The position numbers were made by a program, and so were the translations under genes. A DNA stretch of 64,000 bases from an uncultured Pelagibacteraceae bacterium (GTDB lineage: Bacteria; Pseudomonadota; Alphaproteobacteria; Pelagibacterales; Pelagibacteraceae), in the NCBI GenBank assembly GCA_902558585.1, contig CACEEO010000002.1, forward strand, positions 1-64,000, given 5' to 3'. Position 1 is the stretch's first letter. Each line of letters begins with the position of its first letter. Shown piece by piece: positions 1 to 64,000 of this stretch. The notes below the pieces were generated by a model. It had not been told where the DNA came from, did no database searches, and saw nothing but the letters and a program-made list of their open reading frames with translations.

Positions 1-2534
<2,534 letters not shown>

Positions 2535-2556
2535 AACTAAAATTTTTAGAAAATCT

Positions 2557-2584
2557 ATAATACAATCTATGAGAGAGATTGCAA
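2557..2584 (-). promoter_or_regulatory. Candidate sigma70-type promoter for leuA (-35 TTGCAA, 16 bp, -10 TATTAT) with an inverted repeat in the spacer
   Basis: Minus strand TTGCAA-N16-TATTAT about 25 bp upstream of leuA ATG; spacer contains CAATCT-N7-AGATTG. Confidence 0.45.
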
Positions 2585-2636
2585 AATAATTAGTTAAATA
2601 ATCACTTTTAATCGACCAATTTAGGCTTATGAAAAA

Positions 2637-4319
2637 TTAATTATAAATAGACTCGATTTTGGGCATTAACCGTAAAAGTTCTCTTGTGTATTCATGGCCG
2701 GGTTTTAAAAATAAATCCTCAGTGTTTGAAACCTCACACAATTTGCCATCTTTTAAGACTCCAATTCTATCACACATTTGTCTAACAACTGGTAGGTCAT
2801 GACTAATAAACAAAATTGTTAAATTTAACTGTTCTTGAAGATCTTTAAGTAAATTTAATATTTGGGCTTGGATACTTACATCCAAAGCAGAAGTAGGTTC
2901 ATCACAAACTAAAAGTCTTGGTTGTGTGGCAAGTGCTCTTGCTATTGATATTCTCTGTCTCTGTCCTCCTGAAAATTCATGCGGATATCGATCTGCAGAT
3001 TTTTGAGTTAATTCTACAGACTCTAGCAAATCATAAATATAATTATTTAAATCTAAAGTAGATATAGATGGATTGTGAAGTGTAATTGGTTCTGCAATTA
3101 TATCTTTTACTTTTAACCTTCCATTTAGTGAAGAATAAGGATCTTGAAATATCATTTGAATTTGTTTTCTAAATTTCATTAATTCAGATCTTTGTTTAAT
3201 TTTTGTTATGCAAACGTTATCAAAGAAAATATCGCCAGATGTAGGTTTAAATAAATTTACAATCATTTTAGCAATTGTAGATTTTCCACTCCCACTTTCT
3301 CCAACTAAACCAAAAGACTCTCCCTCTTTTATTTCAAATGAAACATCATTAACAGCCATTACAGAATTTTTAGAATTTTCAGAAAAAAAATTGTCATCAA
3401 AACTTTTATTTAAATTTTCAATCTGAACTAAATCTTGATTTATAATTACTTTCTTTGACCATCTATTTAATATTTTGATATTATTTTCTTTTTTATTATT
3501 GTTTTCTTTTTCCACAATCACAAATCTTGAAATTTTTTTGTTAGTTGGTGGAACTGAGCTTACTAAACTTTTAGTATAATTTTCTTGTGGATTAGTTAAT
3601 ATTTTTTTTGTTTCACCGATTTCAATCAAATTACCACTTTTCATAACTGCTACACGATCTGCTGTCTCAGCTATAACTCCCATGTCATGAGTAATTAAGA
3701 TAACAGCAAGATTTCTTTCTTTCGTTAATTTTTTAATAAGATCTAAAATCTGAGATTGAATTGATACATCTAATGCTGTTGTTGGCTCATCTGCAATTAA
3801 CAATTCAGGCTCACAACATAGAGCTAGAGAAATTACTACTCGCTGTCTCATTCCGCCTGAAAATTGGTGAGGATAATTATCAAATCTTACCTCTGCATCT
3901 TTTATACCAACCTCTTTTAATAAATTTATAGATTTATTTTTTGCTTCTTCTTTGCTTAATTTAAGATGAGTTTGAATTGTTTCAATTAACTGTTCACCCA
4001 CTGTAAGAATTGGGTTAAGCGAAGTTTGAGGATCTTGAAATATTAATCCAATTTTATTTCCCCTATATTTAACAATACTTTCAGAATTTTCATGAATATT
4101 AAGATCACCTAAAATAACTGAGCCACTAGAAACCTTACCTGGTTCATCAATTAAATTTATTATAGCATTTCCTACAGTACTTTTTCCTGATCCAGATTCT
4201 CCAACTAATCCTAAAATTTCTCCTTTGTTAACCTCAATATTTACGTTCTTAGCAGCGTAAACTGTTTCTTTTCTCATTTGATAATCAACACTAAGATTAT
4301 TTATTTTTAAAAATGTCAT
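2637..4319 (-). CDS. Oligo/dipeptide-type ABC transporter, fused dual ATPase (DppD/DppF-like)
   Basis: Two Walker A (GESGSGKST) and two signature motifs (SGGMRQR, SGGQRQR). Start set at [11 protein letters not shown] (4319) because the track's upstream 35 aa overlap the permease gene. Confidence 0.9.
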
Positions 4320-5254
4320 TTTTTTAATTTTGGATTTAAAGTATCTCTCATCCAATCTCCTAATAAATTTATTGAAAATGCTAAAATAACTAAGAAAATT
4401 GCTGGAAAAAAAGTTATCCACCATTCTCCTGAAAATAAAAAATCATTACCAAGTCTTATTAATGTCCCTAAAGAAGGTGTGGTAGGAGGCACACCAACTC
4501 CTAAAAAACTTAAAGTAGACTCAGCTAAAATAGCAAGAGCTAAACCAATAGTTCCAATTACTAATACCGGTCTTAAAATATTTGGTAAAATATGTTTAAA
4601 CATAATTATTATATTTGAAACTCCAATTATTGTTGATGCTGAAACATAGTCTTTATTTTTTTCTACTAAAGTTGCAGCTCTAGAAACTCTTGCAAATTGT
4701 GGCCACTCTGAAATTCCAATAGCAAATATTAAAACATAAATTGCCATTTCATCATGCATTTCTCTCGTTATTAATCCTCTTGCTATTCCATCGACCAACA
4801 ATGCCATCAAAATACTTGGTACTGTTAACTGAACATCCGTTAACCTCATTACTATCATTTCATATTTTCCCCCAAAAAATCCAGCAGTTAATCCTAATCC
4901 AACTCCAAGGATTAAACTAAAAATTATCGCAGAAAAACCTACAATTAAAGAAATCCTACATCCATACAAAATTGTCGATAGCATATCTCTTCCTTGCCCA
5001 TCAGTGCCTAAAATAAATTTAGCAAGACCATCTTCTGTCCATGATGGTGGTGTGAATGCATCCATAAGTGAAAGGGAGGATGGATCAAAAGGATTATAAG
5101 GCGTTATAAGCTCAACAAAGAAAGAACAGAAAAAAATTATAAATAAAATAGTAGATGATACAATCGCAGTAGGAGATTTAATAAAGCTATGATAAATATC
5201 ACTATCTTTTATTCTTTCCCAAGTACTTAAAGATTTGTTATCCACTTGCAGCAT
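4316..5254 (-). CDS. ABC transporter permease, DppC/OppC-like
   Basis: Multi-TM, LGTDGQGRDMLSTILYG, PNILRPVLV EAA-loop context; operon with ATPase. Confidence 0.88.
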   Translation of the reverse strand: MLQVDNKSLSTWERIKDSDIYHSFIKSPTAIVSSTILFIIFFCSFFVELITPYNPFDPSSLSLMDAFTPPSWTEDGLAKFILGTDGQGRDMLSTILYGCRISLIVGFSAIIFSLILGVGLGLTAGFFGGKYEMIVMRLTDVQLTVPSILMALLVDGIARGLITREMHDEMAIYVLIFAIGISEWPQFARVSRAATLVEKNKDYVSASTIIGVSNIIIMFKHILPNILRPVLVIGTIGLALAILAESTLSFLGVGVPPTTPSLGTLIRLGNDFLFSGEWWITFFPAIFLVILAFSINLLGDWMRDTLNPKLKK

Positions 5255-6221
5255 CTCCTTTAACTCTTATTCTTGGATCAATTAAATAATAAAGAATATC
5301 AACTATAAAATTAATCATGACGAAAACAAAAGCTATAAAAACTAAATAAGCTGACATGATTGGTATATCGACGAATTGTACAGCTTGAATAAATAAGAAA
5401 CCCATACCAGGCCATTGAAAAACAGTTTCAGTAATAATTGAAAACGCAATTAAAGTTCCAATATTTATTCCTGCTATAGTTATTACAGGTATCAATCCAT
5501 TTTTTAAAGCATGTTTATATTTAATACTATTTTCACTAATTCCACGAGCACGCGCAAATTTAATATAATCTGTTTGTAATATTTCCATCATCTCTGCTCG
5601 CACAAGTCTGATGATATAAGTCATTTGGAAAAGGCTTAACGTTACTGAAGGAAGTATGATTGCTTTAAGTCCTGAAACTGTTAAAAAACCTGTAGTCCAA
5701 AAACCTAAATCAACAACTTCTCCTCTTCCAAAAGAGGGTAAAATTCCTAATATTACCGCAAACAGATATATAAATAATATACCAATTACAAATGTAGGGA
5801 GTGAAACCCCCAACAAAGAGATGGCTAAAACAAAATCACTTAAAAAACCTTTTCGATTTATACCTGTATAAACTCCCAATAATGTACCAGTTACAAGCGC
5901 AATTAGTGCTGAAATAACCACAAGTTCAATAGTTGCAGGCAATCTTTCAACTATTAATTCTGAAACAGGTCTTCTTAATTGATATGAAATTCCAAACTCA
6001 CCTTTAGAAGCATTAACTATAAATCGTGAAAATTGAACATGAATTGGATCCATTAAACCCAGTGTTTCTCGCAATTCTGCTCTTTCCTCATCAGAAGTTT
6101 CTTCTCCAACCATGTTATTAATTGGATCTCCAACAAAATTAAATAAAGAGAAAGACACAAAGGCGACAACCAACATCACCAAAGCAGATTGAAACAGCCT
6201 TTTAAAAAAATATTTTATCAA
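5238..6221 (-). CDS. ABC transporter permease, DppB/OppB-like
   Basis: N-term FFKRLFQSALVMLVVAFVSFSLFNFVGDP typical of DppB family; GDPINN/LGLMDP motifs. Confidence 0.88.
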   Translation of the reverse strand: MIKYFFKRLFQSALVMLVVAFVSFSLFNFVGDPINNMVGEETSDEERAELRETLGLMDPIHVQFSRFIVNASKGEFGISYQLRRPVSELIVERLPATIELVVISALIALVTGTLLGVYTGINRKGFLSDFVLAISLLGVSLPTFVIGILFIYLFAVILGILPSFGRGEVVDLGFWTTGFLTVSGLKAIILPSVTLSLFQMTYIIRLVRAEMMEILQTDYIKFARARGISENSIKYKHALKNGLIPVITIAGINIGTLIAFSIITETVFQWPGMGFLFIQAVQFVDIPIMSAYLVFIAFVFVMINFIVDILYYLIDPRIRVKGDAASG

Positions 6222-6238
6222 TTTGTGAAGGTTTAAAC

Positions 6239-6272
6239 TTACAAGCCCTTTAAATTTTTAAAGGGCTTGTAA
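6239..6272 (-). promoter_or_regulatory. Perfect 16-bp-stem RNA hairpin between solute-binding protein and permease genes
   Basis: TTACAAGCCCTTTAAA-TT-TTTAAAGGGCTTGTAA; lies about 10 nt downstream of the SBP stop, without a strong U tract on the minus strand. Confidence 0.7.
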
Positions 6273-6282
6273 TAATTTTTAA

Positions 6283-7845
6283 TTAGTTAAAACTAGCAGT
6301 TCTGAATAACGGTTCGTTATTCGGTCTGATAGGAACATTAACATTGCTTTTAGATGCCCAAGAAATTACTTGGTGATGTAAAGGAAGATAAGAAATATCA
6401 TCTTTTACTATTTTCCAAGCTTTTGCAATTGCAGCATTTCTCTTATCTAAATCAACTTCACCTTCCATAACTCTAATTGCAGCATCAACATCTGCATTAC
6501 TAAAGTTAACTTTGTTCCAGCTAGCACCAGACTCATATAAGTAATGGAAAACATAGTGACTATCTAAAGTTGGAACACCCCATCCTAGCATATAGAAATC
6601 ACCTTGATCATCTTTAAGCTCTTTGAAGTGTTTACTTTTAGTTTGAGCAAATAAGTTTACGTTAACTCCAATTTTACCCAACATTCCAACAACAGCCGTA
6701 CATATTGCCTCATCGTTTACATATCTGTCATTAGGACATCTAAGTTCAACGTCAAAACCATTAGGATAACCCGCATCAGCTAAAAGTTTTTTTGCAGCAT
6801 TAACATCGTAAGGTAATCTTTTATCAAGATCAGCTGTATATCCATTTACACCTGGGAAAGTTATAATTCCTGCTGGTTCACTTAAACCTCTCATAACTTT
6901 TTTCTTAATCGCTTCTATATCGATTGCTTGATAAAGAGCTTGTCTTACTTCTTTTTTCTTGAATGGATTATCACCTGTATTTCCAGTTCTTAATTTGTCA
7001 GCTGCTTGATCCATACCTAAGAAAATTGTTCTCATTTGAGCTGTACTTTCAACTTTATGACCTGAAGAAGATCCAATTCTTTTTAAATCTTGAACTGGAG
7101 CATCAGTAACTATATCAATTTCACCTGATAATAATGCTGCAACTCTTGTAGCTGCATTTTTTATAGGCATTAATTCAATTTGAGTTACTTTTTTGTCCTT
7201 CATCTCACCCCACCAATGTTTATTTCTTTTAAACACTGTTTTAGTATTTGGTTCTCTTAAAGTTATTTTAAAAGGACCAGTTCCCATGGCATTAGTAGCA
7301 GAGAAAGTTTCTTGTCCTGCATCCCAATTTTGTGGAGACATTGCAAAGTTTTTCTCTGACCAAGCTTTAGACATTATAAAAATGTTAGACAATTGGTTTA
7401 AAAGAATAGGGTTAGGTTTACTTGTAGTTATTTTAACAGAGTAATCTCCAACCGCTTCAACATTAGCAACAGTGCTTATATATTCTTTAAAGTCAGATGT
7501 TCTTTGCTTAGCTCTTAATATACTAAAAACAACATCTGCAGATGTCATTCCAGAACCATCAGAAAACTTAGCATCTTCTCTTAAAGTAAAAATCCAAGTA
7601 TTTGGATCAGTAGCTTTCCATTTTGTTGCTAAAGCAGGTCCTATTTTCATGTCCAAACCTCTTTGAACTAGAGCTTCGTAAACTTGTCTAGATACTTGTG
7701 TCGTTGGACCCTCATTTTGTGCATGTGGATCTAGTGTTAAACTGTCTCCTTGCATAGACCATTTAATAGTTTTTGCCCATGCTGAAGAAAATCCGAATAC
7801 TAGAACTAATGACAATAGTATTCTTACTATATTTTTAGTCTTCAT
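6283..7845 (-). CDS. ABC transporter substrate-binding protein, family 5 (SBP_bac_5, peptide/nickel type)
   Basis: Signal peptide plus QGDSLTLDPHAQNEGPTTQVSRQVYEALV, DVVFSILRA. Confidence 0.9.
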   Translation of the reverse strand: MKTKNIVRILLSLVLVFGFSSAWAKTIKWSMQGDSLTLDPHAQNEGPTTQVSRQVYEALVQRGLDMKIGPALATKWKATDPNTWIFTLREDAKFSDGSGMTSADVVFSILRAKQRTSDFKEYISTVANVEAVGDYSVKITTSKPNPILLNQLSNIFIMSKAWSEKNFAMSPQNWDAGQETFSATNAMGTGPFKITLREPNTKTVFKRNKHWWGEMKDKKVTQIELMPIKNAATRVAALLSGEIDIVTDAPVQDLKRIGSSSGHKVESTAQMRTIFLGMDQAADKLRTGNTGDNPFKKKEVRQALYQAIDIEAIKKKVMRGLSEPAGIITFPGVNGYTADLDKRLPYDVNAAKKLLADAGYPNGFDVELRCPNDRYVNDEAICTAVVGMLGKIGVNVNLFAQTKSKHFKELKDDQGDFYMLGWGVPTLDSHYVFHYLYESGASWNKVNFSNADVDAAIRVMEGEVDLDKRNAAIAKAWKIVKDDISYLPLHHQVISWASKSNVNVPIRPNNEPLFRTASFN

Positions 7846-7927
7846 TATTCCCCTCGTTTTTTAAATTTATTTAAAAAAGTATAGGTGAAATAATTGAATT
7901 ATAGTAGCAATAATTTACTGATAAAAT

Positions 7928-8968
<1,041 letters not shown>

Positions 8969-9517
8969 TTAATTAAATATTTTAGCACCTCTGGTCATAG
9001 CTACTGCCCCTGTTCTCGAAGTACTTATAAGTCCCAAAGGCTTTAATTTTTTATTCATTACATCAATTTCTCTTCTTAGAGCAGTTATTTGAATTACTGC
9101 TGAAGATTTTGTTTTATCTAATATTATGGGATTAAATTTTTTACAAGCATTTAAGCATTTTTCAATTTTATTTCTTTTGCCTACTACTTTAAATAAAGCC
9201 ATTTCCTTAAATATTACGTCTTTGTCTTCTCTTTTAAACTCAGCAACTTTATGAACCGGCACTAATTTAGTTAATTGAAGTCTTATTTGGTCAATTACTT
9301 GAGGTGTTCCGGTAGTAACAATTGTTATTCTTGAAATATTTTTAACCGCATCAACTTCTGCAACCGCCAATGATTCAATATTGTATCCTCGCCCAGAAAA
9401 TAAACCTACTACCCTTGCCAAAACTCCAGCCTCATTATCTACCCAAACAACAAATATATATGTGTCTGATTTTTGTTTCTTTGTAGGAACGCTATAAGCT
9501 GATTTTGATTTCGGCAT
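8969..9517 (-). CDS. ilvH: Acetolactate synthase small subunit
   Basis: ACT domain VWVDNEAGVLARVVGLFSGRGYNIESLAV; next to ilvB. Confidence 0.95.
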   Translation of the reverse strand: MPKSKSAYSVPTKKQKSDTYIFVVWVDNEAGVLARVVGLFSGRGYNIESLAVAEVDAVKNISRITIVTTGTPQVIDQIRLQLTKLVPVHKVAEFKREDKDVIFKEMALFKVVGKRNKIEKCLNACKKFNPIILDKTKSSAVIQITALRREIDVMNKKLKPLGLISTSRTGAVAMTRGAKIFN

Positions 9518-9522
9518 TATGA

Positions 9523-11289
9523 TTATACTAAGGCTTTGCCTTTTCCTTTAATTTTATTTTCCTCTTGATCTTTTGGACCCAAGATCATTTGGTTATGAGG
9601 TTTTCCAGATGGTATCATTGGAAAGCAATTCTCGTTAGGATCCACATGACAATCAAATATAACTGGTCCATCATAATCAATCATTTCTTGAATTTTATGA
9701 TCAAGATCAGCTGGACTTTCTGCTTTAATTCCTTTGCATCCATAAGCTTCTGCCATTTTCATAAAATCAGGTAATGCTTCAGAATAACTTTCAGAATAAT
9801 TTTTTTCGTGCAGTAATTCTTGCCATTGTCTTACCATTCCCATGTACTGATTATTTAAAATAAATATTTTTATAGGAAGATTGTATTGAACTGCAGTAGA
9901 CATTTCTTGCATAGTCATTAAAACTGAAGCTTCTCCAGCAATATCAATTACTAATTTTTCAGGATGAGCAATTTGAACACCAACTGCTGCTGGTAATCCA
10001 TACCCCATGGTTCCTAAACCGCCAGATGTCATCCATCTATTTGGTTTATTAAATTTATAATGCTGAGCAGCCCACATTTGATGTTGTCCAACCTCGGTAG
10101 TAACATAAGTATCTTTATCTTTAGTTAATTCATAAAGTCTTTGAACAGCGTGTTGAGGTTTTATGCTTTCATTGCTGTTTACAAAATTAAGAGAGTCTTT
10201 TTCCCTCCATTTTTCAATTTGTTCCCACCACTTAGCTATATTTGATTTATTTGACTTGCTATGACCATTTTTTCTTTTAGCAATTGTTTTATTAATTTTA
10301 CTGATTACACTCGTAACGTCTCCAACTATTGCAAGATCTACTTTGATAATTTTGTTGATTGATGATGGATCTATATCTATATGAACCTTTTTTGAATTTG
10401 GTGAAAACTCATCAATTTTTCCAGTAATACGATCGTCAAATCTTGCGCCAATGTTAATTAATAAATCACAATCATGCATAGCATTATTTGCTTCAAACGT
10501 ACCATGCATACCTAGCATTCCTAAAAATTGATTATCATCCCCAGGATAAGCACCTAATCCTTGAAGTGTTGAAGTTATAGGAAAACCAGTTAGCTCAACA
10601 AATTCCCTTAAAGCCTGACTTGCTTTTGGCCCTGAGTTAATTACTCCTCCACCACTATAAATTATTGGTTTTTTAGCTTTGCTTAATAATTTTACTAATT
10701 CATCAATTTGATCTTGAGAAAATTTATTATGAGATTTTCCATTTAATTTTTTTTCTTTATTTGGTTTTTTATATTTTGCTTTTGCAAACTGAATATCTTT
10801 TGGAATATCAATTAAAACCGGTCCAGGTCTTCCTGTCGTTGCAACTCTAAAAGCTTCATGCATAACTTTTGAAAGATCATTTATATCTTTAACTAACCAA
10901 TTATGTTTCGTACAAGGTCTTGTAATTCCTGTAGTGTCACATTCTTGAAAAGCATCTGTTCCAATTAAATGTGTTGGAACTTGACCAGAAATACAAACCA
11001 AAGGAACTGAGTCCATATACGCATCGGTTAATGCTGTAACAACATTGGTTGCACCAGGACCTGATGTAACTAAAACTACACCTGGTTTTCCTGATGATCT
11101 TGCATAACCTTCTGCCGCGTGACCAGCGCCTTGTTCGTGTCTAACCAAAATATGTTTTATAGAAGGATGGTTTTTTAATTCATCATAAATTGGTAACACT
11201 GCGCCACCTGGATAGCCAAAGATATGTTCTACCTTTTGGTCCTCAAGACATTTGAATACAATTTCTGCTCCAGTTAATAATTTTGGCAT
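9523..11289 (-). CDS. ilvB: Acetolactate synthase large subunit
   Basis: ThDP enzyme motifs [33 protein letters not shown]-terminal [16 protein letters not shown]. Confidence 0.96.
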
Positions 11290-11341
11290 TAGGCAATCTA
11301 GCTGAAGTTGTGCTCATTGGTCAAGTTTAAGAATGAAAATT

Positions 11342-12250
11342 TTAAATTTTTTTCAAAAAATTATTTATGTCTTGTGGCTTTAGCTTAATCCAGTTCATCA
11401 TGTTGCCTCTAGCCCAAGTACTTTGTCTTTTGGCGTATTGTCTAGTTTTTATGGCTATTTTTTCTTTAGTATCATGCAAATCTTTTTGTTTTTTCAAGTA
11501 TTCTCTAATTTCATTAACTCCAATAGCTTTGTTGGCACTTTTATCTTTTCTAACCCTTAGCTTGATGAAATTTTTTACTTCTTTTAGTGCTCCATTTTCT
11601 ATCATCTCGCTTGTTCTTACATTAATCCGCTCAATTAATTCTTGTCTAGGGTAATCAATGTAAAATTTAAAAAAATCATCTTCCATGAAGTTTGATTTTG
11701 TGTTTTTAAACCATTCATGTAGAGATTTTTTTGTAAACTTTTTTACCTCATAAGCTCTGATAGATCTTTGAGTGTCTGTAGGGTTTATTTTTCCTTTTGA
11801 GGATGGATCTAATTTTAATAGTTTTTCATAAAACTTCTTTTGTCCAAGTTTTTTTTGTAAATCTCTAATTTGAGTTCTTAATTTTAATGAAATATTTGGT
11901 ATTTTAACTAAACCATCAGTTAAAGCTTTAAAGTATAAACCTGTGCCTCCAACAAGAATTGGGGTTTTTTTTCTTTTTTGAACTTCCCTAATTTTTTTAA
12001 TTACTAGCTTAAGCCAATCACCTGTTGAAAAGTTTTTTGTAACATTATGAAAACCATACAAATGATGTTTTATTTTCTGGTATTTTTTTGGATCTGGTCT
12101 AGCTGATAATATGTTAAGCTGTTTGTATACTTGCATGCTATCTGCATTAATAATTTCTCCATTAATTTTTTTAGCAAGCTTAATTGCAAAACTTGATTTT
12201 CCTGAAGCTGTAGGACCAGATATTAATATGATCTTGGATTTTAAATCCAT
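11342..12250 (-). CDS. miaA: tRNA dimethylallyltransferase
   Basis: ISGPTASGKSSFAIKLA, INADSMQVYK. Confidence 0.95.
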   Translation of the reverse strand: MDLKSKIILISGPTASGKSSFAIKLAKKINGEIINADSMQVYKQLNILSARPDPKKYQKIKHHLYGFHNVTKNFSTGDWLKLVIKKIREVQKRKKTPILVGGTGLYFKALTDGLVKIPNISLKLRTQIRDLQKKLGQKKFYEKLLKLDPSSKGKINPTDTQRSIRAYEVKKFTKKSLHEWFKNTKSNFMEDDFFKFYIDYPRQELIERINVRTSEMIENGALKEVKNFIKLRVRKDKSANKAIGVNEIREYLKKQKDLHDTKEKIAIKTRQYAKRQSTWARGNMMNWIKLKPQDINNFLKKI

Positions 12251-12252
12251 TA

Positions 12253-13668
12253 TTAGTCTAACTTAACACCAATATATCTTCGTTGATTTTCATTATTATA
12301 GATTGCAAGTAAAACTGTTTTTTGATTTGAATTAAGAACTTCTTTGGTAATTTCTCTTAAATCATCGGCCGATCTAATTTTTTTCTTCTGAGCTTCAATA
12401 ATAATACTGTTAAGCTCTATTGAATTTGCAACAGGGCTGTTGTTTGCAATTTTAGTAATAACAAGTCCTGTAGTTTGGTTTGGTAAATTTCTATTTTTAA
12501 TATCTTCTTTAGTTAATGGTCTTACTACTATTCTTAGACTTTCAATGATCTCTTCATTATTTTGTTTTTCAGTTTCTTGATTTTTACTTATTTTAAAATC
12601 ATCTGAGGTTTCTAATCTTCCTAAAATAACATTTTTAATAATCTCTTTTTTATCTCTCCAAATTTTAACCTCAACTTTTTTTCCAACCTCTGTTCGTGCA
12701 ACAATTGCTGGAAGCTCTTTCATTTGATTTATTTTTTCTCCATTAAATTCTAAAATAATATCACCAGCTTGTATTCCTGCTTTTTCTGAAGGACTATTTT
12801 CTGCAACACTTGCAACAAGTGCTCCTCGAGCTTTATCTAATTTTTCAACTTCAGCAATTTCTTTTGTCACATCTTGAATTCTAACACCCAGCCAACCTCT
12901 TTTTGTTTCACCAAATTCGATTAATTGTTTAATTACAATTTGAGCACTGTTAGATGGTATAGAAAATCCAATTCCAATAGAACCATTACGTCCAAGAATT
13001 GCTGTATTAATTCCAATTACATTTCCTTCCATATCAAACAAAGGCCCTCCAGAATTTCCAGAATTTATAGATGCATCTGTTTGTATGAAATCTTCATATC
13101 TTGATAAACCAATTGATCGATTTCTTGCTGAAATAATTCCAGCTGTTACCGTTCCACCTAAACCAAACGGATTTCCAATTGCTAAAACCCAATCACCAAT
13201 TCTTGCTTTATCAGAGTCACCGAATGCAACTGGGATAAACTTTTCATCTGTTTCTAATTGCAAAACAGCAATATCCATAAGTGGGTCAGCACCTAAAACC
13301 TTAGCTTTAAATTCTTGGTCACCATTTACCCTAACAATAATGTCGTCAGCATCTTGGATAACGTGATTATTTGTAACTACAATTCCTTTCTCGTCTATTA
13401 TAAACCCAGAACCTAAAGCAGCTGATTGTCTTTCCTGAGGTGTTCCAAATTCTTTAAACATATCCTCAAAAGGAGAACCTGGAGGAAATTGAAAAGGAAA
13501 AGGATTAGAATTTGTTGTGATAGTGGTTGTTGTAGAAATATTTACAACAGATGGCATTAATTTTTCTGCAAGATCTGCAAATGAAGCTGGAACTGGTTTA
13601 GAGTTTACATTTAGCGAAAAGCTAAATGATATTAGAAGGGTTAAGAATATAAGTTTAATCTTATTCAT
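12253..13668 (-). CDS. Do/DegP-like periplasmic serine protease (S1C, PDZ)
   Basis: GSGFIIDEKGIVVTNNHVI, TDASINSGNSGGPLFD catalytic serine, two PDZ regions. Confidence 0.93.
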   Translation of the reverse strand: MNKIKLIFLTLLISFSFSLNVNSKPVPASFADLAEKLMPSVVNISTTTTITTNSNPFPFQFPPGSPFEDMFKEFGTPQERQSAALGSGFIIDEKGIVVTNNHVIQDADDIIVRVNGDQEFKAKVLGADPLMDIAVLQLETDEKFIPVAFGDSDKARIGDWVLAIGNPFGLGGTVTAGIISARNRSIGLSRYEDFIQTDASINSGNSGGPLFDMEGNVIGINTAILGRNGSIGIGFSIPSNSAQIVIKQLIEFGETKRGWLGVRIQDVTKEIAEVEKLDKARGALVASVAENSPSEKAGIQAGDIILEFNGEKINQMKELPAIVARTEVGKKVEVKIWRDKKEIIKNVILGRLETSDDFKISKNQETEKQNNEEIIESLRIVVRPLTKEDIKNRNLPNQTTGLVITKIANNSPVANSIELNSIIIEAQKKKIRSADDLREITKEVLNSNQKTVLLAIYNNENQRRYIGVKLD

Positions 13669-13669
13669 A

Positions 13670-13855
13670 TTAACTTTTAATAAAATAAATAATTATAAAA
13701 CCTATCAATGCAAAAATAAGTCCACCTGATCTAAGCTGACTATCTTTAACAAGTTCTAATTTTTTTAACATACTTTTCATTTTTGCTGGAAATAAGGCGT
13801 ATAAAATACCTTCAATAAACAAGAAAAGACCAAAAGCTATAACTAGCTCACGCAT
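13670..13855 (-). CDS. DUF2065 family small membrane protein
   Basis: 61 aa, two TM segments, typical position beside hflC/degP. Confidence 0.75.
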   Translation of the reverse strand: MRELVIAFGLFLFIEGILYALFPAKMKSMLKKLELVKDSQLRSGGLIFALIGFIIIYFIKS

Positions 13856-13862
13856 TTAAAAA

Positions 13863-14735
13863 TTATTGCTGAATTTCAGCTTTTATATTTCCAAAAAATT
13901 TAAAAAACTCACTGTCTGGAGATAAAATCAAAGAAGTTTCACCACCAATAAGAGCTTTTTCATATGCCTGCATAGCTCTGTAGAAAGCAAAAAATTCTGG
14001 ATCTTGACCAAAGGCGTCAGCAAATATCTTGTTTCTTAAACCGTCACCTTCCCCTTTCATAATCTCAGATTGTTTTTGAGCATCTGCTAAGATTACAGTA
14101 ACTTCTTTGTCAGCAGTTGATGTAATCGTAACTGCCATCTCTGCTCCTTTTGCTCTAAATTCTTTTGCTTCTCTCTCCCTTTCAGTTTGCATTCTTCTAT
14201 AAATTGCATCACTGTTAGCTTGAGGTAGATCTGCTCTTTTAATTCTGACATCAACAATATTAATTCCAAAGTTTTGTGCTTCGTTATTAACACCCTCTTT
14301 AATTAAAGCCATTTGCTTAGATCTATCTTTAGATAATAATGTTTGTAATTCCTCTTGACCTAGTACATTTCTAATTCTTGAATTTATAATTGTAGATAAT
14401 CTTGATCTTGCAACTCTTTCGTTTCCAACTGAAATATAAAACTTCAGTGGATCAATGATTTGAAATCTTGCAAATGCATCCACAATTAAACGTTTTTGAT
14501 CTGATGCAATAACCTCTTCAGGTGGAGCATCTAAATTTAAAATTCTTTTATCTAAATAAACAACGTTTTGAATAAATGGAATTTTAAAGTTTAATCCTGG
14601 CTTCATTATAATTCTTTTTGGATCACCAAATTGAAGAATAATTGCTTGGTTAACTTCCTTAACTATAATTACTGATAAAAAGGCTACAACACCTATTGCA
14701 ACTAGTACTCCTGCTAAAATTTTTCCAGCTTTCAT
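13863..14735 (-). CDS. hflC: Protease modulator HflC
   Basis: Band-7/SPFH protein NQAIILQFGDPKRIIMKPGLNFKIPF; adjacent hflK. Confidence 0.93.
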   Translation of the reverse strand: MKAGKILAGVLVAIGVVAFLSVIIVKEVNQAIILQFGDPKRIIMKPGLNFKIPFIQNVVYLDKRILNLDAPPEEVIASDQKRLIVDAFARFQIIDPLKFYISVGNERVARSRLSTIINSRIRNVLGQEELQTLLSKDRSKQMALIKEGVNNEAQNFGINIVDVRIKRADLPQANSDAIYRRMQTEREREAKEFRAKGAEMAVTITSTADKEVTVILADAQKQSEIMKGEGDGLRNKIFADAFGQDPEFFAFYRAMQAYEKALIGGETSLILSPDSEFFKFFGNIKAEIQQ

Positions 14736-14736
14736 T

Positions 14737-15837
14737 TTAATTTGTCGCTTTCTTTTTTAACTCAGGCAAAGGTAAGTATGGAACTACACCAGAACCTGCA
14801 TTTTTTTCAATAATTACTTTATCAATATCTGCTAAAACTTTTTCCATAGTTTCTAGGTACATTCTCTCTTTAGTCACTTGTTTGGCATTTTTAAATTCAT
14901 TATATATAGCTAAAAATCTACTTGCTTCACCCTCTGCTTTTGCAACAACTTCTTTTTTATATGCTTCTGCTGCTTGTAAAATTTTTTGCGCTTCCCCTCT
15001 TGCTCTTGGAATTACATCATTTGCATAAGCTTCGGCCTCGTTTTTAGATCTTTCCATATCTGCTCTCGCAGCCTGTACATCTCTAAATGCGTCAATTACT
15101 TGATCAGGTGGATCGGCCTTTTGTGTTTGAACTTGTGTAATTTGAATTCCACTTTCATAATCATCTAAAATATTTTGAATAATTGCTTGCGTTTCAACTT
15201 CAATTTTAGATCTTCCTTCAGTCAAAATTGGTTGGATATCACTTTTTGCAATTACTTCTCTCATTGCAGTTTCAGCAGCTGCTTTAACAGTTCCTTCTGG
15301 ATCTTGAATTTTAAATAAAAAATTACCAGCGTCTTTAATTACCCAAAATACGGAAAAGTCTATATTAACAATATTTTCATCTCCAGTTAACATCAGGCTT
15401 TCTTGTGGAACATCAGCAACTCCGCCACCTGTAGAAAAACCACTATCTCTTTCAGATCTAAATCCAATATCCATTCTATTAACCTTAGTGACTTTTGGTG
15501 TTTGAACAGTTTCAACAGGAAAAGGTATATGATAGTTCAAACCAGGTTGTGTAGTTTTTACAAACTTTCCAAATCTTAATACAACACCTTGTTCATCGGG
15601 TAATACTCTATAAAGTCCGCTTGCTAACCATACAAAAACTAAAACTAGTAAAATTAGACTTATTGATTTTCCTCCTGAAGTTTTTCCACCAGGTAAAAAT
15701 CTTTTAATTTTATCTTGAAGGTCTCTAATTAATTCGTCGACATTTGGTGGTGTCGGACCTCTACCTGATCCATTACCACTACCACCTCCACCGGGAGGTG
15801 CTCCCCAAGGACTTTGACCTTTAAAATCGTCTGACAT
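14737..15837 (-). CDS. hflK: FtsH protease activity modulator HflK
   Basis: Gly-rich N-terminus SPWGAPPGGGGSGNG; PDEQGVVLRFGKFVKTTQPGLNYHIP. Confidence 0.93.
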   Translation of the reverse strand: MSDDFKGQSPWGAPPGGGGSGNGSGRGPTPPNVDELIRDLQDKIKRFLPGGKTSGGKSISLILLVLVFVWLASGLYRVLPDEQGVVLRFGKFVKTTQPGLNYHIPFPVETVQTPKVTKVNRMDIGFRSERDSGFSTGGGVADVPQESLMLTGDENIVNIDFSVFWVIKDAGNFLFKIQDPEGTVKAAAETAMREVIAKSDIQPILTEGRSKIEVETQAIIQNILDDYESGIQITQVQTQKADPPDQVIDAFRDVQAARADMERSKNEAEAYANDVIPRARGEAQKILQAAEAYKKEVVAKAEGEASRFLAIYNEFKNAKQVTKERMYLETMEKVLADIDKVIIEKNAGSGVVPYLPLPELKKKATN

Positions 15838-15888
15838 ATGCCAAAGTATATAGTGTCTTTATTGCAAAAAACAAGTAATGATACTTTT

Positions 15889-16713
15889 ATGTCTGATAAA
15901 AAACCTGAACTTAGTGCCGCAATGAAAAGCAAGCTAGAGCCTAAAAAATTCACTAAAAATCCAATCCTTGGAACTAAATTTACTATAGCCATCTCTAGTG
16001 CAAAAGGTGGTGTTGGAAAATCTACATTTGCAACGAATCTTGCTTTAGCTTTGAAAAAAGTTGGATGTAAAGTTGGTCTTTTAGATGCAGACATTTATGG
16101 CCCATCAATACCCAAAATGTTTGATATTAATGAAAAACCAAAAAGTGATGGTCAGAAATTAGATCCAATTACAAAATATGACATACAGTGTATGTCGATT
16201 GGTTTTTTAGCTGATCAACAAACACCAATGATATGGCGTGGTCCTATGGTGACAAGTGCAATTAAAACTTTTACTCAAAAAGTAAATTGGAAAGATTTAG
16301 ATTTTATTATCGTTGATATGCCTCCAGGAACTGGTGACACCCAACTTACATTTTCACAAGAAATAAAGATGGATGGTGCAATAATTGTGAGCACACCTCA
16401 AGAAGTAGCCCTTTTAGACGTTAAGAGAGGAATTAAAATGTTTGATAAATTAGGAGTTAAGATTTTGGGTTTAGTTGATAACATGAGTTTTTTCGTAGGT
16501 GACGATGGAAAAAAATATAAAATTTTTGGAGAAGGTGGGGTTAAAAAAACTGCAGAGGAATTTCAAAAAGAATTTTTAGGTGAAATTCCAATTAATCCAG
16601 AAGTTGGTAAAACTGGAGATGAAGGAAAGCCAATTGTAGAAGCTAGCCCTGAGCATGAAATTTCTAAGATATATTTAAATTTTGCTGAAAAAATTAAATC
16701 AACTTATCTTTAA
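15889..16713 (+). CDS. mrp: Mrp/NBP35-family Fe-S cluster carrier ATPase
   Basis: [18 protein letters not shown] deviant Walker [27 protein letters not shown]. Start placed at MSDKKPEL (15889) rather than 15838, where the track ORF abuts the hflK start codon. Confidence 0.9.
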
Positions 16714-17641
16714 GATCAAAAGCAGTCATTAATTCATTCCACTCCCTTTTAGACAGGCCAGAACTTTCAACATCTACATTTTCACCTTTGATAAATTTTT
16801 GAATAATTAATTTTCCTTTTGCAGAAACTTCGGTGCCACCTACTCTATAATCCATAAAAGCATCATAAGTTGTAGGAACCCATTTTTTTACAGTATCCAG
16901 CATTATGTCAGCATAAACTCTAATTTCATATTGAGCATGACTATCAGCTCTTAATCTTAAAAAATTCATTAAGTTTAATAAATCAGTTTTCCAATACCAT
17001 TGGGTATAGGTATTTAGTGTTAAATTCATTCTTGCAAGTTCTCTTGCTAAACCTTTTTTATTTTCATCAATAGTTGATCCATCAAATCTTTCATTAAGCA
17101 TAGTCTCGTAATTATTATAAGTTCTTTCTGCATCACTTTTTAAAAGTTCTAAAACTTCCTCTGCCTGTTTTCCTTCCAAAACATCTCCTCTACCCTGTCT
17201 ATTACTAGTTGATTGAGCAGCTAAATTTTCTTGTGATGGCAAATAAAATTCCTTATCCAGAATTGAATATCTTGCAGAATATTCATTTACATTTGCTGTT
17301 CTGTGTCTAATCCATTGTCTTGCAATAAATATTGGTAGCTTAACATGATATTTAATTTCGCACATTTCGAATGGGGTACTGTGCCAATGTCTCATCAAAT
17401 ATTTTATTAAACCTTTGTCAGTTGAAACTTGTTTGGTTCCTTTTCCGTACGATACTCTGGCCGATTGAACTATGGATGTATCATCACCCATATAATCAAC
17501 AACTCTTACAAAACCATGATCTAAAGCTGGAATTGCTTCATATAGTATTTTTTCAAGCTCAGGAGCAGTAACTCTTTTTGTTTGATTGCTTTGAGATTGT
17601 TGATTTTTTATTTCTTCTTGTTGTTCTTTAGTTAATTTCAT
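16694..17641 (-). CDS. thyX: Flavin-dependent thymidylate synthase ThyX
   Basis: [19 protein letters not shown] (RHRxxSxxxxSxR-type motif). Start corrected to MKLTKEQQ (17641); the track's N-terminal 41 aa are antisense to tmRNA. Confidence 0.95.
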
Positions 17642-17649
17642 GATTGTTA

Positions 17650-17677
17650 TTGAATCTGTTGTAATTACTTTTATATT
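17650..17677 (+). promoter_or_regulatory. Candidate ssrA promoter (TTGAAT-16-TATATT)
   Basis: Box-like hexamers just upstream of the tmRNA acceptor piece. Confidence 0.4.
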
Positions 17678-17683
17678 AATAAT

Positions 17684-17942
17684 GTTGGTTTTCCAACTAC
17701 GACGATAAACGAATTTCGTAATAACCATTGCGGACGTGGGGGCAGTACCCACCACCTCCACCATTACAACTTATGGGGGTGAACTAGATTCGACGGGTGA
17801 CTAAAGGCTATTCTTTCGTTCGGGATTGTTCCACCGTAACGGGCTAATTTATAATTGCTAACGAAAGTTATGCACTTGCTGCCTAATTAACTTAGTTAAT
17901 TAAGCAAACGGGGTCTGGGGCACCTGGCAACAGAACGCCCCC
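17684..17942 (+). ncRNA. ssrA: Transfer-messenger RNA, permuted two-piece alphaproteobacterial type; tag ANESYALAA
   Basis: Acceptor piece first: T-stem GTGGG/CCCAC (17736-17752), acceptor 3' strand CACCTCC + ACCA (17753-17763). Short spacer, then coding piece GGGGGTGAACTAGATTCGACGGG from about 17775. GGGGGTG pairs with CACCTCC (7 bp, one G-U). Tag ORF 17857-17886 GCT AAC GAA AGT TAT GCA CTT GCT GCC TAA. Outer ends approximate. Confidence 0.93.
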
Positions 17943-17945
17943 TAT

Positions 17946-20612
17946 TTAACTTAATTTTTTTTTAATTTCAGCTTGAGCGGCAGCCAACCTTGCAACAGGA
18001 ACTCTATAAGGTGAACAAGAAACATAATTCAATCCTGCATTTGAACAAAAAGATATACTATGTGGATCTCCTCCATGCTCTCCACAGATACCTAACTTTA
18101 GATTTTTGTTTTGTTTTCTTCCTTTTTCTACTGCTATTTCAACTAAATCTGAAACTCCCTCATCTATTGAAACAAAAGGATCAACAGAAAATATTTTGTT
18201 TTCTAAATAATCATTTAAAAATTTACCACTATCATCTCTACTGATCCCAAAAGTAGTCTGAGTTAAATCATTTGTTCCAAAACTAAAGAATTCTGCGTGC
18301 TTAGCGATCTCCTTTGCTTTTATTGCCGCTCTAGGTAATTCAATCATTGTTCCAACTAAAAATTCTATTTTCAATTTATTTTCTTGTTGAACTTGACTAG
18401 CAGTTCTAATTACTAATTCTTTCATTATTTTAATCTCGGCCTCTGTAGATACTAAAGGTATCATTATTTCAGGAAATGCAGATTTAATTTTATTTTTTTT
18501 GAGGTAAGCCAAAGCCTCGAATATTGCTTTGCATTGCATTTCATAAATTTCAGGAAAAGATATTCCCAGACGACATCCCCTATGACCTAACATGGGATTT
18601 TGCTCATGGAGCTCTTCAATTCTTGACTCAACCTCTTTAACTGGGAGATTAACAATACTAGCAACCTCATTAATTTCCTTTTCTGTACGTGGTAAAAATT
18701 CATGTAATGGTGGGTCCAACAATCTAACTGTGACTGGTAATCCACTCATGATTTTAAAAATATCTATAAAATCTTTTCTTTGATGCGGTAACAGTTTTTG
18801 TAATGCTATTGCTCTGTCTTCTTTTGTTTTAGATAATATCATTTCTCTTACGGACAAAATTCGTTCTTCATCAAAAAACATATGTTCAGTTCTGCATAAT
18901 CCAATACCCTCTGCACCAAAATCTTTTGCTGTTTTGGTATCTTTTGGTGTCTCAGAATTTGTTCTTACTTTTAATTTCCTAAAGCTATCAGCCCAAGACA
19001 TTAATTTGGAAAAATCACCAGATATTTCAGGCTTGACTGTTGAAACACTTCCAGCAATAATTCTTCCAGTTGAGCCATCAATAGTGATTACGTCTCCTTC
19101 TTTAATCTCCATTGAAGAAGTTTTAAAAGATTTATTTTCATAGTTTATATCAATTTCACTTGATCCTGATACACATGGTCTACCCATACCTCTCGCAACA
19201 ACAGCTGCATGGCTTGTCATTCCTCCTCTAGCAGTCAAAATTCCTTTAGCAGCATGCATTCCTTGTATATCTTCTGGAGAGGTCTCTACTCTAACCAAAA
19301 TTGTATCTTGCATCATTGCGGTTAATCTTTCAGCCTCTTCTGATGTAAATACAACTTTACCACTGGCTGCACCTGGTGATGCTGGTAATCCATTTGCTAT
19401 TACATTAATTAAACTTTTTTCGTCCAAAGTAGGGTGCAAAAGTGTATCTAAAGAATTTGGGTCAATTCTTAATACAGCTTCCTTTTTAGAAATTAATTTT
19501 TCTTTAACCATATCAACTGCGATCTTCACTGCTGATTTTGCTGTTCTTTTTCCTGATCTTGTTTGAAGCATCCATAGTTTACTATTTTCAACTGTAAACT
19601 CTACGTCTTGCATATCTTTGTAATGCATCTCTAATTTTTTCAAAATTTTTTGAAGTTCTTTAAAGACTTTAGGCATAGACTCTTCCATTGATAATTCTTT
19701 TACTTTAGCATCTCTCCTAGCTTTTTTTGTTATGTATTGAGGAGTCCTTGTGCCCGCTACAACATCTTCGCCTTGAGCATTAATTAAATACTCACCATAT
19801 ATTTCATTTAATCCATCTGATGGATTTCGTGTAAACACAACTCCTGTTGCGCAATCATCTCCCATATTTCCAAAAACCATTGATTGAACATTTACAGCAG
19901 TTCCCCACTCGGCTGGGATTTGATTTATTTTTCTATAAACTTTTGCTCTATTACTTTCCCACGATAAAAATACTGCGCTTATTGCTCCTAGCAATTGTTC
20001 ATTAACATCTTGAGGAAAATCTTTTTTTGCCTTTTCTCTTACTGTTCTTTTAAAATCTTCAATTAATCCATCCCAATCACTTTCATCTAAATCTGTATCT
20101 AGCAAAACACCTTTCGTAAGTTTATAATTTTCAATTAATTCCTCAAAATGATAACCTTCTACACCCATTACAACATTACCGTACATTTGAATGAATCTTC
20201 TATAACTATCTTTAGCAAATCTTCCATTTGAAGTTTTAATTGCTAAAGCTTTGACTGTTTTATCGTTTAGACCCAAATTTAGAATAGTATCCATCATACC
20301 TGGCATTGATACTCTTGCACCAGAACGCACAGACAACAAAAGTGGATTTTTTAAGTCCCCAAATTTCTTAGAAACATCTTTTTCGATTAATTTTAATTCT
20401 TTTTTAATTTGAGAAATTAATTTTTTATTTAATTTTTTTTTATCCTTATAAAAAATTTCACAAACTTTTGTAGATATTGTAAAACCAGGAGGCACTGGAA
20501 GATCCATTCTTCCCATTTCAGAAAGATTAGCACCTTTTCCTCCTAAAAAGTTTTTAGGGTTTTTAATTTTTTTACTATCCTTAGAATTAAAGTTTAATAT
20601 AAGTTTTTTCAT
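17946..20612 (-). CDS. ppdK: Pyruvate, phosphate dikinase
   Basis: 888 aa; GGMTSHAAVVARGMGRPCVSG catalytic His motif; GICGEHGGDPHS. Confidence 0.97.
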   Translation of the reverse strand: MKKLILNFNSKDSKKIKNPKNFLGGKGANLSEMGRMDLPVPPGFTISTKVCEIFYKDKKKLNKKLISQIKKELKLIEKDVSKKFGDLKNPLLLSVRSGARVSMPGMMDTILNLGLNDKTVKALAIKTSNGRFAKDSYRRFIQMYGNVVMGVEGYHFEELIENYKLTKGVLLDTDLDESDWDGLIEDFKRTVREKAKKDFPQDVNEQLLGAISAVFLSWESNRAKVYRKINQIPAEWGTAVNVQSMVFGNMGDDCATGVVFTRNPSDGLNEIYGEYLINAQGEDVVAGTRTPQYITKKARRDAKVKELSMEESMPKVFKELQKILKKLEMHYKDMQDVEFTVENSKLWMLQTRSGKRTAKSAVKIAVDMVKEKLISKKEAVLRIDPNSLDTLLHPTLDEKSLINVIANGLPASPGAASGKVVFTSEEAERLTAMMQDTILVRVETSPEDIQGMHAAKGILTARGGMTSHAAVVARGMGRPCVSGSSEIDINYENKSFKTSSMEIKEGDVITIDGSTGRIIAGSVSTVKPEISGDFSKLMSWADSFRKLKVRTNSETPKDTKTAKDFGAEGIGLCRTEHMFFDEERILSVREMILSKTKEDRAIALQKLLPHQRKDFIDIFKIMSGLPVTVRLLDPPLHEFLPRTEKEINEVASIVNLPVKEVESRIEELHEQNPMLGHRGCRLGISFPEIYEMQCKAIFEALAYLKKNKIKSAFPEIMIPLVSTEAEIKIMKELVIRTASQVQQENKLKIEFLVGTMIELPRAAIKAKEIAKHAEFFSFGTNDLTQTTFGISRDDSGKFLNDYLENKIFSVDPFVSIDEGVSDLVEIAVEKGRKQNKNLKLGICGEHGGDPHSISFCSNAGLNYVSCSPYRVPVARLAAAQAEIKKKLS

Positions 20613-22678
20613 TAATGGGAGTCGATTAGAGAAAAATTAACATAATTGTTGAACGTTTTACACATCATTTGGATTAGTTCCAGTCTATTCTTCTTTATGA
20701 CCTGATCATCTTCGTTAACAATTACATTGTCAAAAAAGTCAAAAACCTCTCTCTTAACACTAGCCAAATTGTCCAATGTTTGAACATAATTTTCATCTTT
20801 ATTAATGCCTGAAAAATATTTCTTTAATTCATTAATTTTTTTAAATAGGTTTTTTTCTAACTCAGTTTTAAAAATACCAGGGTCAGTTGTATTTAATAAT
20901 TCTATTTTATTATTTTTTAATTCACCATCTAAAATGTTTGAGGCTCTTTTATAGCTTGCAATAATATCTAAACCATCTGGTTTGTTAATAATTCTATTTA
21001 AATGTTTAGCTTTATTAAAAATAATAACAGATTGATCCAAATTAAAAGAACTGGTTGATGCTTGAATTATATCATTTCTAATATTTTCTTCCTTCATGTG
21101 ATATTTTAATCTATCCATTAAAAAATCTGATAACTCATTTTGTAAAGATTGATTATCAATTTCAAATCCTTGATCTAAATAAAGGCTTAAAGAATAATTA
21201 ATTAAATCTTTTATTTTAAAATCTTTTTTATTTTCAACTATTATTCTTATTACTCCTAATGCTAATCTTCTTAGAGCATATGGATCTTTAGAACTTGTTG
21301 GTTTTTGATTTAAACCAAAAAAACCAACCAAAGTATCTATCTTATCAGCTAAAGAAAGGGCTATACTAAATGGTTTTTTTGGGACTCTTGAGCCTGAACC
21401 TGTAGGTAAATATTGTTCACTTATGGCCAAAGCCAAATCTTTATCAAATCCTTGTGCAATAGCAAAATAACCTCCCATCACACCTTGTAGTTCTGGGAAT
21501 TCACCCACCAGCTCTGATAATAAATCAACTTTACAAATTGATGCTGATAATTCAACTTTTTCTTTACTAATTAAAAGTTCATCAGATATCATTCCACCCA
21601 ATTTTCTCATTCTTTGAGCTTTATCAAAATAACTTCCTAATCCTCTAAAATAATTCATTGATTTTAAATCAGTAACTTTTTTGACCATATTTTGAGATTT
21701 ATCTTTTTTCCAAAAAAATTCTGCGTCACTTAATCTTGCTTCAACTACTCTTTCATTTCCTAATTTAATTAATCCCTTTTTATCTTTTTTGTTTGCAACC
21801 ACTAAAAACTCATTGGTAATATTTTCTTTATTATCAAATATAGGGAAATATTTTTGATGGTATTGCATGGTAATAATTAATATTTCTTTTGGAATATTTA
21901 AAAATTTCTTATCAAATTCACAAAGAAGGATATTTGGTTGATCTGTTAAATCTACAACCTCATTAAGTAATCTAGGATTATGTTGAATCTTAATATTTTT
22001 ATTTTTTAATATATTGTTGAATTTTTTTTCTATTAACTTTTTTCTTTCATTATGATCGACGATAATGTCCATTTTTTTAAAAAAACTTATATAATTTTTA
22101 AATTCTAAGAATGACTTTTTATTTTCCTCAAATTCTTTATCAATAAAAGTTGAGTTAGAGGATTTTAGGTGATGAAAATTAAAATTTAATTTTTTTTTAT
22201 CAAATACAGCTAGAATTGATTTTAACGGTCTCCCCCAATTTAGGTCAAAAGTTCCCCAATACATTGATTTTTTCCATTGAATTTTACTTAACAATATTGG
22301 GATAAATTTCTCTAGCAATTCATGTGTGTGCAATTTTTTTGATTTTGTCTTGAAGAAATAAAATTCTCCTTTGTCAGTTTTCTTTTGGTAGAGATCCTTT
22401 TTTACGATTTTATTTGACCTAACAAAACCCTCTAGTGCTGCCTCTGGTGACTTGATATTTGGACCTTTAATCTCCTCAGATTTTAGTACAACATTTTTTT
22501 GAACTCCTTCAAACAATACCACTAGTCTGTTGGGTGTTGAGTATGATGAACTTTTTTTAAATAAAATTGATTTTTCTAAAAAAAAATCATTAAAACTTTT
22601 AAGTAAGTCTTCCCTTAAATTTTGTTGAAGATTTGAGGGTATTTCTTCACTAAATAATTCTAAAAAAAACTCTGGCAT
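20612..22678 (-). CDS. glyS: Glycyl-tRNA synthetase beta subunit
   Basis: [16 protein letters not shown]-terminus; AVFDKK...; LADKIDTLVGFF. Confidence 0.95.
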   Translation of the reverse strand: MPEFFLELFSEEIPSNLQQNLREDLLKSFNDFFLEKSILFKKSSSYSTPNRLVVLFEGVQKNVVLKSEEIKGPNIKSPEAALEGFVRSNKIVKKDLYQKKTDKGEFYFFKTKSKKLHTHELLEKFIPILLSKIQWKKSMYWGTFDLNWGRPLKSILAVFDKKKLNFNFHHLKSSNSTFIDKEFEENKKSFLEFKNYISFFKKMDIIVDHNERKKLIEKKFNNILKNKNIKIQHNPRLLNEVVDLTDQPNILLCEFDKKFLNIPKEILIITMQYHQKYFPIFDNKENITNEFLVVANKKDKKGLIKLGNERVVEARLSDAEFFWKKDKSQNMVKKVTDLKSMNYFRGLGSYFDKAQRMRKLGGMISDELLISKEKVELSASICKVDLLSELVGEFPELQGVMGGYFAIAQGFDKDLALAISEQYLPTGSGSRVPKKPFSIALSLADKIDTLVGFFGLNQKPTSSKDPYALRRLALGVIRIIVENKKDFKIKDLINYSLSLYLDQGFEIDNQSLQNELSDFLMDRLKYHMKEENIRNDIIQASTSSFNLDQSVIIFNKAKHLNRIINKPDGLDIIASYKRASNILDGELKNNKIELLNTTDPGIFKTELEKNLFKKINELKKYFSGINKDENYVQTLDNLASVKREVFDFFDNVIVNEDDQVIKKNRLELIQMMCKTFNNYVNFSLIDSH

Positions 22679-23583
22679 TATTTTTGACTATCTAACCAAA
22701 CACCTGCTGCAGATTTTGTAATATCTCTTATTCTAGCAATATAACCTGCTCTTTGTGCAACACTGATTGCACCTCTTGCATCTAAAATATTAAACACATG
22801 ACTGGCTTTTAAACATTGATCATATGCTGGTAAAGAAATTTTTTTTTCTACCAAACCTTTTGCCTCAGACTCATGCATTTCAAACATTTTCAAAAGTGTT
22901 TCTACATTCGCGTGTTCAAAATTGTATGCTGAAAATTCTTTTTCAGCTTGATGAAATACTTCGTGATATTTTACACCTTCATCATTCCACAACAAATCAT
23001 AAACGTTTTTTTCTTTTTGAGTGAACATACAAATTCTTTCTAAACCATAAGTGATTTCAACTGATACAGGTTTGCAATCAAATCCAGCCATTTGTTGAAA
23101 ATAGGTGAATTGAGTAATTTCCATTCCATCACACCATACTTCCCATCCCAATCCTGCAGCACCTAATGTTGGACTTTCCCAATCATCTTCAACAAACCTT
23201 ATATCATGATCATTATGATCTATTCCTATAGTAGATAAACTATTTAAATAAAGTTTTTTTATATTTTCAGGGGAAGGTTTAATTAAAACTTGAAATTGAT
23301 AATAGTGTTGCAACCTGTTTGGATTATCTCCATATCTTCCATCTGTAGGTCTTCTTGATGGTTGTACGTAAGCTGCTTTCCATGGTTTATTTCCAAGTGA
23401 TCTTAGGGTAGTAGCTGGATGAAAAGTTCCTGCACCAACCTCCATATCATAAGGCTGAAGAATAATGCATCCTTTTTTACTCCAAAATTTCTGAAGATTT
23501 AAAATTGTATCTTGGAATGTTTGAATTTTTTTTTTTTCTTTCTTTGCTTTAGAAACCATATCTTTGCCAAATTGATCTTTCAT
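22678..23583 (-). CDS. glyQ: Glycyl-tRNA synthetase alpha subunit (start uncertain)
   Basis: [41 protein letters not shown]. Confidence 0.95.
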
Positions 23584-24355
23584 CTAAAATACTTGCTATT
23601 TGATCTACTTGATTGCTAGATGAAGAAAGTTTTTGACTTAACCATCCTTTTGATTTTTCAAATTTTTTAATAATTACATCTTCACCAAATTTATCTTTTA
23701 GTATTTCATGTGCGTTACCTATTCCGTCAATCAATCCTAAATTTTTTGCTTTACTACCTGACCAAAACTCACCTGAAAAAAGTTCTACATCAGCTTTGTT
23801 TAATTTTGATCCTCTGCTTTTTTCAACAACATCTATAAAGTCTTTATGAAGATCCAATTGAATATTTTTTAATCTTTCAATATCTTCGTTTTTTTCTTCT
23901 AAAAATGGATCAAGTGTGCTTTTGTTTTTACCAGCAGTATGAACTCTTCTTTCGACCCCAATTTTTTTTATCAACTCAGTAAATCCAAAAGAAGAATATA
24001 TCACTCCTATAGATCCAATTATTGAACTTGAATTTGCATAAATTTCGTCCCCAGCACAAGAAATCAAATAACCTCCAGAAGCTGCTACGTCTTCAGCGAA
24101 TACAATAACTTTTTTTTTGTGCTTTTTTGCTTGTTGTCTGATAAAACTGTAGATTAAATGAGATTGAACTGGTGATCCTCCTGGAGAATTGATTGATATA
24201 GCGACACATGACGCTTTTTTCAGAGAAAAAGCCTTTTTAATTTGTTCTTCTTGACCTGCAAAATCAATACCTTGTTTAAATTTTCCTGCATTACCAATAA
24301 CCCCGCTTAATTTTAAGTGAGCAACAATTTTTTTCTTTTTAAAAAAAGAGAACAT
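23549..24355 (-). CDS. S49-family signal peptide peptidase/SohB-like protease
   Basis: [35 protein letters not shown]. Confidence 0.9.
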
Positions 24356-24468
24356 AGGTATGTCTTATAGAATTATTTATTGAATATAAAGACTACTTAT
24401 AATTGAAGAAACTGGTGCGTCAATTGATAAGTAATATATATAAACAAATTATACTAATTTAAAATGTT

Positions 24469-25482
24469 ATGGGAACAGTTGTACAGCTTAAAAATCAGAT
24501 AAATGATTCATATTTTCAGCTTAAAGACTCGGTTGAAGAAAAACTGGTTTTAACCGAAGAAAAAATAAAATCAAAATTATCTAGTGATGTACAGCTGGTT
24601 CAAAAAATGACAGATTATCATATAGAAACTGGAGGAAAAAGACTAAGAGCTTTACTAACATTGGGTAGTGCAAAATTATGTGGTTACTCTAAAGGCTCTA
24701 GAGATATAAATTTAGCTGCGTGTGTTGAATTAATTCACAGCGCTACGTTGATGCATGATGACGTAATTGATGAAGGCACTGTTAGAAGAGGGAAAGAAAC
24801 TTTAAACAAAGTTTGGGATAATCATTCGTCAGTTTTAATAGGAGATTATCTTTTGAGTAGATGTTTTGAAATGATGGTAGAAGACGGAAACCTAGAAGTT
24901 TTAAAATTATTATCTTCCACTTCATCTAAAATTGCTCAAGGAGAAGTTCTACAACTTCAACACAAAGGTGAAGTTGATATGCTGGAAGAAACATATTTAA
25001 AAATCATCTCAGCTAAAACTGCTGAGTTATTTGCAGCAGCAACTAAAGTTGGCGCAATTTTATCTGATGCAGAAAATAAAGAAAAAGATGCTTTAGAATT
25101 TTATGGAAGAAACTTGGGATTAACTTTTCAAATAGCAGACGACACACTAGACTATAATGCTGAGCTCAAACTATTTGGTAAAAAAATTGGTCAAGATTTT
25201 TTTGAAGGAAAAATTACCTTACCAATAATTTTACTTTTTCAAAAATTAGGGAATGATGAAAAGAAAATTTTATCAAATATGTTTAAAAAAGAGTTAAGAA
25301 CAAAAGATGAATTTAATGAAATTATTGCTCTTATAAATAAGTATAAAATAATTCAGGAATGCTATCAAAAAGCACAGCACTATATAAATTTAGCTTCAAA
25401 TTCTCTAAGTGTATTTAAAGACTCTGAAGAAAAAAGTATACTTAAAAGATTAACATCATTTAGTTTATCAAGAAATTTTTAA
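24469..25482 (+). CDS. ispB: Polyprenyl (octaprenyl-type) diphosphate synthase
   Basis: GGKRLRALL, LMHDDVIDEG and FQIADDTLDY Asp-rich motifs. Confidence 0.9.
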   Translation: MGTVVQLKNQINDSYFQLKDSVEEKLVLTEEKIKSKLSSDVQLVQKMTDYHIETGGKRLRALLTLGSAKLCGYSKGSRDINLAACVELIHSATLMHDDVIDEGTVRRGKETLNKVWDNHSSVLIGDYLLSRCFEMMVEDGNLEVLKLLSSTSSKIAQGEVLQLQHKGEVDMLEETYLKIISAKTAELFAAATKVGAILSDAENKEKDALEFYGRNLGLTFQIADDTLDYNAELKLFGKKIGQDFFEGKITLPIILLFQKLGNDEKKILSNMFKKELRTKDEFNEIIALINKYKIIQECYQKAQHYINLASNSLSVFKDSEEKSILKRLTSFSLSRNF

Positions 25483-26105
25483 GGACTTAATAAAGACTTT
25501 ATCCACTTCCCGGAGTTATCTTTATTATATTTTAATCTCTCGTGGATTCTATTCTCACCATCTAGCCAAAATTCAATACTATCTGGAGATAAAATCCATC
25601 CAGACCAATTACTTGGTCTTGGTACATCTGATTTGTTGCTATATTTTTTTTTGTAATCTTGTATAGATTTTAACAATTGTTCTCGCGAATTTAATTCTTC
25701 ACTTTGTTTAGAAGCCCATGCTCCTATTCGACTTTCATACGCTCTAGATGAATAATATTCATCTGCAACCTGATCAGAAACTAATGATACCTTTCCGCTA
25801 ATTCTTATTTGTCTTAAGAGGCTTTTCCAATGGAAACACATCGCAGCATACGGATTTTCTTTTAATTCATTTCCCTTTTGACTATTTAAATTTGTATAAA
25901 ATACAAATCCATCTTTGTTGGAATCTTTAAGTAAAACCATTCTAACTGAAGGAATGTTGTTTTTATCTGATGTGGCCAGAGCAACAGCGTTTGGATCATT
26001 TGGCTCAGTTTTCTTTGCTTCCTCCATCCATTCATGAAATAAATGAATTGGATCATCTATATCAAGAAAGCAACTATTAAGACCTAAAGAGTTTTTTTGA
26101 TTCAT
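25479..26105 (-). CDS. pdxH: Pyridoxamine 5'-phosphate oxidase
   Basis: PSVRMVLLKDSNKDGFVFYTNLNSQKG, RPSNWSGWILSPDSIEFW. Confidence 0.95.
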   Translation of the reverse strand: MNQKNSLGLNSCFLDIDDPIHLFHEWMEEAKKTEPNDPNAVALATSDKNNIPSVRMVLLKDSNKDGFVFYTNLNSQKGNELKENPYAAMCFHWKSLLRQIRISGKVSLVSDQVADEYYSSRAYESRIGAWASKQSEELNSREQLLKSIQDYKKKYSNKSDVPRPSNWSGWILSPDSIEFWLDGENRIHERLKYNKDNSGKWIKSLLSP

Positions 26106-26138
26106 AATTTAAACAAAATAATCTATATAATATAAATA

Positions 26139-27221
26139 ATGTCATTTAATACTTTTGGAAAGCTATTTCGTTTCACAACTTGGGGAGAATCTCATGGACC
26201 TGCAATTGGTTGTATTGTTGATGGTTGTCCTCCAAACATAAATCTTAAAGAACAAGATATTCAAATAGAATTAGACAAAAGAAAACCAGGACAATCTAAA
26301 TTTACAACTCAGAGAAAAGAGGATGATAAAGTTCAAATATTGTCAGGAGTATTTGAGGGTAAAACTACAGGAACTCCTATTTCTCTCATAATCCACAACA
26401 AAGATATGAGATCCAAAGATTATAGTAATATTAAAGATAAGTTCAGACCAGGTCATGCAGATTTTACTTATTTTAAAAAATATGGAATTAGAGACTATAG
26501 AGGTGGTGGTAGATCTTCTGCTAGAGAAACTGCAGCACGAGTTGCGGCCGGTGCAATAGCAAAAGTTGTACTTCAAAAAAAATTAGGTAAAAAATTTAGA
26601 GTAATTGGTGCAGTAACTCAGTTAGGAATTCTTGGATGTGATACAAATCAATGGAACGATAAAGTAATTTCAAAAAATCCATTTTTTTGTCCAGATAAAT
26701 CAATGATTAAATTATGGGAAAAATATTTGCTTGGTGTTAGAAAGTCAGGATCCTCATGTGGAGCAGTGATTGAAATAAGAGCAAGAGGTATCCCAGTTGG
26801 TTTAGGTGCTCCAATTTATTCAAAATTGGATACTGACATAGCTTCAGGTCTAATGAGTATTAATGCTGTTAAAGGTGTAAATATTGGTGCAGGAATGAAC
26901 TCAGCACAATTAAGTGGAGAACAAAATTCAGATGAAATTTCTTCAAAAGGAAATAAATTAAAATTCAATTCAAATAAAGCGGGTGGAATTCTTGGTGGAA
27001 TTTCTACGGGCCAAGAAATTATTGCATCTTTTGCTGTCAAACCAACATCGTCAATTTTAACTAGTAGAAAAACTATAAATAAATTTGGGAAAAATACTTC
27101 AATATCTGTTAAAGGTAGACATGATCCTTGTGTAGGAATTAGAGCTGTACCAATTGGTGAAGCTATGATGAACTGTGTTTTACTTGACCACTACTTAATG
27201 AATAAAGCTCAATGTAGTTAG
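26139..27221 (+). CDS. aroC: Chorismate synthase
   Basis: [41 protein letters not shown]. Confidence 0.97.
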
Positions 27222-27227
27222 CTTAAA

Positions 27228-29144
27228 TTAATTTTTCACAACTCTTATTGTCTCCTTTTGAAACAAAATATCAGCAATTTTCTTAGAAATTTGAGAACTG
27301 TTTAATCCAGCTTTATCGTACATTTTTTTTGGATCATCTTGTTCAATGAATTCATCTGGTAAAGTCATTGATCTAAATTTTAAACCTTTATCAAATACTC
27401 CTCTTTCAGCTAATAAATTTTTAACATGAGAACCGAAACCACCTATTGATCCCTCTTCAATAGTTATCATAAGCTCATGTTCCTTAGCAGATTTTAGTAT
27501 AAGTTCTTCGTCTAAAGGCTTTGCAAATCTGGCGTCTATCAAAGTTGTTGAAACTCCTTTTGCTTTTAATTCCTCTAAAGCTAACTTGCACTCCTCAAGT
27601 CGAGTACCGAGGTTTAAAATACAAACTTGTGTCCCTTGCTGAACGACTCTCCCTTTACCAATTTCAATTTTTTCATCTATTGATGGGAGATCAACACCTA
27701 CTCCAGATCCTCTTGGATATCTAATTGCAGAAGGTCTGTCATTTATATCTACTGAAGTATTAATCATTTTAACTAGTTCAGATTCATCACTTGCTGCCAT
27801 TACTACAAAGTTAGGTAAAGTTGATAAGTAAGTTATATCAAATGAACCAGCATGTGTTGATCCATCAGCACCAACTAATCCTGCTCTATCTATCGCAAAT
27901 CTAACTGGTAAACTTTGGATGGCAACATCGTGGACAACTTGATCATACGCTCTTTGTAAAAATGTAGAATAAATTGCAGCATATGGTTTGTATCCTTCGG
28001 TTGCTAGACCGGCTGCAAAAGTTACAGCATGTTGTTCCGCTATTCCAACATCAAACATTCTATTTGGAAACTCCTTGCCAAAAATATCCATGCCAGTCCC
28101 TCCTGGCATCGCTGCTGTTATTCCTACTATTTTGCTATCTTTTTTAGCATGTTTAACTAACGTGTTTGCAAATACTTTTGTATAAGCTGGAAGGTTTGAT
28201 TTGCTCTTTACTTGTTCGCCAGTCTCAACATTAAATTTTGACACTCCATGATAATGATCATTTGCTTTTTCTGCATAAGAATAACCTTTTCCTTTTTGAG
28301 TTTTTATATGAATCATTATAGGACCCTCATGTCTTGATTCTTTTGCATTTTTTAAAATTGGAACTAGGCTCGATAAATCATGACCATCTATAGGACCTGC
28401 ATAATAAAAACCTAGTGAACTAAACAATGTACCTCCAGTAACTGCTGAACGGAAAAAATCCTCTGCTTTTCCTGCTTTGGCGCTAAATCTTTTTGAAAAT
28501 GCAGATGTAATTAATTTTAAAGTTTCTCTAAGACTAAAATATATTTTACCCGTAAATAATTTTGCCAAGTAAGTTCTCATTGCTCCAACTGGTTTTGCAA
28601 TTGACATGTCGTTATCATTTAAAATTACAATCATTTTTGTCTTAGATGCTCCAGCATTATTCATAGCTTCGTAGGCCATACCTGCACTAATTGCTCCATC
28701 ACCTATGACAGCTATTACATTGGAAGATTTATTTTCTAATTTATTTGCCTCAGCAATTCCTAATGCTGATGAAATAGATGTTGAACTATGGGCTGCTCCA
28801 AATGGGTCATACTCACTTTCAGATCTTTTTGTAAAACCTGATAAACCATCACCCTGTCGTAAAGTTCTAATCTTATCTTTTCTTCCAGTTAAAATTTTGT
28901 GAGGGTAAGATTGATGACCAACATCCCATATTAATTTATCATTTGGTGTATCAAAAACATAATGAAGTGCGACTGTCAATTCAACCACTCCCAAACCAGC
29001 ACCAAGATGACCTCCTGTTTCTGAAACAGCACTTATCATTTCCTCCCTCACCTCATCTGCTACTTTTTGTAAATTATCTTCAGAAACTTTTCTTAAATCA
29101 GATGGAAAGTTGATATTATTTAAAAATTGATAATTTTTTTTCAT
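27228..29144 (-). CDS. dxs: 1-deoxy-D-xylulose-5-phosphate synthase
   Basis: [38 protein letters not shown]. Confidence 0.97.
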
Positions 29145-30014
29145 TTTTTTCTATTCAATATATAGCCTAATGTTTCATTTATTTTTTCAGATCTTGAACC
29201 ATATTTTTTTAAATTCTTATTAATATCTTTTATTATCTTATCACAATACTTAAGTGAGTCATCATAGCCTATTAAATTTATAAGTGTTGCCTTGCCTTTT
29301 TTTTGATCTTTTCCTGTTTTTTTCCCAGCTTCCTTAGAATTACTTTTCAGATCAATTAAATCATCAGCTATTTGGAATAATAGACCAATTTTTGATCCAA
29401 TATTTTCAAAAAATTTAATTTCTTGAATTGTTTTTTTTCTTAATTATTGCTGGAGCTGCACAACAAAAACTAAATAACATTCCAGTTTTTTTTATTTCCA
29501 TTTCTAATATTTTATTCCTTGATATTTTCTTTCTCTCATAACTTAAATCTAAATATTGCCCACCAGCTATTCCTAAATGTCCTGAACATTCTGATAATTT
29601 TTTGATTAGGTTGATCTTTATCTTTTCATTTAATTTCAATTTAGGACTTGATAAAATTTCAAAAGCTAAAGTCAGTAATGAATTTCCTGCTAGAACTGCT
29701 GTAGACTCACCAAATTTAATGTGAGCTGAAGGTTTTCCTCTTCTTATATCATCATCATCCATACAGGGTAGATCATCATGAATAAGAGAGTAAGCATGAA
29801 TACATTCAACGGCCGACCCAACTATTATCAATGTTTTATAATCTATTGAAAATAACGACCCTAAGTCGATTAAGATTTTAGATCTTATTTTTTTTCCACC
29901 TGGAAACAAACCATACTTCATTGGTGACATTAGCTGAGAGTATTTCTGTGAATTAATATATTTTTTAAGAAATATATTTGTATCCTTAGCTATTTTATTA
30001 AGCTGTTTTTTCAT
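29141..30014 (-). CDS. ispA: Farnesyl/geranyl diphosphate synthase, apparent single-nucleotide frameshift at an A8 run
   Basis: Track ORF 29415-30014 holds the first Asp-rich motif ([11 protein letters not shown]). The second motif and C-terminus ([26 protein letters not shown]...GYILNRKK*) continue in another frame to 29141. Span 874 nt; removing one A gives 290 aa. Confidence 0.88.
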
Positions 30015-30246
30015 ATTTTTTAGTTATCTCTTTAATCTTTTTATTTGTCTCTTCTCCAATAGATTTAAAATTTTTATGAAATTTCTTTTCAATAATATTA
30101 TTTAATTTTAGAAGTTCTTGATAACTGTCAACTGAATTGTTTAAATCATTTTCCTTCTCAAGGGATTCGATAATCTTATTTGCTTTTTCTGTAAGCTCCT
30201 CAACTGAATAGTGGTCATAATCAAGTGGTAATATTTTATCTTTCAT
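29998..30246 (-). CDS. xseB: Exodeoxyribonuclease VII small subunit
   Basis: 82 aa; size, coiled-coil character and location upstream of ispA-dxs. Confidence 0.8.
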   Translation of the reverse strand: MKDKILPLDYDHYSVEELTEKANKIIESLEKENDLNNSVDSYQELLKLNNIIEKKFHKNFKSIGEETNKKIKEITKKYEKTA

Positions 30247-30263
30247 ATAATAATTATTAATAC

Positions 30264-31196
30264 ATGAAATCTATTCAATCAAATATCAAAAAAGCAAAAA
30301 AATATTTAGATAATAATCATTGTGTTGCGGTACCAACAGAAACTGTTTATGGATTAGCTGCAAACGCTTACTCAAATAGTGCAGTTAAGAAAATATTTAG
30401 TCTTAAAAACAGACCATTAAACAATCCTCTTATTGTCCATTATTACAATATTCAAAGACTTAAAGAGGACTGTGATATAAATGATAATTTAGTAAAACTT
30501 TACAAAAAATTTTCTCCAGGTCCGATAACTTATGTTTTGAAATTAAAAAATAACTCAAAAGTATCAAAATTTGTCACTAATAATAAAAAAAGTATTGCCG
30601 TACGTTTTCCTAAACATAAATTGTTCAGAAATTTATTAAAAAATTTAGATTATCCAGTTGCTGCACCTAGTGCAAATATATCCTCAAGATTAAGTTCAGT
30701 TAAACCATCTGATGTAAAAGAAGAATTTGGTTCAAGAATAAAATATATTTTAAATGGAGGAAAAAGTAAAATTGGAGTTGAGTCGACAATATTAAATCTT
30801 TTAGAAAAGCCCTCACTCTTAAGATATGGAGGCCTAGATACTAAAAAAATTGAAAATGTTTTAAAAAAAAAATTATTAATTAATACAGATTCAAAAAAAA
30901 AATTGGCGCCTGGTTTATTTCCCTTACATTACTCACCTGGGATACCTTTAAGAGTCAATGTTAAAAAACCAAAAAAAAATGAGGCTTATTTATTAATAAA
31001 AAAAAGAAAATCAAAATTAAAAAATTATTATTATTTATCCAAAGTGAAAAATATAGATGAAGCTGCAAAGAATTTATATTCAACTTTAAGAAAAATTAAA
31101 AACGATGGTTATAAAAAGATTGCAGTCGAGACGATACCAAACCGAGGTCTTGGCAAAACAATTAATGATAGATTAAAGAGAGCCTCTAAATATTAA
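30264..31196 (+). CDS. Sua5/YrdC/TsaC threonylcarbamoyl-AMP synthase
   Basis: VAVPTETVYGLAANAYS, KNRPLNNPLIVHY; Sua5-like C-terminal extension. Confidence 0.93.
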   Translation: MKSIQSNIKKAKKYLDNNHCVAVPTETVYGLAANAYSNSAVKKIFSLKNRPLNNPLIVHYYNIQRLKEDCDINDNLVKLYKKFSPGPITYVLKLKNNSKVSKFVTNNKKSIAVRFPKHKLFRNLLKNLDYPVAAPSANISSRLSSVKPSDVKEEFGSRIKYILNGGKSKIGVESTILNLLEKPSLLRYGGLDTKKIENVLKKKLLINTDSKKKLAPGLFPLHYSPGIPLRVNVKKPKKNEAYLLIKKRKSKLKNYYYLSKVKNIDEAAKNLYSTLRKIKNDGYKKIAVETIPNRGLGKTINDRLKRASKY

Positions 31197-31918
31197 TGAC
31201 AAGTTCTATTGAAGTAATCAATTTATCAAAAAAATATAAGGATAAAGAAGCAGTAGCTAATATAAATTTTAAAATTAACGAAAATGAAATGGTTGGTTTA
31301 TTGGGACCTAATGGATGTGGAAAAACTACAACTATTGGAATGATTTTAGGGTTATTAAAACCAAGTAGTGGTGAAGTTTTAATCAACGGAGAAAATATTG
31401 AAAAAAATAAAATCTCGCTTCTTCATAAAATGAATTTTATTTCACCATATATTGAATTACCTAAAAAACTTAAAGTTAAACAAAATTTAATTGTTTATGG
31501 AAAATTATATAACGTTCAAAATTTAAATGATCGAATAGATCACCTTGCAAACAAACTTAGATTAAAAGACCTTTTAAACAAAATTACTGGAGAACTTTCT
31601 TCTGGACAAAAAAATAGGATAAGTCTTGCTAAAGCTTTAATAAATGATCCAACGGTACTTTTGTTGGATGAACCCACTGCTTCATTAGATCCTGAAACTG
31701 GTGATTTTGTAAGATCGTTTTTAGAAGATTACAAAAAGGAAAAAAAAATATCAGTTTTGCTTGCCTCTCATAATATGGAAGAAGTAAAAAGATTATGCAG
31801 TTCTGTTTTAATGATGAAAGATGGTTTAATAGTGGATAGAGGAACTCCTGAAGAGTTAATAAAAAAATATGGAAGAAGAAATTTAGAGGAAGTATTTTTA
31901 GAAATTGCGAGAAAATAA
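31196..31918 (+). CDS. ABC-2 type transporter ATPase
   Basis: GPNGCGKTTTIGMILGLLKP, LSSGQKNRISLAKAL. Confidence 0.92.
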   Translation: MTSSIEVINLSKKYKDKEAVANINFKINENEMVGLLGPNGCGKTTTIGMILGLLKPSSGEVLINGENIEKNKISLLHKMNFISPYIELPKKLKVKQNLIVYGKLYNVQNLNDRIDHLANKLRLKDLLNKITGELSSGQKNRISLAKALINDPTVLLLDEPTASLDPETGDFVRSFLEDYKKEKKISVLLASHNMEEVKRLCSSVLMMKDGLIVDRGTPEELIKKYGRRNLEEVFLEIARK

Positions 31919-31920
31919 AA

Positions 31921-32712
31921 ATGAGTTTAATTAGAATTTACGGTCTTTTTTTAAGACACTTTTATTTAATAACTAGATCATTTCCAAGAATATTAGATTT
32001 AATTTATTGGCCTTCAATTCAAATTACTCTTTGGGGGTTTATTTCTAATTTTTTTGCAGCTCATAGCTCTTATTACAGTGGTGCAGTAGGAGTTATTCTT
32101 TCATGTGCAATTCTTTATGATTTTTTATTTAGAACCAGTATTGGCTTTAATATGTTATTTTTAGAAGAAATTTGGAGCAGAAATTTTACAAACCTATTTA
32201 TTGCACCGATGAAAATTAGTGAGATAATTGTCTCGCTAGTTTTTACTGCTTTAATAAGAGCATTAATTGGTTTAATCCCAGCTATACTATTAACTTCTCC
32301 ATTGTTTGGTATATCTTTGCTAAAACTTGGTCTTCCTTTAGCATTTCTTTTTTTGAGTCTATATTTATTCGGAATAACACTTGGTCTATTTGTTTCAGCA
32401 GGATTGTTAAGATTTGGACCATCTTTTGAGAATATTGCATGGTCTACCATGTTTTTATTAGCACCTTTTGGCTGTATTTACTATCCAGTTGAAACACTAC
32501 CCGGAATCTTCCAATCAATCGCTTTCGCACTTCCTTTAGTTTATATTTTTGAGGAGACCAGAAATATCTTGGTCAATGGAATTGTAAATTATGAAAATAT
32601 TATTAATGCAATCTATCTAAATGGGTTTTATTTAATTTTGTCAATATTAGTATTTTATTACTCTTTTGACAAAGCAAGAGATAAAGGAACTTTAATAAAT
32701 ATAGGTGAATAA
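31921..32712 (+). CDS. ABC-2 type transporter permease
   Basis: Multi-TM ORF, operonic with ATPase. Confidence 0.85.
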   Translation: MSLIRIYGLFLRHFYLITRSFPRILDLIYWPSIQITLWGFISNFFAAHSSYYSGAVGVILSCAILYDFLFRTSIGFNMLFLEEIWSRNFTNLFIAPMKISEIIVSLVFTALIRALIGLIPAILLTSPLFGISLLKLGLPLAFLFLSLYLFGITLGLFVSAGLLRFGPSFENIAWSTMFLLAPFGCIYYPVETLPGIFQSIAFALPLVYIFEETRNILVNGIVNYENIINAIYLNGFYLILSILVFYYSFDKARDKGTLINIGE

Positions 32713-32714
32713 AC

Positions 32715-32791
32715 TGGTGCGCCTGCTAGGAGTCGAACCCAGAACCTCCTGATCCGAAGTCAGGCGCTCTATCCAGTTGAGCTACAAGCGC
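32715..32791 (-). tRNA. tRNA-Arg (anticodon UCG)
   Basis: GCGCTTGTAGCTCAACTGGATAGAGCGCCTGACTTCGGATCAGGAGGTTCTGGGTTCGACTCCTAGCAGGCGCACCA folds as cloverleaf; loop CTTCGGA. Confidence 0.95.
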
Positions 32792-32814
32792 ATATAGTAT
32801 TAATATTATATTTT

Positions 32815-33795
32815 ATGGAAAAAAACATTAATTTTATAGTAAAAGAGGATGAGAAGAATTTAAGGGTTGATGTTTTAATTAACAAAAGAGAGGAATTAAT
32901 TAGTAGAACTAGAATTAAAAATTTAATTTTAAAAGAAAAGTTAACACTAAATAATGAAATAATTAAAAGTCCATCAAAAAAAGTCTCAATTGGTGATACT
33001 ATAAATCTTAAGATTCCAGAGCCTGAAATAGCATCCCTTAAACCTTACGAATTTAAATTAGAAATAATATACGAAGATGATGATCTATTAGTAATTAATA
33101 AACCTGCCGGAATAATCATGCATCCAGGGGCTGGAAATTATGATAAAACAATTGTTAATGCATTGATGCACTATGATAGGAATTCTTTATCAAATATAGG
33201 TGACGAGTTAAGACCTGGCATAGTTCATAGAATTGATAAAAATACATCTGGTTTAGTTGTAATTGCAAAAAACAATGAAACTCATGAAAATTTATCAAAA
33301 CAATTTAGTGATCATACAATTATAAGAGAGTACCAACTTTTAATATGGGGAAAATTAAGACCCTCCTCAGGAAGGATTGAAACATTTATAACTCGTAGTT
33401 CAAAAAATAGACAACTTATGGAAGTTAGTAGTTCTAAAGGTAAGAAAGCTATAACAAATTATAAAACACTTGAAATTTTTGAAAATCAAAAAACACCAAC
33501 TTTAAGTTTAGTTGAATGTAAATTAGAAACTGGGAGAACACATCAGATAAGAGTTCATATGAACTTTAAAGGTAATAGTCTTGTTGGAGATGACAAATAT
33601 AAAAAGAAATATAAAAAATTAAAAAATATTGATTTAGATATCCAAAATTCAATTACTAAATTAAATAGACAATTCCTGCATGCGAAAACTTTAGGATTTA
33701 TACATCCACGTACTAAGAAAGAGGTGATTTTTTCCTCACTTTTGCCACAAGATCTAAATAATATTCTAAAAATGCTTAGAAACACTGAAGAATAA
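32815..33795 (+). CDS. rluD: Ribosomal large subunit pseudouridine synthase RluD family
   Basis: S4 domain, PGIVHRIDKNTSGLVVIAKN, LETGRTHQIRVHM. Confidence 0.92.
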   Translation: MEKNINFIVKEDEKNLRVDVLINKREELISRTRIKNLILKEKLTLNNEIIKSPSKKVSIGDTINLKIPEPEIASLKPYEFKLEIIYEDDDLLVINKPAGIIMHPGAGNYDKTIVNALMHYDRNSLSNIGDELRPGIVHRIDKNTSGLVVIAKNNETHENLSKQFSDHTIIREYQLLIWGKLRPSSGRIETFITRSSKNRQLMEVSSSKGKKAITNYKTLEIFENQKTPTLSLVECKLETGRTHQIRVHMNFKGNSLVGDDKYKKKYKKLKNIDLDIQNSITKLNRQFLHAKTLGFIHPRTKKEVIFSSLLPQDLNNILKMLRNTEE

Positions 33796-33836
33796 ATTAT
33801 TGAAAATTAGGTATAATTAATTAAATAAACACTGCT

Positions 33837-34730
33837 ATGAGTACAACAATGAGCAATAATCTACCAATCCTTTCTAATGAAGGTGGGCTATCTGCATATT
33901 TAGAGCAGATTAAAAAATTTCCGATGTTAGCTGCAGAAGAGGAATATATGCTTGCAAAAAATTGGAAAACGACTGGTAATATTAAAGCTGCAGAAAAACT
34001 AGTCACTAGTCATTTAAGATTAGTTGCAAAGATTGCTATGGGCTACAAAGGATATGGTTTGCCTATCAATGAAATGATTTCAGAAGGAAATGTAGGTCTT
34101 ATGCAAGCTGTTAAGAAATTTGAACCAGAAAAAGGTTTTAGATTGGCAACTTATGCAATGTGGTGGATTAAGGCTTCTATTCAAGAATATATTTTAAGAT
34201 CTTGGAGTCTTGTCAAAATTGGAACTACTACTGCTCAAAAAAAATTATTTTTTAATTTAAAGAAAATTAAAAATCAAATTTCTCCAGAGACAGAGGGTGA
34301 TTTAAGAAATGAACACGTTGATCATATAGCTAATAAACTCGATGTAAGTAAAGAGGAGGTCATTTCTATGAATAGAAGACTTTCTGGAAAGGAGTTCTCA
34401 CTAAATGCTCAAGTTGGGGAAGATGGAGATGAATGGCAAGACTGGTTGGTTGATAAGGAACTTGATCATGAATTAAAATTTGCCCACCACGAGGAAATGG
34501 AACAAAGAAAAGATTTATTAAAAGACTCTATTAAAGTTCTTAACGATAGAGAAAGAGAAATTTTATACTCAAGAAGATTAAATGATAATCCAACTACACT
34601 AGAGGATTTAAGTAAAAAATATAAAATTAGCAGAGAAAGAGTTAGACAAATAGAAAATAAAGCATTTGAAAAACTCCAAAAGCATATGCTTCTATTAGCT
34701 AAATCAAAAAATATTTTACCCGCAAACTAA
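33837..34730 (+). CDS. rpoH: RNA polymerase sigma-32 factor
   Basis: [50 protein letters not shown]. Confidence 0.95.
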
Positions 34731-36019
34731 ACTTCAAAAGGGTTTTCAATTAAGATAGTATCATCCCTTTCTGGACTAGTTGAAATACTTGATACTTTTG
34801 CACCAGTAAAATCCTCTACTGCAAAAATATATTTTTTTGCATTTTCAGGTAATGAGTCCATATTTTTGACTCCACTTGTAGAAACTTTCCATCCTGGAAA
34901 AGTTTCATAAATTGGTTTTATTTTTATCTGGTCTTCTACAGAAGCAGGTAAATAATCTAATCTTATACCATCAAGCTCATAAGCAACACACATTTTAATT
35001 TCATCCAATTCATCAAGTACATCTAATTTTGTTAAAGCAATACCATCAATGCCTGAAACTTTAATTGTTTGCCTCACTAAAACACCATCGAACCATCCAC
35101 ATCTTCTTTTTCTACTTGTGACAGTTCCAAATTCCTTTCCGCGTGTTCCTAAAAGTTCGCCGACATTATCTGTTAACTCAGTAGGGAAAGGTCCTTCTCC
35201 AACTCTTGTTGTATAAGCTTTGGTAATGCCAAGAACATAATTTATCGAATTAGGGCCACAACCAGTTCCTGTTGCAGCGCTTGAAGCAACAGTATTAGAT
35301 GAGGTTACAAAAGGATAAGTTCCATGATCTACATCAAGTAAAATACCTTGTGCTCCTTCGAATAAAATTTTCTTTTTTTGTTTTTTAAACTGATCAATCT
35401 TTAGCCAAACTGGCTGAGAGAATTCTAATATTTTAGGTGCTATTTTAAGTAAATCAGATTTAAGCTGATCTTTTTCAAAAATTTTTTTTCCTAGACCTTT
35501 TCTAATCGCATTATGATGAACTAATACAGAGTCGAGTCTTTGATCTAAATTTTTTTCAGATCTAAGATCCATAACTCTTATAGATCTTCTTCCAACTTTA
35601 TCTTCATATGCTGGTCCAATTCCACGTCTTGTAGTTCCTATTTTGCTTTTTCCTGCTGCATCTTCTCTAATCTCATCCATTTCTCGATGAAAAGGCAAAA
35701 TTAAATTTGCAGATTCTGAAATAATAAAATTATTTGTATTTACTTCTACGCCTTTAGATTTTATTTCCTCTATTTCCTCTAATAAAGCCCATGGATCTAC
35801 GACAACTCCGTTGCCAATAATTGATATTTTATTTTTTCTAACTATTCCAGATGGCAGCAATCTCAATTTATATGTAACACCATCAATTACTAAAGTATGG
35901 CCAGCATTGTGACCTCCTTGGAATCTTATTACCACATCAGCCTGTTCAGATAACCAATCAACAATTTTTCCTTTACCTTCGTCACCCCATTGAGATCCAA
36001 CAACGACTATATTTTTCAT
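34727..36019 (-). CDS. purA: Adenylosuccinate synthetase
   Basis: [38 protein letters not shown]. Confidence 0.97.
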
Positions 36020-36831
36020 TATTTAAATTTTCTGTTTACTTTTACGGAAGTGAGATGGTTAATTGGGCCATGACCTTTTCCATATTTAGGGTTTGATTTA
36101 ATTGCAGAATTTACATACTTAATTCCAAGCTCACAAGATTTCTTTACTGTTTTTCCACATGATAAAAAAGTTGTAACTGAGCTAGATAAAGTACAACCTG
36201 TACCATGGGTATTCTTTGTTTTGTGACGTTCGCTTTTGAAGATCTTTATATCTTTTGTGTTTATTAAAATATCTATTACATTTTTATGTTTTAAATGGCC
36301 ACCCTTTATAAATACATTTTTAGCTCCTAACCCTATAAGTTTATTAGCAGCAAAAATCATATCCTCTTTTGTTATAATTTTTGTTTTAGTCAAAATTTCT
36401 GCCTCAGGGATATTAGGGGTAATAAGCGATACTTTTTTAATTAGTTTTAATTTCAATAATTGAATTGCCTTATCGTTTATTAGTTTAGCCCCTCCTTTAG
36501 CAACCATCACTGGATCTAATACTATTTTTTTAACTTTAATTACATCCAAAGCTTTTAGTACCATTCTAATAACCTCTGAAGAATGCAGCATACCAATTTT
36601 TATTGCATCAGGTTTTATATCCTTACTGCTATAAATAATTTGATTAAGAATTTCTTTTGGATTGATCCCAACAATTGATTTTACACCTGTGGTATTTTGA
36701 GATGTGACCGCAGTTATTGCTGTCATTGCATAAGAACCAAGAGCAGTGATAGTTTTTATATCAGCTTGAATACCTGCTCCACCAGATGAGTCAGATCCTG
36801 CAATAATTAAAATTTTAGAATTAGGTTTCAA
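36019..36831 (-). CDS. thiD: Hydroxymethylpyrimidine/phosphomethylpyrimidine kinase
   Basis: [50 protein letters not shown]. Confidence 0.95.
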
Positions 36832-36832
36832 T

Positions 36833-38164
36833 TTATTTAATTTTTTTCGTAATCATGTTCACGCATTTATATAGCAGAGCTTTGTTTTCACTTTCTCCCA
36901 TTACTCTTATTTTAGATTCTGTTCCTGATTTTCTTACTAAAATTCTTCCTTTACCTTTAATTAATTTATCTGCATTTTTAATAATTTTTTTTATCTCTGG
37001 TTTGTTAATAATATTTTTATCTTTTACTTCGATATTTTCTAAAAGCTGAGGTGTTTTCTTAAATTGTTCAAAAAATTCACTTGCCTTTTTCCCTTTTCTT
37101 AAAGCAAAAAGAGCTTCTAAAGCTACTAGCAAACCATCTCCTGTAGTTGCAAATTTACCTAAAATAATATGTCCCGATTGTTCACCACCTAAATTAAAAT
37201 TATATTTTTGCATTTTTTCTTTCACATATCTATCTCCAACATTTGCCCTTAAAAATTTAATTCCTTTTGATTTGAAATATTTTTCTAACCCATAATTTGA
37301 CATTAATGTTCCAACAACTCCCCCTTTTAACATTTTTTTATTTTTCCATCTTGTTGCTAAAGCAGCTATAATTTGATCTCCATCTATTATATTGCTTTTT
37401 TCATCACACATTATAATCCTGTCAGCATCTCCATCTAAAGATATTCCGATATGTGCTTTATATTTTTTTACAGCAGATCTAATGTTTCTTGGAAAAGTTG
37501 ATCCACACTTTTTATTAATATTTAAACCATTTGGCTTAACACCTATTGCTATGACTTTAGCTCCTAATGATTTCAATAATTCAGGCCCTGCCTTATAACC
37601 AGCACCATTTGCACAATCGATTACTATTCTTAGTCCTCTTAAATTGAACTCTTTTGTGAAATTTTTTTTTAATATTTTAATATATTTTTTAGTACCTATT
37701 TCTAATCTTTTAACTCTTCCTAATTTTTCAGAATGTGAAAAGTTTTTTGAGATTTTTTTATCTATAAGTTCCTCAATTTTTTTTTCTATTTTATCTGATA
37801 ATTTCATTCCATCAGGACCAAACAATTTCAAACCATTATCAAAATGTGGATTGTGAGAGGCAGTGATCATTATACCCATATTAGCCTTCATTTCTTTTGT
37901 TAGCATAGCCAACCCGTTAGTTGGTAAGGGTCCTAAGGTATAAACGTGCATGCCAGCTGAAGCTAAACCTGAAACAAGAGCTGGCTCAAGTGTATATCCT
38001 GACAATCTCGTATCTTTTGCAATTATTGCTGTTTGTTTTCTTTTTTTTTGTGATTTAAAGTATTTTCCACTAGCAAGTCCAAATTTAAAGAACATATCTC
38101 CATTTATAAGTTTACTATTTACCGCTCCTCTTATTCCATCTGTTCCAAAATATTTTTTTGTCAT
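36833..38164 (-). CDS. glmM: Phosphoglucosamine mutase
   Basis: YFGTDGIRGAVN, GIMITASHNPHFDNGLK, SLDGDADR. Confidence 0.96.
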   Translation of the reverse strand: MTKKYFGTDGIRGAVNSKLINGDMFFKFGLASGKYFKSQKKRKQTAIIAKDTRLSGYTLEPALVSGLASAGMHVYTLGPLPTNGLAMLTKEMKANMGIMITASHNPHFDNGLKLFGPDGMKLSDKIEKKIEELIDKKISKNFSHSEKLGRVKRLEIGTKKYIKILKKNFTKEFNLRGLRIVIDCANGAGYKAGPELLKSLGAKVIAIGVKPNGLNINKKCGSTFPRNIRSAVKKYKAHIGISLDGDADRIIMCDEKSNIIDGDQIIAALATRWKNKKMLKGGVVGTLMSNYGLEKYFKSKGIKFLRANVGDRYVKEKMQKYNFNLGGEQSGHIILGKFATTGDGLLVALEALFALRKGKKASEFFEQFKKTPQLLENIEVKDKNIINKPEIKKIIKNADKLIKGKGRILVRKSGTESKIRVMGESENKALLYKCVNMITKKIK

Positions 38165-39216
38165 TAATTTTTGACTATCTCGTTAAAAACTTTAATACCT
38201 TGCTTAACTTCATTAACATCATGAATTCTTAAAATCTGAATTCCTTGCATTAAAAGATATATTGAAGAGGCCATAGTTCCACCGATCCTTGTTTTGCTAT
38301 CATTTTTTTTTGATATATCTTTAATAAATCTTTTTCTTGAATTCCCTACTAGTATAGGAAAACCTAATGAATGAAAAATAGAAATACCTCTTATAAGATT
38401 CATATTATGTTTCAAATTTTTTCCAAATCCAATTCCAGGATCTAAAATTATATTATTGTGTTTAATACCCTTAGATCGTATTAACTTAATCTTATCTTCA
38501 AAATAATCATATATATCTAACAATTCATTTTTATATTTTGCTTTCTTTTGCATATTTTCTGGTGTCCCAACTGAATGCTGTACTACAAATGGAATTTTAT
38601 ACTTTTTTAAAATATTTATTGTTTTGGGATCATAATTTAATCCTGAAACATCATTAATAAGCTTAACTCCCATTCTAATACCATTTTCCATAATTGTTGA
38701 CTTTCTTGTGTCTAAAGATATTGGTATTTTTTTTACAATTAATTTTAATATTTTATTAATTCTATTCCATTCTTGCTTTTCATTTACAGGCTTAGATCCT
38801 GGTCTTGTAGACTCTCCACCAACATCTATTATAGATGCACCACTTTTGTATAAACTAATGGCATGAGTGATGCCCTTATTTTTTTTATTAAATTTTCCTC
38901 CATCCGAAAAACTGTCGGGTGTAAGATTTAATACTCCCAAAATATTTGGAATTTTGCTAAAATTAAAATTTGAAAAATTAATTTTCTTTGATTTAATTTT
39001 ATTTATATCTGCATTTACTTTTTTTTTTAATTTTTTTGGTAATAGTTTAATTTTATTTATAGAAATTATTCTTTTTGTTTTTCTAGTTATAATTTCAACA
39101 TGATCAAAAGATATTTCTTGAATGTGATGTAAAGGAATTGATTTTTTTTTATTTACTAAAATTTTTGATTGATTACCAAAATAGAAATTACACGCTCTTG
39201 TGTAATATCTTTGCAT
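38164..39216 (-). CDS. folP: Dihydropteroate synthase with about 90-aa N-terminal extension
   Basis: NILGVLNLTPDSFSDGGKF, DVGGESTRPGSKPV. Confidence 0.93.
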   Translation of the reverse strand: MQRYYTRACNFYFGNQSKILVNKKKSIPLHHIQEISFDHVEIITRKTKRIISINKIKLLPKKLKKKVNADINKIKSKKINFSNFNFSKIPNILGVLNLTPDSFSDGGKFNKKNKGITHAISLYKSGASIIDVGGESTRPGSKPVNEKQEWNRINKILKLIVKKIPISLDTRKSTIMENGIRMGVKLINDVSGLNYDPKTINILKKYKIPFVVQHSVGTPENMQKKAKYKNELLDIYDYFEDKIKLIRSKGIKHNNIILDPGIGFGKNLKHNMNLIRGISIFHSLGFPILVGNSRKRFIKDISKKNDSKTRIGGTMASSIYLLMQGIQILRIHDVNEVKQGIKVFNEIVKN

Positions 39217-39222
39217 TATTTA

Positions 39223-41130
39223 CTAGTGAACAATTTTAGGTTTCAAACCCATAGCACCCAAAGCTGAGTCTTGATCATCTTTTGATTCTGGATTATCTAA
39301 AACTTTATCTTTAGGATATAGATTTTTATTTATTATATTCTCTATTTCTTCGCCAGTTAATGTTTCGTAAGTTATTAGAGCCTTAGCAATTTTGTGTAAA
39401 TCATCTATTTTTTCTGTCAAAATTTTCTTAGCTTGGTTATATCCTTCATCAACAAGTTTTCTTATTTCTTTATCAATTTTTTGAGCAACTTCCTCTGAAA
39501 CAGATTGAGTTTGGGTAACCGATCTTCCTAAAAATACTTCCTCTTGATTTTCTCCATATTCTACTGGCCCCATCTCTTCACTCATACCATATTTTGTCAC
39601 CATAGCTCTTGCAAGTTGTGTGGCTTGGTTAATATCTGAACCGCTTCCACCACCTGCTCCTGTAGATATATTATCTTTTCCAAAGATTAATTCCTCAGCA
39701 ACTCTACCTCCAAAACAAACCGCCAGTCTTGCCTTAAGATATTTTATTGAATAACCATGTTTATCTCTCTCAGGTAAATTCATGACCATTCCAAGTGCTC
39801 TTCCCCTAGGTATAATGGTAGCTTTATGTATTGGGTCGTAGCTAGGCATATTAAATGAGACTAATGCGTGTCCTCCTTCATGATATGCTGTAAGTTTTTT
39901 CTCATCTTCAGTCATGACCATTGATCGTCTTTCAGCACCCATCATTACTTTATCTTTTGCTTCTTCAAATTCTAACAGAGTTACAATTCTTTTGTTCTTT
40001 CTTGCTGCTAGCAAAGCTGCTTCATTAACAAGATTTGCTAGATCGGCTCCTGAAAAACCTGGTGTACCTCTTGCAATTGTTCTTAAATTAACATCTGGAG
40101 CCATTTTTATTTTTTTTACATGAACTTTTAAAATTTTCTCTCTTCCAATAATATCTGGATTTGAAACCACTACCTGTCTATCAAATCTTCCTGGTCTCAA
40201 TAAAGCTGGATCAAGTACATCTGGTCTGTTTGTTGCTGCTATAATAATGACACCTTCATTTGTATCAAAACCATCCATTTCAACTAATAACTGGTTTAAA
40301 GTTTGTTCTCTTTCATCATTACCCCCACCTAAACCAGCTCCTCTACTTCTTCCAACTGCATCAATTTCGTCAATAAAAATTATACATGGAGAATTTTTTT
40401 TACCTTGTTCAAACATGTCTCTAACTCTAGATGCTCCTACTCCAACAAACATCTCGACAAAATCTGAACCTGAAATAGTGAAAAACGGAACTCCTGCTTC
40501 ACCTGCAATAGCTCTAGCTAATAAAGTTTTACCTGTTCCCGGAGGGCCAACAAGCAATGCTCCTCTTGGAATTTTTCCACCCAACCTACTAAATTTTTTC
40601 GGATCTTTTAAGAATTCTACTATCTCTTCTACTTCTTCTTTAGCTTCTTCTACACCAGCAACATCGTTAAACGTAACTTTACCTTTTAGTTCATTCATCA
40701 TTTTTGCTTTTGATTTCCCAAAGCCCATCGCTCCACCTTTTCCGCCCTGCATTTGTCTCATGAAGAAAATCCATACTGCAATCAGTAATAACATAGGGAA
40801 CCATGAAAGAAGGACACCAAACAATGAAGGCATTTTTTCCTCTAAAGGTGCTGCAGAAATACTTACTCCTTTTTCAGATAATTTTTCTATAAGATTTGGA
40901 TCATTAGGAGCATATGTTGAAAAAGAATTTCCATTTGAATAAACACCTTTAATGTTATTTCCTTGGATTTCAACTTTAAGAACTTCGCCGTTTTCAACTG
41001 AATTCAAAAAATCAGAAAATATTATTTGATTTCCTCCTCTAATATTAGACTGAGGATTTTTAAACATATTATATAGGCCTATAGTTAAAAAAACTATAAT
41101 CCCCCACATTGCTAGATTTTTTAAATTCAT
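39223..41130 (-). CDS. ftsH: ATP-dependent zinc metalloprotease FtsH
   Basis: [29 protein letters not shown] zinc motif. Confidence 0.97.
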
Positions 41131-41193
41131 AAGTTTAAAATAAGAATTATTATTGAATTAACAAGTGACAAAATATCAGTTATTTCATCAACT

Positions 41194-42222
41194 TTAACGC
41201 TCTTTTGATACTATAACTGAGCTATTTACCTTTTTTATTACACAGTTTCCTAAAGTGGTCATGAATGAGTTATAATTTTTAATTTTATAAATTAAGTTAT
41301 CAATTTTTTTTCCTCTTACTGGGTAGTATTTTTTACCAACAGCTTTTAACACTTCTGTTAGAGACCTAAAAACTACTTCTTCTGGTTGAAGAAAAAAATT
41401 TTTATTCAAAATAACAAACTTATTAATATTTGAAATTGTTGAATTGTCTTTTAAATTTTTTTCTACAAAGTATTTAACTGACTCGTTAGCAAATCTTAAA
41501 TTTTTAATCGTTAGATTAAATTTATCATTATCCAATCCCTCTAATTCCAAGTTTTTTATAAAATTTCTAATTTTTACTCTTTTAAATTCATCATTTTTAT
41601 TCGAGGGATCTTCAACATAATTTTTAAAAACTTTTTTGGTAATATGCTCTAAATTTTTTTTAGAGAATTTTAACAAAGGTCTTATCAAGTTAATATTTTG
41701 TAGGTTGGTTCTTTGATCAAATGACACCATGCCATTTAAACCACTGCCTCTTAAAATTCTAATAAAAAAATTCTCTATCAAATCATCCTTATGATGACCT
41801 AATAAAATATTATTTATTTTTAATTTTTTTGCTTTGTTTATCATCAGTGCATATCTTTTATCTCTTGCAATAGATTGGATGTTGCTTTTTGGTTTTTTTC
41901 CAACCCAGGTTAAAACCTCAAGATTAGTAGACAATTTTTTTAGAAGCAATTTTACAAATTTTGCCTCTTTTGTTGAATTATTTCTAAGTTTGTGATCAAC
42001 GTGAAAATATTTTACTTTTAGATGTTTTTTAATTGAATAAATTTTTGATAAAAAACATAAAGCTAGACTGTCTGGTCCACCAGAAACCGCAACTATAAAA
42101 TCCTCGTTTAATTTAAGATTTTTTTCAAATTTTTTATAAATTTTAGAAGTTTGTTTATCTTTTAATTGATTTAATAAAAACTTATGAGTCTTGTTTGATG
42201 CATTCAAATTTTTTGGACTCAT
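41194..42222 (-). CDS. tilS: tRNA(Ile)-lysidine synthase
   Basis: VAVSGGPDSLALCFLSK, LGHHKDDLIENFFIRILRGSGLNGM. Confidence 0.94.
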   Translation of the reverse strand: MSPKNLNASNKTHKFLLNQLKDKQTSKIYKKFEKNLKLNEDFIVAVSGGPDSLALCFLSKIYSIKKHLKVKYFHVDHKLRNNSTKEAKFVKLLLKKLSTNLEVLTWVGKKPKSNIQSIARDKRYALMINKAKKLKINNILLGHHKDDLIENFFIRILRGSGLNGMVSFDQRTNLQNINLIRPLLKFSKKNLEHITKKVFKNYVEDPSNKNDEFKRVKIRNFIKNLELEGLDNDKFNLTIKNLRFANESVKYFVEKNLKDNSTISNINKFVILNKNFFLQPEEVVFRSLTEVLKAVGKKYYPVRGKKIDNLIYKIKNYNSFMTTLGNCVIKKVNSSVIVSKER

Positions 42223-43189
42223 ATTTTGCTTTTTGTATTACAGACTGATTTGCATTAGGATATTGTAATTCTACACCATTAATCATTTTACATCCTTGAT
42301 CTTTTTCACCAATTTGAACCATAGATACTCCAAGTTTTAATAGATTAATTGGAGCTTTTTTTCCTTTAGGATATTTTTGGTAACCCTCTAAATAAGCAGA
42401 AGCTGCATCAGTATATAATTGTCTTATTCTAAATGTTTCTGCGTACCAATATTGCGCGCTACCAGCTAACTCATGATCAGGATTAGATAGAACAAATTCC
42501 CTAAATGCTCTTTCTGCTGTGCTATAGTCTCCAACTTTTAAAAAACTTGTTGCAAATTCATATTGCTTATCTGCATCTAAATCTTGAGGAAGTATTTTTT
42601 CTTCAGACTGAAAAGTTTCTGTTACAATTGAAGCTGTAGTATCTACAGATTGAATTTGTTGTGAAGTTTCGTTTGTCTCTGTATCTTTATATGAAATTGT
42701 TCCTAAATCTTGGGGCTGTGAACTACCAGGTAAAACTTTTTGTTCATCAGTCTTTGGTTTTGAACTTAATTGATTTTCTTCGCTACTTATATTTCCAGAG
42801 CTAATGTTTGTCTCTATATCTTGAAATCTTATTTGGTTATCTGCTTGAATTTTTGAAACACGGGTAGATAATTTATCCAACTTAAAATTTATTTCTTCAA
42901 ATTTATTAGTGAGTTCTCTAAACTGATCCTCAACTTCTGACAATTTTAATAAATGTCTAGTTAAAACATCTTCTGAGTTTTGGTCCAAGTTTGAAACCGA
43001 ACTATCATTAGAACTTGCTTTTACTTCTATAGATCCAGAATAAACTGCTCTTTCAAGTGTTTTAAGATCATTTTTTATTATTTCTAATGTTTCATAGATA
43101 TTATGATTATCTGCAAAACAAATATTAATAAAAAACAAGTTTAAGATTAAAAATAATTTTAAAATTACCAATTTAAATACAAGCATCAT
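42182..43189 (-). CDS. cpoB: Tol-Pal system protein YbgF/CpoB
   Basis: Coiled-coil N-term plus TPR: KQYEFATSFLKVGDYSTAERAFREFV...SAQYWYAE; downstream of pal. Confidence 0.9.
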   Translation of the reverse strand: MMLVFKLVILKLFLILNLFFINICFADNHNIYETLEIIKNDLKTLERAVYSGSIEVKASSNDSSVSNLDQNSEDVLTRHLLKLSEVEDQFRELTNKFEEINFKLDKLSTRVSKIQADNQIRFQDIETNISSGNISSEENQLSSKPKTDEQKVLPGSSQPQDLGTISYKDTETNETSQQIQSVDTTASIVTETFQSEEKILPQDLDADKQYEFATSFLKVGDYSTAERAFREFVLSNPDHELAGSAQYWYAETFRIRQLYTDAASAYLEGYQKYPKGKKAPINLLKLGVSMVQIGEKDQGCKMINGVELQYPNANQSVIQKAKYESKKFECIKQDS

Positions 43190-43219
43190 TTAAATTAGAT
43201 TTATGATTATAAAAATGGC

Positions 43220-43260
43220 AAAAAAAAGACCCTAAAGCCTTTAATGGATTTAGGGTCTTA
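43220..43260 (-). terminator. Intrinsic terminator downstream of pal
   Basis: Minus strand TAAGACCCTAAA-N12-TTTAGGGTCTTTTTTTTGCC: 11-bp stem and T8 tail. Confidence 0.85.
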
Positions 43261-43272
43261 AATTTTAAACAA

Positions 43273-43767
43273 TTAATTTGCTTTAACAGTTACTGATCTT
43301 CTGTTTTTTGACCAAGCTAATGGGTTTGAGCCAGAATCAACAGGTCTCTCTTTACCATAACTTAAAACAGTTATTCTGTCTGATGATATACCATAAGTCA
43401 TTAAATAATCTTTAGCTGCGTTAGCTCTTCTTTCACCAAGAGCCAAGTTATATTCTCTTGTTCCTCTTTCGTCAGCATGACCTTCAAGAACTACATTTAT
43501 ATTTGGATTCTTTCTTAACCAAGCTGCTTGGGCTCTTAAAGTTTCTCTTGATGCAGTTGTTAAAATCGACTCATTTGTTGCAAAGAAAACTCTATCTGGA
43601 ACACCGTCAGCTAAATATTCAACTGTGTCTGTTCCTGTGTAAACATCACCTTGCATTTGACCTGTAATAATGTCTGTTGCCACTTCTTTTTTAGTTGCAC
43701 ATGCAGATAGCACTAGGCAAGCTGCTAATACTAAAAGTGTGTTTTTTAAAATTTTGTTTAGTCTCAT
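43273..43767 (-). CDS. pal: Peptidoglycan-associated lipoprotein
   Basis: Lipobox LAACLVLSACATK; GHADERGTREYNLALGERRA. Start moved to MRLNKILKN (43767). Confidence 0.95.
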   Translation of the reverse strand: MRLNKILKNTLLVLAACLVLSACATKKEVATDIITGQMQGDVYTGTDTVEYLADGVPDRVFFATNESILTTASRETLRAQAAWLRKNPNINVVLEGHADERGTREYNLALGERRANAAKDYLMTYGISSDRITVLSYGKERPVDSGSNPLAWSKNRRSVTVKAN

Positions 43768-43864
43768 TAAATTGCTCCTTGCTGCTAATTTCAATTTCTT
43801 AACTTTTTCACAACTAAATAGAGGTTTCAAGTCTAAAAATCAAGAAATTTACAAAAATTAATCT

Positions 43865-45205
43865 TTAATTACTTAATAAAGATGACCATGATGGGTCTGA
43901 AGCATCTGTTGGTGTCTTTATTTGACGCTCATTATAACCCGTTAAATCTATAGACCACAATTTTGCAGAAAAGCCTTCTCCTTTGGAGTTAGTTTTTGTC
44001 TCTCTGTAAAATATTAATACTCTTCCATTTGGAGACCAAGAAGGCGCCTCTTGATAGTAATTTTCAGTTAACAATCTTTCACCACTACCATCGGTTCTCA
44101 TTACGCCTATATAAAATTTACCTTTATGTAATTTTGTAAATGCAATTAAATCTCCTCTCGGAGACCATACAGGTGTTCCATATAAACCGTTACCAAAAGA
44201 AATTCTTTTTACATCACTTCCATCATTCTTCATTACATAAATTTGCTGATAACCACTTCTATCAGAATTAAATGTAATATATTTTCCATCAGGAGAATAA
44301 GATGGAGAAGTGTCAATTGATTGGTGATTGGTAATTTTTTCAACAATTCTATTTTCTAAATCCATTGTGTAAATATCTGACTTTCCATCTTTAGCAAAAC
44401 TCATAATTATTTTTTTACCGTCAGGTGAAAAACGTGGTGCAAATGTCATTCCAGGAAAATCTCCAACTACCTCTTGTGTACCAGTTTCTATATCTAATAA
44501 ATAAACCCTAGGCATATTTTTAAAGTAAGACAAATAGGTTACCATTTGACTTGCTGGATTAAATCGTGGTGTTAAGACTAACTCATTCCCCAATGTCAAA
44601 AATTTATTATTAGCTCCGTCTTGATCCATGATTGCTAATTTTTTTATTCTTTGTGTTTTTGGTCCTTCTTCTGAGACATAAATTATTCTTGTATCAAAAT
44701 AACCTTTTTCTCCCGTCAACCTTTCATAAACTTTATCAGAAATAATATGTCCTACTCTTCTCCAATTGTTAGGGACTGTGGTAAAAGCTAAAGCCATCAT
44801 TTCTTTAGCGGCTAAAACGTCCCATAATCGAAACTCAACTCTTAATTTATCATCAACATAATTTACTTTGCCAGTAATAAGTGCTTGAGCTTTAATTAAA
44901 TTCCAATCTTCAAATCTTGGTTTTAAATTTGCAATATCAGGAGCTTGTAAAAAAGCCTTTTTATCAAGAGGGTTGAATAATCCTGAAGTCCTCAAATTGT
45001 TCTCAACAATCTTTGATATTTCAGAACCAATATTTTCTTTTTTTAGTATTTTTTCAAAACCTTTTCTAGATTTTTCATCGATTGATAGGGGGGAAACTGC
45101 TAATGGAAGTGGATTTAAATTTCCCCGAGTTATATCAACTTCTATTAAAGCATTTGCATTTATAGGTATTAATATAAATAATAAAATTAAAATTTTTTTT
45201 GTCAT
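43865..45205 (-). CDS. tolB: Tol-Pal system beta-propeller TolB
   Basis: WD40-like repeats [51 protein letters not shown]. Confidence 0.95.
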
Positions 45206-45214
45206 TTAAATATA

Positions 45215-46078
45215 TTACCCTTCTAACATCTCTCTTGCATCAAAATTTAATTGTAATTCTTTCCATCTTTCATATCCAGTTGTTGGAACTCTTAATGGTT
45301 GGCATAACTTGACAGCTCTCAAAGCACTTTCTGCTAAAACCTTATAAAATCCTTGGCCTGGTTTATTCATTCTTGCGTGGTCCAAAATTTCTGTTTTTGA
45401 TACTGTTCCGTCAGGCTTTAATTTTAACTTTATTCTTACTAAAAGATTTTCATTATATGGTAATCCTAATGGAATACTCCAACACCCAAATATTTGTGCC
45501 TTAAGAGCATCTTCTTCGCTTAGTGTAAGACCTGTATTTTCTACATTTCTTTCTTGATCTTGAGTAATGTCATCATTTGTTTTTAAAACTTCTGCACTCT
45601 CTTCTTTTGATTTATCAATTAAAGCAGCAATATTATTTGGATCAAACAAATCTTTTTTTTCAAATTCTGATACCTGTTTAACTTCATCATCTACTTTTTC
45701 AGGATTTTGTTTTTTTTCCTCTTTTGTTTCAACTTTTTTTAAAGTTTTATCTGGAAGTGGAATTGCTTCAGGTGTTTCATTCTCTATTTTTTTATTATTT
45801 TGATCAGGAGCCAGAACAGTTTTTGTTTTTGTTTTTTCTACTTTTTTTGGTGGTGCTTGTTCTGAAACAAGTTTTTTTTCTTTCTCTTTTACTTTCTCAA
45901 TTATTTTTTTGGCCTTAGGTGCAAATGGAATATTAGTTTTCTCTGCTATTTGAATTAACTCAACTGATACAATTGGCGGGATATCAAGTGGTTTCTTTGC
46001 TAAAAAAGGTAAGCTCATAGCTGTAATGAAAATTAACAAAGCATGTAAAGCTGAAGAAATAATTAAACTTCTATTCAC
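45215..46078 (-). CDS. tolA: TolA-like energy transducer (TonB/TolA C-terminal)
   Basis: N-terminal TM, long charged linker, C-term IFGCWSIPLGLPYNENLLVRIKLKL; between tolR and tolB. Confidence 0.88.
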   Translation of the reverse strand: MNRSLIISSALHALLIFITAMSLPFLAKKPLDIPPIVSVELIQIAEKTNIPFAPKAKKIIEKVKEKEKKLVSEQAPPKKVEKTKTKTVLAPDQNNKKIENETPEAIPLPDKTLKKVETKEEKKQNPEKVDDEVKQVSEFEKKDLFDPNNIAALIDKSKEESAEVLKTNDDITQDQERNVENTGLTLSEEDALKAQIFGCWSIPLGLPYNENLLVRIKLKLKPDGTVSKTEILDHARMNKPGQGFYKVLAESALRAVKLCQPLRVPTTGYERWKELQLNFDAREMLEG

Positions 46079-46083
46079 TTTAA

Positions 46084-46500
46084 TTACCTTTGTTTATATG
46101 GTTCTGAAATCAATGCTACTTTAGTAAAACCAGATCCTGATAGTAATCCCATTATTTCTAAAACTCTTCCATAATTTATAGTTTTATCACCTCTAACATA
46201 AATTCTGGTATCAGTTCTATTTTTTGAAACCGCTAAAACCTTTGCAATAATATTATCATATTCAACTTTCGCTTCTTGAATAAAAATTTCACCTTTTGCA
46301 TTAATTGAAAGTGTTAAAGGTTCTGTCTCTTCTGGCAAAGAGTCTGCTGAACTTTCTGGTAAATCAACTTGAACACCAACAGTTAACAATGGTGCTGTAA
46401 CCATAAAAATTATTAATAATACAAGCATTACATCCACAAAAGGAGTAACATTTATTTCACTCATTGGTTCTTTAGAAGAACGATTTAATTTAAATGCCAT
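46084..46500 (-). CDS. tolR: TolR (ExbD/TolR family)
   Basis: MSEINVTPFVDVMLVLLIIFMVTAPLLT. Confidence 0.95.
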   Translation of the reverse strand: MAFKLNRSSKEPMSEINVTPFVDVMLVLLIIFMVTAPLLTVGVQVDLPESSADSLPEETEPLTLSINAKGEIFIQEAKVEYDNIIAKVLAVSKNRTDTRIYVRGDKTINYGRVLEIMGLLSGSGFTKVALISEPYKQR

Positions 46501-47175
46501 TTAAATAATTGTTAAAAATCTTTTTGAAAAATTTTCTAATTTTTCTGAATATTTTTTGGCATCATTATTAAATTTATTGTATGCCACTACCGCTGGTATT
46601 GCAGCCAATAGACCAAGTGCAGTTGCAAATAAAGCTTCGGCTATTCCTGGCGCAACTATCGCAAGACTTGTGTTTCTTGAGATGGCTATAGATTGAAAAG
46701 AATTCATAATTCCCCAAACAGTGCCAAATAATCCAATAAATGGTGCTGTTGATCCTACTGTTGCCAAAAAAGTAAAACCTTTTTCAATTTTTGTCATTTG
46801 TTTTTCAATTCCAGCCTCTAAAGATGCACTCATTCTCTCACTTAAGTTGGTTCTCGTTTTTTTTTTAAGTAATCCTTCCATTGCATCTTGAAACACAAGT
46901 GACATTGGATCCTCAAGTTTACTAGGTAAACTATTGTAAAAAGTTTCAGCAGATTTAGAATTCCAAAATTTTTCTTCAAATTCTTCTGAAGTTTTAGTTA
47001 TTTTTTTAAATAAACGAAACTTTTCTATAATTACAGCCCAAGAATATATTGAGCACAATATTAAAATAATCATTACAGACTTAACAATTATGTCTGCCCT
47101 AAAAAATAAACTGAATAATGAAAAATCAGTATTTGTTCCTAATTCAACTGCTTTTGCTGCTATATCTGCTTCCAT
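46501..47175 (-). CDS. tolQ: TolQ (MotA/TolQ/ExbB family)
   Basis: FLATVGSTAPFIGLFGTVWGIMNSFQSI. Confidence 0.95.
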   Translation of the reverse strand: MEADIAAKAVELGTNTDFSLFSLFFRADIIVKSVMIILILCSIYSWAVIIEKFRLFKKITKTSEEFEEKFWNSKSAETFYNSLPSKLEDPMSLVFQDAMEGLLKKKTRTNLSERMSASLEAGIEKQMTKIEKGFTFLATVGSTAPFIGLFGTVWGIMNSFQSIAISRNTSLAIVAPGIAEALFATALGLLAAIPAVVAYNKFNNDAKKYSEKLENFSKRFLTII

Positions 47176-47228
47176 GCTTACTCATCACACGTAAATGTGT
47201 CATGATTTTGTCTATTAATTTAAATTGA

Positions 47229-47723
47229 TTATTCCTCTTTTTGATAAGTTTCGTAGAAAAAACTAGCTATTAGAATAGCATCTGCCTTGTTATTATCTTT
47301 CTTTTTTGACAATTGCGATGAAAAATATGGAAAAATTTCTATAGCTCTTGTTCTGCTCGCGTCTTTTTCTGAATTAATAAGGTTAAAATATTTTTTCCAC
47401 TTAGCAGGCCTAACATAATAAACAGGTAAATGCATTGCACTACATATCCCTTTTAAAATACCAAAAGATTGGCCAAAATTAAACATACTAGTAACGCCTT
47501 GGCCAGGCATTGCAGAAACTTGTTCAATTACAACCTTTATATTTTTTTTATCAAATTTGATTACCCTTTCACTAATTTCATTAAATATTTGAGGACCATT
47601 TACTTGTCGCTTATTCTTCTTGCCATCTGTCATAGTTGGCATTTCAATAACGTCTATTATTACACCGTCCTGAAAAAAACAAATAGATCCTGAGATACCT
47701 GGATCAATTCCAATAATCATCAT
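47229..47723 (-). CDS. RuvC-like Holliday junction resolvase, phage-type subfamily
   Basis: IGIDPGISGSICFF, VVIEQVSAMPGQGVTSMFNFGQSFGILKG, RPAKWKKYFNL, KDNNKADAILIA. Confidence 0.85.
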   Translation of the reverse strand: MMIIGIDPGISGSICFFQDGVIIDVIEMPTMTDGKKNKRQVNGPQIFNEISERVIKFDKKNIKVVIEQVSAMPGQGVTSMFNFGQSFGILKGICSAMHLPVYYVRPAKWKKYFNLINSEKDASRTRAIEIFPYFSSQLSKKKDNNKADAILIASFFYETYQKEE

Positions 47724-48448
47724 TAAATACCACCTAAATTAACGTTAGAATAAACGTTCTGAACATCGTCATCTTCTTCAAGAGTTTCTAAAAAATCTAA
47801 AACACTATCTTTATTATCTTTATTTACTTCAACACTATTTAACGGGACCCATTCAATTTCTGTGGAAATAAAATTCACGATAATTTTCTCAAGATTTTTT
47901 TTTACATTATATATTTCGCTCATCTGACACTGGACCTCGTGATAACCATCATATGACAAACATTCATCAGCTCCCGACTCGATCGCTAAATCTAAAATTT
48001 TTTCATCTGATATCTCTTTTTTATCAATTTTGATTATACCCAATTGTTGAAAATTATGAGATGCTGAACCTTGAGTCCCTAAGCTGCCACCACTTTTTTG
48101 AAAAATAGTTCTAACATTTGATGCGGTTCTATTTTTGTTGTCTGTTAATGTTTCAACTATAACAGCAATCTTTTCTGGTCCAAAGCCTTCGTATCTTAAA
48201 TTTTCAAAATTTGCTCCTGTAGCTGCAGAAGACTTATCTATTGCTCTTTCAATATTATCTTTAGGCATATTTGCAGATCTAGCAGCCTGTACTGCAGATC
48301 TTAGTCTAGGGTTCATTGCTGGATCTTTGTCACCAAGTTTTGCCGCAACAGTAATCTCTTTAGATAATTTTGAAAATATCTTTGATCTTTGCTTATCAGC
48401 CTTACCCTTTTTATGTTTTATTCCTGCCCAATGTGAATGTCCTGCCAT
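47723..48448 (-). CDS. yebC: YebC/PmpR family protein
   Basis: MAGHSHWAGIKHKKGKADKQRSKIFSKLSKEITVAAK. Confidence 0.96.
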   Translation of the reverse strand: MAGHSHWAGIKHKKGKADKQRSKIFSKLSKEITVAAKLGDKDPAMNPRLRSAVQAARSANMPKDNIERAIDKSSAATGANFENLRYEGFGPEKIAVIVETLTDNKNRTASNVRTIFQKSGGSLGTQGSASHNFQQLGIIKIDKKEISDEKILDLAIESGADECLSYDGYHEVQCQMSEIYNVKKNLEKIIVNFISTEIEWVPLNSVEVNKDNKDSVLDFLETLEEDDDVQNVYSNVNLGGI

Positions 48449-48453
48449 GATCT

Positions 48454-49257
48454 TTAAATATTTTTTAGTTGATCTCCGTATACATAGCTTTTGATGTCTA
48501 TTGCTAAACCTGTTTTTATATCACAATCTACTATAACACCACACAAAGTAGCATCTCCAGTAGCGGGAAAGTGTTTCACTGAATTCTTTTTTAAAAATCT
48601 ATTCAAGGAATTTTCTTTATTCATTCCAATCACTGAATCATAATCCCCACACATACCTGCATCGGTTTGATATCCAGTGCCATTATTAAGTATTCTGGCA
48701 TCATTTGTTGGAATATGAGTATGGGTTCCAACCACGAGAGTTGCCTTTCCATCAAATAGATGTCCTATAGCATTTTTTTCGCTAGTAATTTCACCATGGA
48801 AATCAACTACAAGTAAATCAAAATCTTTTTTCATTTCATTTTCTTTTAAAAATTTTTGAGAAGCTTCAAAAACATCTTCACACTTTTTCATAAAAACGTT
48901 GCCCATCAAATTAAGAACTCCAATTTTTATATCATTCTTTGTTTTATAAATCTGAAAACCTTTTCCTGGTGCAGGTTCAAATAAATTTTTAGGTCTTAAT
49001 AATCTTTCTTCTTTATCAATAAATTCCATAATTTCTTTTTGATCCCAAACATGATTGCCGGTTGTGATAACATCAACTCCACAATTAAAAAAATCCTTAC
49101 ATATTTCTTTAGTTAACCCCACACCTTGAACTGCTGCATTTTCACCGTTTACTATTACAAAATCGATTTTGTTTTGATCAATTTCATTTAATAAATTACT
49201 TGTTAATTTAGAACATCCTGAAATTCCAACAACATCTCCTAAAAATAAAATTCTCAT
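48454..49257 (-). CDS. YmdB family metallophosphoesterase
   Basis: MRILFLGDVVGISGCSKL, VNGENAAVQGVGLT, TGNHVWDQKE. Confidence 0.93.
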   Translation of the reverse strand: MRILFLGDVVGISGCSKLTSNLLNEIDQNKIDFVIVNGENAAVQGVGLTKEICKDFFNCGVDVITTGNHVWDQKEIMEFIDKEERLLRPKNLFEPAPGKGFQIYKTKNDIKIGVLNLMGNVFMKKCEDVFEASQKFLKENEMKKDFDLLVVDFHGEITSEKNAIGHLFDGKATLVVGTHTHIPTNDARILNNGTGYQTDAGMCGDYDSVIGMNKENSLNRFLKKNSVKHFPATGDATLCGVIVDCDIKTGLAIDIKSYVYGDQLKNI

Positions 49258-49799
49258 TGTATAATTTTTTTCTCGGTTATTATTAAATCAAGTTTCTTAT
49301 CATACTTGTTGATAGGTATTTTTTTTATTTCCTGGTATGAAAATCCTAATCCAATTTTAAATATTTTTTTAATTTTAGATACTTTTTCTAAATAACGATC
49401 ATAAAATCCTCCACCATAGCCTAATCTATTCAAATCATCATCATAAGCTACTAAAGGAACAAATATTATATCTGGGAAAATTTTCTTTCCTAAAGTTGGC
49501 TCAGCAATTCCATACTTATTAATTTTTAAAGGATCTTTATTTGTCCATTCAAAAAAATCCATTTGGTTATTTTCTCTAATTATTGGTAAGGAAATATTTG
49601 CCTTTTTGTTTCTTAAAAAATAAAGCATATCCAAGTCATCAATCTCATGATTACAAGGGTAATACCCTCCTACATTTTTGAAATTAATTTTATTTTTTTT
49701 TAAAAATCGATAAATTCTGTCAGGATTGAGACTAAGTTTTTTATTCGAATTTTTTTTTCTAAGATTTAAAATTTTACTTCTTAGCTTAGATTTACTCAC
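49254..49799 (-). CDS. 5-formyltetrahydrofolate cyclo-ligase
   Basis: FVPLVAYDDDLNRLGYGGGFYDRYL. Confidence 0.93.
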   Translation of the reverse strand: MSKSKLRSKILNLRKKNSNKKLSLNPDRIYRFLKKNKINFKNVGGYYPCNHEIDDLDMLYFLRNKKANISLPIIRENNQMDFFEWTNKDPLKINKYGIAEPTLGKKIFPDIIFVPLVAYDDDLNRLGYGGGFYDRYLEKVSKIKKIFKIGLGFSYQEIKKIPINKYDKKLDLIITEKKIIQ

Positions 49800-49803
49800 A
49801 GAC

Positions 49804-50250
49804 CTACTTTGAAATATTTTCTAATTTTGCTTTTTTTACAAAATTTGATATTTGATCAGCAGCTTCATCAATTAAATTTTCGTATTTTTTTTGATTATCG
49901 TCAATTTCTTGTTTTAAATTTTCATGATCAAGATTTAGTTTTTCAATTTCAGATTCTTTTGTGTCCCTATAATCGTAAATTAGAGATTTTAGTTCTTTAA
50001 ATTTTTTTGATAGATCGTTTAATTCTTCTTTTTTTTGATCCACTTTTTTTTTAGTTTCGTAATATTCATCCATTATTTTTACAGCTGTAATTAATAATAA
50101 TTTATTTTCACCTAGATTTCCCAAATCATTTTTTAAATTATTAAACTTTTTGTTAATCTGAATTAACAATTCTTCTAAGTGCTCTTCTTGTCCATCTTCA
50201 CAAGCGAGCAAAAACTCTTTATTGTTAAATTTTATACTTACATTTGCCAT
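49804..50250 (-). CDS. zapA: Cell division protein ZapA
   Basis: N-terminal MANVSIKFNNKEFLLACEDGQEEHLEEL; long coiled coil. Confidence 0.85.
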   Translation of the reverse strand: MANVSIKFNNKEFLLACEDGQEEHLEELLIQINKKFNNLKNDLGNLGENKLLLITAVKIMDEYYETKKKVDQKKEELNDLSKKFKELKSLIYDYRDTKESEIEKLNLDHENLKQEIDDNQKKYENLIDEAADQISNFVKKAKLENISK

Positions 50251-50561
50251 TTATCTATTTCATCCAATAGTGTGTCGGTTTCTTGATTAAGTTCGTCAAT
50301 TTTTTCAGAAAATTCAATTTGTTTTCTTTCTTCCAACTTTTCTTTATTTTTTAAATCCTCAAGTTTTTTTGATAAATTTTCATGTTCCTCAAGTAACGTT
50401 TTATATTTTTCTTCAATCTGTGTTTTTTCAATTTCTAATTGATTTTGTTTTGTGCTTAAATTTTCGATATTTTTTTGTAATTCAGGATTTGTTAGATCTA
50501 AATTTTTTAATTCCTCTAATGCAATATTTAATTTTTTTTCTTTTTCGTTTATAGAATTCAT
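50238..50561 (-). CDS. Small coiled-coil protein of unknown function
   Basis: 107 aa heptad-rich ORF overlapping zapA start. Confidence 0.7.
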   Translation of the reverse strand: MNSINEKEKKLNIALEELKNLDLTNPELQKNIENLSTKQNQLEIEKTQIEEKYKTLLEEHENLSKKLEDLKNKEKLEERKQIEFSEKIDELNQETDTLLDEIDKWQM

Positions 50562-50614
50562 ATATATATGTTTATATTATTAAATAGATTCTTCTTAGTC
50601 TAGTCAGGATAATT

Positions 50615-52573
50615 TTGAGCAAACTACACAATGATTTAGCTAATTGCATCAGATTTTTATCAATTGATGCTGTTCAAAAAGCAAATTCAGGTCACCCAGG
50701 AATGCCAATGGGTATGGCAGATGTTGCTACAGTGTTATTCAAAAATTTTTTAAGATTTAATCCAAAGAATCCAGATTGGTTAAATAGAGATAGATTTGTT
50801 TTGTCTGCTGGTCATGGTTCTATGCTTTTATATTCTTTGCTTTACCTAACTGGATATAAAAGCATATCAATTAATAATATTAAAAAATTTAGGCAGCTTA
50901 ATTCTATTTGTGCTGGACATCCTGAATATCATCCGAAAACAGGTATTGAAACTACAACGGGTCCTCTTGGACAAGGCATATCTAATGCAGTTGGTTTTGC
51001 AATAGCTGAAGAAATTTTAAAAAATAAATTAGGTAAAGATTTAATTAATCACAAAACTTATGTTTTAGCTGGAGATGGATGCTTAATGGAAGGAATAAGT
51101 CATGAAGCGATGAGTTTAGCGGGACATTTAAAGCTTAAAAATTTAGTTATGCTATTTGACAACAATTCAATTTCAATTGATGGTCCAACAAATCTCGCGG
51201 TTTCAGATAATTTTAAAAAAAGATTTGAAGGATATGGTTGGGATTATATTTCTATCAACGGTCATAATGAAAAAGAAATTTTTAAAGCACTAAAAAAAGT
51301 TCAAAAAGCTAAAAAACCTACTGTGATTTCTTGTAAAACAAAGATTGGATATGGTTCACCGAATAAATCAGGAAAAGCATCGTCCCATGGAAGTCCATTG
51401 GGAGTAGATGAAATCAAGCTTGTAAGAAAAGCCTTAAATTGGAAAACCAAACCTTTTGATATTCCAAATAAAATTTTAAATGAATGGAGAAAAATTGGCC
51501 AAAGAGGTGAAATTTTAGAAAAAAAATGGAACAAAGTATTAAAAAGAAAAAAAATAAAATTTAATCAAACTTTAAAAAATAACTTTACTACGGTGCTTAA
51601 GAAAGAAAAAGAGAATGCAATAAAGGAACCAAAAAGTTTAGCTACTAGAAAATGTTCAGAAATGACATTGAATGCATTAACAAAACAAAAAAATAATTTA
51701 ATTGGTGGCTCTGCTGATTTAGCGGGATCAAATAATACAAAAACTAAAAACCATAAAATAATTAAACCTGGAGATTTTACTGGTGACTACATTCACTACG
51801 GAGTGAGAGAACACGCAATGAGTGGGGTTATGAATGGTATCGCACTTCACAGTAATCTAATTCCTTATGGAGGTACTTTTTTAATATTTTCTGATTATTG
51901 CAAACCATCGATCAGATTGTCTGCCTTAATGAAAAAAAGAGTCATTTATGTAATGACTCATGACTCTATTGGGCTCGGAGAAGATGGCCCTACCCATCAA
52001 CCTATAGAACAGCTTTCGGGCTTACGGGCTATACCTAACCTAAATGTATTCAGACCTGCTGATAGAATTGAAACTATCGAGTGTTGGGAACATGCATTAA
52101 AAAGCTCAAAAACACCTAGCGTGCTATCTTTAACAAGACAAAATTTAAATCCAGTAAGAAAAATATACCCAAATAAAAACTTATGCTCATTAGGTGCTTA
52201 TGAGGTTTTAAGAACAAATAAAATAATTAATCTAACAATATTAGCGAGTGGATCTGAAGTTAATCTAGCTTTAGAGGTTAGCCATAAATTAGCCAAAGAT
52301 AAAATATATTCCAAAGTGATATCAATGCCTAGTATGGAACTTTTTGAATTACAATCAAAATCTTATAAAAATAAAATTTTAGAAGAAACAAAATTTAAAA
52401 TATCCATTGAAGCTGGATCAAGCGATTGTTGGAAAAAATATGTAGGTGATAACGGTATTGCTTTTGGAATTGATGAATTCGGAAAAAGTGCACCCTATAA
52501 AGATATTTATAAATATTTTGGACTAGAGAGTACAAACATTAAAAATATCACTAAAAAATTATTAAATAAATGA
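50615..52573 (+). CDS. tkt: Transketolase (TTG start)
   Basis: SGHPGMPMGMADVATVLF, GDGCLMEGISHEAMSLAG. Confidence 0.96.
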   Translation: MSKLHNDLANCIRFLSIDAVQKANSGHPGMPMGMADVATVLFKNFLRFNPKNPDWLNRDRFVLSAGHGSMLLYSLLYLTGYKSISINNIKKFRQLNSICAGHPEYHPKTGIETTTGPLGQGISNAVGFAIAEEILKNKLGKDLINHKTYVLAGDGCLMEGISHEAMSLAGHLKLKNLVMLFDNNSISIDGPTNLAVSDNFKKRFEGYGWDYISINGHNEKEIFKALKKVQKAKKPTVISCKTKIGYGSPNKSGKASSHGSPLGVDEIKLVRKALNWKTKPFDIPNKILNEWRKIGQRGEILEKKWNKVLKRKKIKFNQTLKNNFTTVLKKEKENAIKEPKSLATRKCSEMTLNALTKQKNNLIGGSADLAGSNNTKTKNHKIIKPGDFTGDYIHYGVREHAMSGVMNGIALHSNLIPYGGTFLIFSDYCKPSIRLSALMKKRVIYVMTHDSIGLGEDGPTHQPIEQLSGLRAIPNLNVFRPADRIETIECWEHALKSSKTPSVLSLTRQNLNPVRKIYPNKNLCSLGAYEVLRTNKIINLTILASGSEVNLALEVSHKLAKDKIYSKVISMPSMELFELQSKSYKNKILEETKFKISIEAGSSDCWKKYVGDNGIAFGIDEFGKSAPYKDIYKYFGLESTNIKNITKKLLNK

Positions 52574-53577
52574 CAATTAAAATTGGAATTAATGGAATGG
52601 GACGGATTGGTCGTATGGTTGTTAGATCAATTGTTGAAAGTAAAAATAAAAATTTAAAAATTAATCATATAAACAACAGGTCAAATTCAGAAACTACATC
52701 TAAATTAATTAAATATGACTCTATACATGGAAAATTAAATGCTGATTTAGATTATGATCCAAATCATTTAATAATTAATAAAAATAAAATTACATTTTCT
52801 CAAGAAACAAAAATTGAACACATAAATTGGAAAAAACATGATGTTGATTATGTTTTCGAATGTACTGGAAAATTTAATTCGAAAGAAAAACTTCTTGCTC
52901 ATATAGAAAATGGTGCAAAAAAGGTGATCGTTTCTGCTCCATGTAAAAATGCTGATAAAACAATAGTATTTGGTGTTAATGAAAATATAATTACTAAAGA
53001 AGATAAAATAATATCTGCAGCTTCGTGCACAACCAATTGTCTAGCACCAGTAACCAGTGTTCTTGATGAAAAATTTGAAATTGAAAAAGGTTTTATGACT
53101 ACAATTCATGCATTTACTAGCGATCAGAGAATTTTAGATAATTCACACAAAGATCCAAGAAGAGCAAGATCAGCGAGTCAATCAATAGTTCCCACCTCAA
53201 CAGGAGCTTCTAAAGCAATAGGAGAAATAATACCAAACCTCAAAGGAAAACTAGAAGGTGTTGCGATGAGGGTGCCCACTCCTAATGTTTCTCTTGTTGA
53301 ATTAGTTTTTTGTACAAAAAAAGATATTAATATAAAAAAAATTAATGATGCCTTCGAACAAGCATCAAAAAATAAATTAAAAAATATCTTAGAAGTTACT
53401 CATGAGAAATTAGTATCTATAGATTTTAATCATCATCCTGCATCCGCAATAGTAGATGCTTCTTTAACAAACGTAGTTGGAAGTAATATGGGAAAAATAT
53501 CAGCCTGGTATGATAATGAATGGGGCTTTTCTAATAGAATGTGTGATATCGCTGAAACTTTGCATAAAATCTCTTAA
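52570..53577 (+). CDS. gap: Glyceraldehyde-3-phosphate dehydrogenase
   Basis: IGINGMGRIGRM, ISAASCTTNCLAPV. Confidence 0.97.
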   Translation: MTIKIGINGMGRIGRMVVRSIVESKNKNLKINHINNRSNSETTSKLIKYDSIHGKLNADLDYDPNHLIINKNKITFSQETKIEHINWKKHDVDYVFECTGKFNSKEKLLAHIENGAKKVIVSAPCKNADKTIVFGVNENIITKEDKIISAASCTTNCLAPVTSVLDEKFEIEKGFMTTIHAFTSDQRILDNSHKDPRRARSASQSIVPTSTGASKAIGEIIPNLKGKLEGVAMRVPTPNVSLVELVFCTKKDINIKKINDAFEQASKNKLKNILEVTHEKLVSIDFNHHPASAIVDASLTNVVGSNMGKISAWYDNEWGFSNRMCDIAETLHKIS

Positions 53578-54755
53578 TGAGAAGTATTATAAACGAAAAA
53601 AATCTAAACAATAAAAAAATATTATTAAGACTAGATTTGAATGTCCCTTTGGAAAAAGACAAAATAACAGACACAACAAGAATCGATAAAATTCTTCCTA
53701 CATTAAATTTTTTGATTAAAGAAAAAGCTAAAATTATAATTTTATCTCATGTTGGAAGACCAAAAGGTAAAATTGTTAAAGAACTCTCCCTAAAACCAAT
53801 TTGTGAAGAATTGCAAAATAAATTAAGAAAAAAAGTAAAACTTATTAGCGAAAATATTAAAGAAATAAAAAATAAAAATTTCTTCAGTGACTATAATGAA
53901 GATATTTTTATTTTAGAAAATATTAGATTTTATTCTGAAGAAGAGCAAAATGACAATAAGTTTGCTGAAATGCTATCAAATCTTGGAGATATATATGTTA
54001 ATGACGCTTTCTCTTGTTCGCATAGAGCTCATGCCTCAATTCATGAAATTCCAAAATTCTTACCCTCATTTTCTGGATTGCAATTAGACTTAGAAGTTAA
54101 TGCGCTTAATAAAATAACTTCTGAAATTACAAGACCAATTACTTGTATTATTGGAGGGTCTAAAATTTCAACTAAGATTAATGTTATTAAAAATTTAATT
54201 CCTAAATTTGATTATATTATAATTGTTGGGGGTATGGCTAATAATTTTATAGAATATTTTGGAAATAGTGTTGGAAAATCTATTAAAGAAAAAAATTGCG
54301 ATAAAATAGTCGAAGAAATTATCTCTCTTTCAAAAAAAGAAAAATGTAAAATAATTTACCCAGAAGATGTGATTGTATCTAATGATTTAAATGGATCTCC
54401 TCAAAAGAAAGAATTGAACGAAATATTATTTCATGAAATGATATTAGATATTGGTCCAAAAACTATAGATAAGATAACAAAAATTATTGATAACAGTAAA
54501 ACTATACTTTGGAATGGACCTGCAGGGTATTTTGAAAATTCAAATTTTGCTAATGGAAGTATTCAAATAGCAAAAAAAATAATTGAAAATAATAAAGCAA
54601 ACAAAATTTTTTCAGTTGCTGGAGGTGGAGACACAGTTTCTTTATTAAATAATTTAAATGCTGTTAGTGAATTTAATTTTGTTTCAACTGCAGGTGGAGC
54701 TTTTTTAGAATATCTTGAAGGTAAAAACCTTCCTGGTATAACTGCATTAAATTAA
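53577..54755 (+). CDS. pgk: Phosphoglycerate kinase
   Basis: LLRLDLNVPLEKDKITDTTRI; WNGPAGYFE; GGGDTVS. Confidence 0.97.
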   Translation: MRSIINEKNLNNKKILLRLDLNVPLEKDKITDTTRIDKILPTLNFLIKEKAKIIILSHVGRPKGKIVKELSLKPICEELQNKLRKKVKLISENIKEIKNKNFFSDYNEDIFILENIRFYSEEEQNDNKFAEMLSNLGDIYVNDAFSCSHRAHASIHEIPKFLPSFSGLQLDLEVNALNKITSEITRPITCIIGGSKISTKINVIKNLIPKFDYIIIVGGMANNFIEYFGNSVGKSIKEKNCDKIVEEIISLSKKEKCKIIYPEDVIVSNDLNGSPQKKELNEILFHEMILDIGPKTIDKITKIIDNSKTILWNGPAGYFENSNFANGSIQIAKKIIENNKANKIFSVAGGGDTVSLLNNLNAVSEFNFVSTAGGAFLEYLEGKNLPGITALN

Positions 54756-54756
54756 A

Positions 54757-55767
54757 ATGTCTGAATTAAATAAAATTGCCCTTAAAATAATTTCCAACGG
54801 CAAAGGTATACTTGCTGCTGATGAGAGCACTGGAACTATGACAAAAAGACTTGAAGCAGTAAATGTTAAATCAACTGAACAAAATAGGCTTTCCTTCAGA
54901 GAAATTCTTTTTTCTTCAGACGGAATGAAGGATTACATAGGTGGTGTTATTCTTTACGATGAAACAATAAATCAAATTTCGAGCACAGGAAAAACAATAT
55001 CAGATTTAATATCTAGTTCAGGTGCAATTCCTGGAATTAAAGTTGATGCTGGTGCAAAAGATTTGGCAAATTCACCTAAAGAAAAAATTACAGAGGGATT
55101 AGATGGCCTAAGAGATAGATTGAAAAAATATTATGATCTTGGTGCAAGATTTACAAAATGGAGAGGCGTATATTCTATTGGTGAAAAATATCCAAGTAAA
55201 CTTGCAATTAGTAGCAATGCTCATGCGCTTGCTAGATACTCTGCACTAGTTCAAGAAAGTGGAATGGTCCCAATAGTTGAACCTGAAGTATTGATGGATG
55301 GAAACCATTCTGCTGAAGATTGTTTTAATAAAACATCAGAGGTAATTAAAAAGTGTTTTGAAGAACTAATTTTACACGAAGTTGATCTCTCAGGAGTAAT
55401 ATTAAAACCAAATATGATTTTATCTGGAAGCCTATCAGAAAATAAAATTTCTAGTGAAGAAGTTTCCATCAAAACCTTAGAATGCCTTAAAAATTCTGTA
55501 CCCAATGAAGTTCCTGGAATAGCCTTTTTATCTGGAGGGCAATCTGAAATTGAAGCAACAGAAAATTTAAATTTAATTAATAAAAATAATAATACAAATT
55601 TTATAATGACCTATTCATATGGAAGAGCTCTTCAGCAAAGTGCTTTGAAAGTTTGGTCTAATGATATTAAAAATGTAGAAGCAACTCAAACTACTTTTAA
55701 TCATAGAGCTAAAATGTGTACCTTAGCTGCTCAAGGAAAATGGTCTAGCGAACTTGAAAATAAATAA
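54757..55767 (+). CDS. Class I fructose-bisphosphate aldolase
   Basis: GKGILAADESTGTMTKRL, FTKWRGVYSI, FLSGGQSEIEATENLN. Confidence 0.96.
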   Translation: MSELNKIALKIISNGKGILAADESTGTMTKRLEAVNVKSTEQNRLSFREILFSSDGMKDYIGGVILYDETINQISSTGKTISDLISSSGAIPGIKVDAGAKDLANSPKEKITEGLDGLRDRLKKYYDLGARFTKWRGVYSIGEKYPSKLAISSNAHALARYSALVQESGMVPIVEPEVLMDGNHSAEDCFNKTSEVIKKCFEELILHEVDLSGVILKPNMILSGSLSENKISSEEVSIKTLECLKNSVPNEVPGIAFLSGGQSEIEATENLNLINKNNNTNFIMTYSYGRALQQSALKVWSNDIKNVEATQTTFNHRAKMCTLAAQGKWSSELENK

Positions 55768-56368
55768 AAAAAAATTTATTTATCTTATTTCTCCTAACAA
55801 AATACATTGTTCTTTCTATAAAAATCTAAAGTTAGTTTTAAAAACTGGAAAAGTAAGTTTTTTTCAGCTCAGACTTAAAAGTTACTCTCTGAAAAAGAAA
55901 ATGATAATTGGAAAAAAAATTCAAAATATTTGTAAAAAAAATAAAGTAAAATTTATAATTAACGATAACCCTTTGCTTGTTAGAAAATTAGATGCAGATG
56001 GTTGCCATCTAGGTCAAAAAGATATGAATATTAATATAGCAAAAAAAATACTTGGTAAAAAAATTATAGGAATTACTTGTCATAATTCCATGATTTTAGC
56101 AAAAAAAGCAATTAAAGCTAAAGCTGATTACATTGCCTTTGGTGCTTTTAATCAATCTAAAACTAAAAAAACTAAACATGTGGCCTCTGTAAAGATTTTA
56201 AATGAATTTAAAAAATATTCAAAAACTCCAACAGTAGCTATTGGTGGAATTAATGCTGTTAATTATAAAAATCTATTATTGAATAATGCTAATTTTTTAG
56301 CTATTTCAGGCTACATTTGGAAAAATAAAAAATATAAGCCGTTACAAGCTATAGAAAGACTAAAATGA
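55754..56368 (+). CDS. thiE: Thiamine-phosphate synthase family
   Basis: FFQLRLKSY, FIINDNPLLVRKLDADGCHLGQKDM, PTVAIGGINAVN. Confidence 0.9.
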   Translation: MKINKKKFIYLISPNKIHCSFYKNLKLVLKTGKVSFFQLRLKSYSLKKKMIIGKKIQNICKKNKVKFIINDNPLLVRKLDADGCHLGQKDMNINIAKKILGKKIIGITCHNSMILAKKAIKAKADYIAFGAFNQSKTKKTKHVASVKILNEFKKYSKTPTVAIGGINAVNYKNLLLNNANFLAISGYIWKNKKYKPLQAIERLK

Positions 56369-56925
56369 AAATTAATGCTGGAGAGATAAGGGTTGGAATG
56401 CTCTTAGAATATAAAAATGACTTATGGCAAGTTTTGAAAACCCAACATGTAAAACCAGGAAAAGGTGGTGCGTTTGCTCAAGTTGAAATGAAAAGCTTAA
56501 ATAAAAATACAAAGTTAAATGAAAGATTTAGATCAAGTGAAACAGTAGAAAAGGCGTCATTAGAGGAAAATACTTTCAATTATCTTTATAGTGATGAAAC
56601 TAATTATTTTTTTATGGATCCAAAAACATTTGAACAAATAGAAATAAAAAAAGAAATTGTAGGTGAAAAGGGTAAACTTTTAACTGAAAACCTTCAAGTT
56701 TCTGTAAGTTTTTATAATGAAAACGCATTATCAATTGAATTACCCAACCAAGTGCAGTGTAAAATTGAAACCACTGATGCGGCCCTTAAAGGACAAACTG
56801 TGTCATCATCCTACAAACCAGCAACTCTTGATAATGGTTTAAATATTCAAGTTCCTCCGTTTATTGAAGCAGGAGATGAAATCATAGTTGATACTAGAAA
56901 TTTAGAATACATTAAAAAAATCTAA
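56365..56925 (+). CDS. efp: Elongation factor P
   Basis: LKTQHVKPGKGGAFAQVEMKSL. Confidence 0.96.
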   Translation: MKINAGEIRVGMLLEYKNDLWQVLKTQHVKPGKGGAFAQVEMKSLNKNTKLNERFRSSETVEKASLEENTFNYLYSDETNYFFMDPKTFEQIEIKKEIVGEKGKLLTENLQVSVSFYNENALSIELPNQVQCKIETTDAALKGQTVSSSYKPATLDNGLNIQVPPFIEAGDEIIVDTRNLEYIKKI

Positions 56926-56926
56926 A

Positions 56927-57667
56927 ATGATCTCTATATCCTCAAATTTGAATATTATGATCAAAGCAGCAGAAAAAGCATCAAAGTCCGCGATAAGAGA
57001 TTTTGGAGAAGTTGAGAAACTACAGGTATCCAAAAAAGGACCTCGAGATTTTGTTACAAAAACTGACAAACATGTAGAAAAAATTCTAATTGAAGAACTT
57101 TCTAAAACAAAAAAAAATTATTCTTTTTTATCAGAAGAAGTTGGTTCAATTCAAAACAAAGATAAAGATAATATTTGGATTATCGATCCAATAGATGGTA
57201 CAACAAATTTTCTACACGGCATTCCTCATTTTGCAATTTGTATAGCTCTTGAATCTAAAAAAGAGATAATTAGTGGTTTAATTTATGATCCTATTAAAGA
57301 TGAAATGTTTTATGCAGAAAAAAACAAAGGAGCATATCTAAATAATCAAAGGTTACGAGTATCAAGCAGAAATTTAATAGATGAATGTTTGTTTTCAAGT
57401 AACCATGAAGGAGTAAAATTCAGCAATTTAAATATGAGATACAGCGGATGTGCAGCTTTAGACTTGGCTTATGTGGCTTCAGGTAGATTAGATGGTTTTT
57501 TTCATAATAAAATTAATATTTGGGATGTGGCGGCAGGAGCCTTGTTGGTAGAGGAGGCAGGTGGAATGGTTAATGATTTATATAAATTCGATCAGAATAA
57601 TATAGATATTAGAGCATCAAGTGGGACAATTAATGATAAAATGCTTGAAAATTTAAAGAACTTTTAA
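56927..57667 (+). CDS. suhB: Inositol monophosphatase family (SuhB-like)
   Basis: IWIIDPIDGTTNFLHGIPHFAICIAL, NIWDVAAGALLVEEAGG. Confidence 0.94.
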   Translation: MISISSNLNIMIKAAEKASKSAIRDFGEVEKLQVSKKGPRDFVTKTDKHVEKILIEELSKTKKNYSFLSEEVGSIQNKDKDNIWIIDPIDGTTNFLHGIPHFAICIALESKKEIISGLIYDPIKDEMFYAEKNKGAYLNNQRLRVSSRNLIDECLFSSNHEGVKFSNLNMRYSGCAALDLAYVASGRLDGFFHNKINIWDVAAGALLVEEAGGMVNDLYKFDQNNIDIRASSGTINDKMLENLKNF

Positions 57668-57702
57668 TTGTGTTCTAGGTTTCTTTTGCTATAAGTCTCG
57701 AT

Positions 57703-57933
57703 ATGAAAAAAGACATACATCCAAACTACCACACTATTAAAGTTGAAATGACTGATGGTACTCAATTTGAAACTAAATCAACTTGGGGTGCTGAAGGAGA
57801 TATATTAAAATTAGAGATAGACCCTAAATCTCATTCAGCCTGGACTGGCGGAAAACAAAAATTAATGGATAAAGGTAGAATAAGTAAATTTAATAAAAAA
57901 TTCCAAAATTTTAAATCAGAAAAAAGTAAATAA
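57703..57933 (+). CDS. rpmE: 50S ribosomal protein L31
   Basis: [29 protein letters not shown]...[11 protein letters not shown]. Confidence 0.95.
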
Positions 57934-58515
57934 ATGTCAAACGCACCTTTAATGCCAATGGCGACTGCCGTCTGGTTAGTGGAAAATACTACATTAACTT
58001 TCAAACAAATCGCAGATTTTTGTAAATTGCATGAAGTTGAAATACAAGGAATTGCAGATGGTGAAGTGGCAAAAGGTATTAAAGCATATAATCCTATTAT
58101 ATCTGGTCAACTTTCAAGAGAGGAAATTGAACTGTCATCAAAAGACGAAAATAGACCATTAAACATTAAAAGTAGTGATATTGAAATTTCAAATAACGAA
58201 AAAAAAATTAAGAAATATATTCCTCTATCAAAAAGGCAAGATAAACCTGACTCTGCTTTATGGTTAATTAAACAACACAATATATTAAAAGATTCTCAAA
58301 TAGCCAAGTTAGTTGGCATTACTAAAAATTCTGTGACATCAATAAGAAATAAAAGTTATTGGAACTATAATAATTTAAATCCAAAAGATCCGGTTGCTTT
58401 AAATTTATTCACTCAAAAAGATTTAGTTGAGGCTATTGAAAAAGCTGAAAGAAGAATAAAAAGAGAAAAAAAAGAAAAAGAAAAACAAAATAAATCAACC
58501 CAGGCATCTATTTGA
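57934..58515 (+). CDS. trcR: DUF1013 / TrcR-like cell cycle regulator
   Basis: MPMATAVWLVENTTLTFKQIADFCKLHEVEIQGIADGEVAKGI. Confidence 0.9.
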   Translation: MSNAPLMPMATAVWLVENTTLTFKQIADFCKLHEVEIQGIADGEVAKGIKAYNPIISGQLSREEIELSSKDENRPLNIKSSDIEISNNEKKIKKYIPLSKRQDKPDSALWLIKQHNILKDSQIAKLVGITKNSVTSIRNKSYWNYNNLNPKDPVALNLFTQKDLVEAIEKAERRIKREKKEKEKQNKSTQASI

Positions 58516-58583
58516 TGAATAAAATTAATAGACATAAATTTATAAAAGTGTTAACTAAGCGCTTTTTTGGAGGTAGTTATTAA
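58515..58583 (+). CDS. Putative 22-aa leader/linker ORF between trcR and rpsU: MNKINRHKFIKVLTKRFFGGSY
   Basis: TGATG overlap with trcR stop; its TAA stop overlaps the candidate ATT start of rpsU; contains the rpsU GGAGG. Confidence 0.35.
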   Translation: MNKINRHKFIKVLTKRFFGGSY

Positions 58584-58773
58584 AATAGAAGTAAAAGATA
58601 ATAATGTTGAACAAGCTTTGAGGGTTCTTAAAAGAAAACTTCAAAGAGATGGTTTCTTTAAAGTTATTAAATTAAAGAATACTTATGAAAAACCATCGGA
58701 AAAGAAAAAGAGAATTCTTCAAGAAAATATTAAAAGAGTTAAGAAGTTAAATAAACTTAAAAATAGAATTTAA
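58567..58773 (+). CDS. rpsU: 30S ribosomal protein S21 (start ambiguous: TTG 58567 or ATT 58579)
   Basis: IKIEVKDNNVEQALRVLKRKLQRDGFFKVIKLKNTYEKPSEKKKR; GGAGG at 58569-58573. Confidence 0.93.
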   Translation: MEVVIKIEVKDNNVEQALRVLKRKLQRDGFFKVIKLKNTYEKPSEKKKRILQENIKRVKKLNKLKNRI

Positions 58774-58779
58774 AAATAC

Positions 58780-58856
<77 letters not shown>

Positions 58857-58862
58857 ATTTGA

Positions 58863-59561
58863 TTATATTTTAAAATTAGATTTCTCGCTATCAACAAGAA
58901 AAGCTTTGACTGTTTCTATAGTTAATTGATTGAATGATTTTCCAAATTTTTCTATTTTCTCAATTACAGCTGGAGGGATAGTAATTATATGACAGCCCAA
59001 TTGTTTGGCTTGTAAATAATTATATGGTTCTCTAACACTTGCCCATAAAATTTCTACATTTTTAAATCTCTTAGCTAATTTTATACTTTTAGTAAATTCT
59101 GGGATTGGATCCTTACCAGTGTCTCCTGCTCTTCCAGCAAAAATTGATATTATCACTTTTGTTTTTTTATTTATTACTTTAAGTATTTTTGCAGTTTGTT
59201 TAGCTGTATATACTGCGGTTATATTTAACTTAATATTTTTATTATTAAGCTCTTTAATTACATTTCCTGTAAACTTATTTTTTGAGTTAACCACTGGAAC
59301 TTTAACGTATATGTTTTTACCCCAGGTATTTATTTTTTTTCCTTGCTCAATCATAGATTTTTGATCATCAGCAAATACTTCTAAAGAAATGGGTTTAGTT
59401 CTACAAACTTTAAGTAATTGTTTAGAGTAAGACTTATAATCTTTAGCGCCAGCTTTTCTCATTAGGCTTGGATTAGTTGTAAATCCTTTAACAATTTTTG
59501 TTTTATTAAATTTTTTAATTAAAGAGATGTCTGCAATGTCACAAAAAATTTTTATATTCAT
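58863..59561 (-). CDS. Transaldolase family / fructose-6-phosphate aldolase-like
   Basis: IFCDIADISLIKKF, KGFTTNPSLM, YVKVPVVNS, NITAVYT, SIFAGRAGD. Confidence 0.9.
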   Translation of the reverse strand: MNIKIFCDIADISLIKKFNKTKIVKGFTTNPSLMRKAGAKDYKSYSKQLLKVCRTKPISLEVFADDQKSMIEQGKKINTWGKNIYVKVPVVNSKNKFTGNVIKELNNKNIKLNITAVYTAKQTAKILKVINKKTKVIISIFAGRAGDTGKDPIPEFTKSIKLAKRFKNVEILWASVREPYNYLQAKQLGCHIITIPPAVIEKIEKFGKSFNQLTIETVKAFLVDSEKSNFKI

Positions 59562-59566
59562 AAGAT

Positions 59567-60961
59567 CTACAAATTCTTTGTAATATCCTCTGTCATTTTT
59601 TTTGCATCTGCAAAAAGCATTAAGGTGTTTTCTTTATAGAATAAATCATTATCTATTCCTGCATATCCTGGGGATAAACTTCTTTTTACAAACAATACAG
59701 ATTTACATTTTTCCACGTCTAGAACTGGCATTCCATAAATTGGGCTTTGTGGATCTGTTTTTGCAACTGGATTAGTCACATCATTGGCTCCAATTACAAA
59801 AGCAACATCTGCATTAGCAAAATCATTATTGATTTCCTCTAATTCAAATACTTCATCATAGGGTACGTTTGCTTCTGCTAATAATACATTCATGTGTCCT
59901 GGCATCCTGCCAGCAACAGGGTGAATAGCGTAGGAGACTTTAATATCGTTTTTTTTTAGTGTATCTACCATTTCCCTTAAAGCATGCTGTGCTTGTGCCA
60001 CTGCCATTCCATACCCTGGAACGATTATAACTGAAGATGCATTTTTCATTAAAAAAGCTGCATCATCTGCATTACCGCTTTTTACTGGTTTTTGTTCTTT
60101 GCTTTGACTTCCAGAAGTTTGGTCTGTAGCTCCAAAACCACCTAAAATTACATTAAAGAATGATCTATTCATTCCTTTACACATTATATACGAAAGTATT
60201 GCACCAGATGATCCAACCAATGCCCCTGTAATAATTAAGGCTGTGTTTTCCAAAGTAAATCCAATTCCAGCTGCAGCCCAACCTGAATAAGAATTTAACA
60301 TTGAAATTACAACTGGCATATCTGCACCACCAATTGGAATAATAATTAAAAATCCAATTAAAAAAGAAATTGCAATTATTATCCAAAATAAATTAGATGA
60401 TTGTTTTGAGCAAAGATAAATAGTTAAAATTACAATCAAAATTAACAACAATGCATTTAATAAATGTTGGCCTTTAAAAGTTATTGGTGCGCCTGACATT
60501 ATTCCTTGTAATTTTAAGAATGCTATAACAGATCCAGAAAAAGTAATTGCACCAACTGCTGCTCCAATTGCCATTTCAATTAAGCTTGCAAGTTTAATAT
60601 TTCCTGGTGTTCCAAGATTAAATGCAGATGGATTAATAAATGCAGAGATTGCTACAAATACAGCTGCTAAACCAACTAAACTATGAAAGCCTGCAACTAA
60701 TTCTGGCATTGCAGTCATAGGGATACGATATGCTATAAATGCACCAATGCTTCCACCAATAGCTAAAAATATTAAAACATAGACAAATCCAGAACTAAAA
60801 TTACCGACTGACAAAAATGTAACTGTTACGGCAATAACCATTCCAATTATCCCAAACAAATTTCCTTGTCTTGAAGTTTCAGGAGAAGACAAACCTCTTA
60901 AAGCTAAAATAAATAATACCCCAGATACTAAATATAAAATTGCAGATAGATTTGCAGACAT
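59567..60961 (-). CDS. pntB: NAD(P) transhydrogenase beta subunit
   Basis: VIVPGYGMAVAQAQHALREM, IHPVAGRMPGHMNVLLAEANVPYDEV. Confidence 0.96.
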   Translation of the reverse strand: MSANLSAILYLVSGVLFILALRGLSSPETSRQGNLFGIIGMVIAVTVTFLSVGNFSSGFVYVLIFLAIGGSIGAFIAYRIPMTAMPELVAGFHSLVGLAAVFVAISAFINPSAFNLGTPGNIKLASLIEMAIGAAVGAITFSGSVIAFLKLQGIMSGAPITFKGQHLLNALLLILIVILTIYLCSKQSSNLFWIIIAISFLIGFLIIIPIGGADMPVVISMLNSYSGWAAAGIGFTLENTALIITGALVGSSGAILSYIMCKGMNRSFFNVILGGFGATDQTSGSQSKEQKPVKSGNADDAAFLMKNASSVIIVPGYGMAVAQAQHALREMVDTLKKNDIKVSYAIHPVAGRMPGHMNVLLAEANVPYDEVFELEEINNDFANADVAFVIGANDVTNPVAKTDPQSPIYGMPVLDVEKCKSVLFVKRSLSPGYAGIDNDLFYKENTLMLFADAKKMTEDITKNL

Positions 60962-60964
60962 TAA

Positions 60965-61273
60965 TTATTTATCCTTTTTCTTTTTTTTATACATTGCTAA
61001 CATTCTTTGGGTGACTAAAAATCCGCCAAAAATATTAACAGCTGCTAAAATAATTGCTAAAAATCCATAAATACTAGATGATGAAAAAACTACTCCATCA
61101 CTTCCAGACAAAGCTGCAATTATCGCACCTACGATGATTACTGAAGAAATTGCATTCGTAACTGACATTAAAGGAGTATGTAAAGAAGGTGTTACACTCC
61201 ACACAACATAGTAGCCAACAAATATTGATAATATAAATATACTTAATCTGAATATAAAAGGGTCTATTTCCAT
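60965..61273 (-). CDS. NAD(P) transhydrogenase alpha subunit, membrane part
   Basis: TPSLHTPLMSVTNAISSVIIVGAI; between pntB and pntAa. Confidence 0.93.
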   Translation of the reverse strand: MEIDPFIFRLSIFILSIFVGYYVVWSVTPSLHTPLMSVTNAISSVIIVGAIIAALSGSDGVVFSSSSIYGFLAIILAAVNIFGGFLVTQRMLAMYKKKKKDK

Positions 61274-61277
61274 AATT

Positions 61278-62366
61278 CTACTTGATAAGTGTTTTCTCTA
61301 TTATTTCATCCTCTAAATTAATATTTAATTTCTTATTTTCTTTATCATATAAATTAGAGATAAAATTAAATACATTTTTAGCATATAAATTAGAAGCTGA
61401 TACAGGTAATTTATTTAATATATTTGCCTCACCTAAAATTTTAACACCATTTTTTTCAACAATTTTATCAACCTCAGTAAATACAGTGTTTCCTCCTTGA
61501 ACTGCTGCTAAGTCATAAATGACTGAACCTGGTTGTAAATTTTTAAACATATCCTCTTTAATTATCTTTGGAGCTTCTCTACCTGGGATTAAAGCAGTGC
61601 ATATTATTATATCAATTTTTTTTAATGTTTCTGAAAGCAGTTCTTCTTGTTTCTTTTTAAATTCATCTGACGCTTCTTTTGCATAACCACCTTCTGTTTC
61701 TAAATTCTCAGATCCTTGAACTGTAAGAAATTTTCCTCCTAAACTCTCAACTTGTTCTTTTGAGGCCATCCTTACATCTGTTGCAAATACTACAGCTCCC
61801 ATTCTTTTAGCAGTTGCGATAGCTTGTAATCCGGCGACTCCAGCTCCAACTACTAATACTTTTGCTGCAGGAATTGTTCCTGCTGCAGTCATCATCATTG
61901 GAATTGCTCTCTCATAAACTTGGAAAGCCTCTACCACCGCTTTGTAACCAGCAAGGTTAGCTTGTGATGATAAAATATCCATTGATTGCGCTCTTGTAAT
62001 TCTTGGTAGCAACTCCAAAGAAAAACAGTTTACTTTCTTTGACTTTAAATTCTCTAATTTTTCTTTATTTACAAAAGCGTTTAATGAGCCAATTAAAGTT
62101 TGGTTTTCCTTAAAAAATGAAAATTTTTTCTCAACAGGTAATCCTAATTGAATAACAATCTCAGAATTTTTAATTATTTCTTCTTCATTATCTGAAAAAT
62201 TAACTCCTAAATTTTTATATTCTTCGTCAGTAAAACCTAAGTAAGTTCCATAATTATTTGGTAAAGTTAAATTAAATCCTAAACTAATATATTTTTTTGC
62301 AATTTCCGGGGTAATCGCTATTCGCTTTTCAATATCTAGATTTTCTGAAATTGAAGCTAAATTCAT
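61278..62366 (-). CDS. pntA: NAD(P) transhydrogenase alpha subunit, soluble part
   Basis: EKRIAITPEIAKKYISLGF, VVGAGVAGLQAIATAKRMGAVV. Confidence 0.95.
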   Translation of the reverse strand: MNLASISENLDIEKRIAITPEIAKKYISLGFNLTLPNNYGTYLGFTDEEYKNLGVNFSDNEEEIIKNSEIVIQLGLPVEKKFSFFKENQTLIGSLNAFVNKEKLENLKSKKVNCFSLELLPRITRAQSMDILSSQANLAGYKAVVEAFQVYERAIPMMMTAAGTIPAAKVLVVGAGVAGLQAIATAKRMGAVVFATDVRMASKEQVESLGGKFLTVQGSENLETEGGYAKEASDEFKKKQEELLSETLKKIDIIICTALIPGREAPKIIKEDMFKNLQPGSVIYDLAAVQGGNTVFTEVDKIVEKNGVKILGEANILNKLPVSASNLYAKNVFNFISNLYDKENKKLNINLEDEIIEKTLIK

Positions 62367-62386
62367 AATAAAAATAAATTAAAATA

Positions 62387-62497
62387 CTATAAAAGAAATA
62401 TTGCCATTAAAACTAAAACTGAGATTACTGCGACAGTTCCCCACAAAACAAATTTTGTAAAGTTATTCCAAGTATTTTTATGGTTTTCATTATCCAT
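62387..62497 (-). CDS. 36-aa single-TM peptide resembling aa3-type cytochrome c oxidase subunit IV
   Basis: Manual translation MDNENHKNTWNNFTKFVLWGTVAVISVLVLMAIFLL*; not in ORF track. Confidence 0.7.
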   Translation of the reverse strand: MDNENHKNTWNNFTKFVLWGTVAVISVLVLMAIFLL

Positions 62498-62501
62498 AAA
62501 A

Positions 62502-62627
62502 TTACTTTTGTCTTGCTTTAAATTTTGGATTAGTTTTATTTATTACGTAAAGTCTTCCTCTTCTTCTTACAAGTTTAGAGTTAAGATCTCTTTTTTTTAT
62601 TGATTTTAATGAACTTTTTATTTTCAT
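62502..62627 (-). CDS. rpmJ: 50S ribosomal protein L36 (zinc-free type)
   Basis: Manual translation [41 protein letters not shown]; not in ORF track. Confidence 0.92.
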
Positions 62628-62643
62628 AATTAATTATTATTAA

Positions 62644-62761
62644 TGCCTGGCAACGTCCTACTCTTCCATGTCTTAAGACAAAGTACCATTGGCGCAGAAA
62701 GGCTTGACTTCCGAGTTCGGAATGGGATCGGGTATAACCCTTTCGCAATAATCACCAGGCA
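62644..62761 (-). rRNA. rrf: 5S ribosomal RNA
   Basis: Minus strand TGCCTGGTGATTATTGCGAAAGGGTTATACCCGATCCCATTCCGAACTCGGAAGTCAAGCCTTTCTGCGCC...GACGTTGCCAGGCA; helix I TGCCTGG/CCAGGCA; canonical CCGAACTCGGAAG loop. Confidence 0.96.
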
Positions 62762-62766
62762 CCGAG

Positions 62767-62795
62767 CTTATATATAATTTTATAAATTTGGTAAA
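62767..62795 (-). promoter_or_regulatory. Candidate promoter for 5S rRNA (TTTACC-17-TATAAG)
   Basis: Minus-strand hexamers placing the start near the 5S 5' end. Confidence 0.35.
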
Positions 62796-62807
62796 GGATT
62801 TTTTCTC

Positions 62808-63809
62808 TTAAAAAAGCTTATTTTTCCAAGTAAGTGGAGTGTTTTCATTATCTATTTCAAGCATATAATTGTACTTAAATTCTTTTGTGCCATTTTTTTT
62901 TATGAATTCAATCAACTTGTCAATAGACTGAGATAATGGAACTTTAGTCTGATAATTCAATAATTTTCTCGCTTTATTTGATGAACAAGTCGCATGTTTA
63001 ACTTCATTAGGTCTTTCATCAGTATATTCCGGGTCTTGATTAAATTGAAGTTTATTAGATATCAATTTATAAAGTTCATTGATTGATATAAATTCCTCAT
63101 CTGGACCAATGTTTACAATTTCAGATACAATATTTGGATCTGTAATAAGTTTGTCTAGACAATAAATGCAATCCTCAACATCAGAAAAACATCTTTTTTG
63201 TTCACCATCTCCATATATAATTGGTTTGCGGTTCTGAAGTATCAAATTGATCATAATTGAAACTACATTTCTAAATGGATCGTCATATTTTTGTTTTGGG
63301 CCAATTATATTGTGAGGAACTGCGATATTATACTCCACACCATGTGTATCACACAAAATTTGTAATATTCTTTCTGCAGCAACTTTTGAAACTCCATATG
63401 GATCTACAGGATTAATAAGATCATTTTCATTAAATGGAACTTTTATATTTCCATATCTTGCCATTGATGAACAATAAACAATTCTTTTTACTTTATTTCT
63501 TATACCTGATGTAAAAACTGAAACACTACCTGTAACATTATTATTACAAACTAATGTTGGTGATATACTAGACAACCCCTCGTGTGCGTAGGCAGCTGCA
63601 TGACATATTACATCTACACCTTTTGTTGCTCTAGTCATAAAGTCTAAATCTTCACAATCTCCTTGATAAAAAATAGCTTTTGGATTTACGAAGTCTCTAT
63701 CTCCACCTACTAAATTATCACATCCAGAAACTTTGTAATTTTTGTTTACATAGTAATCAGCTAAATTTGATCCAAGAAAACCAGCTATTCCAGTGATAAA
63801 TATATGCAT
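62808..63809 (-). CDS. NAD-dependent epimerase/dehydratase (extended SDR)
   Basis: MHIFITGIAGFLGSNLADYYVNKNYKVSGCDNL; YGVSKVAAERIL. Confidence 0.92.
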   Translation of the reverse strand: MHIFITGIAGFLGSNLADYYVNKNYKVSGCDNLVGGDRDFVNPKAIFYQGDCEDLDFMTRATKGVDVICHAAAYAHEGLSSISPTLVCNNNVTGSVSVFTSGIRNKVKRIVYCSSMARYGNIKVPFNENDLINPVDPYGVSKVAAERILQILCDTHGVEYNIAVPHNIIGPKQKYDDPFRNVVSIMINLILQNRKPIIYGDGEQKRCFSDVEDCIYCLDKLITDPNIVSEIVNIGPDEEFISINELYKLISNKLQFNQDPEYTDERPNEVKHATCSSNKARKLLNYQTKVPLSQSIDKLIEFIKKNGTKEFKYNYMLEIDNENTPLTWKNKLF

Positions 63810-64000
63810 TTAATTTTTCTTTTTTTTAAAAACTTTTGAAAAAAAATCCACAAATTTTTTCCACCATAATTTCATGGTTGCTATAAAACCTGCAATTAAA
63901 CCAATAATTACTTGGACAACTATACTAGCTGAACCTGGGTCAACATAAGCTTGAGCACTAGAAAATAATATTAAATTTATCAATAAAAAGTTTAATAAAA
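63810..64000 (-). CDS. Small exported/membrane protein with AYVDPGSAS motif (N-terminus outside window)
   Basis: Manual translation ...LLNFLLINLILFSSAQAYVDPGSASIVVQVIIGLIAGFIATMKLWWKKFVDFFSKVFKKKKN*; stop immediately upstream of the epimerase start. Confidence 0.7.
   Translation of the reverse strand, partial: LLNFLLINLILFSSAQAYVDPGSASIVVQVIIGLIAGFIATMKLWWKKFVDFFSKVFKKKKN

Follow-up and report, generated by a model that had tools for sequence, protein, structure and literature searches.

The window, that is, the first 64000 bases of contig C2 in an assembly (G000) of 44 contigs, almost certainly ends at the 5S-side edge of the SAR11 hypervariable region HVR2, where the stable flank stops at a lone 5S rRNA gene and an exchangeable island of surface-polysaccharide genes begins. 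One end of this island is contained in the assembly. The first-pass annotation had read the end of the window as the 5S-side border of a SAR11 hypervariable region with polysaccharide genes, and this reading is supported by the gene content, by the split rRNA genes of relatives and by the break in synteny. The host belongs to the Pelagibacterales. HVR2 has been described as a stretch of cell-surface genes, about 48 kb long, that separates the sole 5S gene from the 23S gene (PMC2217521), and the same layout and exchange of islands have been reported in PMC2217521, PMC4053759, PMC4033161 and PMC7318151. The features on both sides of the 5S gene are listed in Table 1.

Table 1. Coordinates of the features at the junction between core flank and island
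Feature	Position	Strand	Evidence or remark
pntB, pyridine nucleotide transhydrogenase	59567-60961	-	core flank
Transhydrogenase small subunit	60965-61273	-	core flank
pntA, pyridine nucleotide transhydrogenase	61278-62366	-	core flank
aa3-type cytochrome c oxidase subunit IV-like gene (36 aa)	62387-62497	-	PF07835, E 4.4e-11, 43.3 bits vs cutoff 22
rpmJ, ribosomal protein L36	62502-62627	-	PF00444, E 3.9e-17; start codon 17 nt after 5S 3' end
Orphan 5S rRNA gene, border marker	62645-62759	-	Rfam RF00001, 91.9 bits, E 1.6e-18, full model
Probable 5S promoter	62760-62795	-	TTTACC (62790-62795), 17-nt spacer, TATAAG (62767-62772), 7 nt to 5S 5' end
NAD-dependent sugar epimerase/dehydratase, first island gene	62808-63809	-	333 aa, PF01370, E 2.5e-44
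Small AYVDPGS membrane-type protein (66 aa)	63810-64000 in window	-	start at contig position 64010, outside window

The 5S rRNA gene at the end of the window

On its own strand the 5S gene is preceded not by a 23S gene but by the epimerase and the AYVDPGS protein, as the first-pass annotation had stated. The epimerase lies 48 nt upstream of the 5S gene, and its best solved relative is the UDP-glucose 4-epimerase 4zrm (E 9e-39). When the contig was followed rightwards to its end at 75926, 11.9 kb past position 64000, no 23S gene was met, and a 23S gene immediately beyond the window, the finding named beforehand as decisive against this reading, is ruled out. None was found in the whole assembly (71% complete) either. 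A search of all contigs returned a single 5S gene; thus, one flank of the island is the sole 5S gene of the assembly, unlinked to a 23S gene. A search of the assembly for the 23S-side flank, with the 16S flank of the relative G017 as the query, gave weak and short matches only. In a search for phage similarity, the 5S gene itself was the sole match.

Split rRNA genes and loss of synteny

The 5S gene was located in 108 of 147 genomes of the family. In four complete relatives the other flank of HVR2, the 16S-23S pair, is present on the same strand at 46-62 kb from the 5S gene; between the 3' end of 23S and the 5' end of 5S lie 46.2 kb in G017, 61.9 kb in G003, 55.8 kb in G022 and 45.8 kb in G009. 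No 23S gene was detected in 6 of 12 complete or near-complete genomes, which may be explained by runs of N such as those in the G026 and G043 loci.

The proteins of the window region were compared with those lying within about 10 kb of the 5S gene in 20 relatives. On the core side, 12 of 13 genes are syntenic on the same strand in 11-20 of these relatives, and the most distal gene in 6. The island genes were found in none of the 20, or as superfamily matches of 25-40% identity, with the exception of Gmd at about 60%. The first gene past the 5S gene has superfamily-level matches only (25%), and for the three genes after it no match was found in these relatives. Both synteny and identity are therefore lost sharply at the 5S gene compared with the core flank.

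At the DNA level, a 12.4-kb core query is collinear in congeners at 74-81% identity, with gaps in some. A 13.1-kb island query was matched in 258 scored congeners by a mosaic of cassettes, none longer than about 3 kb, with 65-75% identity; these were chiefly the epimerase pair, the first epimerase and gmd. In all, 399 genomes were queried and 141 remained unscored, so these counts are a lower bound.

Gene content of the island

All of the 11.9 kb past the window consists of surface-polysaccharide genes, and the GC content falls from about 30% in the core to about 20-25% in the island. Moving away from the 5S gene, the first epimerase and the AYVDPGS protein are followed by a sulfatase-type membrane protein, a kinase-methyltransferase, a GT2 glycosyltransferase, a membrane protein, two epimerases, a second GT2, a GDP-fucose-synthase-like (Fcl-like) protein, a DegT aminotransferase, a GDP-mannose 4,6-dehydratase (Gmd), an unknown protein, and a fragment of an O-antigen ligase/polymerase (Wzy_C) at the contig end. 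The Fcl-like protein and Gmd constitute the GDP-fucose route. Judged from relatives, the NoeA-like kinase-methyltransferase, the membrane protein of the alkaline phosphatase superfamily (sulfatase-like) and the AYVDPGS protein probably act in modifying or capping the glycan.

An island haplotype common to distant lineages

The single-cell genome AG-901-I06, also of an uncultured Pelagibacteraceae bacterium, shares the junction of epimerase, 5S, rpmJ and pntA, equally tightly spaced, and its island follows the same gene order as far as the contig end, except that the Fcl and DegT genes are missing. In a tree of four core proteins from the pnt region, G063 and G078 are closest to the genome of the window at 0.04 substitutions per site, and AG-901-I06 stands at 0.33. 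Near their 5S genes, G063 has no match to the island and G078 has gmd only. Since the near kin are without the island and the distant AG-901-I06 carries it, core and island are mismatched: the island content does not track core relatedness.

This single-cell genome bears directly on the suspicion that a polysaccharide contig of another organism was fused to a SAR11 core at the 5S gene during binning or assembly. The genome is fragmented and incomplete and rRNA genes are common points of misassembly, which would favor such an artefact; yet AG-901-I06 repeats the order of epimerase, 5S, rpmJ and pntA, the spacing, and the upstream gene order. Misassembly at the 5S gene was rejected on the basis of this second junction of the same order, and an artefact of either kind is considered extremely improbable. 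The same comparison might be taken to favor a polysaccharide locus that is fixed and inherited vertically, lies beside the 5S gene by chance and is free of any special exchange, because the divergence of the AG-901-I06 island is core-like (about 72% DNA identity, compared with 74-77% in the core). However, the site is occupied by unrelated genes in G063, G078 and G017, the nearest relatives by core sequence, the island is absent from the 258 scored congeners, and the four-gene core tree already points to discord between island and core. A fixed locus is thus very unlikely, and the edge of an exchangeable HVR2 island is the preferred reading.

As the island identity is no higher than the core identity, the sharing with AG-901-I06 is old, with no sign of a recent transfer; judged from these identities, it would fit transfer or long retention alike.

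The core flank

The pnt genes (59567-62366) are syntenic in 19 of 20 relatives, with a median amino-acid identity of 72-87%. The neighborhood of 5S, rpmJ and pntA has already been noted (PMC2704228). As a separate observation, the pnt operon (59543-62360) is 88% identical to that of G063, compared with 79% for the core further in, and this difference suggests a separate recombination tract at the pnt operon beside the island.

A match to the Rfam 'pntA' RNA (RF01810) was also observed at 62440-62501 on the minus strand, almost wholly inside the 36-codon COX IV-like gene. Among the single-base codon differences in this gene across 28 relatives, 65% are synonymous, compared with 16% expected by random change. 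The proposed RF01810 base pairs are kept in 77% of cells, compared with 35-51% in slid controls; an RNA role in addition to coding is therefore possible. A published RNA motif of SAR11 therefore seems to overlap a protein-coding gene.

The probable 5S promoter and the gene directly after it

A sigma70-type promoter is located at a fixed distance upstream of the 5S gene in all 49 genomes examined, most commonly in the form TTTACA-N16/17-TATAAA. The mean number of mismatches to the sigma70 consensus is 2.6 of 12 at this promoter, compared with 5.6 in upstream controls, and conservation upstream of the 5S gene drops above -36. The assignment is based on this conservation across genomes rather than on a single-sequence scan, which made no call for the 5S gene in the window.

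In 48 of the 49 genomes a start codon follows the 5S end by 7-38 nt; it belongs to rpmJ in 34 genomes and to a conserved epimerase in 14. No terminator-like site was found in 62300-62900. The conserved promoter and the close next start codon indicate that 5S probably serves as the leader of a protein-coding transcript. Short intergenic gaps are usual in the streamlined genomes of SAR11, so the spacing from 5S to the next gene, taken by itself, says little for a regulatory purpose.

A broader and more doubtful proposal may be put forward tentatively: the orphan 5S of SAR11 would be transcribed from its own rRNA-type promoter and lead the mRNA of rpmJ or of the epimerase, coupling the supply of 5S to that of L36 or of a surface-glycan enzyme. 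The promoter and the 5S gene would then form a movable unit, placed on either side of the epimerase, that marks the island edge.

Several further observations concern the surroundings of the 5S gene. In the 5S loci of relatives (for example, L034-L053), a conserved epimerase of ~294 aa is found directly downstream of the 5S gene in 14 genomes, whereas 6 others have a similar one directly upstream, from which the 5S unit seems to have switched sides of this gene. Two versions of the 5S terminal stem, CCTGG...CCAGG and GCCGG...CCGGC, exist in one genus, with both strands changed and the pairing kept (L034, L036, L040, L041 and L047 compared with the window). A tRNA-Val gene lies upstream of the 5S gene in 18 relatives examined, often about 65-165 nt away; these belong to other genera (for example, L005-L009), and no member of the genus of the window has it.

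The AYVDPGS protein and its NoeA-like partner

The AYVDPGS protein matched no Pfam or NCBIfam family. The kinase-methyltransferase gene at contig positions 65359-66735 encodes a protein with 34.6% identity to NoeA over 460 aa (E 9e-87), that is, with full-length similarity. The N-terminal part has kinase-like motifs, in which the residues D116, N121 and D134 are kept; the D-x4-N and ID motifs are conserved in five aligned sequences, the strict filter having admitted 5 of 16 to the alignment. The C-terminal part is a SAM methyltransferase; its match to Methyltransf_23 (E 7e-6) falls slightly short of the curated cutoff.

NoeA-like genes are present in 15 of 397 SAR11 genomes, and in 13 of these 15 loci a small AY(V/L/I/F)DPG protein is found beside or near them, a conserved small neighbor whose match to Lani_1193 is putative. 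A pair of a small AY(V/L)DPG protein and noeA also occurs in the nodL-noeA-noeB region of S. meliloti. The Lani_1194 family has been described as kinase-methyltransferases with conserved neighbors that may decorate secreted signals or the envelope; in the same paper, Lcin_0519, a second such family from Legionella, is likened to WbdD, an O-antigen chain terminator (PMC9758233). Given this family description and the comparison with WbdD, our best guess is that the pair modifies surface glycans through predicted kinase and methyltransferase activity.

Proposed mechanism and significance

The stable chromosome flank, consisting of the pnt operon and rpmJ, ends at the lone 5S gene, with replaceable nucleotide-sugar, glycosyltransferase, polymerase and modification genes for a surface polysaccharide beyond it. 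Different lineages retain the flank and the 5S gene but differ in their islands. Whole islands and single cassettes may be swapped by homologous recombination at conserved flanks (rRNA genes and core genes). In one published account, the rRNA operon is argued to have moved along with the island in these exchanges, the crossovers lying outside it (PMC4033161). The probable benefit is an altered surface that may escape phages and grazers.

HVR2 and its exchange are already known, and the window is an ordinary, although cleanly confirmed, example with a few new details. These are the conserved 5S promoter with its close next gene and the AYVDPGS protein as the usual partner of NoeA-like genes. 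The start of an exchanged island is placed here at near base precision in another SAR11 lineage, and an old island haplotype is found in lineages that are not closest kin. A layout in which 5S acts as an mRNA leader would offer a simple, testable prediction on the balance of ribosome parts in the most abundant bacteria of the ocean.

Comparison with known systems

The closest counterpart is HVR2 of Ca. Pelagibacter ubique HTCC1062 (PMC2217521), which likewise adjoins the sole 5S gene, contains surface-polysaccharide genes, is flanked by rpmJ-pntA, and loses synteny inside. In relatives of the genome described here, the 5S gene is split from 16S-23S. In contrast to HTCC1062, the gene set and order differ from the published list, and the 23S side is absent from the assembly. 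The island also resembles the replacement flexible genomic islands (PMC4033161), in which each strain has different genes of the same general function at the same site between conserved flanks. In contrast to that work, the comparison yielded no recent identical island pair; the one haplotype that is shared is an old one, at about 72% DNA identity.

The pairing of the NoeA-like gene with a small AY(V/L)DPG protein resembles both NoeA/NoeB of S. meliloti and the Lani_1194 family. The gene described here lies in a surface-polysaccharide island, whereas noeA is part of a Nod-factor operon, and the resemblance of the sulfatase-like neighbor to NoeB is weak (21% over 107 aa, E 0.007).
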